From Candidatus Venteria ishoeyi (lineage in GTDB: Bacteria; Pseudomonadota; Gammaproteobacteria; Beggiatoales; Beggiatoaceae), in contig NZ_JAUCGJ010000037.1 in assembly GCF_030378065.1 (NCBI RefSeq), positions 1 through 45,365 of the forward strand: a stretch of DNA of 45,365 nt. Direction: 5' to 3'. Within the stretch, counting starts at the first letter, position 1, and each line of letters begins with the position of its first letter. The notes under the pieces were generated by a model that saw nothing but the letters and a program-made list of their open reading frames with translations, did not search any database and was not told the origin of the DNA. Positions 1-45,365 of this stretch are shown here, one piece after another. Both the position numbers and the translations under genes were made by a program.

Positions 1-22
1 GTTTATCTGCTGTAAATCGTTG

Positions 23-694
23 TCACTGAGAGTCATATGCTATGTGAGAACCTGAATGATTATGCTTTATACTGTTACATAAATTGTTCTGATACACAAT
101 ATTTTCTTTGGGGGTCTGAACGGTTACTTTATAACTTGTACCTGTTGAGGGGTATAATTTACGAATCTGGGTCAGTATATCAATAATACTGCCACTACCT
201 GTACCACCAGCTAAACCACAGCAGATATGAAAAGTCACATCAGCATTACCTGAATGGCGGAGTTGATTAACCTGTAACTGCAAAGAGTTAATAAATTTTT
301 TGATGTTGCAGGCAAGTAAAAAACGCCCCAAGCGACGCTTTTGACTACCAACAACAGCCCCATTTGCAAAGCTGCGCAGGATATGGTGCCATTGCTCCTT
401 GTCTCCTATCCAATCTTTAATGCCGGGATATTCATTAATATTGTCAAGATAATTTTGAAGATCCGCGCCCTCTATGGATACCTGGCTATTTTTACCTAAC
501 TGCACCTGGTTTCCCAATATTTTCCAGCTTGGATCATTAGCTTTCATCATACTGCGATCAGAATCAATATAAAGGTAACCAATATCAAGTGCTTCAGGGT
601 CTGCTTCACGAAATTCCTGAAAAATAATTTTACGTAAAGCTCGAATAATTTTACCGCCGGTTCCACCCAGTCCTATGATTAAGTGATTACTCAT
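23..694 (-). CDS. Truncated tubulin-like protein (Tubulin_2 / FtsZ-like family)
   Basis: The 223-residue product starts with a Rossmann-type nucleotide loop (IIGLGGTGGKI, residues 6-16). It carries the tubulin/FtsZ signature GGTGSGS at residues 163-169, preceded by a strand ending in CCGLA. This fits the large bacterial tubulin-like proteins of the Tubulin_2 family, which are normally several hundred residues or longer. Here the family-like sequence fades after about residue 188 and the frame stops at 23, so the GTPase half is cut short and the C-terminal part is missing. The last 35 residues look like out-of-frame or foreign sequence. A short open frame from 36 to the window edge on the same strand (MTLSDNDLQQIN) might be the start of the next gene. 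I see the motif and the truncation. Loss of function is inference. Confidence 0.6.
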   Translation of the reverse strand: MSNHLIIGLGGTGGKIIRALRKIIFQEFREADPEALDIGYLYIDSDRSMMKANDPSWKILGNQVQLGKNSQVSIEGADLQNYLDNINEYPGIKDWIGDKEQWHHILRSFANGAVVGSQKRRLGRFLLACNIKKFINSLQLQVNQLRHSGNADVTFHICCGLAGGTGSGSIIDILTQIRKLYPSTGTSYKVTVQTPKENIVYQNNLCNSIKHNHSGSHIAYDSQ

Positions 695-743
695 GTGGTT
701 GATTCCTTGTTTTGATTTTTATAACCAATCGATTAATATATTC

Positions 744-776
744 AAAAGCATAAAATGATTTGTTTTTCATGCTTTT
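744..776. repeat. Hairpin between two minus-strand genes
   Basis: AAAAGCAT (744-751) pairs with ATGCTTTT (769-776). A second hairpin, AGCTTAG/CTAAGCT, lies at about 881-901 just past the stop codon of the upstream gene. Either could end its transcription, but neither has a convincing U-tract on the minus strand. Confidence 0.25.
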
Positions 777-908
777 ATTGCGTTGCAATCAATATAAAAA
801 AGAGGAGCACGTAGTGATAAACGTTATGTATCCCTTAGTTTTTGCACTCACTGCATCTAACCCTGTTTTCTATCATGTTCAGCTTAGTAATAGTCTAAGC
901 TAAGGTAT

Positions 909-1340
909 TTATTCAACTAAATTGTCGTGTTTTTCATACATACCAGAAAACCAACGCCAAATAATATTCCAAGCAACGCCAGTCCCTAATAATAAGGAGG
1001 TAACTAGAATAATAGTATATTGCAATATTAATGGATTTTGAGCAAGTGTATTAATGTCGCCAACAAACAGCATTACCAGTACAATAAAAAAGATTAAAGC
1101 CAGTAAAATCCCCCACTTCCCTAATGAACGCGCCGTTGCATACACAAAGGCAACCCAGGCAATGAGCAAACTAATACCAATAAATATCTTGAAGGTCGAA
1201 ACATGGAAAGTTTCTGTGTATAACCAATGAAAATAGGAAAAGCCAAGTGGATTATAGGTAACAAAGACCAAAAAAAAGGCTAAAAATATCCTAAAAAGGT
1301 ATTCCCTCCAAGGGAATGATGAGCGCGTCATGACTTTCAA
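909..1340 (-). CDS. DUF6524-like four-helix membrane protein
   Basis: This is a 143-residue integral membrane protein with about four hydrophobic segments (roughly residues 13-30, 47-67, 74-94 and 104-128). The opening pattern (basic start, then FLVFVTYNPLGFSYFHW) matches my memory of the DUF6524 family of small proteobacterial inner-membrane proteins, whose function is unknown. The start is decided by the ribosome binding site. AAGGAG at 1347-1352 lies 6 nt before a TTG codon at 1340, but 15 nt before the first ATG at 1331, so the TTG start is preferred. The gene stands alone: 215 bp separate it from the tubulin-like gene, and the ispD side is also far away. Confidence 0.7.
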   Translation of the reverse strand: MKVMTRSSFPWREYLFRIFLAFFLVFVTYNPLGFSYFHWLYTETFHVSTFKIFIGISLLIAWVAFVYATARSLGKWGILLALIFFIVLVMLFVGDINTLAQNPLILQYTIILVTSLLLGTGVAWNIIWRWFSGMYEKHDNLVE

Positions 1341-1438
1341 GGGAAGCTCCTTGGACTTATATTTTTATATGGTAAATGACAAACTATAGTTAAAAGTATG
1401 CAGGCTTATAGTTTTTCAGATAATTAAATTTTCATGCT

Positions 1439-1471
1439 AAACCTGATAGGTCTTAGAGACCTATCAGGTTT
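1439..1471. repeat. Perfect 15-bp palindrome in the 1341-1648 gap
   Basis: AAACCTGATAGGTCT (1439-1453) and its exact complement (1457-1471) are separated by TAG and followed by TT. It is a strong symmetric hairpin in the 308-bp gap between the DUF6524-like gene and ispD. It could end ispD transcription on the minus strand, but its perfect symmetry also fits a dispersed palindromic repeat. I see nothing else in this gap beyond the Shine-Dalgarno site of the DUF6524-like gene. Confidence 0.6.
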
Positions 1472-1648
1472 TCGGGAGTTATTTATCTGAAAAACGTATC
1501 TTTTTTAAATCCCAGAGTAAACCACATAAGCCAGAATCGATTGATTAATAAGGCATTTAGTTTTTAAAAACCAAGCTTTACCCTGCTTTTTGGAAACGAT
1601 ACTGACAATGAGAATACGCAAGTTTAATGATTACTGCAATATGCCAGT

Positions 1649-2347
1649 TCAAATTTTAGCCTGCTGAGATAAATACCAGGCGGCTAGGGGAAGATCTTGC
1701 GGGTGGGTGATTTTAAGATTGTCGCTGTGTCCCTGAACCAGCACAGGTGTCGCCTGTACCAGCTCCATTGCTTGCGCTTCATCGGTAACCAGTTGCTGAT
1801 TATCCAGCGCATGAGACAAGGCATGGCGCAAAGCGGCAAAACGAAACATCTGCGGGGTTAAGGCGTGCCACAGGTTTTCCCGGTTGACAGTTGCTGTTAC
1901 CTGGTTTTCTGCATCGCCACGTTTCATGGTATCGCGTACCGGCATTGCCAGCAGGCCACCTACGGGATGATCAGCGAGGCGGTTGATTAAATGTTCAATA
2001 TCAGCATGGCGGATACAAGGGCGGGCGGCATCATGTACCAGCACCCAGTCATCTGCTGCCGCTCGCTCTTGCAAGGCATCCAAGGCATTTAATACTGAAA
2101 AACAACGCTCCGCGCCGCCATCAACGGCATGTACTTTTTCTGGTAAAGACAGCTTTGACCACCAGGGATCGCCGGGGGCCACCGCCACCACAACCTGAGT
2201 TATTTTTTCCACAGCGCACAAACGCGCCAGGGTATGCGCGATAACTGGTTGTTCCAGCAGTGGCAGGTATTGTTTGGGGCGATCTGCCCCCATACGCTTG
2301 CCAATACCGGCAGCCGGAACAACTGCCCAATAACGGGGCTGTTTCAT
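1649..2347 (-). CDS. ispD: 2-C-methyl-D-erythritol 4-phosphate cytidylyltransferase
   Basis: IspD couples CTP to methylerythritol phosphate in the non-mevalonate isoprenoid pathway, in the cytoplasm. The 232-residue length is normal for the family (E. coli about 236). The N-terminal nucleotide loop [10 protein letters not shown] (residues 11-20) is followed by PKQYLPL. The VHDAARPC motif near residue 104 carries the metal and substrate contacts, and TVNRENLW and TDEAQAME follow as in the family. The start codon overlaps the htpX stop by 4 nt (ATGA), so the two genes are translationally coupled. The usual partner ispF does not follow here: downstream there is only a 308-bp gap with a palindrome. 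Confidence 0.95.
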
Positions 2348-3225
2348 GCCTGACGCTGGCTCTGCAAAGCTGCAATGCGATCTTCCAGTGGTGGGTGCGA
2401 GCTGAACAAAGAAGCCAGACTGCCCTTGCCGGAAATACCAAAGGCTACCATTTCACTGGATAGGTGTGAAGGTTCGTGCATCTGCTGCAAACGTTGCAGC
2501 GCTGCTATCATCTTCTCACGCCCGGCCAGTCGTGCGCCACCGCTGTCGGCATGGAATTCGCGGTAACGGCTGAACCACATTACAATGGTACTTGCCAGCA
2601 CGCCTAAAATGAGTTCTAAAACCATGACAATTGCAAAATAGGCTAAACCGCCACCGCCTTCGCCTTCTTCATCACCGGATATGGCAGAGTCAATAATGCC
2701 ACCAATCACCCGCGCCAGGAGTATCACAAAAGTGTTCACCACACCTTGAATCAAAGCCAGGGTAATCATATCGCCATTGGCCACATGGCTGACTTCATGA
2801 CCTAATACCGCTTCAGCTTCATCTTCTGTCATGTTGTCCAGCAAACCGCTACTGACTGCGACCAGCGCATTGTTACGGTTCATGCCGGTGGCAAAGGCAT
2901 TGATGTCCGCTGATTCATAAATTGCCACTTCTGGCATTCCGATACCGGCTTGTTTGGCTTGGCGTTCTACGGTTTTCAATAACCAACGCTCGGCTTCATC
3001 CTGCGGTTCATCAATGACTTCAGCACCCGTGGAGCGTTTGGCAATCCATTTGGAGATAGCCAGGGAAATAAAAGAGCCGCCCATGCCGAAGATTAAAGCC
3101 AGTATCAACAATCCCCCCATGCTACGACTGGAGATGCCGAACACTGAGAATATAATATTTAATACGACACCTAAAACCAAAATGATGGCGAGGTTCGTTA
3201 CAAGAAACAACAAGATACGTTTCAT
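2344..3225 (-). CDS. htpX: Membrane zinc metalloprotease HtpX
   Basis: HtpX is an inner-membrane M48 protease that degrades misfolded membrane proteins, acting alongside FtsH. The 293 residues show two N-terminal membrane segments (residues 4-24 and about 37-57). The zinc motif HEVSH lies in [11 protein letters not shown] near residue 145. Two further hydrophobic segments follow, and the third ligand is in the [12 protein letters not shown] stretch. Length and layout match the family. It is the first gene of a pair with ispD (4-nt overlap). In many bacteria htpX is heat-shock controlled, but I see no clear sigma-32 promoter in the 90 bp upstream. Confidence 0.95.
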
Positions 3226-3314
3226 CAGTACAATGCCTTTATTTAAATTTTATAAATTAGAGTCATGCGATATGCTAACCAATGCCTATGGCTTCAAGAA
3301 ATATTAACATTTAT

Positions 3315-4484
3315 TTAAGGTGCATCCGCTGCTTTTTGTTCAGCTTCTTCCAGCGTGGATAAACCCATTTTTCCTTGAATTTCAGGAAAGCCCTGGGCGC
3401 TGACATATTTCATGATATTTTCTAATAAAGTCTGTAAGCGCACACTGTTTGCACGTGTTGCACCCGGTGCAAGCAAGGCAAACTGATCGGTTTTTAAGCG
3501 GTATGCCATGTCTGAAGAACGAAATTGTTTGCGCGCGGCAATGGCAAAAGCCCGTATCATTTCATCATAGCTTTCCTGTCCGCGCTCTTGCAGCAACTTT
3601 TCCGCACCTTCCAGATTAATAAAGGCAATGGTTAAATCAATCAGGCGGCCTTCTGCAAACACCTTGGTAAATTGTTCACTGTCACGTTGAAAAGCCAGTC
3701 GTGTACCCAGTCCGGTTACTGTGTCGATATAATCACCCAGTGACCGGGGCGTTTCTGATTGATGTTCTTGCTCGTGCTGTATTTGTTTATTTTCTTGCAA
3801 CAAAATTTCATGGAATTCACGCTCACTGATAATTTGTCGGCCTAATTGTTCGCGTAACTGCCATAGTGCAAAACTTAACATGCCGCCGATAGCCAGCATT
3901 AATATGCTTTGTTGTAAGCCGACGTTCCAATAACCGCTGTTGCTTGCCATCATCATGTCATGCTCTGCGCCAACTGGCACCAGCGTAACCACATACGGTG
4001 CGGAGAGAAATAAAGCGACACCTAGATTCCAGAAAAATACACTGCAAAGTGTTGCCCAGGCCGTGATAACCGGCGAGTAACTGAGTACGCTCCAACCCAG
4101 CAAGGCAAAGTAATATAAAAATGCCTGACCATTGAGATGAACCAGCAAAGGTTCTGTTGCATAAGGGCGATATAATAAAATCACCGCGAGTAACAGTGCA
4201 TCCAACGCGATCAAAGCATATAATGGATTCCAGCGAAATCGATTAGTAGCGTCTCGAAATAGAAAATAAGCCAGACCCAGACCCAGCATCAAGCTGAGTA
4301 AACTGGAATAATACAGAAAATCCTGGAGATTACGGGTGCCTGACAATACCCAGATACCAAGAAATAAAAGCATCGTTGTACGCGCCAGCAGGATGTGATG
4401 AAGATATTTTTGGTATAAATCACCAAAAATATCCAGTAAATAAATATTTTGTGAACCGCGTAAATCGAACATGGCAATATACAT
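3315..4484 (-). CDS. Multi-spanning membrane protein with degenerate GGDEF domain
   Basis: From ATG 4484 the product is 389 residues. About six membrane helices fill the first 210 residues, then a short coiled linker and a C-terminal GGDEF-like fold. The fold opens with TVTGLGTRLAF, as in diguanylate cyclases. At the catalytic loop it reads RLKTDQFALLAP where GGDEF is expected, so the signature is KTDQF. Loss of the two Gly and the metal-binding acidic residues makes cyclase activity unlikely; a sensory or scaffold role is inferred. The open frame extends to 4547, but its first 21 codons are encoded by a mobile element (4492-4649) and are rejected. ATG 4472 is an alternative start. No strong Shine-Dalgarno is visible. 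Confidence 0.75.
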   Translation of the reverse strand: MYIAMFDLRGSQNIYLLDIFGDLYQKYLHHILLARTTMLLFLGIWVLSGTRNLQDFLYYSSLLSLMLGLGLAYFLFRDATNRFRWNPLYALIALDALLLAVILLYRPYATEPLLVHLNGQAFLYYFALLGWSVLSYSPVITAWATLCSVFFWNLGVALFLSAPYVVTLVPVGAEHDMMMASNSGYWNVGLQQSILMLAIGGMLSFALWQLREQLGRQIISEREFHEILLQENKQIQHEQEHQSETPRSLGDYIDTVTGLGTRLAFQRDSEQFTKVFAEGRLIDLTIAFINLEGAEKLLQERGQESYDEMIRAFAIAARKQFRSSDMAYRLKTDQFALLAPGATRANSVRLQTLLENIMKYVSAQGFPEIQGKMGLSTLEEAEQKAADAP

Positions 4485-4491
4485 AACTCTA

Positions 4492-4649
4492 GGAACAAGA
4501 ATGAAATAAACGCTGAAACCAGGTACAGGATTTTTATTCATTTTCAAGGCATGAAAATAGGCGCATAGCGAGCTATGTCACTATTTTCATAACGCAGAAA
4601 ATGGAGGCAAAGCCCCGTCCAGTTTCGGAAATTATAAAATCCTTATTCC
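4492..4649 (+). mobile_element. Short inverted-repeat element, copy 1
   Basis: This is one of seven copies of a MITE-like element. The ends are imperfect inverted repeats (GGAACAAGAATGAAATAA and, at the right, the complement of GGAATAAGGATTTTATAA). The centre is a long imperfect palindrome. Flanking triplets are CTA and TTA, so the target duplication seen at other copies is probably mutated here. It sits between two divergent genes and supplies spurious start codons at both sides (ATG 4547 minus, ATG 4601 plus). Confidence 0.75.
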
Positions 4650-4738
4650 TTAATTATAAGGTTAAAGAATTATTGTTATTTTGTATCCAACTCTGCAATG
4701 ATAAATCAATTACATTGCCTTTAACAAGGACGTCCCTT

Positions 4739-6907
4739 ATGAACCGTTCAGAATTGAAAACCGGATTACAGAGAATTACCGAAGCCCGTCACCATGATCC
4801 TTTTTCCATATTAGGGCGTCACCGTGAAGGTAAAAACCGGGATGTGGTGCGTGTTTGGCTACCAAATGCGGAAACGGTGATGTTAGTTGAAAATAAACAA
4901 ATCATGAAACGCTTGCCAGGCAGTGATTTTTTTGAGTGGAAAGGTCGCAGCAGTACCCTGCCAGCACGCTATCAGGTGCATTGGACTGATGTACAGGGGC
5001 AGCAACATACCCATTACGATCCCTATTGCTTCCCACCACAATTAACAGATTTTGACAGACATTTATTTGCGGAAGGCAAGCATTGGCACGCTTACCGTTT
5101 TTTGGGCGCGCATTCCTGTCAGGCCGATGGTATTGATGGCGTATTATTTTCCGTATGGGCACCGAATGCCGAACGGGTTAGCGTGGTAGGTGATTTCAAT
5201 CAGTGGGATGGACGCTACTACCCCATGCGCATGCGTGATGGCGGGGTTTGGGAGTTATTTATTCCTGCGCTGACAATTGGTACATTATATAAATATGAAA
5301 TCCGCAACCGCGACAGTGGCGAAATTTTGCTGAAGGCTGATCCTTATGCCCAGCACTGTGAAATGCGGCCTAATACCGCTTCTATTGTCACCGATGGAAG
5401 TGGTTATCAATGGCAGGATACAAAATGGTTACAAAAGCGTAAAGCTCGGGATTGGTTGCATGCGCCTATGTCCATTTATGAAGTACATTTAGGCTCTTGG
5501 CAACAGGGTGAGAATGGTACGTTTCTAAACTACCGGGAATTGGCCCACCGTTTGGTGGATTATGTCAAGGACATGGGATTCAGTCACATTGAATTACTGC
5601 CAATTACGGAACATCCGTTTGATGGTTCCTGGGGCTATCAGACTACAGGTTATTACGCACCGACGAGTCGTTACGGTACGCCGGAAGACTTCCGTTATTT
5701 TGTTGACTACTGTCACCAGCATGAGATTGGGGTATTTCTCGACTGGGTGCCTGCACATTTCCCTAAAGATGCGCATGGTTTGGCGCGTTTTGATGGTACG
5801 GCTTTATATGAGCACGCCGATCCACGCCAGGGTGAACACCTGGATTGGTCAACCTTGATTTATAACTACAGCCGCAATGAAGTTAAAAACTTTTTATTAT
5901 CCAATGCTTTTTTCTGGCTGGAAGAATTTCATTTGGATGGTTTGCGGGTGGATGCCGTGGCTTCCATGCTCTATCTGGATTACTCGCGCGAAGATTGGAT
6001 TCCCAACAAATTTGGTGGCAGGGAAAACCTGGAAGCCATTGAGTTTATGCGTGAACTCAACACGGTCTCTCATGGTGAGCACCCCGGCACCTTAATTATG
6101 GCAGAAGAATCCACTTCCTGGCCACAAGTGACCCGCCCGACCTATCTTGGTGGACTGGGTTTCAGCATGAAATGGAACATGGGGTGGATGAATGACACCC
6201 TCAGTTATATGAACAATAATCCGGTTTACCGTAAATACCATCATGAAATGCTGACATTTAGCATGTTATATGCTTTTACTGAAAACTTCCTGCTGCCTTT
6301 CTCCCATGATGAAGTGGTACATGGCAAAGGTTCCATGCTCAATAAAATGCCCGGTGATGAATGGCAGCGTTTTGCCAACCTGCGCTTGCTGTATACCTAT
6401 ATGTTCACCCACCCCGGTAAAAAATTACTTTTTATGGGGACAGAATTTGCCCAGGGTCAGGAATGGAATGCTGCGGCAGCATTGGACTGGTATGTACTGG
6501 ATTATCCCTTGCACCAAGGCGTTAAATCTCTGGTGAAAGATCTTAATCATCTTTATCACAATACGCCTGCGTTGCATCAGTTTGAATTTGAATGGCAGGG
6601 TTTTGACTGGGTTAATTGTCACGATGCGGAACAATCAGTGCTCAGTTATCTGCGTAAAAATGATGAAGAATCTTTTCTGGTTATTCTTAATATGACCCCA
6701 GAACCCCGTGAAGCCTACCGCTTAGGCTTAGAAGAAGGCGCACGTTATCAGGAAATTTTTAATTCTGATTCTGAATATTACAGTGGCAGCAATATGGGTA
6801 ATGGTCAGCATATTCTGGAAACAGAAGCGGTTGCCTGGGCTGATCACCCGCATTCTTTATGTTTAACTTTACCACCGCTGGCAGGTATTATTTTACGGCG
6901 GATTTAA
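4739..6907 (+). CDS. glgB: 1,4-alpha-glucan branching enzyme
   Basis: GlgB transfers alpha-1,4 segments to 6-hydroxyls to branch glycogen in the cytoplasm. From ATG 4739 it has 722 residues, close to E. coli (728). It begins with the N-terminal CBM48-type modules ([10 protein letters not shown], and later [20 protein letters not shown]). The GH13 barrel follows, with [12 protein letters not shown] (Asp nucleophile), MAEEST (Glu acid/base) and [10 protein letters not shown] (third acidic residue), and an all-beta C-terminal domain. AAGGAC lies about 10 nt before ATG 4739. The in-frame ATG at 4601 lies in the mobile element and is not the start. No other glycogen genes are adjacent. Confidence 0.96.
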
Positions 6908-6919
6908 GCTTTGAGGCAG

Positions 6920-6957
6920 ACATGTTCAGTTGCCAGGAGGCTGAACATGTTTTGCTT
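6920..6957 (+). terminator. Rho-independent terminator of glgB
   Basis: ACATGTTCAG (6920-6929) pairs with CTGAACATGT (6941-6950) around an 11-nt loop, followed by a T-rich run, 13 bp after the glgB stop. Confidence 0.75.
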
Positions 6958-6959
6958 TA

Positions 6960-7117
6960 GGAGTGAGGATGAAATAAATACAGAAACTGGGCACAGGATT
7001 TTTGTTCATTTTCAAGGCGTGAAAACAGGCGCATAGCAAGTTATGTAACTGTTTTCACAACGCAGAAAATGGAGAAAAAGACCAGCCAGGTTGCTGAAGT
7101 TATAAAATTCTCACTCC
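6960..7117 (+). mobile_element. Short inverted-repeat element, copy 2
   Basis: Ends read GGAGTGAGGATGAAATAA and the complement of GGAGTGAGAATTTTATAA. It is flanked on both sides by TTA (6957-6959 and 7118-7120), which looks like a 3-bp target duplication. It lies directly after the glgB terminator. The 6908-7709 gap otherwise holds copies 3 and 4 and an AT-rich stretch at 7121-7317 with two direct TTACAATTTTA repeats. Confidence 0.8.
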
Positions 7118-7320
7118 TTATTATAGTACGCATTAGGTTTTCCCCTGTCTTCACCAAGTCCAGGTGGAACAATCACTTTGTCTATACAAAACTATTTCTT
7201 ACAATTTTAGTATTGTATCTTACAATTTTACTATAAAGATAAGTTATAGTAGACTCGATAAGGTTTTTCAGCCTGATTGTTTATTGAGCATGCATTTGCA
7301 TATCAAGCACAACAGGTTTA

Positions 7321-7479
7321 GGAACGAGGATGAAATAAGAACCGAAACCGGGTGCAGGATTTTTATTCATTTTCAAGGCATGAAAACAGGCGCATAAGCA
7401 GCTTATGTCACGGTTTTCATAACGCAGAAAATGGAGAAAAAAGCCAGCTTGGTTTTGGGAATTATAAAATTCTCGCTCC
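7321..7479 (+). mobile_element. Short inverted-repeat element, copy 3
   Basis: This copy has the same ends and central palindrome (TGAAAAC...GTTTTCA around CATAAG/CTTATG). It is flanked by TTA at 7318-7320 and 7480-7482. The right TTA is shared with copy 4, so the two are immediately tandem in the same orientation and about as similar to each other as any pair in the window. Confidence 0.8.
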
Positions 7480-7482
7480 TTA

Positions 7483-7641
7483 GGCGTGAGGATAAAATAA
7501 ATACAGAAACTGGGCGCAGGATTTTTGTTCATTTTCAAGGCATGAAAACAGGTGCATAAGCAGCTTATGTCACGGTTTTCATAACGCAGAAAATGGAGAA
7601 AAAAGCCAGCTTGGTTTTGGGAATTATAAAATCCTTGTTCC
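7483..7641 (+). mobile_element. Short inverted-repeat element, copy 4
   Basis: This is a tandem neighbour of copy 3, flanked by TTA at 7480-7482 and 7642-7644. It lies 68 bp upstream of the multihaem cytochrome start, so its hairpins may affect that gene's leader if transcription starts further upstream. Like other copies it contains a short spurious frame (MKMNKNPAP...), read on the strand opposite to the element. Confidence 0.8.
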
Positions 7642-7709
7642 TTAGTAAAAGCTGCTCAGTAAAACAATAAATATGATAACTCATAACGACAAGGAGAATA
7701 GGAGCGCAT

Positions 7710-9677
7710 ATGATAATACGTGACCTTATAAAAACGTGGCTAATCGTCGCAATCACCCTGACAGGAATGGGGGGGTATGCAGCATTAGTTCATGCCGAAA
7801 CCGATGCAGAAGCATCGCAAGCTACCGCAAAAAAAGTTATACCTAACAAAAAATGTAATAAATGCCATGATGATGAAGATGAAAAAGTCTGGGAATATGA
7901 TGATGGTACAGAGAAATTCATCTATGTAGACCCTGATAAATTTGAGCATAGCGTGCATGGTGAGCAATACTGCGTGGATTGCCATACCAATGTGAGCTTA
8001 AGCAGAGGCGAGCATGATGAAAAACTCCCCATTACCGTAGGCTGTATCCAGTGCCACAAAGAAACCTGGGAAGAACAAAAAGACAGTACCGATCCCAAGC
8101 ATAAACGTCTGAAAGTGGTCATGGAGCAAATTGACAGCTATATGGACTCAGTTCATGCCCGTCCCAATATGGCTGATCAATCCAAAACCAATGCTACCTG
8201 TCATGATTGCCATGATGCACACAATATCGGTACCATTGGCAGCACCCAACGCGCTGAATTTCGCTCAAAAAATGCAGAAGTCTGCGGCGAATGCCATGAA
8301 AAACAAGAGCATGATTATATGACTTCAATTCATGGCAAAGAAGTCATGGAAAAAAATAATATTGAAGCCGCAGTCTGTTCTGATTGTCATACCAGCCACA
8401 ATATTGATTCTCCCGATAAAGACTCAGTAAAATTAACTGTAACTAAAAATTGTGGCACTTGTCATGAAGAATCACAAAAAACCTATCTTGCATCCTATCA
8501 CGGTCAAGTCAATCGCTTAGGTTATACCAATACGGCGAAATGTTTTGATTGTCACGGCAGCCATGATTTGAAAAAAGTTGATGATCCCGCCTCTAAAGTT
8601 CATCTAGATAACCGTCTGGAAACCTGTCAACAATGCCACGAAGATGCACCAGAAGGTTTCTTGAGCTTTCATGCGCATGGCAACGCCAATGACTTTGAAC
8701 GTTATCCGTGGATCTGGATTACTACCAAGTTCATGAATGCACTGATTATTATTGTATTCCTGTTCTTCTGGACGCATGTTCTGTTGTGGTTCTATCGTGA
8801 ATTCCAGGATCGCAGAGCAGGTAAAGGTTATATGCCGCCACCCCCAAGTAAGGAAGATATGGTTTACTTCCGCCGCTTTAGTGTAGCTTGGCGTATTATC
8901 CACTTATTATTTGCCGTCAGTACCATGACGCTGGTATTAACCGGATCAACCTTGTTGTTCTCACATACCGAGTGGGCAGTATTTGTCATGAAAATGCTGG
9001 GTGGCCCACAAATTGAGGCAATTGTTCACCGCACGGCGGCAACTATCTGGTTATCGGTATTCTTTGCCCATATCATGATTGCCAGTTATACGGTATTTAT
9101 TGCCAAGCGCAAAACCTTCCGCTGGTTCGGTCCTACCTCCATGCTGCCAACCTGGCAGGATTGGGATGATATTAAAGCCATGTTCGCCTGGTTCTTTGGT
9201 AGAGCGGAGCGTCCTAATTTTGATCGCTGGTCTTACTGGCAGAAATTTGATTACTGGGCACCATTCTGGGGTGCTGGCGTGATTGGTTTGAGTGGCGTTA
9301 TGCTGTTCTTCCCCACCAAGACCGCCATCATTTTGCCGGGCTTTGTGTTTAACATTGCAACGATTGTCCATGCAGAAGAAGCGCTATTGGCAACCGTGTT
9401 CCTGTTTACAGTGCATTTCTTTAATGCGCATTTCCGTCCGGACAAGTTCCCCATGAGCACGACGATTTTCACTGGTGCTATACCGCTTGACGAATTCAAA
9501 CATGAGCATAAGCTTGAGTATGAGCGTCTGCAAGCCAGTGGTGAACTGGAGAAATACCTGATCAGTAAACCTTCTAAGGCAATGGCAACAGGATCAAATT
9601 TATTGGGCACAATTCTGATTTTTGCAGGATTAACCCTCTTAACCTTGGTCTTGATTGGTTATACTACGATGTCATAA
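7710..9677 (+). CDS. Nine-haem cytochrome c fused to a cytochrome b561-type membrane domain (CbcL-like)
   Basis: The 655-residue protein has an N-terminal signal segment (about residues 10-30, ending VHAE). A periplasmic part holds nine CxxCH motifs (CNKCH, CVDCH, CIQCH, CHDCH, CGECH, CSDCH, CGTCH, CFDCH, CQQCH) within residues 48-315. The C-terminal half has about five membrane helices with His residues placed as in HydC/FdnI-type dihaem b cytochromes. This fused layout and haem number recall Geobacter CbcL, an inner-membrane quinol-oxidising cytochrome. A role moving electrons between quinones and periplasmic carriers is inferred. A clear AGGAG precedes ATG 7710. It heads a cluster with a c4-like cytochrome and an ankyrin protein. 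The exact respiratory substrate cannot be read from sequence. Confidence 0.85.
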   Translation: MIIRDLIKTWLIVAITLTGMGGYAALVHAETDAEASQATAKKVIPNKKCNKCHDDEDEKVWEYDDGTEKFIYVDPDKFEHSVHGEQYCVDCHTNVSLSRGEHDEKLPITVGCIQCHKETWEEQKDSTDPKHKRLKVVMEQIDSYMDSVHARPNMADQSKTNATCHDCHDAHNIGTIGSTQRAEFRSKNAEVCGECHEKQEHDYMTSIHGKEVMEKNNIEAAVCSDCHTSHNIDSPDKDSVKLTVTKNCGTCHEESQKTYLASYHGQVNRLGYTNTAKCFDCHGSHDLKKVDDPASKVHLDNRLETCQQCHEDAPEGFLSFHAHGNANDFERYPWIWITTKFMNALIIIVFLFFWTHVLLWFYREFQDRRAGKGYMPPPPSKEDMVYFRRFSVAWRIIHLLFAVSTMTLVLTGSTLLFSHTEWAVFVMKMLGGPQIEAIVHRTAATIWLSVFFAHIMIASYTVFIAKRKTFRWFGPTSMLPTWQDWDDIKAMFAWFFGRAERPNFDRWSYWQKFDYWAPFWGAGVIGLSGVMLFFPTKTAIILPGFVFNIATIVHAEEALLATVFLFTVHFFNAHFRPDKFPMSTTIFTGAIPLDEFKHEHKLEYERLQASGELEKYLISKPSKAMATGSNLLGTILIFAGLTLLTLVLIGYTTMS

Positions 9678-9689
9678 TATCCTGGCATG

Positions 9690-9713
9690 AGGCAAAGCCT
9701 GCTTTGCCTTTAA
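9690..9713 (+). terminator. Hairpin with T-run after the cytochrome gene
   Basis: AGGCAAAGC (9690-9698) pairs with GCTTTGCCT (9701-9709), followed by TTTAAA, 13 bp after the stop. It is a likely terminator or attenuator before the c4-like gene. Confidence 0.55.
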
Positions 9714-9720
9714 ACCAATA

Positions 9721-9757
9721 TTGCGTCGGAAATGCGCTTAGCGTATTTCCGGCGTAA
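9721..9757. repeat. Long palindrome upstream of the c4-like gene
   Basis: Two 17-nt arms around TTA pair with only a few wobbles or mismatches (core CGGAAATGCGC 9727-9737 with GCGTATTTCCG 9741-9751). It may be a second terminator or an extragenic palindromic repeat. Confidence 0.5.
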
Positions 9758-9780
9758 TAATTGCCATAATAATCCCCAAA

Positions 9781-9807
9781 AAAGGAAGTATTTAAAAGGA
9801 AGTATTT
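9781..9807 (+). promoter_or_regulatory. Duplicated Shine-Dalgarno segment
   Basis: The stretch AAAGGAAGTATTTA occurs twice in a row just before ATG 9811, giving two AAGGA sites. The second is correctly placed (about 10 nt from the ATG); the first looks like a local tandem duplication. Confidence 0.5.
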
Positions 9808-9810
9808 AAT

Positions 9811-10659
9811 ATGAACTATTTATTATTTCTAAAAATCAATAAAACCAAATCTATCTTAAATTTACTTTGTTTAAGTATGGTTTTTTTTGTCTCAAATGCT
9901 GCACAGGCAGAATCTAATGCTGCACAGGCAGAATCTAATACTGCACAGGCAGAATCTAATACTGCACAGGCAGAATCTGAAGCTGAGTCAGATAAAATAG
10001 ATAACCTCGTTAATGAGGCACTTAATGGCACCCCTGATCTTGAAAAAGGAAAAGCCTTATACCGAAATTGTGCTGCTTGTCACACACCGGAAGGCTGGGG
10101 ATCACCTTCAGGACGCTTTCCACAAATTGCAGGGCAACATCAAACTGTGTTACTAAAACAGTTAGCGGATATTCGCATGGGGAATCGTGATAACCCCACC
10201 ATGATACCGTTTACCAACTCCCTCTTTGCCAGAGGCACCCAGGCATTAACCGATATAAGTGCTTATATCACGCAACTGCCAATGGTACCGCACAATAGTA
10301 TTGGTAGAGGTATGCGGCTTGAAGAAGGCAAACAACTCTATGCTGATAATTGCAAAAAATGTCATGGTGATAACGGCGAAGGCGAGGCTGAAAAATTTTA
10401 TCCACGCATTCACGGACAGCATTTCGACTATGTACTGCGGCAATTACAATGGATAAAAGAGGGTAGACGCCGTAATGCCGATAAGAAAATGACCAAGCAA
10501 ATAAAAAAATTTAGCTATGATCAACTTTTCATTATTGCGGATTACGTTTCTCGTTTAAGACCTGACAAAAGTCTGGTTGCCGAAACACACGATTGGCGAA
10601 ACCCTGATTTCAGACCGGGTTTTATGACTGCACCAAGAGCAGTAGATCGCTATAGATAA
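9811..10659 (+). CDS. Exported dihaem cytochrome c (c4-like)
   Basis: The 282-residue product has a signal peptide (hydrophobic core about residues 15-28). Two class I cytochrome domains carry CAACH at about residue 87 and CKKCH at about residue 181. Each has downstream PxIAGQH / PRIHGQH-type segments and a distal Met region, as in cytochrome c4. It would act as a soluble or membrane-attached periplasmic electron carrier, probably as partner of the nine-haem cytochrome 133 bp upstream. Oddly, the signal cleavage region is repeated: four 7-residue units (A/T-AQAESN) at residues 30-57, each containing an AQA-type cleavage site. A stretch rich in Glu, Ser and Asp then leads into the first domain. 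The ankyrin gene follows after 50 bp. Confidence 0.88.
   Translation: MNYLLFLKINKTKSILNLLCLSMVFFVSNAAQAESNAAQAESNTAQAESNTAQAESEAESDKIDNLVNEALNGTPDLEKGKALYRNCAACHTPEGWGSPSGRFPQIAGQHQTVLLKQLADIRMGNRDNPTMIPFTNSLFARGTQALTDISAYITQLPMVPHNSIGRGMRLEEGKQLYADNCKKCHGDNGEGEAEKFYPRIHGQHFDYVLRQLQWIKEGRRRNADKKMTKQIKKFSYDQLFIIADYVSRLRPDKSLVAETHDWRNPDFRPGFMTAPRAVDRYR
9898..9981 (+). repeat. 21-bp minisatellite, four units, in the signal cleavage region
   Basis: Four in-frame 21-bp units (consensus GCTGCACAGGCAGAATCTAAT) encode AAQAESN, AAQAESN, TAQAESN and TAQAESE. The nucleotide sequence is nearly identical, so the expansion is recent. Copy number changes would keep the frame. Confidence 0.9.
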
Positions 10660-10709
10660 TACAAATATAACTATTAATCATAGTTAAATGAGCATACAAA
10701 GGAATCAAC

Positions 10710-11669
10710 ATGTCAAACCTTACGCGGCTGCTAACAATACTTTTCTTCTACCTGACGCTATGTCCTGCTGTGTGGGCAGATAGTGTGCTGGATCAACGAA
10801 TTCGTGATGTCGCATCAGGCGGAACAGTAGAGCAGTTACAAACCCTGATTGAGAAAGGTGCAAATATTGATGCACCTGGAAAATATGGAAAAAGGCCACT
10901 GATGTTTGCCGCAGAATCCGGCAATACAGATATTATCGTGGCGCTATTAACTTATGGCGCAGAAATTAACGCCAGAACCAAAACGGGAGAAACTGCGTTA
11001 CTTCTCGCCGTGGAACATGGTCATGCGGAAGTCACCGCTTTACTCATTGAGTTTGGCGCTAATGTTCATGATCGCACCAGAAGCGGTGTTGATCCGCTGA
11101 TGACTGCGGCAAAAGCAGGGAATGATATTATCGCCGCGCAGTTGCTGGAATCTGGCGCTGATGTCCGCTCATCCGACAGGAAAGGTAATTCAGCACTCAT
11201 TTATGCCATCAATCTGGGGCATATCAATGTCATTAAAAACCTTTTCAGGTATAGCAACAAAGTTGCACCATGCGTCCCCAATAATGCCGGTATCACCCCG
11301 CTGATGGCAGCCGTGAACAAGGGCAACAAGGAAATTATAGACATCATCTTGCCAAGAGTGAAAAATATCAATTTCCAGGATAATTTCGGTGCCGCCGCGC
11401 TACATTACGCTGCGGAAAAAGGCAATCTTGCTGTCGTTAAGTATTTGCTTGAACACGCGGCTAATATTAATATGACCGATGAAGATAGTGCTTCACCGCT
11501 TATTTATGCAGCAAGAGCCGGTAATGTCGAAGTGGTATCCTACCTGTTAGCAAACAATGCGGATAAATCGATTAAAACTGCAATGGGCAAAACAGCGCTG
11601 CAACTTGCACAAGACAACAAAAAAACAGCCGTTGCCAAACTGCTAGGCCAAGAGGCCGCTCAAAAATAG
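10710..11669 (+). CDS. Exported ankyrin-repeat protein
   Basis: This is a 319-residue protein with a signal peptide (cleavage probably after AVWA, near residue 23). It is followed by about eight 33-residue ankyrin repeats of the TPLMxAAxxGNxxIVxxLLxxGAxI type from residue 28 to the end. No enzymatic domain is present, so it should serve as a periplasmic protein-binding scaffold. It lies 50 bp after the c4-like cytochrome in the same direction with AAAGGAA before the ATG, so co-transcription is likely. Periplasmic ankyrin proteins are known beside redox enzymes (for example AnkB with catalase in Pseudomonas), so a role in cytochrome or oxidative-stress biology is a reasonable inference. Confidence 0.85.
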   Translation: MSNLTRLLTILFFYLTLCPAVWADSVLDQRIRDVASGGTVEQLQTLIEKGANIDAPGKYGKRPLMFAAESGNTDIIVALLTYGAEINARTKTGETALLLAVEHGHAEVTALLIEFGANVHDRTRSGVDPLMTAAKAGNDIIAAQLLESGADVRSSDRKGNSALIYAINLGHINVIKNLFRYSNKVAPCVPNNAGITPLMAAVNKGNKEIIDIILPRVKNINFQDNFGAAALHYAAEKGNLAVVKYLLEHAANINMTDEDSASPLIYAARAGNVEVVSYLLANNADKSIKTAMGKTALQLAQDNKKTAVAKLLGQEAAQK

Positions 11670-11677
11670 CCACTGTT

Positions 11678-11901
11678 ATAGCAGTTTTCCATCTATGGGG
11701 GCGTTATCTCTTGCGAGTTACCTAAGGAGCGAGAATTTTATAACTTCAGCAACTTGGCTGGTCTTTTTCTCCATTTTCTGCGTTGTGAAAACAGTTACAT
11801 AGCTTGCTATGCGCCTGTTTTCACGCCTTGAAAATAAATAAAAATCCTGCGCCCAGTTTCTGCACTTATTTCATCCTCACTCCTAAGGGGAAAACTGCTA
11901 T
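11678..11901. mobile_element. Composite nest of inverted-repeat elements
   Basis: A perfect 13-bp inverted repeat (ATAGCAGTTTTCC at 11678-11690, complement at 11889-11901) encloses two other elements. One is a right-end remnant of a second element type (about 11691-11725, ending GCGAGTTACCTAA). The other is a complete copy of the short inverted-repeat element (11726-11883). Nested insertion into an older palindromic element is the simplest reading. Confidence 0.6.
11726..11883 (-). mobile_element. Short inverted-repeat element, copy 5 (reverse orientation)
   Basis: The ends are GGAGCGAGAATTTTATAA and the complement of GGAGTGAGGATGAAATAA. It is flanked by TAA on both sides (11723-11725 and 11884-11886), supporting a 3-bp target duplication. 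Confidence 0.8.
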
Positions 11902-11916
11902 ATTCAGGTTCGATTC

Positions 11917-12678
11917 ATGTGTGAGTTATTTGCAATGTCTGGTCGCTATCCAGCGACGGTTTCTGACTCTCTGGCAGAGTTTGCCAAACATGGCGGCCTC
12001 ACAGATATTCATAAAGACGGTTGGGGTATCGCTTTTTATGATGACTATGATGTGCAGTTAATCCGTGATACCACAGCAGCCGGACAGAGTATTTATACCC
12101 CTTTCATTCAACACAACCAATTACGCAGCCACCTGGTACTGGCCCATATCCGCCGTGCCAGCATCGGCCAACTGGCACTGCGCAATACCCAACCTTTTAG
12201 CCGTGAACTTGGTGGCAGACGGCATGTATTTATCCATAATGGTGACTTGCCCGACATCAACAAGCAGGCAGGCAATGCCGCAAACTGTTTTCACGCGATA
12301 GGCAATACGGATTCAGAACAAGCGTTTTGCCAGTTGTTAGGGGAATTACAAAACTGCTGGCAAAATCAAAAGCCACCTCTGCTGGCAACACGACTAGACA
12401 TCGTACAGCACTTTGCTGCGCGTCTGCGTGACATGGGTTCAGCAAATTTTATTTACACCGATGGTGAGTATTTATTCGCCCACGGTCACCAACGTTCCTT
12501 AGTCCTGGACGGCCCACTCAATGCACCCGGTTTATATTGCCTGCAACGTCAATGCCTTAGTGAACAGGACACAAAACAGCAAGTGATTCTGTTTGCCAGC
12601 GTGCCCTTAAATAATGAACCCTGGCACGCATTGGCTCTGGGAGAAATCCTGGTCGCAAAACAAGGTGAATTAATCTGA
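11917..12678 (+). CDS. Class II glutamine amidotransferase (YafJ-like)
   Basis: The 253-residue product begins MCELFAMSG, so Cys2 becomes the N-terminal nucleophile after Met removal, fixing the start. HKDGWGIAFYDD, AHIRRASIG, NTQPF and the HNGDL oxyanion/ammonia-side motif define the GATase_4/YafJ family. Such stand-alone domains hydrolyse glutamine or gamma-glutamyl substrates; the physiological acceptor is usually unknown. No synthase domain is fused or adjacent. The gene begins 15 bp after a nest of mobile palindromes, so its original promoter may be disturbed or supplied by them. A weak AGG is the only possible ribosome binding site. Confidence 0.88.
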   Translation: MCELFAMSGRYPATVSDSLAEFAKHGGLTDIHKDGWGIAFYDDYDVQLIRDTTAAGQSIYTPFIQHNQLRSHLVLAHIRRASIGQLALRNTQPFSRELGGRRHVFIHNGDLPDINKQAGNAANCFHAIGNTDSEQAFCQLLGELQNCWQNQKPPLLATRLDIVQHFAARLRDMGSANFIYTDGEYLFAHGHQRSLVLDGPLNAPGLYCLQRQCLSEQDTKQQVILFASVPLNNEPWHALALGEILVAKQGELI

Positions 12679-12751
12679 CCAAATCCAGCCTTTCCTCGCT
12701 ACTGTCTTTGTTCTATGCTGTTCGGTACTTTTTACAACAAGGAATATCAAC

Positions 12752-13435
12752 ATGAAAAAAATTATCTCAGTTTTAGCGATTTTATCTCTCTTAGGGGGTT
12801 GCGCGATGACCGCAGAACAACGGGGTAGTGCTATTGGTGGCGGTAGTGGCGCAGTGATTGGCGGTGTCTTGGGCAGTGCCATTGGTGGCGCAACCGGTAG
12901 TGATAATCGTACCCGTGACGCAGCGGTTGGCGTGGTGGTGGGCAGTGTGTTAGGTGCCATTATCGGGAAGCGTCTGACCCAACAACAGGAAGAATTAAAA
13001 CAGGTGCCTGGTGTGGATAATGTCAATTATGACGAGCAACAGCAAACGATTGAGGCCACGTTAAGAATTTTATTTGATTATGACAAGGCACAAGTAAAAG
13101 CAATTGAAGCTGTGAAATTAGATGAATTGGCTAATGTGTTCACTAAATATCCTGAAAATATTATTACTTTGGAAGGACATACTGACAGTGATGGCAGTGA
13201 TGCTTATAATCAAAAGCTGTCAGAACAACGCGCTGCTGCAATTGAGCGGTATTTACGACACAAAAATCTTAATATTGCTCGTCTGACTTCAGTGGGTTAT
13301 GGTGAAAGCCGCCCAATTGCTTCTAACGCAACGGCATCAGGCAAGGCACAAAATCGTCGCGTTGAAATTAAAATTTCAGTTGATCCCAAACGAGTGCCAC
13401 AAACAGGCGTACCACAAGGCACACCATATAATTAA
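12752..13435 (+). CDS. Outer-membrane lipoprotein with glycine zipper and OmpA C-terminal domain
   Basis: The 227-residue protein has a lipoprotein signal (lipobox LLGGC, Cys17). Next comes a Gly-rich zipper segment (about residues 25-75, repeated GxxxG and GAVIGG). The OmpA-like peptidoglycan-binding domain spans about residues 100-210, with LEGHTDSDGSDAYNQKLSEQRA and the closing NRRVEI. This is the YiaD/Pal-like layout that ties the outer membrane to peptidoglycan. AAGGAA precedes the ATG by about 8 nt. It is monocistronic, followed by paired hairpins. Confidence 0.9.
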   Translation: MKKIISVLAILSLLGGCAMTAEQRGSAIGGGSGAVIGGVLGSAIGGATGSDNRTRDAAVGVVVGSVLGAIIGKRLTQQQEELKQVPGVDNVNYDEQQQTIEATLRILFDYDKAQVKAIEAVKLDELANVFTKYPENIITLEGHTDSDGSDAYNQKLSEQRAAAIERYLRHKNLNIARLTSVGYGESRPIASNATASGKAQNRRVEIKISVDPKRVPQTGVPQGTPYN

Positions 13436-13447
13436 CCGTATTTGCAG

Positions 13448-13497
13448 AAAGCATCTTTTGGCCCCTATAAGACTGAAAGATGCTTTGATCAAGCATC
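13448..13497. repeat. Two alternative hairpins after the lipoprotein gene
   Basis: AAAGCATCTTT (13448-13458) pairs with AAAGATGCTTT (13476-13486). The same middle arm can instead pair with AAGCATC at 13491-13497. There is no clear T-run. It is probably a transcript end or processing site. Confidence 0.4.
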
Positions 13498-13629
13498 TAC
13501 ACATAAAATTCATTAAATTCATTTAAAAATCAAGCGCTTTATCGGCATTTTTAATACCGCATATTAGCGTAAGATATCCGCTTTATTCAGCAGCCTGAGT
13601 GTTGCGTAAAATTCATATCGAATTCAGCT

Positions 13630-13635
13630 TATAAT
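13630..13635 (+). promoter_or_regulatory. Possible -10 box of uvrC, leaderless start
   Basis: A perfect TATAAT ends 7 nt before the uvrC ATG. No Shine-Dalgarno lies between them, so the transcript could begin at or next to the start codon. No good -35 box is visible at 16-18 nt spacing, which weakens the call. Confidence 0.35.
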
Positions 13636-13642
13636 AGATTTC

Positions 13643-15469
13643 ATGGAGACAAGCAGCCCCCTTTCTTTTGATGCCAAACCCTTTCTGAGTACCGTCAGTC
13701 AAAAACCCGGCGTGTATCAGATGTGGGATGCCACCAACAAGATTCTTTATGTCGGTAAAGCCAAAAACCTGAAAAACCGCCTCTCCAGTTATTTTCGCAG
13801 TCCCGCCGGACAAACGCCAAAAACCCGCGCCTTGGTAGCACGCATTGCCCGCATTGATGTCACCATCACCCACACCGAAACCGAAGCGCTGCTGCTGGAA
13901 AACAACCTGATTAAGCGTCATCAGCCGCCGTATAATATTTTGCTGCGGGATGATAAAAGCTACCCATTTATTTATCTGTCTGCGGGTGATTTTCCCCGGC
14001 TGAGTTTTCATCGCGGCACAAAACGTGATAAAGGGCGTTATTTTGGGCCGTATCCCAGCATTCGCAGCGTACATGAAAGCCTGAAACTGCTGCAAAAACT
14101 GTTTCCCGTGCGCCAATGTCGTGACAGTTTTTTTCGCAACCGCTCCCGTCCCTGTCTGCAATACCAGATAAAACGCTGTACCGCGCCTTGCGTGGGTGAA
14201 ATTGATAAAACCCAATACCAGATTGACGTGCAACATGCGGTGTTGTTTCTGGAAGGCAAAAGCCAGCATGTGATTGAACAACTGGTGGATAATATGCAGC
14301 AGGCTGCCAGGCAACAGGCTTATGAACGGGCTGCGGTATACCGGGATCAGATTGCGCGGCTGCGACAATTGCAGGAACATCAATATATGGAAACCGAAGC
14401 CAGCGTGAATATCGACGTGCTGGCGTGCGTGGCGCGTGATGGCGTGGGTTGTGTACAATTGCTGAGCATACGCGACGGGCGCAACCTCGGCAGCCGTTCC
14501 TGGTTTCCCAAGCACACCCGTGATGTTGCCAGCCCGGATATTTTAGCACCATTTTTAACCCAGTATTATCTGAGTGCAGGCCGGGATTTACCGGAAGAAA
14601 TCATTATTGATCCAATAATTCCCAGTTTAGCCATATTACAACAGGCGATATTCTCACAGCATGAGAAAAAAATTAAAATTCATCATAAGGTGCGCGGGGC
14701 GCGCGCCAAGTGGCAGGCAATGGCGCTGCAAAATGCCTGGGCCAGTCTGGATCAGCACAAACCCACCCAACACCGCGAACGCTTGAGCGCGCTGGCAGTG
14801 CTGCTGCAAATGGAAGAGCTGCCCAGCCGCCTGGAATGTTTTGACATCAGCCACACGCAGGGCGAAGCCACGGTTGCTTCCTGCGTGGTATTTGGCATGG
14901 ATGGCCCCATCTATAACGATTATCGGCGCTTTAATATTAAAGATGTCACTGCTGGCGATGATTACGCAGCAATGAAACAAGTATTGACCCGGCGTTATTC
15001 GCGGCTGAAGAAAACGGAAGCCCAATTGCCGGATATTGTGGTGGTTGATGGTGGCAAAGGCCAGTTAAAACAGGCGATAGCGGTGATGGAAGAATTACAG
15101 CTTCCAGAAATCCGTCTGCTGGGCGTGGCTAAGGGGCGCACCCGCAAACCCGGCCTGGAGCAGTTGCTGTTACCGGATGAACGCGACAGCCTGATTTTAA
15201 GCAAGGACAATCCCGCTTTGCATTTAATCCAGCATATCCGTGACGAATCCCATCGCTTCGCCATCAGTGGGCATCGCCAGCGCCGCGCCAAACAACGCAA
15301 AATCTCGGTACTGGAACAGATTGAAGGCATTGGCGCAAAACGCAGGCAAAACCTGATTAATTATTTTGGTGGTTTACAAGGTGTGCAACGTGCGGGCGTG
15401 GAGGATTTGGCTCAGATTACCGGTATCAATCAAGCCCTGGCACAGAAAATTTATGATGCCTTCCATTAA
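13643..15469 (+). CDS. uvrC: Excinuclease ABC subunit C
   Basis: UvrC makes the dual incisions in nucleotide excision repair with UvrB. The 608 residues are the normal length. The GIY-YIG nuclease is at residues about 23-100 (GVYQM...ILYVGKAKNLKNRL). A Cys cluster (CLQYQIKRCTAPCVG) follows near residue 173. The UVR domain binding UvrB is at about 205-240, the RNase H-like nuclease has VVDGGKGQL near residue 470, and helix-hairpin-helix motifs lie at the C-terminus. The start has no Shine-Dalgarno and lies 7 nt after a TATAAT. The sugar dehydrogenase gene follows after 34 bp on the same strand. Confidence 0.96.
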   Translation: METSSPLSFDAKPFLSTVSQKPGVYQMWDATNKILYVGKAKNLKNRLSSYFRSPAGQTPKTRALVARIARIDVTITHTETEALLLENNLIKRHQPPYNILLRDDKSYPFIYLSAGDFPRLSFHRGTKRDKGRYFGPYPSIRSVHESLKLLQKLFPVRQCRDSFFRNRSRPCLQYQIKRCTAPCVGEIDKTQYQIDVQHAVLFLEGKSQHVIEQLVDNMQQAARQQAYERAAVYRDQIARLRQLQEHQYMETEASVNIDVLACVARDGVGCVQLLSIRDGRNLGSRSWFPKHTRDVASPDILAPFLTQYYLSAGRDLPEEIIIDPIIPSLAILQQAIFSQHEKKIKIHHKVRGARAKWQAMALQNAWASLDQHKPTQHRERLSALAVLLQMEELPSRLECFDISHTQGEATVASCVVFGMDGPIYNDYRRFNIKDVTAGDDYAAMKQVLTRRYSRLKKTEAQLPDIVVVDGGKGQLKQAIAVMEELQLPEIRLLGVAKGRTRKPGLEQLLLPDERDSLILSKDNPALHLIQHIRDESHRFAISGHRQRRAKQRKISVLEQIEGIGAKRRQNLINYFGGLQGVQRAGVEDLAQITGINQALAQKIYDAFH

Positions 15470-15503
15470 TTCTACTTTATTATATTTTTGGTGTGAGCAA
15501 AGT

Positions 15504-16664
15504 ATGAAATTATCAGGCAGTCTGTATCATCATTCATTGCGGTTTAAGATGTGGCTTAGCTTACTCACGCTTTGCTGCGCAATACCCCTGGTTGCAGCAC
15601 AGCCCTTATTACAGAGCCACAGCGCAGGCATAGTATTTCAGGTGGAAGTGGTCGCGCAAGGTTTAGGGGTTCCCTGGGGCATGGCTTTTGTTAATGCCAA
15701 GGAAATACTGATCACGCAGCGTAATGGCAAATTACAAATATTAAACCCACAAACCGGTGCGCTCAAACCCGTTACAGGCGGCCCCAAGGTATTGCACACT
15801 GGACAGGGCGGTTTGCTGGATGTGGCGGTTGCACCTGATTACAAACCTGGTGGCTGGATTTATTTTACCTACAGCAAACCGCAAAAGGGCGGTGGTGCTA
15901 CCACGCTGGCACGGGCACGGCACACAGGGCAGCAATTGCTGGATTGGCAGGATTTGTTAATTACCCGCTCAGTCACAGACACCAGGCAGCATTTTGGCAG
16001 CCGCATCGCTTTTGATTCGGCAGGGCATGTATTTTTCAGCGTGGGGGATAGAGGCGTGCGCCCCAATGGTCAGGATTTATCCACCCATGCCGGTTCAATT
16101 TTACGGCTTTTGTTAGATGGCAGCGTGCCTGCGGATAACCCTTTTGTAAAACAAGACCATGCCTTGCCTGAAATCTGGAGTTATGGTCATCGCAACCCGC
16201 AGGGGCTTGTTTTTGACAAAAATAAGCAACGCCTCTGGGCCATTGAACATGGCCCACGCGGCGGCGATGAAATCAATTTGATACGTCCCGGACGCAATTA
16301 TGGCTGGGCGGTGATTTCGCACGGCAAGGAATACTGGGGGCCATTTCAGGTGGGCGAAGGCACGCATAAAAAAGGCATGGAACAGGCAGTTAAGGTGTAT
16401 ATTCCTTCCATTGCCCCCGGCAGCTTAATGCTGTATTCCGGCAAGGCTTTTCCTGCCTGGCAAGGTAACTTGTTCGCAGGGGCTTTGAGCCTTAGGCACT
16501 TAAACCGGATTACGCTGGATGAAACCGGTAAGGCGGTGGTAGAAGAACGCCTACTTGAAAGTTTAAAAAAGCGTATCCGCGCAGTGATTGAAAGCCCTGA
16601 GGGATGGTTGTATTTATCCACTGATAATGGTTCTATATTAAGGCTTAAACCAAAAGTGCATTAA
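15504..16664 (+). CDS. Exported PQQ-dependent sugar dehydrogenase (GSDH/sorbosone dehydrogenase family)
   Basis: From ATG 15504 the product has 386 residues with a signal peptide (hydrophobic core near residues 17-30, cleavage about AAQP). The body is a six-bladed beta-propeller of the soluble aldose/sorbosone dehydrogenase type. Motifs are GLGVPWGMAF, GGLLDVAVAPDY, HFGSRIAFD, YGHRNPQGL, EHGPRGGDEIN and NYGWAVISHGKEY. Family members use PQQ to oxidise aldose sugars in the periplasm and pass electrons to the respiratory chain. No PQQ synthesis genes are visible in this window. The longer frame back to 15366 lies inside uvrC and is rejected; ATG 15549 is another possible start, with a shorter n-region. 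Confidence 0.88.
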   Translation: MKLSGSLYHHSLRFKMWLSLLTLCCAIPLVAAQPLLQSHSAGIVFQVEVVAQGLGVPWGMAFVNAKEILITQRNGKLQILNPQTGALKPVTGGPKVLHTGQGGLLDVAVAPDYKPGGWIYFTYSKPQKGGGATTLARARHTGQQLLDWQDLLITRSVTDTRQHFGSRIAFDSAGHVFFSVGDRGVRPNGQDLSTHAGSILRLLLDGSVPADNPFVKQDHALPEIWSYGHRNPQGLVFDKNKQRLWAIEHGPRGGDEINLIRPGRNYGWAVISHGKEYWGPFQVGEGTHKKGMEQAVKVYIPSIAPGSLMLYSGKAFPAWQGNLFAGALSLRHLNRITLDETGKAVVEERLLESLKKRIRAVIESPEGWLYLSTDNGSILRLKPKVH

Positions 16665-16699
16665 AATGATTTTTTTAAAAAATACAGGAGAAATTGATT

Positions 16700-17395
16700 A
16701 TGCCAATTAAATTAATTGACGCACTGACACACGCTGAACTTCAGAGCGTTCTTAAGGCTGTTGTGCAGGAAAAAAATGGTGGATTTGGCTTAAATATGTG
16801 GGCAACAGTCGTTGACAGGGATGGCGTTGTAAAGGCTGTTGCGTTCTCAGGTGAGGATAGAGGCGATCAATGGCCGGGGAGCCGTGTTATTTCAGCACAA
16901 AAAGCAAATACAGCAAATGCTTTCAGCCTTCCAGGTTTATCATTATCAACAGCAAACCTTTTTTCAGCAGTACAGCCCGGTGGCAGTTTGTATGGCTTAC
17001 AGCACAGTAACCCGGTTGATACCAGTGTTGCTTATGGTGGCTCATGCAATGACATCGGTACTGAAAATGACCCGATGGCTGGCAAGAAAATCGGGGGGGT
17101 TAATGTTTTTGGTGGTGGCTTAGCCTTATATAATGAAGATGGCAAAATTCTTGGGGCAATTGGGCTGAGTGGTGATAGCTCTTGTGCAGATCATAATATT
17201 GCATGGAAAGTGCGTCATGCGCTGAATATGGATTACATACCAGCAGGAGTCAGTCCCAATAAGGATGACAATATCGTCAATGATATTGTTGATGGCACAA
17301 GTCCAAGTGGTTGGGGGCATCCTGTATGTTCACCTGAGGCAACGGCTATTGCAAAAGACTTTAGCAAAACCCATCCCGTTCGCTCGAATGGCTAA
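16700..17395 (+). CDS. GlcG/HbpS-like protein
   Basis: This is a 231-residue cytoplasmic-looking protein of the GlcG/HbpS (DUF336) family: LTHAELQSVLKAVVQE, then WATVVDRDGVVKAVAFSG, and a later GGGLALYNEDGKILGAIGLSGDSSCADHNIAW segment. Family members bind haem or cobalamin or act in small-molecule sensing; the role here is unknown. ATG 16700 is preferred because AGGAG (16686-16690) lies 9 nt upstream; an in-frame TTG at 16694 is too close. It follows the sugar dehydrogenase after 35 bp, so the two may form a unit, and it ends before a clear hairpin. Confidence 0.8.
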   Translation: MPIKLIDALTHAELQSVLKAVVQEKNGGFGLNMWATVVDRDGVVKAVAFSGEDRGDQWPGSRVISAQKANTANAFSLPGLSLSTANLFSAVQPGGSLYGLQHSNPVDTSVAYGGSCNDIGTENDPMAGKKIGGVNVFGGGLALYNEDGKILGAIGLSGDSSCADHNIAWKVRHALNMDYIPAGVSPNKDDNIVNDIVDGTSPSGWGHPVCSPEATAIAKDFSKTHPVRSNG

Positions 17396-17408
17396 ATGAT
17401 AAGTCCTG

Positions 17409-17430
17409 CTCCCAATTACCCGATTGGGAG
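17409..17430 (+). terminator. Hairpin after the GlcG-like gene
   Basis: CTCCCAAT (17409-17416) pairs with ATTGGGAG (17423-17430) around a 6-nt loop, 14 bp past the stop. There is no long T-run, so termination is only probable. Confidence 0.45.
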
Positions 17431-17572
17431 TGAAGGAGGAAGCATTTCTTCCTGTTTTTGCAACAGCCTGATGCAAAAGATGTATGAGTGTTGATAAGAA
17501 ACAAGTTCGTGCCACTGAAGGATTATATGATAATGCCTTATACGGTTTATTACTGAGTAAAAGGAAAATATT

Positions 17573-17812
17573 ATGCACAGGTTAAGTTTAATGATTGATG
17601 AGTCATTATATAAAAAAGCACAGGATTTCAGTGCTATAGAAAAAAAATCAATCGCTCAAATAGTCAGAGAGAGCCTGACGGATTATCTTGATAAGAATGA
17701 TAAACAGGTCAATTTGTTGCTGGAAGCCGAAGATGAACAAGAAGTATTGGAGATTTTGGCAGAAAATAACTTTTCATCAGAGGATGAGTTTAAAAAGAAG
17801 TTTGGTTTATGA
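17573..17812 (+). CDS. Ribbon-helix-helix antitoxin
   Basis: The 79-residue protein opens with a ribbon-helix-helix DNA-binding pattern (RLSLMIDESLYKKAQDFSAIEKKSIAQIVRESL). An acidic C-terminal tail follows (EAEDEQEVLEILAENNFSSEDEF), which would cover the toxin. It overlaps the next gene by 4 nt (ATGA), the classical antitoxin-toxin coupling. By analogy it should bind its own promoter with the toxin; no operator was identified with confidence in the 177-bp upstream gap. Confidence 0.85.
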   Translation: MHRLSLMIDESLYKKAQDFSAIEKKSIAQIVRESLTDYLDKNDKQVNLLLEAEDEQEVLEILAENNFSSEDEFKKKFGL

Positions 17813-18048
17813 GGTTTTATTATTCCAGGACGTTTGAGAAAAAATTTTCAAAATATGATCAGAAATTACAGAAAAAAATATTTGATGCAATTCAGGCGTT
17901 ACCAGAAGGCGATGTGAAACAAATGGTGGGAAATAATATTCCTGTTATTTACAGACTAAGAGTATCCAAGTACAGAATCTTGTTTCAAATGAAGAGCGGA
18001 GAGGTTAAGATACTAAAAGTAGATACCAGAGGTGATATTTATAAATAA
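17809..18048 (+). CDS. RelE/ParE-superfamily toxin
   Basis: This is a 79-residue basic protein of the RelE/ParE superfamily: RTFEKKFSKYDQKLQKKIFDAIQ, an IYRLRVSKYRILFQM core strand and a closing VDTRGDIYK. The conserved Arg/Lys of the YRLRVxKYRI strand and the terminal RGDIYK are usual in RelE-type mRNA interferases, so ribosome-dependent mRNA cleavage is likely, though a ParE-like gyrase target cannot be excluded. It is translationally coupled to the antitoxin. Confidence 0.87.
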   Translation: MRFYYSRTFEKKFSKYDQKLQKKIFDAIQALPEGDVKQMVGNNIPVIYRLRVSKYRILFQMKSGEVKILKVDTRGDIYK

Positions 18049-18114
18049 CCAATATATGACTTTGTTGAAAACACACAAACATGTATTTATGTATTTATGT
18101 ATTTTGGATAAAAA

Positions 18115-18576
18115 ATGGCAAAGAAAACCATCCCTACAGATATCAAAAATGAAGTACAACGTATTGTTGATACGTTTAACCAAAATATAATTAAAAACCC
18201 GGAAAACTTCTATAATGTTCGTTACCGTGGTGGCTACTTGTATCTTGGTCGGAGCTATTCAGGTGCTTCAGATCCGGTATGTCGATTGAAATATCAAGGT
18301 GAAATAGATAACTGGGATTTTGCAATTTACAAATATAGTACAGAAAAATATGATCCTGATGACTGGTTATTTCCAGGAACGGAATATCTAAACGGGACGG
18401 TTGAAGGCGCTATGAAAGCTGGGCTTAAGGCTTATCCCCCTATAGGAATGGAGCATCTAAACGGGACAGTTGAAGGTGCTATGAAAGCTGGGTTAAAGGC
18501 TTATCCTCCTATAGCAGAAAAAGAGAAAACAGGTCTAATCAAAAGTTTTATCCGCTTGTTTAGGAGGAGATACTAA
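18115..18576 (+). CDS. Uncharacterised protein with internal duplication
   Basis: This is a 153-residue protein I cannot name with certainty. It reads as a compact soluble domain rich in Tyr and Trp (NVRYRGGYLYLGRS, WDFAIYKYSTEKYDPDDW). The C-terminal motif HLNGTVEGAMKAGLKAYPPI is present twice in tandem (residues about 92-110 and 114-133), caused by a recent 63-bp duplication with few differences. Similar single-copy proteins are, as I recall, common in filamentous cyanobacteria and sulfur bacteria without known function. It follows the toxin gene by 66 bp with no clear Shine-Dalgarno and ends in a basic tail. Confidence 0.65.
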   Translation: MAKKTIPTDIKNEVQRIVDTFNQNIIKNPENFYNVRYRGGYLYLGRSYSGASDPVCRLKYQGEIDNWDFAIYKYSTEKYDPDDWLFPGTEYLNGTVEGAMKAGLKAYPPIGMEHLNGTVEGAMKAGLKAYPPIAEKEKTGLIKSFIRLFRRRY

Positions 18577-18646
18577 TTCCTTAGCTGGTAGAGCATGGTA
18601 ACGAGGCACTTATCTGTCTGGCTTAGAAGGCTTATCCCATCCCCAT

Positions 18647-18686
18647 AAAAAAAGCATAAAATCATCAAAGATTTTACGCTTTTTTT
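18647..18686. terminator. Bidirectional terminator
   Basis: AAAAAAAGC-A-TAAAATC (18647-18663) pairs with GATTTTA-C-GCTTTTTTT (18670-18686), with one internal mismatch and a 6-nt loop. A-run and T-run on opposite sides serve both the plus-strand gene ending at 18576 and the minus-strand PFK ending at 18725. Confidence 0.85.
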
Positions 18687-18724
18687 AACTTATTTTAACT
18701 TAGAAAATTTCCAGCAGAAATTTT

Positions 18725-19984
18725 CTATTTAACTTCAAACTCACCTAATTTTTTGCCAGCCTTTTCATTTTTAAGGGTGACGTACTCAGGCATACCGTCT
18801 TTATAAGGCGGATAGTCTTCACCTTGAATTAGCGGTACCAGATATTCACGGCAGGCTTCGGTAATATCCAGACCGTCTTCGGAAATAAATTCCATCGGCA
18901 TCATTTTTTCAACGTTTGCCACATCAGACAACTGCGCGCTGCCGATGCTCCATTTGTAAGGCGTGGAGGATTCTCGCACAATCGCTGGCATGACGGAGTT
19001 TTTACCTTCCAGTGCCAGTTCAACACCGGCTTTACCCATTGCGTAAGCTTGCTCAACGTCAGTTTTAGAGGCCAGATGACGTGCTGCACGTTGCAGATAA
19101 TCAGCAACTGCCCAATGGTATTTATAACCCAGAGCATCTTTAATCATGTTGGCAACCACAGGGGCAGCGCCACCCAATTGCGCATGACCAAAGTCATCAC
19201 GGGTGCCTTGCTCGGCTAAGAAACGACCATCAGGCCATTTGGTGCCTTCAGAAACCACGATGGTGCAATAACCATGTTCTTCCACATTGGCTTGAACTTT
19301 AGCCAGGAATTTTTCCTGATCAAATTCAACTTCCGGGAACAGAATTACAGTAGGAATTTCCGTGCCATTAGATGAGGCTAAACCACCTGCGGCGGCAATC
19401 CAGCCCGCATGACGACCCATCACTTCCAAAACAAAAATTTTGGTTGAAGTTTTTGCCATAGAACGCACGTCAAAGCTTGCTTCCATGGTGGAAACTGCAA
19501 TATATTTGGCAACGGAACCAAAGCCTGGGCAGTTATCGGTAATTGGCAGATCGTTATCTACAGTTTTAGGTATATGGATCGCTTGAATCGGGAAACCCAT
19601 TTTTTCAGATAACTGGGACACTTTCAGGCAGGTGTCTGCGGAATCGCCGCCGCCATTATAGAAAAAGTAACCAATATCGTGGGCTTTAAATACTTCGATC
19701 AAACGCTCATATTCGCGTTTGTTATCTTCCAGGCTTTTCATTTTGTAACGGCAGGAACCAAAGCCGCCAGAAGGGGTGTGGCGCAGTGCGGCAATCGCTT
19801 GCGCGGATTCTTTGCTGGTGTCGATCAAATCTTCTGTTAAGGCACCGATAATGCCATTTTGACCGGCGTAAACCGTTCCAATTTTATCACCATGCTGACG
19901 CGCTGTTTCGATCACGCCACAAGCGGATGCGTTAATAACAGCGGTAACACCACCTGATTGTGCATAAAAGGCATTTTTAGGCAT
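18725..19984 (-). CDS. pfp: Pyrophosphate-dependent 6-phosphofructokinase
   Basis: The enzyme phosphorylates fructose 6-phosphate reversibly with PPi in glycolysis. From ATG 19984 it has 419 residues. The phosphoryl-donor loop reads YNGGGDSADT, placing Asp where ATP-dependent enzymes have Gly. The catalytic segment reads PKTVDNDLP with Lys in place of the ATP-type Gly; both residues are the known marks of PPi use. MGRHAGWIAA and a GTKWPDGR-type segment complete the family signature. AAGGAG lies 9 nt before ATG 19984. The in-frame extension to 20095 overlaps the neighbouring gene and is rejected. The 125-aa gene lies 17 nt upstream and is probably co-transcribed. Confidence 0.93.
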   Translation of the reverse strand: MPKNAFYAQSGGVTAVINASACGVIETARQHGDKIGTVYAGQNGIIGALTEDLIDTSKESAQAIAALRHTPSGGFGSCRYKMKSLEDNKREYERLIEVFKAHDIGYFFYNGGGDSADTCLKVSQLSEKMGFPIQAIHIPKTVDNDLPITDNCPGFGSVAKYIAVSTMEASFDVRSMAKTSTKIFVLEVMGRHAGWIAAAGGLASSNGTEIPTVILFPEVEFDQEKFLAKVQANVEEHGYCTIVVSEGTKWPDGRFLAEQGTRDDFGHAQLGGAAPVVANMIKDALGYKYHWAVADYLQRAARHLASKTDVEQAYAMGKAGVELALEGKNSVMPAIVRESSTPYKWSIGSAQLSDVANVEKMMPMEFISEDGLDITEACREYLVPLIQGEDYPPYKDGMPEYVTLKNEKAGKKLGEFEVK

Positions 19985-20001
19985 AGCTTTATTCTCCTTG
20001 T

Positions 20002-20379
20002 TTAGGTCTGAGTATTTTCCTGGTCCTGCTTTTCCTGGTTTTGTTTTTCCTGGGTTGCATAATCTGCCTGGGTTTGCAGCAGCGTAATGACGCAATCACC
20101 AATATTATCAAATTCGAATTTATTCGTCCCATACTGTTGGTAAAGACGATAATAAAACTGGCAGCGATAACGCTCCGCGCCGGTTTTAAAAATAACAAAA
20201 TTTACGTTTTCGACATTCCAATAAATCACCGGGCATGGTGTCAGCGTTCTGTCGCTGGGTAACAAACGAATTTCGCTGTCACCGATTTCAAAGGGAATAT
20301 CGCGGTTATAACGCTCTTTCAGGGTACTTTGGATAACCCAGAGTTCTGAGTTACCGAAATCTGCTATTGAATCGGACAT
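20002..20379 (-). CDS. Small uncharacterised protein upstream of PPi-PFK
   Basis: This is a 125-residue soluble protein with the pattern IADFGNSELWVIQSTLKERY, then EIRLLPSDRTLTPCPVIYW and NFVIFKTGAERYRCQFYYR, and a Gln/Glu-rich charged tail (last 20 residues). I do not recognise a named domain, although the compact alpha/beta pattern looks conserved. It ends 17 nt before pfp, so it is the first gene of a two-gene operon and may relate to glycolytic control, which is inference from position only. Confidence 0.65.
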   Translation of the reverse strand: MSDSIADFGNSELWVIQSTLKERYNRDIPFEIGDSEIRLLPSDRTLTPCPVIYWNVENVNFVIFKTGAERYRCQFYYRLYQQYGTNKFEFDNIGDCVITLLQTQADYATQEKQNQEKQDQENTQT

Positions 20380-20518
20380 ATTAAAGTCTGTATTGGTAAG
20401 TCAAGCGAAGTGCCTGGTTTTTAAAAAACAATCGGGGGGATTGTTATTGGCGCTATTGGCGCTTTTGACTATGAGCTGAATAAATGCGGGACATTGATTC
20501 AGTATATGATTTGAGAAA

Positions 20519-20594
<76 letters not shown>

Positions 20595-20716
20595 AAATGC
20601 TAAATAAACAGAGAACAATAAATCCTTATTTATTGCCTCCGCTAAATAAAATCAGCCCGCGAATACTAGACAAAAACAGACACTTTGTCAAGCGGGAAAT
20701 TAAAAATATTTAGTTT

Positions 20717-21033
20717 GGTGTTACGCAAAGGCTTCTTTTTCACAGGTTTTGAAGTTTTGAAATATAAAAAAACCGCCTTTGCTTCACGCTGGTTTTTCTG
20801 TTTATTACCTAACTGGTGTTACACAAAGGCTTCTTTTTCACAGGTTTTGAAGTATTTGAAATGTAAAAAAACCGCCTTTGCTTCACGCTGATTTTTCTGT
20901 TTATTACCTAACGGGTGTTACGCAAAGGCTTCTTTTTCACAGGTTTTGAAGTTTTGAAATATAAAAAAACCGCCTTTGCTTCACGCTGGTTTTTCTGTTT
21001 ATTACCTAACGGGTGTTACGCAAAGGCTTCTTT
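20717..21033. repeat. 98-bp tandem repeat, about 3.2 units
   Basis: Units begin at 20717, 20815, 20914 and 21012 with GGTGTTACGCAAAGGC and differ at only a few positions. Each contains the inverted pair GCAAAGGC / GCCTTTGC separated by about 45 bp, so each unit can fold. The array fills most of the 580-bp gap between tRNA-Asn and the NLR-like pair. No promoter or long frame is convincing in it. Confidence 0.85.
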
Positions 21034-21174
21034 CTGGAAAAAGGCTACCATTTCCAGCTAACGATCATGTAGGTGGCTCATCACCCCGGAACATAAAACA
21101 ACCCTGGAATTTGTATTGCTTCATAGTAAACTGATGGCATAAACACTGACAAACAAAAGCTTAAGGAATCAACA

Positions 21175-21627
21175 ATGAGCGTATTTAACCAAACCAACCA
21201 GCATGTAGGTACTCAAAATAATATTGTCAATGAAACCAGGAATGAAGGCGATACCTTCAACATGTCCGGTGATTTTCGCGGGGCCAATGTTAATATCAAA
21301 TCCACCTTGAATAATGTTACGCAAACAATTGGCGCACTGTCTAATGCAGATGATTCCCTCAAAGAAGAACTGAGTAAGCTAATCCAGCAACTCAATGATA
21401 CTCTGCAACAAGCACCCGCAGAAAAAGCTGAAGCAGCCGAGGCAGTGGCAAAAACCGCTGAAGTTCTGGTACAGACCAGCGCGGCGGAAAAGCCGAATAA
21501 AACCCTGTTGGAGATTACTGGCAAGGGACTGTTGGAAGCCAGCAAAGCCGTGGCAGACATTATGCCCACAGCCTTGAAAGTCGCTACACAGATTGTGGCT
21601 GTTGTCGGTAAAATCACCGGAGTATGA
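21175..21627 (+). CDS. 150-aa partner of the NLR-like gene
   Basis: The product begins with an Asn/Gly/Thr-rich, probably beta-forming region. Within it, residues 32-49 read GDFRGANVNIKSTLNNVT. A central acidic/Gln-rich helical region follows (about 55-100). The C-terminal segment (about 110-150) is amphipathic to hydrophobic and ends IAVVGKITGV-like. The GDFRGAxVxIKSTxNxVT motif recurs at residues 11-28 of the next protein, whose start overlaps this stop by 4 nt (ATGA). No enzyme domain is present. By analogy with motif-paired effector/NLR genes (HET-S/NWD2 in fungi, Bell/BASS pairs in bacteria), it could be an effector recruited through the shared motif. That function is inference. AAGGAA lies about 8 nt before the ATG. 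Confidence 0.7.
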   Translation: MSVFNQTNQHVGTQNNIVNETRNEGDTFNMSGDFRGANVNIKSTLNNVTQTIGALSNADDSLKEELSKLIQQLNDTLQQAPAEKAEAAEAVAKTAEVLVQTSAAEKPNKTLLEITGKGLLEASKAVADIMPTALKVATQIVAVVGKITGV

Positions 21628-23576
21628 CTATGGGCGATAAAATGGATTTACCGGGTGATTTTCGTGGTGCTACAGTTTACATAAAATCTACTGTTAATGG
21701 CGTTACAACAGAACGCGCTATCCCTCTCCACCGCCCACCAAGAGCGGCACATTTTACCGACCGGGTAGAAGCTTTAGCAAAACTACTGCAAGACCTCCGC
21801 CCCGGCAACACAGCTACCCTGTGCGGCCCCGGCGGCATCGGCAAAACCGCGCTGGCCACCGAAGCCATCTGGACACTGGCACCGGATAATAAAGCCCCTG
21901 AATTATTCCCTGACGGCATTTTCTTCCACAGCTTTTACAACGAACCCTCAGCGGACGTGGCGCTGGAATGGATAGCCCGTGCTTATGATGTGGATTCACA
22001 AGGCATGGCGGAACAGGCGGCGCGTCACGCCCTGAGTGGTCGTCATGCCCTGCTGGTGCTGGACGGTGCCGAAGATGCCGATGATTTACGCAAGGTTCAA
22101 AGCGTAGCGGGAAACTGCGGGGTGCTGGTCACCAGTCGCAAACGTCAAGATGCTATCGACCAGCGTCAGGATATGCAGCCCTTGAAACAAAAAGATGCGC
22201 TTAAACTGCTGCATGAATGGGCAGATCGTCAAATAGACAACGAACAAACAGCGCAACAGATTTGCCAACTGCTCGGCGGCCTGCCGCTGGCGGTACGCCT
22301 GGTGGGGCGCTATCTTAACGAAACCGAAGAAACCAGCACGGAATACCTGGCATGGCTGGAAAAAATGCCCCTGGAAGCCCTTGATCCTGACAACGAACAC
22401 CACCGTCATGCCTCGGTGCCGTATTTACTGGAGCGCAGTCTGGCGCAAGTCAGTGAAACTGCGCGGGATGTGTTGGCGCTGGTGGGTTTACTTGCCATGT
22501 CGCCATTCGATCAGGAAATCATCCGCCACAGTCTGCAACTATCTGAGGGTGATTTACGCAAGGCCATGCGGGATTTAATCGGCTACGGCCTGCTGCAACG
22601 TGAAGATGGTCGCTACCAGGTCAGCCATGCTTTAATCCACACCTACACCCGCGAATCCCTGCCACTTGCCGATGCCGTGTTTGAAAACCTGGTGAACTGG
22701 TATATCGACTTCGCTAAAACCGAAAGCGCCAAAGGACTAGCAGGTTATCAAGGACTGCACCCGGAACGCCCGCATTTGTTGTATTTGCTGGACAACTGTA
22801 TGCAGCGTCAAGCCTGGCAACTGGCTGAAAATATCAGCAGGGCAATAGAAAATTACCTGGATATTCAAGGCTACTGGGCAGAGTTGATTATCGTCCAGCA
22901 AACAGGACTGGAAGCGGCCTGCAAACTGGAAAACAAGCGCAACGAAGGGGTATGGCTGGGCAACCTGGGCAACACCTACCGCGCCCTGGGCCAGGTTGAG
23001 AAAGCCATAGCCTATCAAGAACAGGCTTTGCTTATCAGCCGGGAGATTGGGGATAAAAGTAATGAAGGCAACCAGTTGGGCAACCTGGGCAACGCCTACT
23101 ACGTCCTGGGCCAGGTTGAGAAAGCCATAGCCTATCATGAACAGGCTTTGCTTATCAGCCGGGAGATTGGGGACAGGCGCAACGAAGGGGCATGGCTAGG
23201 CAACCTGGGCAACGCCTACAGCGCCCTGGGCCAGGTTGAGAAAGCCATAGCCTATCATGAACAGGCTTTGCTTATCAGCCGGGAGATTGGGGATAAATCA
23301 GGAGAAGGTGCAGACTTGGGCAACCTGGGCAACGCCTACAGCGCCCTGGGCCAGGTTGAGAAAGCCATCGACTATCATGAACAGGCTTTGCTTATCAGCC
23401 GGGAGATTGGGGATAAATCAGGAGAAGGTGCAGACTTGGGCAACCTGGGCAACGCCTACAGCGCCCTGGGCCAGGTTGAGAAAGCCATCGACTATCATGA
23501 GAACAGGCTTTGCTTATCAGCCGGGAGATTGGTAACAGAAGCAGTGAAGGCAACCAGTTGGGCAACCTGGGCTTAG
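21624..23576 (+). CDS. NB-ARC/TPR STAND protein (NLR-like), first frame
   Basis: This frame encodes 650 residues. Residues 11-28 carry the motif shared with the upstream protein. The NB-ARC NTPase follows: Walker A GPGGIGKT (68-75), Walker B LLVLDG (143-148), VLVTSR sensor (168-172), GLPLAV (219-224) and a winged-helix region to about 345. A helical linker leads to TPR units of 40 residues (LGNLGNAYSALGQVEKAIAYHEQALL...) from about residue 433. A 2-nt insertion at about 23501-23502, inside the fifth TPR unit, throws the frame off and the frame ends at 23576. The remaining units continue in the frame 23510-24208. STAND proteins oligomerise on ligand binding by the repeats. There is no fused effector domain. 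The intact gene would encode about 860 residues. Confidence 0.85.
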   Translation: MTMGDKMDLPGDFRGATVYIKSTVNGVTTERAIPLHRPPRAAHFTDRVEALAKLLQDLRPGNTATLCGPGGIGKTALATEAIWTLAPDNKAPELFPDGIFFHSFYNEPSADVALEWIARAYDVDSQGMAEQAARHALSGRHALLVLDGAEDADDLRKVQSVAGNCGVLVTSRKRQDAIDQRQDMQPLKQKDALKLLHEWADRQIDNEQTAQQICQLLGGLPLAVRLVGRYLNETEETSTEYLAWLEKMPLEALDPDNEHHRHASVPYLLERSLAQVSETARDVLALVGLLAMSPFDQEIIRHSLQLSEGDLRKAMRDLIGYGLLQREDGRYQVSHALIHTYTRESLPLADAVFENLVNWYIDFAKTESAKGLAGYQGLHPERPHLLYLLDNCMQRQAWQLAENISRAIENYLDIQGYWAELIIVQQTGLEAACKLENKRNEGVWLGNLGNTYRALGQVEKAIAYQEQALLISREIGDKSNEGNQLGNLGNAYYVLGQVEKAIAYHEQALLISREIGDRRNEGAWLGNLGNAYSALGQVEKAIAYHEQALLISREIGDKSGEGADLGNLGNAYSALGQVEKAIDYHEQALLISREIGDKSGEGADLGNLGNAYSALGQVEKAIDYHENRLCLSAGRLVTEAVKATSWATWA

Positions 23577-24088
23577 CCTACCGCGCCCTGGGCCAGGTTG
23601 AGAAAGCCATAGCCTATCATGAACAGGCTTTGCTTATCAGCCGGGAGATTGGTAACAGAAACAGTGAAGGCAACCAGTTGGGCAACTTGGGCTTAGCCTA
23701 CAGCGCCCTAGGCCAGGTTGAGAAAGCCATAGCCTATCATGAACAGGCTTTGCTTATCAGCCGGGAGATTGGTAACAGAAACAGCGAAGGCAACCAGTTG
23801 GGCAACCTGGGCTTAGCCTACAGCAACCTGGGCCAGGTTGAGAAAGCCATCGACTATTATGAACAGGCTTTGGCTATTAAGCGAGAAATTGGAAACAAGC
23901 AGGGAATAGGCAATACATTGGGCAACCTGGGCTTAGCCTACAGCGACCTGGGCCAGGTTGAGAAAGCCATCGACTATCATGAACAGGCTTTGCTTATCAG
24001 CCGGGAGATTGGGAATAAACAACTAGAAGGCAATACATTGGGCAACCTGGGCAACGCCTACAGCGACCTGGGCCAGGTTGAGAAAGCA
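22946..24088 (+). repeat. Ten near-identical 120-bp TPR-coding units
   Basis: Units of 120 bp share long identical stretches (for example the block encoding LGQVEKAI), showing recent expansion and homogenisation. Variation is concentrated at a few codons (DKSNE, DRRNE, DKSGE, NRNSE, NKQLE). The fifth unit contains the 2-nt GA insertion at 23499-23502. Confidence 0.9.
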
Positions 24089-24208
24089 CGGGAGCTCTGG
24101 CAACAATCCCTGCAAATTTTTGAGGAAATCAAATCTCCCACTGCCGAAACAGTACGGCAATGGCTCAAAGACCTCGATACCAATAACCCCAGCAAACAAA
24201 CCAACTAA
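23510..24208 (+). CDS. NLR-like protein, TPR continuation after frameshift
   Basis: This 232-residue frame carries TPR units six to ten in register with the preceding gene and a closing helical cap (RELWQQSLQIFEEIKSPTAE...). It has no ribosome binding site of its own, and its first ATG lies in the middle of a TPR unit. It is therefore the displaced C-terminal part of the NB-ARC protein, not an independent gene, unless translated by slippage or reinitiation. A sequencing or assembly error in the repeats, a true mutation, or phase variation would all produce this picture. The following about 100 bp are Pro/Ala-rich in another frame without clear meaning. Confidence 0.6.
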   Translation: MLISREIGNRSSEGNQLGNLGLAYRALGQVEKAIAYHEQALLISREIGNRNSEGNQLGNLGLAYSALGQVEKAIAYHEQALLISREIGNRNSEGNQLGNLGLAYSNLGQVEKAIDYYEQALAIKREIGNKQGIGNTLGNLGLAYSDLGQVEKAIDYHEQALLISREIGNKQLEGNTLGNLGNAYSDLGQVEKARELWQQSLQIFEEIKSPTAETVRQWLKDLDTNNPSKQTN

Positions 24209-24442
24209 ACGCGCCAGCGTTAAGTCCCAGCAACCTCAAAACCAAGCCCCAGCCCCCGCCGCGCCCAGCACGCCCCCCGCAGCTTTTTCGGGTTGCCTCG
24301 GTGTTTAACTAAGAGAAGAACACTGAGTAAACGGGGCTTTCAAAGCAAGAAATAGAATTCCAGGCCGCCACATAACCCTTTAAACAGATTCCCAGGCAGG
24401 GTGTGGGGGTTTTGGCACTGCGGCTTTCCCACGCAAAAAAAT

Positions 24443-24464
24443 AAGCCCACTATTTAGTGGGCTT
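24443..24464 (-). terminator. Terminator of the 33-aa ORF
   Basis: AAGCCCACTA (24443-24452) pairs with TAGTGGGCTT (24455-24464). On the minus strand it is followed by ATTTTTTT, a textbook Rho-independent signal 9 bp past the stop of the small ORF. Confidence 0.75.
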
Positions 24465-24472
24465 TCCGTTTA

Positions 24473-24574
24473 TTACTTCAGTTTTTTGAAGATTATCTTA
24501 AACATCAACCACTCTTTGATGTTTAGATATAAACTTAACATCCACTTATTGCCAGATGACTTTTTTCGCTTCAT
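24473..24574 (-). CDS. Candidate 33-aa basic peptide
   Basis: A short frame begins at ATG 24574, preceded by GAGGAG 6 nt upstream, and stops at 24473 just before a strong terminator. The peptide is rich in Lys at both ends with an amphipathic, Leu/Ile/Trp-rich middle (WMLSLYLNIKEWLMFKIIF). Its size, charge and hydrophobicity recall small membrane-active peptides of type I toxin systems, but that is only a resemblance. A 26-nt piece of its 3' part (24492-24517) recurs exactly at 25022-25047. No antisense promoter was recognised. It is real as an ORF with signals; expression is unproven. Confidence 0.45.
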   Translation of the reverse strand: MKRKKSSGNKWMLSLYLNIKEWLMFKIIFKKLK

Positions 24575-24676
24575 AATTAACTCCTCTAATGAAGCAGATT
24601 AGAAAATGAAACGCTGTGCACTCCAATGGTCGGGAAACTACTTGGACTGTGCGGCGTTTCGCCGTTTAAAGGTTGC

Positions 24677-24742
24677 TAAGGTAACTCGCAAGAAATAACA
24701 TCCCCATAGCACGCAGGATTTTTATCCGTGCAAGTTACTTAA
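24677..24742 (+). mobile_element. Second inverted-repeat element type, internally deleted
   Basis: The ends TAAGGTAACTCGCAAGAAATA and GTGCAAGTTACTTAA are inverted repeats of each other and match those of the element at 30545-30715. The centre (AACATCCCCATAGCACGCAGGATTT-like, given here by position 24698-24722) keeps only one side of the longer copy. Confidence 0.55.
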
Positions 24743-24867
24743 TATATATTGAATGATACATTTTGAATAAGCCATTGACCAATACATTTTGAATCAATCT
24801 TGAATCAATCTTGAGCAATACATATTGATTTCAATCACTGAAATTTTGTCTAAAAATTCATACTCAA

Positions 24868-25023
24868 ATTCCCTTGTTCCCAACGTCCTCGTTGGGAATG
24901 CAGACCTGGAAGCTCCAGCTTCCCGTATTCATTTCGGCAAGCTGGAGCTTGCAAGGCAGGCGTTACCAAGCTGGAGCTTGCAAGGCAGGCGTTACCAAGC
25001 TGGAGCTTGGTAACAAGGGAAAT
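24868..25023. mobile_element. Palindrome-rich element, copy 1
   Basis: The terminal inverted repeats are ATTCCCTTGTTCCCAA and TTGGTAACAAGGGAAAT. Inside are the hairpin TTCCCAACG/CGTTGGGAA, the palindrome GGAAGCTCCAGCTTCC and two tandem CAAGCTGGAGCTTG units. Elements like this are, as I recall, frequent in Beggiatoa-type genomes. No coding capacity. Confidence 0.65.
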
Positions 25024-25044
25024 TATCTTAAACATCAACCACTC

Positions 25045-25152
25045 TTTCCCTCGTTCCCAACGTCCTCGTTGGGAATGCAGACCTGGAAGCTCCAGCTTCC
25101 CGTATCCATTTCGGCAAGCGTTACTAAGCTGGAGCTTGGTAACAAGGGAAAT
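25045..25152. mobile_element. Palindrome-rich element, copy 2
   Basis: This copy has the same ends and internal hairpins as copy 1 in the same orientation but lacks the tandem CAAGCTGGAGCTTG expansion. The 1084-bp gap 24209-25292 thus holds a 33-aa ORF, its terminator, three mobile elements and two further palindromes, with the rest AT-rich and empty. Confidence 0.65.
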
Positions 25153-25161
25153 AATAACTTC

Positions 25162-25194
25162 AGGACTGGCAGTCCTTAAAGGACTGCCAGTCCT
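25162..25194. repeat. Perfect 15-bp palindrome
   Basis: AGGACTGGCAGTCCT (25162-25176) and its complement (25180-25194) flank TAA. Each arm is itself nearly palindromic (AGGACTG/CAGTCCT). It is probably a dispersed extragenic repeat. Confidence 0.7.
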
Positions 25195-25236
25195 ACGCTC
25201 AAAGTTATTATGTGAACTTAGTGTTCGCTGTACTAG

Positions 25237-25256
25237 ATTCCCGTCTACACGGGAAT
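25237..25256. repeat. 20-bp palindrome matching the dRS3-type pattern
   Basis: The sequence is ATTCCC-GTCTACAC-GGGAAT, which fits the ATTCCC-N8-GGGAAT consensus of Neisseria dRS3 repeats. It lies 36 bp past the stop of the minus-strand membrane protein gene. Confidence 0.6.
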
Positions 25257-25292
25257 GACAAAAACTGTGGTTTTCAGCTTAGACGGGGTTTA

Positions 25293-26060
25293 TTACATAT
25301 CTGCTTGCAGGCGCTTCCCCATATGCCGAAAACGCAGTTCAATATCCCAAGCTTCCAGATGGGTGCGGCGATTCAGGTATAAACTGAAACCACCCGCGAT
25401 ATAAAAGGGTTCAATCACAGCAATGGCAAGCAGGTTAAAACTGGCAAGCAGCCAGTAAGCCCAAGTATCGGCATATTCATCATGCACAGTCGCGGATAAT
25501 ATTTCATCAGCCCAATAGTCTGCGCTTTCCGGTAGAAAAAATAAAAATAATAGAATGAGAGAGCCATAAATCACCCATTCAAATAAAAAGCAGGCAATGC
25601 TTAAAGAACGTGCAATACCCATTTGGTTTTTGAGTAATAATCGCTGACGTTTGTGGCGTAGCCTAAAACCCAGGTTTTCCAATTGCCAGATGGGTAGGCG
25701 AAAACTACGTGAGAGGGATAAACGTAATAAAAACACGCCCAACCATAAACCTTTTTTAAAGATGGCATGTATAAAAGCGCGCAGGCTGGGCAAAATCGCG
25801 GGGTATTCACCGAATAAGGCGTGACTGAAAAAATGTAATAATAAAATATCCCATAGGGGTTTGAGTAACCAGACTACCAGCGCTGCCAGATAAGGCCATT
25901 GTGCCAGGAAGAAATAAACCAGCAGGCCCGATGGCAGGAATAACAATAACCAGAATCGATAGAGTTTGAGCGCATCGTGCTGGATTAAAACCAGCCCCAG
26001 ATCGATGGCTTCCCAGGGTGCGCGTGGACGTACAATCGCACGAATTTTATCCAGTTGCAT
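25293..26060 (-). CDS. Membrane protein of the SpoIIM-type operon
   Basis: From ATG 26060 the product has 255 residues. The opening RAIVRPRAPWEAIDLGLVLIQ pattern is typical, as I recall, of the multi-spanning protein encoded next to SpoIIM-like genes in gammaproteobacteria. About four hydrophobic stretches (near residues 38-70, 105-120, 165-185, 210-230) and many Arg residues on loops follow. Its start overlaps the SpoIIM-like stop by 14 nt, so coupling is likely. The longer frame to 26117 is inside the neighbouring gene and is rejected. Function unknown; a role in the envelope is inferred from topology. Confidence 0.7.
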   Translation of the reverse strand: MQLDKIRAIVRPRAPWEAIDLGLVLIQHDALKLYRFWLLLFLPSGLLVYFFLAQWPYLAALVVWLLKPLWDILLLHFFSHALFGEYPAILPSLRAFIHAIFKKGLWLGVFLLRLSLSRSFRLPIWQLENLGFRLRHKRQRLLLKNQMGIARSLSIACFLFEWVIYGSLILLFLFFLPESADYWADEILSATVHDEYADTWAYWLLASFNLLAIAVIEPFYIAGGFSLYLNRRTHLEAWDIELRFRHMGKRLQADM

Positions 26061-27033
26061 GAGTACGTCCTGCGCGGATGAAATAAGCGGCAATAAACAA
26101 CCAGAAAAACAAGCCAACGCTATATTTAATCGGTGCGGGTATCAGCGCGTTGGATGACCAGAATGCTTCCACCACTGCCGCCAGCGCCAGTAATAATATC
26201 ATGCCATAAACCAGCGGCATGGCTTGAGCAGCGGCACGGCGCAGGGAGGCTTTACGCGAATAGCGTCCCGGTGCGATTAGAGCAATACCCAATTTTAAGC
26301 CTGCCGCGCCTGACAGCACAATACCAGTGAGTTCAAAGGCGCTGTGTCCGGCAACAAAGGTGTAAAAGGTTTCGCTGTAACCCACCTTAAACATGTGTCC
26401 GGCGATAATGCCAATGACCATGCCGTTATAGATGAGAAAAAATAAGCTGCCAAGCCCCAGCAGCAGACCTGTGGCAAAGGTTTTAAAGCCAATACTGATA
26501 TTATTTTGAATATAAAAACCAAACATCATCATATCGGTGTCAGATTCCCGCTCGCGCCCGATACGCGAGAATGAGGGTTCGTACATGGCTTCATATTCCG
26601 CGACTTGTTCGCTGCCCATCACATCATAAATTAAATCTTCCTGCCATTGCGCCAGCATCCAGAAGGCCAGCAGCGGCCCGTAAAACAATAAGGAAGCGGC
26701 TAAAAACAGGCGTTTTTCGCTGCGTACCCGTTGTGGAAGGCCTGTGCTGAGAAATTCCCAGAGATTGCGCCAGAATCCGTCTGCCGGTTGGTATAACTGC
26801 TGTTGTCCGCGTAATACCAGTTGGTTTAAGCGGTTTTGTAAATAGGGGGAATAATGCCGTTCCCGTGCCAGCGCCAGATGTTGACACACCTGGCGATAGA
26901 GGGTGGGGAAGTTTTGTATAAGACCTTTCATGTCAGGCAGGCGTTGACGCATCGGTTTATCTTGCTCATTTAGCCAACGCTCCAGTTGCTTCCATTGCTG
27001 CTGATGCATTTGTTCAAATTGTTGTTGTTTCAT
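26047..27033 (-). CDS. SpoIIM-family (DUF95) membrane protein
   Basis: This is a 328-residue protein with a soluble, Gln-rich N-terminal region (1-105) and about five membrane helices. The family core GFYIQNNISIGFKTFATGLLLGLGS and GHSAFELTGIVLSGAAGLKLG is present. In sporulating Firmicutes SpoIIM anchors a peptidoglycan hydrolase complex; homologues in non-sporulating proteobacteria have no settled role. It overlaps the genes on both sides: the 50-aa ORF upstream (ATGA, 4 nt) and the membrane protein downstream (14 nt), so the three form a tight operon. Confidence 0.82.
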   Translation of the reverse strand: MKQQQFEQMHQQQWKQLERWLNEQDKPMRQRLPDMKGLIQNFPTLYRQVCQHLALARERHYSPYLQNRLNQLVLRGQQQLYQPADGFWRNLWEFLSTGLPQRVRSEKRLFLAASLLFYGPLLAFWMLAQWQEDLIYDVMGSEQVAEYEAMYEPSFSRIGRERESDTDMMMFGFYIQNNISIGFKTFATGLLLGLGSLFFLIYNGMVIGIIAGHMFKVGYSETFYTFVAGHSAFELTGIVLSGAAGLKLGIALIAPGRYSRKASLRRAAAQAMPLVYGMILLLALAAVVEAFWSSNALIPAPIKYSVGLFFWLFIAAYFIRAGRTHATG

Positions 27034-27182
27034 ATTTGATCACACTTAGGAAAGTCTTTCAAACAATATTTGCCTGATGGGTTTTGCGTTTCACAGACTT
27101 TGTATGCTTTGCCATTAACGGGACATCTATGCCGCTTGGAAGAAGTGTCCGAGGTGCAGGAGGTTGAACGGCAATCTGACAT
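27030..27182 (-). CDS. 50-aa Cys-rich protein, zinc-ribbon-like (CopZ N-terminal type)
   Basis: A small frame from ATG 27182 to TGA 27030 is preceded by AAAGGTG 8 nt upstream and overlaps the SpoIIM-like start by ATGA. The peptide has six Cys (residues 4, 9, 20, 30, 40, 47) and the stretch KRHRCPVNGKAYKVC. The CPxNG segment resembles the zinc-ribbon at the N-terminus of the CopZ-like iron-sulfur metallochaperones. The rest of that family is absent, so it is either a stand-alone metal-binding protein or a remnant. Start signals, overlap and Cys spacing support it as a gene. It accounts for much of the 27034-27355 gap; no clear promoter was seen in the remainder. Confidence 0.6.
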   Translation of the reverse strand: MSDCRSTSCTSDTSSKRHRCPVNGKAYKVCETQNPSGKYCLKDFPKCDQI

Positions 27183-27355
27183 ATCTGTACACCTTTATCG
27201 TTCTAAAAACCAGAATAAATGATACGGGAAAATAGCCTAATCTTAAAATTTCCCTGTTTCCAGCGTAAATCAGTAATGAATCAGGTTTGTTCAGAAGGCT
27301 TCCAATGGTATGCTATGAGTATTTTTTGCAACCCAGCCCAAAATAAAGAACAATT

Positions 27356-27979
27356 ATGGCCGATTCAGAACACTTGGCGGTGTTAATGCAAGGCATCAAA
27401 GCTTGGAACAGTTGGAGAGAGAACGCCTCGACCTGGGCCGACTTGTCCGGGAGCGATTTGTCGGGCCTAAATTTATCTAAGGGTGAGTTTTTCAGAGCGA
27501 ACTTGTCCCGGGTTGATTTAACCAAGGCAAACCTGAGCGGTGCCAACCTCAATGGCGCAAACCTAACTGAAGCTAACTTGTCTAAAGCCAACCTGACCCG
27601 CGCAAACCTTAATGAAGCCAATCTCAGTGAGGCCTATATGTCAGATACCACCCTGACAGATGCTACGCTGAGCGAGGCTAACTTATCCAAAGCCTATTTG
27701 ATACGCTGCTTTCTCTCTGGCGTTAATCTCAGCGAGGCGAATCTGTTTCGCGCCAATTTGTTTGAATCGGATATGTTTCGTGCCAATATGACAGGATCGA
27801 ATTTATTTAAGGCCAATCTGACTGATGCCAATCTTATTGAAGTGTATTTGTCTAATGCCGATTTATTTAAGGCTAATTTCACCGGGGCCGATCTGACCAG
27901 CGCCATTTTAATTAATGCCAATATCGTTGAAACCGATTTTACCAATGCCGATCTGAGTAAAGTTAAACGCAATGAGTGA
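27356..27979 (+). CDS. Pentapeptide-repeat protein
   Basis: This is a 207-residue protein. After a short N-terminal helix (HLAVLMQGIKAWNSWREN) it consists of about 33 A(D/N)LxX pentapeptides (ANLSGANLNGANLTEANLS...) forming a right-handed quadrilateral beta-helix. There is no signal peptide or membrane segment. Some family members (Qnr, MfpA) mimic DNA and protect gyrase, but most have no known target. The gene overlaps recX by 8 nt, suggesting coupled expression with a recombination regulator, which is an unusual partner. Confidence 0.88.
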   Translation: MADSEHLAVLMQGIKAWNSWRENASTWADLSGSDLSGLNLSKGEFFRANLSRVDLTKANLSGANLNGANLTEANLSKANLTRANLNEANLSEAYMSDTTLTDATLSEANLSKAYLIRCFLSGVNLSEANLFRANLFESDMFRANMTGSNLFKANLTDANLIEVYLSNADLFKANFTGADLTSAILINANIVETDFTNADLSKVKRNE

Positions 27980-28427
27980 TGATGAAGTCGCATATAAGGC
28001 CGCTTATAATGCCGGACTTGCTGCACTGAGCCGCCGTGATTACGCTAAGGTGGAATTGCAGCGTAAACTGGCGGCTAAAGGCTTAGCGGCAGAAGCTATC
28101 ACCAATGCCTTAGAAAAACTTCAGGAACAGCATTATCTGGATGAATCCCGCTTTGTCGAAAACTTTATTCAAACCCGCTGTAACCAGGGTTATGGCCCAC
28201 AAAGAATACGCCAGGAATTACGCCATCGTGGTATTGATGAAGACTTGATAACAACAGCACTTGAGCAGCAGACAGTAGACTGGTGGCAGCAAGCACATCA
28301 AGTCCGGGAAAAACGCTTTGGGCAGCAACTGCCAGAGTCGATGAAACAGCGGGCCAAGCAAATGCGCTTTTTAAGTTATCGGGGTTTTAGCAGTGAGCAA
28401 ATTCGCGCTGTTTTGTCAGAAGACTAA
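27972..28427 (+). CDS. recX: Regulatory protein RecX
   Basis: RecX binds RecA filaments and inhibits recombination and strand exchange. The 151 residues show three RecX three-helix repeats (ALSRRDYAKVELQRKLAAKG, YLDESRFVENFIQTRCNQGYGP, RIRQELRHRGI) and the closing FLSYRGFSSEQIRAVL. Length is normal. It starts 8 nt inside the pentapeptide-repeat gene. recA, its usual upstream neighbour, is not in this window, so recX has been uncoupled from it. Confidence 0.92.
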   Translation: MSDDEVAYKAAYNAGLAALSRRDYAKVELQRKLAAKGLAAEAITNALEKLQEQHYLDESRFVENFIQTRCNQGYGPQRIRQELRHRGIDEDLITTALEQQTVDWWQQAHQVREKRFGQQLPESMKQRAKQMRFLSYRGFSSEQIRAVLSED

Positions 28428-28548
28428 AGCCTGATACGTTGACAAGGTTTTTTCCACCATTGGTCATGTTTTATTAAACCCAAACCAACCCCAATCTTAT
28501 TATCTCTTCATATCCATTATCACTTTTCATCACGCGGTAGGACGTTAT

Positions 28549-30246
28549 ATGAAAACCATGAAACCATTTCACCTGTTATTTTTATGTTTTATTTTCTTGC
28601 ACAGCCCTGTGACATGGGCTGTGGATATTGGCGCTCACCATTACACGCCGTTGCCAACACTGCAAATGGATGTCGATGGTCGCTATGAGCGCATTCAGGG
28701 TTATGCATTTCAAAACTTCACGCTGAATGTAAAAGTTGAAGCCAATACACAAAGCGGGGTTCCTGTTGACTGGTGGCTGGTGGCACAAGTGGGAGAACTG
28801 CTCTTTTCTTATCAGTTTGATACGCAATTACAACAGTTCTACTGGCGTGAAGGCGTACATGCACTGGCACAAACCCCATTACAGAGTTTTCCCCGCACGC
28901 CTTTAATACCCTTGTCCTTGCCAGCCGGGGATTTCCGCTTATACTTTGGCCTGGATACCGAAGCGGATGGTCAACTCAGTGGTTCGTTGCGTTTTAGCAC
29001 CCTGGAAATGAACATTCAGGCGCTGCAAAGAATTTTTTATGTCTCACCACAAGGGGATGATAATCATCCTGGTACGCTGGCGCAGCCCTGGCGCAGCCCG
29101 GAAAAGGCCGCACAAACCGCGCAGGCAGGGGACTTAATATTGTTTCGCGGCGGCACTTATCGCAGCCAGCTAACGCCAGTCAACAGCGGCAACGCAGCCT
29201 ATCCGATTATTTTTGCCTCACACCCAGGGGAAACAGCGGTATTTAATGGCAATAGCGTTAATCTGGTGAAAGGGCCAGGTGCGCCATTTTCCAGTCTGAT
29301 ACTGGTTAATAACTTAAGTCATATCTGGCTGATGGGGTTAAAAGTGCAAGGCTCCCAGGATGCTGGCATTCTGGTCTATAACAGCAACAATATTCTGCTA
29401 CAAGACAATTATGTGTATGACAGCCACGATGCGGGCATTGCCGTATGGCGCAGTCAGAATTTTAGTGTTGACGGTAATGAAGTCCAATTGGCAAACAATG
29501 GCAGCGGCACCGAGCAGGAAAATATATCCATTGGTGAAGATGCGCAGGATTTTGAGATTCGCTATAACAAAATTCATGAAGGCGGCGGTGTGCGCGGTCA
29601 TAATGCTTTATCCATTAAAGATGGCAGCCGTAATGGCCTCATACATCATAATGAAATTACCGACATCCCCAATAACAGTTGTCTTTATCTGGATGCCTGG
29701 AATGCGCTGGTGGACAATATCTCGATTTACCAGAATCGTCTGCATGACTGTCATTATCACGGCATTGCCCTGGCAGGCGAGCGTGGCGGCACAGTGAGCA
29801 ATATCTCTATTTATAATAATCTGATTTATCAGAATAATTACGGTCTGCATCTGGGTAATGGTTATACTTCACCCATGGAGAATATTCAGATTTATAATAA
29901 TACTTTTTATGATAATGGGCCGGGCAATGTCTATGGCGGTTCGATTGTACTGCGCAACAGTGAAGCGAATCAGGTGGTGGTACGCAATAACCTGATGGCC
30001 AGCGATGATGTGCAATTGCAAAAGCTGCGTGATGCCAGTCGTTTAACTGTAGAGCATAATTTATTCAGCCATGAGGATAAAACCAGCAGCAATGGTGAAA
30101 TGCACGGGGATAACTTTATCCTCGCCGATCCCTTGTTCGTCAATGCCAATCAGCTTGATTTGCGCTTGCAGGCGGGTAGTCCTGCCATTGCTCAGGGTAG
30201 CGCGGCAACCGTACCGGTAGATGATTTTGATGGGCAGGTGCGCTAA
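28549..30246 (+). CDS. Exported right-handed beta-helix protein
   Basis: This is a 565-residue protein with a signal peptide (cleavage near WAVD, residue 25). An N-terminal beta-sandwich-like region (about 30-160) comes first. A DUF1565-like opening follows (FYVSPQGDDNHPGTLAQPWR, near residue 163), and then repeated parallel-beta-helix coils (NNILLQDNYVYDSHDAGIAVW, NISIYQNRLHDCHYHGIAL, NISIYNNLIYQNNYGLHLGN) to about residue 520. Such proteins include polysaccharide lyases, epimerases and surface adhesins; no catalytic set can be assigned safely here. It is preceded by a weak ribosome site (GTAGGACG) and followed 13 bp after the stop by a mobile element. Confidence 0.83.
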   Translation: MKTMKPFHLLFLCFIFLHSPVTWAVDIGAHHYTPLPTLQMDVDGRYERIQGYAFQNFTLNVKVEANTQSGVPVDWWLVAQVGELLFSYQFDTQLQQFYWREGVHALAQTPLQSFPRTPLIPLSLPAGDFRLYFGLDTEADGQLSGSLRFSTLEMNIQALQRIFYVSPQGDDNHPGTLAQPWRSPEKAAQTAQAGDLILFRGGTYRSQLTPVNSGNAAYPIIFASHPGETAVFNGNSVNLVKGPGAPFSSLILVNNLSHIWLMGLKVQGSQDAGILVYNSNNILLQDNYVYDSHDAGIAVWRSQNFSVDGNEVQLANNGSGTEQENISIGEDAQDFEIRYNKIHEGGGVRGHNALSIKDGSRNGLIHHNEITDIPNNSCLYLDAWNALVDNISIYQNRLHDCHYHGIALAGERGGTVSNISIYNNLIYQNNYGLHLGNGYTSPMENIQIYNNTFYDNGPGNVYGGSIVLRNSEANQVVVRNNLMASDDVQLQKLRDASRLTVEHNLFSHEDKTSSNGEMHGDNFILADPLFVNANQLDLRLQAGSPAIAQGSAATVPVDDFDGQVR

Positions 30247-30259
30247 AAAATATTGCTAA

Positions 30260-30429
30260 GGAGTGAGGATGAAATAAATGCAGAAACTGGGTGCAGGATT
30301 TTTATTCATTTTCAAGGCGTGAAAACAGGCGCATAGCAAGCTATGTAACTGCCTAAGTCCAAACAGGCACAACGTAGAAAATGGAGAAAAAGACCAGCCA
30401 AGTTGCTGAAGTTATAAAATTCTCACTCC
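30260..30429 (+). mobile_element. Short inverted-repeat element, copy 6 (long variant)
   Basis: This copy is flanked by TAA on both sides (30257-30259 and 30430-30432). It is 12 bp longer than most copies because the central right arm is replaced by a GCCTAAGTCCAAACAGGC hairpin. Only copy 7 shares that variant. The 30247-30742 gap holds this element, the second element type and otherwise nothing recognisable. Confidence 0.8.
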
Positions 30430-30544
30430 TAAGCAAAACGACAATACCCTGAGCGTTGGAATGAACGGGAAACCAGGAATTTATCCCCCCATCGATGTGG
30501 TCTATCTTAATCCTGATTTCAGTGCATTAATAATAGAAAACAGC

Positions 30545-30715
30545 TTAGGTAACTTGCAAGAAATACCCCCCCGTAGCACGCAGGATTTTTATCCGTTTTC
30601 AAGGCGTGAAAACCAGCACATAGTAAGCTATGTAACGGTTTTTACAATGCGGAAAACGGGTAAAAAGACCAGCGAAATAGGGGATGTTATTCGCTGTGAG
30701 TTACCTAATGTCCTG
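30545..30715 (+). mobile_element. Second inverted-repeat element type, full copy
   Basis: The ends TTAGGTAACTTGCAAGAAATA and the complement of TTAGGTAACTCACAGCGAATA are imperfect inverted repeats. The interior (CAGGATTTTTATCCGTTTTC, a CATAGTAAGCTATG palindrome, AAAAAGACCAGC) resembles the interior of the first element type, so the two families are related and differ mainly at the ends. Confidence 0.65.
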
Positions 30716-30742
30716 TATTTGAAGTTCTTGTGGTGCAGTGGC

Positions 30743-32341
30743 CTAATTATATTCCCATTCCAGTGGTAAATGTTTTTGTAAGGTTTGCAGTAAAAGATTA
30801 CGTTCTATGGGTTTGCTTAAAAAATCTATGCAGCCTGCATCATAAGCATTTTTCTGAACATCCTCATATGCGCTGGCAGATATGGCAATAACAGGCAATT
30901 TTTCAAATCCTGGTAGAGCGTGTAATTGCCGTGTAATTTCCAGGCCGTCCAAATCACCTGGCAAACGCAAATCCATTAGCACCAAATGTGGTCGCCAGTC
31001 CGGAGCAACTTGCAAACAGGCTTCACTGCTGTTGGTTTCCTGTATTGTAAAGTTCAAGGGTTGCAGCATCAGGCGCAGCACTGCACAGTTGAGGAGGATG
31101 TCATCAACAATCAAAATGCGAAATGGCTCAGGATTGTCAGTATTTTGAGGACTGGCAGTTCTATGGTAGCCGATGATCTTTTTTTGTACTTTCAATGTCT
31201 GTTGTTGTGTGGATGTATTTTTAAAAAGCACTGCAACGGGAATTCGTGCATGAAAACAACTGCCTTCCCCCAATTGACTTTCAAGTTCAATGTGTCCCCC
31301 CATCAACTCGATAATCCTGCGGGTAATCGACAAGCCCAGGCCAGTACCCTGGCGTTTATGTTGCCTGTCGCCAATCTGTGAGAAGGGTTGAAAAATTTCT
31401 TCGTATTGTTCGGGTGCTATGCCAGGGCCGGTATCTGTTATGCGGATATGCAATTGGGCATCGTGGTAATTTACAGTTAAGCTCACATGCCCTTGCTCGG
31501 TGAACTTCACTGCATTACCCAGCAGATTTATGACAACCTGGTGCAAGCGTTTAGGATCGATGGATATATAGTCAGGCAAGGATTTTTCAGCTTGATAGTT
31601 GAAAGCAACACATTTTTTTTCTGCACGAAAACGAAATATCTTTACCACTTCCCAGAAAAATGACTGGATATCTACTTCTTCCGGGAATAGTTCAATGTGA
31701 CCGGCCTCTACTTTGGCTAAATCAAGAATATCGTTGATGAGCGTCAACAAATAATGCCCACCTTTGTAGATACTTTCTACCGATTCTTTATCTTCTTCTG
31801 TCAATTGGGGGGAGTATTGCAGAATTTGTGCAAAACCCAGAATCGCATTCAGCGGGGTGCGCAACTCATGACTCATGTTGGCAAGAAATGCGCTTTTGGC
31901 GTGGTTGGCAGCTTCGGCTTGTACAGTGCGATACTCCAGCTTTTTTTGCAAGTCACGCAGGGCAAGGTGGGTACGTACGCGGGCAAGCACTTCTTCTGTT
32001 TGGAAGGGTTTGGTGACATAATCCACACCACCCGCAGCAAAAGCTCGTATTTTGTCCTCAGTTTCTGTCAAGGCGCTGATAAAAATCACCGGTATATCGC
32101 AGGTGCGTGGATCGGCTTTAAGTCGCGTGCATACTTCATAGCCGTCCATATCCGGCATCATGATGTCGAGCAACACCAGATTAGGTGGTTTGGCAAAAGC
32201 TGCGCGCAGTGCCAGACTGCCATTTGGAACCGGACGGACTAGATAGGATTCGGTAATGAGGATATTGCTTAAAACATACAAATTTTCCAGTGTATCATCT
32301 ACTACCAGAATATCTTGGGCTTGGGTTTGGGTTTTGTCCAT
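30743..32341 (-). CDS. Hybrid histidine kinase REC-HisKA-HATPase-REC
   Basis: This is a 532-residue cytoplasmic protein. An N-terminal receiver (about 11-127, phosphoacceptor Asp59 in LVLLDIMMPDMDG) is followed by a short coiled linker. The HisKA H-box is LANMSHELRTPLNAI with His158. HATPase_c has N-box VINLLGNAVKF, G1 DTGPGIAP and GTGLGLSIT. The C-terminal receiver (about 408-528) reads VLMDLRLPGDLDG. There is no DNA-binding output. It probably passes phosphate between the giant sensors of this locus and an unseen regulator. Its N-terminal receiver is a close paralogue of the one in the 748-aa kinase upstream. A 33-bp remnant of a sensor-kinase C-terminus ends 2 nt before its ATG, showing it once followed another such gene. 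Confidence 0.9.
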   Translation of the reverse strand: MDKTQTQAQDILVVDDTLENLYVLSNILITESYLVRPVPNGSLALRAAFAKPPNLVLLDIMMPDMDGYEVCTRLKADPRTCDIPVIFISALTETEDKIRAFAAGGVDYVTKPFQTEEVLARVRTHLALRDLQKKLEYRTVQAEAANHAKSAFLANMSHELRTPLNAILGFAQILQYSPQLTEEDKESVESIYKGGHYLLTLINDILDLAKVEAGHIELFPEEVDIQSFFWEVVKIFRFRAEKKCVAFNYQAEKSLPDYISIDPKRLHQVVINLLGNAVKFTEQGHVSLTVNYHDAQLHIRITDTGPGIAPEQYEEIFQPFSQIGDRQHKRQGTGLGLSITRRIIELMGGHIELESQLGEGSCFHARIPVAVLFKNTSTQQQTLKVQKKIIGYHRTASPQNTDNPEPFRILIVDDILLNCAVLRLMLQPLNFTIQETNSSEACLQVAPDWRPHLVLMDLRLPGDLDGLEITRQLHALPGFEKLPVIAISASAYEDVQKNAYDAGCIDFLSKPIERNLLLQTLQKHLPLEWEYN

Positions 32342-32343
32342 TA

Positions 32344-32376
32344 TTAAACCTGTTTATGTGTTTCAATCCAATCTAA
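32344..32376 (-). pseudogene. 3' remnant of a third sensor-kinase gene
   Basis: The stretch encodes LDWIETHKQV and a TAA. It is identical to the last ten residues and stop of both giant sensor kinases, in the same position 2 nt before a kinase ATG. The sequence upstream of it is unrelated, so the rest of that gene is gone. Confidence 0.8.
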
Positions 32377-32395
32377 GGTTTACTCTACGGGGTTA

Positions 32396-32565
32396 GGAGC
32401 AAGAATTTTATAACTTCAGAAATTGAGCTGGTCTTTTTCTCCATTTTCTGCGTTATGCCTGTTTGGACTTAGGCAGTTACATAGCTTGCTATGCGCCTGT
32501 TTTCACGCCTTGAAAATGAATAAAAATCCTGCGCCCAGTTCCTGCACTTATTTCATCCTCGCTCC
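32396..32565 (-). mobile_element. Short inverted-repeat element, copy 7 (long variant, reverse)
   Basis: It is flanked by TTA on both sides (32393-32395 and 32566-32568) and contains the same 12-bp longer central hairpin as copy 6. It is inserted 1 nt beyond the stop codon of the 748-aa kinase gene (stop at 32570-32572), between that gene and the next kinase. Confidence 0.8.
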
Positions 32566-32569
32566 TTAG

Positions 32570-34816
32570 TCAAATCACGCCCGTCAAAGCCTGTACCAGA
32601 TTTTCCATGTTAAAAGGTTTGAGCAAGTAGCCGTCCATGCCTGCATTCAGGCATTCTTCACGCCCGGTGGCATTAGCGGTGAGAGCAATGATACGGGGGC
32701 GTTGCGTACCATATTGACGATGGATGGCAGCAGTGGCCTGTATGCCATCCATATCGGGCATTTGAATATCCATCAATATAATGTCGTAACTTTGCCGGGT
32801 CAGTGCTTCCAGAACCTCTTGCCCGGTAGCTGCCACATCCGCCTGTAAACCCAGTTTTTTTAAAATAATTAACCCGATTTTTTGATTGACCAGATTATCT
32901 TCAGCAAGCAGAATACGCAGATTAGGATCCAGTGTATGCCGCTTGGATTTAACAACGGGTAATTCGAGGATGAAACACGCCCCCTGACCTGCTTCGCTCT
33001 CACACCAAACCTTAGCATTCAGCGCCTCCGTCAATTTTTTAACAATAAACAAACCCAAGCCGGTGGAGTGTTCGCCGCCAGTAGGCTGAGCGCTGAGACG
33101 GGAAAATTTGCCGAATAATTTAGCTTTGTCCGCTTGCGTGAATCCCGGCCCTTGATCCTGGACATGGATTTGGAGCTTGTCCGGCTTGACATGCAGACTG
33201 ATATTAACTTGTGAGTCTGGTGGTGAATATTTCACTGCATTGGAAATCAGGTTGTCTAAAACTTGTCGGAGTGTATCGGCATTGCTCAATACCGGGGGCG
33301 GCTGAGGCGGCATGGTAAGGTGCAAGTGAGTATTTTTATCGGCAGCGGGCAACTTGTAGTGTTCGGTGATAGCTTGTAATACTTCAGTGCATTCTATATG
33401 TTCAAAGTTGATTGCCAGTTTTCCTGATTCAATGGCATTTACATCCAGCAGATTGGTAATCAAGGTAAACATTTTTTGTGCGCTGGTTTCAATTTCATCG
33501 GCATAGTGCCTGATAGGTATGTTTCTAGTTGTGTCCGCGCCTGCTTTTATTTTAATTAACTGCGCTATGCCCCGAATACTGGCCAGTGGATTTTTTAAAT
33601 CATGGGCGGCCATGCCAAGAAATTCATTTTTTTCCTGGTTGAGCTGTACAAGTGCTTCATTTTTTTCCTTCAGTGCATCTTCCGCTGCCTTGCGTGCAGT
33701 GATGTCTTCCTTGATAGCAATATAACTGGTGGTTTTACCTTGTTCGTCCTTGACCGGGGTAATACAGGCTTGTTCCCAATACAAAGAACCATCCTTACGT
33801 TTGTTGCACATTTCACCGTTCCAGGTGTTTCCCTGTTTCAAGGTGTCCCATAAGGCTTTGTACACATCGGAATCTTGTTTTCCAGACTTGAGGATACTCG
33901 GGGTTTTCCCAAGCGCTTCCTCGGCACTATAACCGGTAATGTGGCTAAAGGCCGGATTGGTAAATTCTATCATACCGCGGGTGTTTGTAATCACGATGGT
34001 ATTATGGCTTTGTTCCACGGCACGGGACAATTTACGCACGGTTTCTTCAGCCTGTTTACGTTCTGTCAGGTCAACGATAACACAAACAAAACCCTCACAT
34101 ACACCATCCGCATTGGATAAGGGATTTAGCCAGTGACTAGCCCAAATCAGGCTGCCGTCCTTGCGGATAAACTGTTTGTCCATCTGGAAAGTATCCAGCT
34201 CTCCGGCACGCAGTGCTTGCAAAGCTTTCTCAGTTGGAGGCCGATAATCTGGGTGATTGAGTTCCAGGCAGCGCATGCCAATTAACTCTGCTTGCGGATA
34301 ACCAAAAATTTCAGCGCATTTGCCGTTGACTTGTTGATAATAGCCATTAACATCCAGCATACCGATACACACAGCGGCATTATTGATGACTGCTTGCAGT
34401 TGTAGGCGACTGTTATGTAGTTCTTGTTGTGTGCGTACCAGTGCCAAATGAGCAGCAACCCGTGCCAGCACTTCCTCGGCTTGAAAAGGTTTGGTCAGGT
34501 AATCTACGCCGCCTACTTCGAAGGCACGTATTTTGTCCTCAATTTCCTCCAGAGCACTGATAAAAATGACGGGTATATCACGGGTGCGCGGATCGGCTTT
34601 AAGTTGCGTACATACCTCATAGCCATCCATATCTGGCATCATGATATCAAGCAATACCAAATCCGGTGGTCTGGCAAAAGCGGCTTGCAGTGCCAGAGCA
34701 CCGCTTGGAACCGGGCGAATTTCATAGGATTTGGTGATAAGAATATTGGTTAAAACATTCAAGTTTTCCGGGGTGTCATCTACCACCAGGATATTTGGGG
34801 CTTGGATATTGTCCAT
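32570..34816 (-). CDS. Hybrid histidine kinase REC-PAS-PAS-HisKA-HATPase-REC
   Basis: This is a 748-residue cytoplasmic protein. A receiver (1-122, Asp57) is followed by two PAS domains (about 135-255 and 265-380, each ending in a PAC segment such as VIVDLTERKQ and IKEDITARK). HisKA has an HDLKNPLAS H-box (His405), then come HATPase_c and a C-terminal receiver (about 628-745, ILMDIQMPDMDG). It starts 2 nt after the stop of the 1451-aa sensor kinase (TAA-TA-ATG), so translation is coupled and the two probably form one signalling unit. The HDLKNP H-box differs from the HELRTP box of the other three kinases. No DNA-binding output is present. Confidence 0.9.
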   Translation of the reverse strand: MDNIQAPNILVVDDTPENLNVLTNILITKSYEIRPVPSGALALQAAFARPPDLVLLDIMMPDMDGYEVCTQLKADPRTRDIPVIFISALEEIEDKIRAFEVGGVDYLTKPFQAEEVLARVAAHLALVRTQQELHNSRLQLQAVINNAAVCIGMLDVNGYYQQVNGKCAEIFGYPQAELIGMRCLELNHPDYRPPTEKALQALRAGELDTFQMDKQFIRKDGSLIWASHWLNPLSNADGVCEGFVCVIVDLTERKQAEETVRKLSRAVEQSHNTIVITNTRGMIEFTNPAFSHITGYSAEEALGKTPSILKSGKQDSDVYKALWDTLKQGNTWNGEMCNKRKDGSLYWEQACITPVKDEQGKTTSYIAIKEDITARKAAEDALKEKNEALVQLNQEKNEFLGMAAHDLKNPLASIRGIAQLIKIKAGADTTRNIPIRHYADEIETSAQKMFTLITNLLDVNAIESGKLAINFEHIECTEVLQAITEHYKLPAADKNTHLHLTMPPQPPPVLSNADTLRQVLDNLISNAVKYSPPDSQVNISLHVKPDKLQIHVQDQGPGFTQADKAKLFGKFSRLSAQPTGGEHSTGLGLFIVKKLTEALNAKVWCESEAGQGACFILELPVVKSKRHTLDPNLRILLAEDNLVNQKIGLIILKKLGLQADVAATGQEVLEALTRQSYDIILMDIQMPDMDGIQATAAIHRQYGTQRPRIIALTANATGREECLNAGMDGYLLKPFNMENLVQALTGVI

Positions 34817-34818
34817 TA

Positions 34819-37800
34819 TTAAACCTGTTTATGTGTTTCAATCCAATCTAACAGTTGTTGGTATTCATAAGCTTCTAGCCAATCTGTCAACTGTGCAGCC
34901 AATTTACTATCCTCTGCCTTGATTTCTTCTAGCAGACTCTTTACTTGCTTCAGGTTGGCCTCAATTACTGCCTGCTCTAACGCCTCCAGCCATTTTGCAG
35001 AGAGTTCCACTATTGTACCGGAGTCCGTGCTGACTGTGGAAGTTGTCTGCTGCTTATCATAGATCCATTGCAATGGCAGATATTTTTGCAATGTTTGTAA
35101 TAATAATGTTCGTTCTATGGGTTTGGCCAGATAATCCACACAACCAGCAGCACGGCTGTTTTTCTCATCTTTTCCATAAGCACCGGCGGATATTACGATG
35201 ACAGGCAGTTTTTCAAACCCTGGTAGTTCATGCAAGCGTCGGGTGGTTTCCAAACCATCTAAACCCGGCATACGCAAATCCATCAGCACCAGATGCGGAC
35301 GATAAGCTGCTATGAGTTGTAAACAATTTTCACCACTATCCGCTTCCTGAGTATCAAAATTTAGTGGACGCAATATTTGGCACAACACTTCCCGATTGTC
35401 GGCAATATCATCAGTGACCAAAATACGTAAGGGGGCTTCTCCCTTGCGGTGGTGATAACCTATAATTGTTTCTTGAGGCAGTTTTTTCTGGGAGCTGCTA
35501 AAGCTTTTGAGAATGGCTTTAGCCGGAACCTGTACATAAAAACAACTGCCTTGTCCCAACTGACTTTCAAGGCTGAGAGTCCCTCCCATCAGTTCAATAA
35601 TCTGTCGGGTAATTGACAGTCCTAATCCAGTACCTTGCGCTTTGTAACGATTCTCGCTGGTTTGTGAAAAGGGTTGAAAAATTTCTTCGTGTTGTTCTGG
35701 AGCAATACCAATTCCTGTATCTTCGACGTGGATATGTAGAGTATCGTCATCATAGCTTATCTGCAAGCAAACATGGCCTTGTTCGGTAAATTTCACCGCA
35801 TTTCCCAGCAGATTTACCAATATTTGACGCAGGCGCGTTGCATCTGCATAAATTCCATTTGGTAGTGAGATGTCGGTGTGGTATTTGAAGTTAATATTTT
35901 TTTTCTTGGCTCGTAACCTAAACATATCTACCAGTTCCTGAACAAACAACTGAATATTGATTGCTGTTGGAAACAGTTCGATACGTCCTGCCTCAACTTT
36001 GGCTAGATCCAGAATATCGTTAATTAAGATCAGCAAGTATTCTCCACCACGATAAATACTATTTACTTGTCGCTTGTCTGAATCGCCTAATCGTGGAGAT
36101 TGTGCCAGAATTTGCGCAAAGCCCATAATTGCATTAAGTGGGGTGCGTAATTCGTGGCTCATATTTGCCAGAAATGCGGATTTGGCACGGTTGGCGGCCT
36201 CAGCCTCTTCTTTAGCTTTTTGTAAGGCGTGCTGAGTTTTTATGCGATCAGTAATATCACGCCAAATACAAAACAGGGCATTTTCACCCTCGTAAGGAAT
36301 ACGGGTTAAACTGACCTCAACTGGGAATACGCTACCATTGCGCTTTTGATGCAACCACTCAAAATGGTGATGCCCATGGTGATAGGCCAACTGCATCATT
36401 TTATCAGCTAATTGCTTGGAAGCTTGCCCACTGTGTTGATAAGGAGGGGAGTGGGCTGCGGGATGCTGGTTTGATAATTCTAGTGCTGAATTGTAACCGA
36501 GAATCCTTACGGCTGCGGTATTGGCAAGTATAAGTTGATGGTCACAAATAAGCCACATAGGATCATCAGACAATTCAAACAATCGTCTATATTTTTCCTC
36601 ACTTTCATAGAGAGAATACTCGGCCTTTTTACGCTCTAGGATTTCATGCCGTAGCTTATGATTCCAATACAGCATCAATACCAGAATCAGTAATGCAGTC
36701 CCCAAAACTTGCCACAATAAAGTATAGTCTAGCGTTTCTTTAAGAGTATGAGTGGTCCATTTACGCTGGACTTGAGTATGCTCTAGCTGACTCAAGGAGG
36801 CCACAGCTTGATTCATGATGTCTGCCAGTATGGGCCAATCATTACGTACTGCGATAGAAATGGGGTAGGAGTAATCCAGCTTGCTGATGATTTTAAGGTT
36901 ATGTACCCGTTCTTGCAGCAATTGAGTCGCATGTTCTAAAGGAACAGCAAAGGCATAAATCTCATCCGCTTCCAGGCGTACCACCATTTCATTGATATTG
37001 AGGCTAAGCAGCTTGAGGTTGGGGTAATCGTGCTGCAAAAAACTTTTTAGCGCAGAATGAGCCAACACACCAATGGTTTCATCATGAAATACTTCGAGTC
37101 CGCTGGCAAAGGGTTTGTCAGGTTTAGCAATAAACACTTGGGTGATGTTGAAATAAGGCTGAGTAAAACCCAGATAAGCTTCCCGTTCAGTGGTTTTTAC
37201 CGCACCGGAAATAAAATCACAGTGCCTTTGGCGAGTAAAATCCAGGGCTTTTTTCCAGCTTTTACCAGCATCTCCCTGCACAATGGTAGGAACAGGTATA
37301 AATTCTACACCTAGCTTGTTCGTAAGCAGGTGCAGATAATCAGCAAAAACCCCTTGATGTTGATCATTTTCAAAGAAATCGTATGGCTTCCAGAGCGGAT
37401 TGAAACAATAACGTAAGCTGGGGTGTTGCTTGAGCCAAACTCGCTGTTCCGGGGTTAGAGATAAGCCGGTTTTTTTTGTTTCTTGATGGTGTCCCTGCCA
37501 GCTTTGCTGAATACGCTCGAATTCTGCGATGGGAATTATTTTCAACGCCTTATCCACAATACTTTTAAGCAGTGGCCAATCTTTACGGATGGACATAACT
37601 ACCGGAAACCGACTTTCTTCTATAAGACCACTGATTTTGAAAGAAAAATTATTGTGTTGGGTGCGCCACCATTCTAAATTGGAAGAACTGACCAGTGCTG
37701 CAACTTGATTATTGAGCAAAGCATTCGCCATCGCTTCATTGCTATTGAACCCCTTCAGTTGAATATCCGGTAAAGTACGCAACAATTGTTCAATTTTTTT

Positions 37801-39174
37801 CACCCCACTTAGATAGCCTACGGATTTACCTTCCAGTTCGCCCAGTGTAAGAGGGGGGTTGGGTTCGCTGGCGTGGGTATAGAGATAAAAATAAGAGAAG
37901 GTATAGGGTTCCGCATAAATAAAATGCTGATCCCATACTGAGTTGGGAGTGGATGCCGCCAAACCATCAATTTCAAGTTTGACAGCCTTATCCGTCACCA
38001 CAGCCCATGTATTTTCTATATGTAGATGAAGACGATTATCCAGGTACTGATTAATCAGATTAATATGTTCTATGAGTGTACCAGAGTAAGTACCGTCTGG
38101 GTTACGAATGATATCCGGCTGAAACTGATTGGTATAACCTAATACAATTTTTGGATGAGCATCCAGCCAGGCGCGTTCTGCTGTCGTTAATTTGATAACA
38201 GGTGTTCGCTCAAGCTGCTTTTTCTCTTCAGTATCAAATAAAAAACGCTGTAAATAGTTTTTATCGCCAATCCCATCCTGACGCATAATCATTGCGGCGA
38301 CCTCATCAATCAATGGTTCAAAAGCAACCCCGATAGGCAATGGTAAGGGCATGATCATATCGTGAGTCTTTTCCGCCTCATATACTAATGCCTCCCGACT
38401 TTTGCGCTGGGAATAATCACTAAGAATCAGCTCAATAATTTCTTGTGGATGATCCAGTGCATAACGCCAGCCTTCATTGCTTGCTTCGATAAAATCCTTG
38501 GTCTGTTGTGGATATTGCTCAGTTTGTGTATCGCTGGTAAATAGATAGACATCACCAATACTACGCATATAGTCAGCGAGTTCGAGAACATTAAATTTTA
38601 TACCATGTTGCTCCAGATAAAACGGCTCATTGGTGATAAATGCACTCATTGCATCAACTTCACCATTTATGAAGGGATCTGCATTGAAGCTATGAGGAAT
38701 AATCTCAATATTTTCTCCAGGCTTCAGATCTTTACGCTCAAATACCAGTTTCAGTAATGGAGATTGGAGATCTTTTTGGGATAACATTAGACGTTTGCCA
38801 CGTAAATCATCTAATTTGGTAATTTCTGGTGAAGACAAAATCACCATTGGCATCCGTTTGAAATAGTTTGCCAACAACTTGACCGGCTTACCCTCCAGCC
38901 GTGAGCGCACGATACTGCTGTTGGTTGTGGCGTATTGCACCCGTCCAGACAGAACCTCTTCGATAATGTCCATGTCGGTCTGGTATTCTCGCAATTCCAC
39001 CTGCAAACCACGTTGTGCATAAAAACCCTGCGCAATTGCAGCGTAAAACCCAGCGAACTCGAATTGGTGCTTCCATTGCAGTTGCAGGGTGATTTTATGC
39101 AAAGGTAGCTCTTGTGCTTTAAGCACAGCACTTAGCAATAAAATAAGTAGAGAAAAAATAACACGTATAAACAT
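34819..39174 (-). CDS. Giant receptor hybrid kinase: THI5/NMT1 + two SBP_bac_3 + PAS
   Basis: This is a 1451-residue inner-membrane sensor. A signal segment (1-20) is followed by a THI5/NMT1-like binding domain (about 25-320, with QLQWKHQFEFAGFYAAIAQG). Two SBP_bac_3-like domains each begin with an LTxxERxWLxxHP segment (about 330-560 and 572-820). One membrane helix (about 828-848), PAS (about 858-985), HisKA with LANMSHELRTPLNAI (His near 1007), HATPase_c, a receiver (Asp near 1299) and a helical tail ending LDWIETHKQV complete it. SBP domains bind amino acids or similar solutes; THI5-like domains bind pyrimidine-type or sulfonate-type ligands. The ligands here are unknown. It is a tandem duplicate of the 1943-aa gene upstream. 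No strong ribosome binding site is seen. Confidence 0.9.
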   Translation of the reverse strand: MFIRVIFSLLILLLSAVLKAQELPLHKITLQLQWKHQFEFAGFYAAIAQGFYAQRGLQVELREYQTDMDIIEEVLSGRVQYATTNSSIVRSRLEGKPVKLLANYFKRMPMVILSSPEITKLDDLRGKRLMLSQKDLQSPLLKLVFERKDLKPGENIEIIPHSFNADPFINGEVDAMSAFITNEPFYLEQHGIKFNVLELADYMRSIGDVYLFTSDTQTEQYPQQTKDFIEASNEGWRYALDHPQEIIELILSDYSQRKSREALVYEAEKTHDMIMPLPLPIGVAFEPLIDEVAAMIMRQDGIGDKNYLQRFLFDTEEKKQLERTPVIKLTTAERAWLDAHPKIVLGYTNQFQPDIIRNPDGTYSGTLIEHINLINQYLDNRLHLHIENTWAVVTDKAVKLEIDGLAASTPNSVWDQHFIYAEPYTFSYFYLYTHASEPNPPLTLGELEGKSVGYLSGVKKIEQLLRTLPDIQLKGFNSNEAMANALLNNQVAALVSSSNLEWWRTQHNNFSFKISGLIEESRFPVVMSIRKDWPLLKSIVDKALKIIPIAEFERIQQSWQGHHQETKKTGLSLTPEQRVWLKQHPSLRYCFNPLWKPYDFFENDQHQGVFADYLHLLTNKLGVEFIPVPTIVQGDAGKSWKKALDFTRQRHCDFISGAVKTTEREAYLGFTQPYFNITQVFIAKPDKPFASGLEVFHDETIGVLAHSALKSFLQHDYPNLKLLSLNINEMVVRLEADEIYAFAVPLEHATQLLQERVHNLKIISKLDYSYPISIAVRNDWPILADIMNQAVASLSQLEHTQVQRKWTTHTLKETLDYTLLWQVLGTALLILVLMLYWNHKLRHEILERKKAEYSLYESEEKYRRLFELSDDPMWLICDHQLILANTAAVRILGYNSALELSNQHPAAHSPPYQHSGQASKQLADKMMQLAYHHGHHHFEWLHQKRNGSVFPVEVSLTRIPYEGENALFCIWRDITDRIKTQHALQKAKEEAEAANRAKSAFLANMSHELRTPLNAIMGFAQILAQSPRLGDSDKRQVNSIYRGGEYLLILINDILDLAKVEAGRIELFPTAINIQLFVQELVDMFRLRAKKKNINFKYHTDISLPNGIYADATRLRQILVNLLGNAVKFTEQGHVCLQISYDDDTLHIHVEDTGIGIAPEQHEEIFQPFSQTSENRYKAQGTGLGLSITRQIIELMGGTLSLESQLGQGSCFYVQVPAKAILKSFSSSQKKLPQETIIGYHHRKGEAPLRILVTDDIADNREVLCQILRPLNFDTQEADSGENCLQLIAAYRPHLVLMDLRMPGLDGLETTRRLHELPGFEKLPVIVISAGAYGKDEKNSRAAGCVDYLAKPIERTLLLQTLQKYLPLQWIYDKQQTTSTVSTDSGTIVELSAKWLEALEQAVIEANLKQVKSLLEEIKAEDSKLAAQLTDWLEAYEYQQLLDWIETHKQV

Positions 39175-39265
39175 AAAGCTTTTAACAATGCTTCCAATAA
39201 AATGAGAGGGAAATAAAAACTGTAATAGGCTTAGGAATACGCATTAAACAACCTCGATATCTCCG
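39175..39265 (-). promoter_or_regulatory. Duplicated upstream region of the sensor kinase gene (copy B)
   Basis: This stretch is nearly identical to 45124-45217, including the AT-rich part next to the start codon and the AACCTCGATAT block. The duplication therefore carried the leader and probably the promoter with the gene. Confidence 0.65.
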
Positions 39266-39289
39266 CTATGAGCTTTGGATATTGTCCAT
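39266..39289 (-). pseudogene. 5' remnant of a REC-kinase gene (duplication scar)
   Basis: It reads ATG-GAC-AAT-ATC-CAA-AGC-TCA-TAG: MDNIQ as at the start of the 748-aa kinase, then unrelated codons and a stop. It begins 2 nt after the stop of the 1943-aa gene, exactly where the intact kinase starts after the 1451-aa gene. The change occurs after the fifth codon and leads straight into the duplicated upstream region. Confidence 0.8.
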
Positions 39290-39291
39290 TA

Positions 39292-42200
39292 TTAAACCTG
39301 TTTATGTGTTTCAATCCAATCTAATAGTTGTTGATATTCATAAGTTTCAAGCCATTCTGTTAACTGAGCAACCAGTCCAGTATCTTCTGCCTTGATTTTT
39401 TCCAGCAGACTGTTTGCTTGCTTCAGGTTAGCCTCAACGACTGCCTGCTCCAACGCCTCCAGCCATTCTGTAGAGAGATTTACTTTTATAGCAGGGTCTG
39501 CGCTGGCTGTGGAAGTTGCCTGCTGTTCAGCATAGATCCATTGCAATGGCAGATATTTTTGCAATGTTTGTAATAATAATGTTCGTTCTATGGGTTTGGC
39601 CAGATAATCCACACAACCAGCAGCACGGCTGTTTTTCTCATCTTTTCCATAAGCACCGGCGGATATTACGATGACAGGCAGTTTTTCAAACCCTGGTAGT
39701 TCATGCAAGCGTCGGGTGGTTTCCAAACCATCTAAACCCGGCATACGCAAATCCATTAGCACCAGATGTGGATGATAAGTTGGTATGAGTTGTAAGCAAT
39801 TTTCACCATTATCAGCTTCCTGTGTGTCGAAATTCAGCGAACGCAATATTTTGCACACCACTTCCCGATTGTCGGCAACATCATCAGTGATCAAAATACG
39901 TAAGGGGGCTTCTCCCTGGCGGCGGTGATAGTTGATAATTGTATTTTGAGAAAGTGTCTTCTGGGGGCTGCTAAAGCTTTTGAGAACCGCTTTAACCGGA
40001 ACCTGTACATAAAAACAACTGCCTTGTCCTAAATGACTTTCAAGGCTGAGAGTCCCCCCCATCAGTTCAACAATTTTCCGAGTAATCGACAGTCCCAACC
40101 CGGTACCCTGTGCCTTGTAACGATTCTCGCTGGTTTGTGAAAAGGGTTGGAAAATTTCTTCGTGTTGTTCTGGAGCAATACCAATTCCTGTATCTTCGAC
40201 GTGGATATGTAGAACCTCGTTATCATAGCTTATCTGTAAGCAAACATGGCCTTGTTCGGTAAATTTCACCGCATTTCCCAACAGATTAACCAATACTTGA
40301 CGCAGGCGCGTTGCATCTGCATGAATGCCAGCAGGTAGTGAGGTGTCGGTGTGGTATTTGAAACTAATATTTTTTTTCCTGGCTCGTAACCTAAACATAT
40401 CTGCCAGTTCCTGAACAAACAACTGAATATTGATTGCGGTTGGAAACAGTTCAATACGCCCTGCCTCAACTTTGGCTAGATCCAGAATGTCGTTAATTAA
40501 GGTCAGCAAGTATTCTCCACCGCGATAAATGCTGTTTGCCTGTTGCTTGTCTGAGTCAGCTAAGCGTGGAGATTGTGCCAGAATTTGTGCAAAGCCCATA
40601 ATTGCATTGAGTGGAGTGCGTAATTCGTGGCTCATATTTGCCAAAAATATGGATTTAGCTCGATTGGCAGCCTCAGCCTCTTCTTTAGCTTTTTGTAAGA
40701 CTTGCTGAGCTTTTATACGCTCAGTAATATCACGACAGGCACCGACAAAGGCTACAGGATTTTCCCTATCATCTTTTACTACATTTACCGACATCCAGGT
40801 ATTAAAAATTGTGCCATCTTTTTTTATATGTGTATCTTCTCCCTCAAGATGCCCGGTTTGCATAAGCTGCTCGAAGAATGGTTGAACTTCTTTTTCTATT
40901 TGCTCTTTTGAATGAAAGAGACTTAAGTGCGTTCCTGATAACTCTTCTTGTGTATAACCATGCATGTCTGCCCAAGCTTTGTTTACAAATTGATTATTGC
41001 CATCCATATCAGCGATAGCAATCCCTTCAGCAATTTGGGTAACAGCCAAATTCAGCATATGCAAATTCTGTCGCATTTCTTTCTGTGCGGTAATATCGGT
41101 GATCACCCCTTGCCATACACAAGTTTCATCCTCTTGCAAAGTCGCATTGGATTCGATACGACACCAGCGGGTTTTTCCTGTCACGATAAAACGGCCTTCC
41201 CAGAAAAAATCTGTTTTAGCTGCAATATTCGCTGTATTTTTTGCGAAGAAATCTGCTCTATCATCAGGATGGATATTGCTAACGACCACTGACAGTGTTT
41301 GCCATGCATCAGTGAGTCTGATACCTAGCATTTGTGTGGCACGGGGGCTGATATAATCAACCTTTCCCTCACCTTTTGCCATGCTGCGAATTGTAAAAAG
41401 GCCAACCGGCACACGTTGCACCAATTCATCATATTGGGCTTTACTTTGTTGCAAAGCCTGCTCAGATTGCTTACGTTCACTAATATCACGCCAGATACAA
41501 AACAGGGCGCTCTGTCCCTCGTAAGGGATACGAGTCAGGCTCACCTCGACCGGAAACACTGTGCCATTACGCTTTTGATGCAACCACTCAAAATGGTGAT
41601 GCCCCTGGCGGTAGGCCAACTGCATCATTTGATCGGCTAATTGCTCGGAAGCTTGTCCAGTCGCTTGAAACGGGGGAGAAAGTGTTGCCGGATGCAGGTT
41701 CGATAACTCATCTACTGATTTGCAGCCGAGAATCCGTGCCGCCGCCGCATTGGCAAGTACAAACAGGCTATCACGGATAAGCCACATGGGGTCATCAGAA
41801 TGTTCAAACAAAAGTCGGTATTTTTCTTCACTTTCATGGTGTGAGTGTTGAGCCTGCTTTCGAGCCAGAATTTCATGGCGCAGCTTCTGGTTCCAATGCA
41901 ACATCAATCCCAAGATCAATAATGCCATTCCCAGTACATATCGCAACAGGGTGTAGTCAATTTGTGGCGTGACTTCCATGCTAAACCATTTTTGCAAAAT
42001 ACTGTTCTTTTCTTCCTCACTAATGGAATCAAGTGCTTTTTGCAGGATAGGCACCAGTTCCGGCCAATCACTGCGCACACCAAATCCCATCTCAAAGCGG
42101 TGTTGCAGCTCTCCCGATACTTTGAGATTGGTGATGCCATGATGACGAGCTATATAACTCATAATGGCGATATCACCAATATAGGCAAAAGCTTCTCCTT

Positions 42201-45123
42201 TGGAAACGGCCAGCATTGCCGATACAGAATTAGAATAGGTTTGCACGGCAATGCTAGGATATTGGTCAGAAAGCAGCTCTGCGGAAGCATAGCCTTTTTC
42301 GACTGCCAGGATTTTGCCTTTGAGTCCATCCAGACCATCAACAAACCCAACTTTGTCACTGGTGATAATCATCATCGGGTGTGAAATATAGGGTTTGGTG
42401 AAGTGTGCATAGCCCTTGCGCTGCTCCGTTTTCATGGCAAAAGAGAGCATATCAAGTTTTCGCTGTTTGACCATTTGTATAATTTCAGGCCAGGGTTTTA
42501 CCGGTGAGCGTTGAAACTCAATACCAAGCCGCTGTCCAATCAACCGGATATAGTCCGCTGCAACGCCTTGATACTTTTCATTCGTAATACTCTCATAGGG
42601 TGGCATATTGGCATCCGAGGCAAGACGAATAGTTGGATGTGCTTCAATCCAGGCTTTTTCATTATCAGTAAGTTGTAATGATGGTTTGGGCTTGAAGTTA
42701 ATCCATTTTGTTTTAAGACGGTTAAACTCTTCAGAGCTGAGTTCAGCCAGTGCCTTGTTGACAATTGAAAGGGCCTGAGGAATCTCTTTGCGTATTCCAA
42801 CATGTTTACCAGTAGCGTATTCCGAGGTGGAAAAAGCAATTTTCAGATTGCCTAGCAAGTGGGATTTGGTTAGGTAGCTTACTTCAACCAATGAGCCGAT
42901 GGTATAGTCCTGAGTACCTATGATGACTGCTTCAAGTGCTTCAAGTGTCGTATCAAAATATTCTAATCTGCTGGGTTGGTGGAAATGTACAAACTGCTGT
43001 GTAGCTGAGTTACCTCTTTTAAGTGCTAATTTTTTTGTTGCCAGCTCTGCAAGTGAGCCAATATCGGGAAGACCCTTGCGAGTAATAACCACTGTTCCAG
43101 TTTCAATATATTTTGGTGAGAAATCCAGGTACTCCCCCCGTAAAGACGCGCTCGATGTACCTATCAAACCATCCAGTTCACCAGATTTTGCTCGCTCCTG
43201 AATATCTTGCCATTGCCCGGAAACTATCTGAATCTGAAAATTAAAAGGCTTCAGCTTTCTGTTTAGTAACTCAACAAGGTCTGCATTAAAACCGTCGGCC
43301 TCACCTTTTTCATTAATAAAGTCCATTGGCTTCCAATTGTTATCAGCACCTATTTTTAGTACAGGTTGCTGCCTGGTAAACTGGATCTCCTCATCAGATA
43401 GCGTAATATTGGGATTCTCATCAACCATTGTGGGCATTTCCACCCCCAACCACTTGCTTGCAATGCGGCTTTTTTCTTCTTGACTGATGGCAGCAATACC
43501 TTTATCCAGGATAGATAGAAGTAAGGGCTGGTCTTTTCGTACACCAATCCGGGCAAAACCAGTAGGCTGCTGGTATTTTAAATAGATAACCTTGAGACCG
43601 GGAAGAGCCATTTCCTGAAGATTACCCATAATGTTATCAAAAGCACCAAAACCGGCTGCTGCCTGCCCGGTAATAATTGTGGCGAGAATTTCTTTTTTGT
43701 CTATCACTTCCAGCAATTTGAGGCAGGGGTGATGCTGTTGCAGAAATGCTGAGTAAGAAGAACCTTTGTGTACCGCAATCTTGCGTCCACATAATTCATT
43801 TAGGTCTGAAATCGCCGCTTCATTCTCTGGCGCGATAACTACCTGCGGCACGGCAAAATAGACTTTGGTAAAATTGAGGTACTGCTCTCGGTATTCCATT
43901 TTATCTGCATTGAGAATGGTATCCACTTCATGCTTCATCGCCCGATCTAATGCCGTGTGCCAGTTCGATGTGATGTGCTCAAATTGAATCCCCAGTTTTT
44001 TCTCAAGTAGCGCAATATAATCCACATCCACTCCTTGCAGTTTGCCGGACTTGCCATAATAGGAGCGGGGATAATTGGTGGCAATCGCCATGCTGATTTT
44101 CGGCTGTGCTTTGAGCCAGGCACGTTCTGCTGTCGTTAATTCGATAGCAGGTGTTTGCATAAGCTGTTTTTGCTCTTTAGTATCAAATAAAAAATCCTGC
44201 AAATAACTTTTGTTTCCAACCCCATCCTGACGCATAATCAAAGCTGCGACCTTATCAATTAAGGGTTCATACGCAGCACCAATGGGCAGCGGTAGCGGCA
44301 TGATCATATCGTGGGTTTTTTCCGCCTCATACAATAATGCCTCCCGACTTTTGCGCTGAGAGTAATGACTAAGAATCAGGTCAATGATCTCTTGTGGATG
44401 ATCCAGCGCGTAACGCCAACCCTCATTGCTGGCATCAATGAATGCTTGGGTTTGTTGTGGGTATTGCTCAGCCTGCGCATTACTGGTAAACAGATAGACA
44501 TCACCGATACTACGCATATAGTCGGCGAGTTCGAGAACATTGAAATCAATGCCCTGTTGTTCCAGATAAAACGGCTCATTGGTGATAAATGCACTCATTG
44601 CATCGACTTCGCCGTTTATAAAGGGATCAGCATTGAAGCTATGCGGGATAATTTCGATATTTTCTTCTGGCCTCAAATCCTTATGCTCAAACACCAGTCT
44701 TAGCAGTGGGGATTGGAGATCTTTTTGGGATAACATGAGACGTTTGCCACGTAAATCATCTAATTTAGTGATTTCTGGTGAAGACAAAATCACCATTGGC
44801 ATCCGTTTGAAATAGTTTGCTAACAACTTGACTGGCTTACCCTCCAGCCGTGAGCGCACGATACTGCTGTTGGTTGTGGCGTATTGCGCCCGTCCAGACA
44901 GAACCTCTTCGGTAAGATTCATGCCCGTTTGATATTCTCGCAATTCCACCTGTAAACCACGTTGTGCATAAAAACCCTGCGCAATTGCAGCGTAAAATCC
45001 AGCGAACTCGAATTGGTGCTTCCATTGCAGTTGCATGGTAACTTTATGCAAAGGTGGCTCTTGTGCCTTAAGCGCAGCACTTAGCAATAAAATAAGTAAA
45101 GAAAAAATAATGCGTATAAACAT
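39292..45123 (-). CDS. Giant receptor hybrid kinase: THI5/NMT1 + three SBP_bac_3 + three PAS
   Basis: The 1943-residue sensor has a signal segment (1-20), a THI5/NMT1-like domain (about 25-320), and three SBP_bac_3-like domains (about 330-560, 575-808, 817-1050). One membrane helix (about 1058-1076) leads to three PAS domains (about 1097-1220, 1225-1348, 1353-1470). HisKA has LANMSHELRTPLNAI with His1499. HATPase_c has LVNLLGNAVKF and DTGIGIAP. A receiver has Asp1791 in LVLMDLRMPGLDG, and a helical tail ends LDWIETHKQV. The first 330 residues and the kinase/receiver part are almost the same as in the 1451-aa paralogue; the middle differs in domain number and sequence. It may integrate several solutes in one signal. 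The partner kinase gene that should follow is reduced to five codons. Confidence 0.9.
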   Translation of the reverse strand: MFIRIIFSLLILLLSAALKAQEPPLHKVTMQLQWKHQFEFAGFYAAIAQGFYAQRGLQVELREYQTGMNLTEEVLSGRAQYATTNSSIVRSRLEGKPVKLLANYFKRMPMVILSSPEITKLDDLRGKRLMLSQKDLQSPLLRLVFEHKDLRPEENIEIIPHSFNADPFINGEVDAMSAFITNEPFYLEQQGIDFNVLELADYMRSIGDVYLFTSNAQAEQYPQQTQAFIDASNEGWRYALDHPQEIIDLILSHYSQRKSREALLYEAEKTHDMIMPLPLPIGAAYEPLIDKVAALIMRQDGVGNKSYLQDFLFDTKEQKQLMQTPAIELTTAERAWLKAQPKISMAIATNYPRSYYGKSGKLQGVDVDYIALLEKKLGIQFEHITSNWHTALDRAMKHEVDTILNADKMEYREQYLNFTKVYFAVPQVVIAPENEAAISDLNELCGRKIAVHKGSSYSAFLQQHHPCLKLLEVIDKKEILATIITGQAAAGFGAFDNIMGNLQEMALPGLKVIYLKYQQPTGFARIGVRKDQPLLLSILDKGIAAISQEEKSRIASKWLGVEMPTMVDENPNITLSDEEIQFTRQQPVLKIGADNNWKPMDFINEKGEADGFNADLVELLNRKLKPFNFQIQIVSGQWQDIQERAKSGELDGLIGTSSASLRGEYLDFSPKYIETGTVVITRKGLPDIGSLAELATKKLALKRGNSATQQFVHFHQPSRLEYFDTTLEALEAVIIGTQDYTIGSLVEVSYLTKSHLLGNLKIAFSTSEYATGKHVGIRKEIPQALSIVNKALAELSSEEFNRLKTKWINFKPKPSLQLTDNEKAWIEAHPTIRLASDANMPPYESITNEKYQGVAADYIRLIGQRLGIEFQRSPVKPWPEIIQMVKQRKLDMLSFAMKTEQRKGYAHFTKPYISHPMMIITSDKVGFVDGLDGLKGKILAVEKGYASAELLSDQYPSIAVQTYSNSVSAMLAVSKGEAFAYIGDIAIMSYIARHHGITNLKVSGELQHRFEMGFGVRSDWPELVPILQKALDSISEEEKNSILQKWFSMEVTPQIDYTLLRYVLGMALLILGLMLHWNQKLRHEILARKQAQHSHHESEEKYRLLFEHSDDPMWLIRDSLFVLANAAAARILGCKSVDELSNLHPATLSPPFQATGQASEQLADQMMQLAYRQGHHHFEWLHQKRNGTVFPVEVSLTRIPYEGQSALFCIWRDISERKQSEQALQQSKAQYDELVQRVPVGLFTIRSMAKGEGKVDYISPRATQMLGIRLTDAWQTLSVVVSNIHPDDRADFFAKNTANIAAKTDFFWEGRFIVTGKTRWCRIESNATLQEDETCVWQGVITDITAQKEMRQNLHMLNLAVTQIAEGIAIADMDGNNQFVNKAWADMHGYTQEELSGTHLSLFHSKEQIEKEVQPFFEQLMQTGHLEGEDTHIKKDGTIFNTWMSVNVVKDDRENPVAFVGACRDITERIKAQQVLQKAKEEAEAANRAKSIFLANMSHELRTPLNAIMGFAQILAQSPRLADSDKQQANSIYRGGEYLLTLINDILDLAKVEAGRIELFPTAINIQLFVQELADMFRLRARKKNISFKYHTDTSLPAGIHADATRLRQVLVNLLGNAVKFTEQGHVCLQISYDNEVLHIHVEDTGIGIAPEQHEEIFQPFSQTSENRYKAQGTGLGLSITRKIVELMGGTLSLESHLGQGSCFYVQVPVKAVLKSFSSPQKTLSQNTIINYHRRQGEAPLRILITDDVADNREVVCKILRSLNFDTQEADNGENCLQLIPTYHPHLVLMDLRMPGLDGLETTRRLHELPGFEKLPVIVISAGAYGKDEKNSRAAGCVDYLAKPIERTLLLQTLQKYLPLQWIYAEQQATSTASADPAIKVNLSTEWLEALEQAVVEANLKQANSLLEKIKAEDTGLVAQLTEWLETYEYQQLLDWIETHKQV

Positions 45124-45222
45124 AAAGTTTTTAACAATGCCTTCAATAAAATGAGAGGGAAATAAAAACTGTAATAGGCTTAGGAATACGCATGAAACAA
45201 CCTCGATATTTTCGCTATGAGT
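45124..45222 (-). promoter_or_regulatory. Duplicated upstream region of the sensor kinase gene (copy A)
   Basis: It matches the region before the 1451-aa gene with few differences up to the CTCATAGCG block, where similarity ends. Conservation outside the coding frame suggests recent duplication. I cannot assign -35/-10 boxes with confidence. Confidence 0.6.
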
Positions 45223-45254
45223 TAATAATCAGGCAGCATTTATTTTCCATGCAC

Positions 45255-45283
45255 AAGGTTAAAACCTTCGCCTTTCAGGCGAA
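45255..45283. repeat. Two adjacent hairpins at the window end
   Basis: AAGGTT-AA-AACCTT (45255-45268) and TTCGCCT-TTC-AGGCGAA (45267-45283) overlap by two bases. They lie about 130 bp upstream of the giant sensor gene and may end a transcript entering from beyond the window. Confidence 0.4.
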
Positions 45284-45365
45284 CAGATTTATCTCTAATG
45301 TTTAACGGTAAAACTTAAAATATGGGTTTTAGCGCTAACACCCCAAAGGGGTATTTTAATATAGC

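Follow-up and report, generated by a model that had tools for sequence, protein, structure and literature searches.

We analyzed a 45,365-nucleotide stretch of the Candidatus Venteria ishoeyi genome (contig NZ_JAUCGJ010000037.1, hereafter the window) in which a short open reading frame precedes a SpoIIM-family gene. A sequence-only reading of this DNA had described a 50-residue protein with six cysteines at positions 27030–27182 without naming a strand. The frame, which we call P0001, is present and lies on the minus strand, running from 27182 to 27030 with its TGA stop included; the plus-strand reading of the same positions is interrupted by stops. Its translation starts with ATG, is 50 amino acids long, and follows the outline MSDC...CPVNG...NPSG...CDQI. 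The six cysteines and the CPxNG segment of the earlier description can both be seen in it, the latter as CPVNG. The reported ribosome binding site was also recovered. A Shine-Dalgarno-like AAAGGTG (27190–27196, minus strand) sits 7 nt before the ATG and has a predicted pairing energy of −3.9 kcal/mol with the anti-SD sequence. Further upstream, the same strand carries one promoter-like site (27246–27219), but it is uninformative because 1.1 such sites are expected by chance in the scanned stretch. The downstream gene (26047–27033, minus strand) encodes an intact 328-residue membrane protein of the SpoIIM family (PF01944; Pfam SpoIIM E 5.8e-33) that is 46.0–58.8% identical to homologues in the taxonomic family. 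The TGA of P0001 falls within the ATGA that opens this gene, just as the sequence-only reading had it.

Both ends of P0001 are homologous to a longer known protein. The NCBIfam profile NF047645 (CopZ_Nterm_CC), which is annotated as a putative iron-sulfur cluster-binding metallochaperone, matched P0001 with an E value of 1.2e-5 over residues 30–45 only, corresponding to profile positions 123–138 of 138. This score is far under the curated cut-off (25.6 bits vs 100, and 15.6 bits at genome level). Scanning a one-genome-per-species collection with P0001, with an exact eight-residue pattern required, gave 107 stretches, three of which encode relatives (L020, L021, and L022). These relatives are proteins of 140–141 amino acids. 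The N-terminus of P0001 (27099–27182, minus strand; MSDC..., then KRHRCPVNG..YK) is 68% identical to L021 and 61% identical to L022 over residues 1–28, and 59% identical to L020 over residues 1–32. This segment extends into the beginning of the zf_CopZ domain (Pfam PF18423). Residues 29–46 (27045–27098, minus strand; CETxNPSGKxCLKDFPK) correspond to the C-terminal segment of the three relatives and are 72–78% identical to residues 123–140 of L004, L020, L021, L022, and L026.

In the alignment, P0001 consists of residues 1–28 and 123–140 of the full-length protein, with residues 29–122 missing in frame and no insertion at the junction. The junction lies between codons 28 and 29 (27098–27099, minus strand), where 94 residues of L021 are absent. 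Searches with tblastn placed it at the same point: the N-terminal matches to L021 and L022 stop at 27099, the one to L020 continues for four more residues, and all three C-terminal matches begin at 27098. Homology of both ends, found in the same order, supports the descent of P0001 from the CopZ_Nterm_CC family. The similarity of P0001 to 13 full-length relatives scored 106 for the N-terminal part and 85 for the C-terminal part. None of 3000 composition-preserving shuffles of P0001 reached either score (maxima 67 and 58, respectively), which puts a coding origin beyond chance. The proposed likeness to a CopZ-type N-terminus thus holds insofar as the frame is coding and related to the CopZ N-terminal region. 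P0001 does not, however, represent an intact microprotein family; it resembles the NF047645/PF18423 family in carrying both ends in order and differs from it in joining them across a 94-residue in-frame gap.

The segment after FPK consists of four residues, CDQI, and the TGA (27030–27044, minus strand), and it runs into the SpoIIM start. L020, L021, and L022 have 0–1 residues at this point, and other family members are longer. The original stop may have been lost, but such a loss would be no independent sign of decay because a tail beyond FPK is within family variation. Other identities were considered and rejected. An SVWC-type cysteine domain matched P0001 under the cut-off (Pfam E 0.14). 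A frameshifted full-length gene was dismissed after tblastn of the 13 relatives and P0001 against the whole window returned the two end pieces, with matches elsewhere at E 0.14 or worse. A search of the genome for a YHS-type metal domain gave no match over the cut-off.

We compared the metal-site segments of P0001 with those of its relatives. The zf_CopZ domain was detected in L020, L021, and L022 at residues 18–74 or 18–78, and it was not detected in P0001 by the Pfam scan. L021 also aligns with PDB 2HU9 over residues 19–135 (E 9.4e-13), including the CP, FC....C, CYC, and C...NPSGxCC segments. The molecule name in this entry is 'Mercuric transport protein periplasmic component', and we take the structure to be the N-terminal domain of Archaeoglobus fulgidus CopZ. 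While full-length L021 aligns with this domain, P0001 keeps only the first (CPVNG) and last (C..xNPSGxxC) cysteine segments. The missing block holds FC....C (residues 55 and 60, in the zinc domain) and CYC (residues 93 and 95, in the iron-sulfur part), and the only cysteines left in P0001 from these metal-site segments are C20, C30, and C40. Sazinsky et al. (2007) reportedly identified the cluster ligands of 2HU9 as Cys75, 77, 109, and 119. In that case, the relatives would carry all four of them and P0001 two. A review (PMC7558416) describes the fused iron-sulfur domain of CopZ and Cu(II) reduction.

Conserved cysteines are changed on both sides of the gap. P0001 departs from two of the 13 columns that are invariant in the 13 full-length relatives (C5R and C134Y). 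In a leave-one-out control on the same relatives, eight of the 13 showed no departure and five showed one. At the N-terminus, the MSxCC-type pair is broken, with CC changed to CR. At the C-terminus, the C..xNPSGxCCLxDFP segment is present, but its CC reads YC, a Tyr having replaced the first Cys. In a broader comparison of 29 distinct frames, all 26 that reach the C-terminal end have the CC there, and 26 of 29 have a CC near the N-terminus. Because the N-terminal pair is also altered in L028 and L070 (L072 lacks a normal start in the frame read), C5R alone is weak evidence. Judged from these comparisons, P0001 probably no longer works as a metallochaperone, since some of the cysteines are gone from each metal-site segment.

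The distribution of the family was surveyed in 95 genomes, including 42 of the taxonomic family, and in 369 genomes of the class, none of the others being of the same genus. Searches of the genome itself found no second copy of P0001 (next match E 0.66; the profile search matched the 27030–27182 locus only) and no full-length CopZ_Nterm_CC copy, the P0001 site being the sole profile match. Members over the cut-off occur in 0 of the 42 genomes of the taxonomic family and in 3 of all 95. At E 0.1 or better, the P0001 search matched 12 of the 95 genomes, its own included. Three of these have full-length members (G073, G083, and G092), and eight gave weak matches (E 0.02–0.09), four in the same taxonomic family (G020, G023, G024, and G027) and four in other genomes (G044, G048, G076, and G082). 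At the eight weak loci, short stretches match P0001 but hardly match the full-length relatives (best E 0.005 for L009 and 0.009 for L010), and the CopZ profile built here has no match there. We took them as chance matches rather than family members. One of them, L009 from G076, contains an SCC..RHRCPSNG-like stretch of 17–26 residues at about 1477–1554 on its minus strand without the family C-terminus; this stretch could be a chance resemblance or a second N-terminal fragment in decay. The weak matches in G388 and G092 (L087 and L088) also look like chance, but the count of 51 loci matched by the CopZ profile includes them.

In the class, the P0001 search matched 10 of 369 genomes at E 0.001 or better, its own included, and the other nine matches lie in frames of 92–153 amino acids. 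The family profile gave 25 over-cut-off matches in 24 of the 369 genomes. All of these span at least positions 3–137, and one has an internal stop. Neither the P0001 searches nor the profile searches of the 95 and 369 genomes turned up a convincing second example of the P0001 short form. Four partial forms fall below the cut-off with a clear score. The form in G337 stops at a contig end, the form in G272 leaves family similarity in mid-frame, and the form in G134 has the family C-terminal part with a different N-terminus. The fourth, in G149 (L084, 1489–1716), is a 75-residue frame that lacks the zinc domain and passes straight from its MSCC start into a complete CYC...NPSGxCC iron-sulfur part. 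The G149 form demonstrates that natural shortening of the family exists. All of the iron-sulfur cysteines are retained in it, whereas the gap in P0001 cuts into the zinc and the iron-sulfur part alike.

The neighborhoods of full-length CopZ_Nterm_CC genes were sampled through 10 proteins from 9 of 27 loci, hand-picked as metal-related-looking or close. MerT, MerC, or HMA (MerP-like) genes flank the full-length gene in three of these nine loci (L063, L076, and L078). This hints that the parent family may act on mercury or other heavy metals and not on copper alone. A literature search for zf-CopZ found no paper, and among the matches listed in the other searches none dealt with the parent family beyond Archaeoglobus CopZ.

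The sequence-only reading had cast P0001 as the first gene of a SpoIIM operon. SpoIIM is present in 23 of the 42 genomes of the taxonomic family, including this one. We looked at about 0.5–1.2 kb upstream of SpoIIM at 22 Beggiatoaceae loci from other genomes and found a CopZ-type gene at none of them. No SpoIIM gene was seen in the examined flanks of 48 other loci matched by the CopZ profile, a set that contains some weak matches and some re-fetches. Among 90 loci, the SpoIIM profile matched 26 (22 from other genomes, three window copies, and one re-fetch) and the CopZ profile matched 51. Both profiles matched together only in the three window copies. The SpoIIM profile was made from this taxonomic family and may miss distant SpoIIM proteins, and SpoIIM starts were set by a pattern rule. 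At one of the 22 loci (L056), SpoIIM is cut off by a contig end and no start was set, and the SpoIIM gene of L034 is broken into two frames.

ATGA opens SpoIIM in each of the 22 starts compared, 21 from relatives and one from the window. The overlap with P0001 is nearly automatic because this start is conserved and any frame in that phase ends there; on the evidence of these sequences, it is no sign of design. With the linkage found at 0 of 22 other SpoIIM loci and the overlap following from the conserved start, the coupled-operon proposal is not upheld. The downstream gene is an intact member of the SpoIIM family (PF01944/COG1300), and P0001 is neither related to it nor a conserved neighbor. 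P0001 gives no clue to SpoIIM function in non-sporulating bacteria. Of the two signs that the sequence-only reading had named as counting against its proposal, the absence of upstream homologues was seen at the loci searched. Frame disruption in the closest relatives was not: these are intact and full-length, and the changed copy is P0001 itself.

SpoIIM is preceded in several relatives by a gene whose product resembles an RDD-type membrane protein. The RDD name reflects resemblance to the PF06271 protein of the Candidatus Venteria ishoeyi genome. We rejected the idea that P0001 is the tail of such a protein. The tails in L036, L039, and L050 end in A-N-(S/G)-LIG plus 0–2 residues, unlike P0001, and the genome's own PF06271 matches sit on other contigs (C17 and C19), away from SpoIIM. 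At L058 and L059 (contig C19), an RDD-type gene adjoins an RDD protein with a DnaJ-like N-terminal sequence (named by eye). A search of the literature for papers linking at least two of SpoIIM, RDD, and DUF4129 found none.

We conclude, with a probability of about 0.82, that P0001 is the remnant of a CopZ_Nterm_CC gene with an internal in-frame deletion and is functionally unconnected with SpoIIM. The parent would have been a gene for a 140-residue protein in which a zinc-binding zf_CopZ domain precedes a [2Fe-2S]-type cysteine region. A full-length copy probably reached the lineage by horizontal transfer. This copy would then have been shortened by the in-frame loss of 94 internal codons (282 bp), with its frame now ending at the TGA inside the conserved ATGA of SpoIIM. 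The remnant would now be without function, and if it is translated, only incidental translational coupling to SpoIIM expression would be expected. Its position before SpoIIM looks accidental, and most likely there is no functional relation between the two genes.

Some observations count against a remnant. P0001 still has an open frame, its ATG, and an undamaged Shine-Dalgarno sequence, and only one deletion in three would be in frame. Among the codons that remain, no acceleration is seen (pN 0.167 and pS 0.94 against L021), and the terminal branch of P0001 (0.24) is within the range of L020, L021, L022, and L024 (0.13–0.44) in a weakly supported tree. Conservation of the kept codons would fit either purifying selection or a recent deletion. 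Selection before the deletion cannot be separated from selection after it because synonymous sites are saturated, and the deletion cannot be dated because the searched genomes include none of the same genus.

These observations bear on two readings in which the short frame is maintained by selection. The shortened product could be a working microprotein in which C4, C9, C20, C30, C40, and C47 together create a small metal- or redox-binding site that is new. Such a peptide would account for the intact signals of P0001 and for kept residues that are as conserved as in intact relatives, and the 75-residue frame of G149 is a natural precedent for shortening. We nevertheless consider it unlikely: the G149 form has its full set of iron-sulfur cysteines whereas both parts of P0001 are cut, two more conserved cysteines are changed, and the searched genomes contain no convincing second short form. 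AlphaFold was uninformative either way because the full-length control was poor too (pLDDT 39.1, compared with 45.6 for P0001). The frame could instead be kept as a translated leader, with ribosomes that finish P0001 re-starting at the overlapping SpoIIM ATG. The ATGA overlap would allow this, the predicted anti-SD pairing of SpoIIM itself is weak (−0.9 kcal/mol, against the −3.9 kcal/mol of P0001), and in L036, L039, and L050 an upstream RDD-like gene shows an equivalent four-base overlap with SpoIIM. However, 12 of 21 relatives show even weaker pairing ahead of SpoIIM, and none of these is among the three loci with that overlap, which indicates that coupling is not needed. The overlap itself arises automatically once an in-phase frame runs into the conserved ATGA. 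A translated leader is therefore very unlikely. Taken together, a working peptide or leader remains rather unlikely, and we did not lower our estimate further because the kept residues are conserved but the timing of selection is inseparable. The stronger version, in which a new 50-residue cysteine peptide built from two CopZ half-sites is expressed as the first SpoIIM cistron and provides new metal binding or makes SpoIIM translation dependent on the ribosomes reading it, is quite unlikely.

Collapse of a full-length gene to 50 codons during assembly was also weighed, as the draft assembly comprises 115 contigs. We regard this as highly improbable. The loss is exactly in frame, conserved cysteines are changed on both sides of it, and inspection by eye of the codons of four relatives showed no obvious direct repeat across the junction.

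The most likely account of the locus is an ordinary remnant of a known family beside an ordinary SpoIIM-family gene. The case calls for caution, as a small, cysteine-rich open reading frame that has a good ribosome binding site and overlaps a conserved gene by ATGA mimicked a new microprotein until end-to-end comparison revealed two ends of a longer known protein joined together. Should P0001 turn out to be an expressed and useful peptide, it would clearly exemplify the origin of a small protein through internal deletion.

Three further features were observed elsewhere in the window. A TPR-repeat gene (21624–24208) seems to be split by a frameshift within its repeats, with a 650-residue frame ending at 23576 and the repeat continuing in another frame from 23510. 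Between this gene and the SpoIIM operon (24825–25260), similar short peptides are encoded on both strands, which suggests a dispersed repeat. At 27356–28427, a divergently placed pentapeptide-repeat gene overlaps the recX start.
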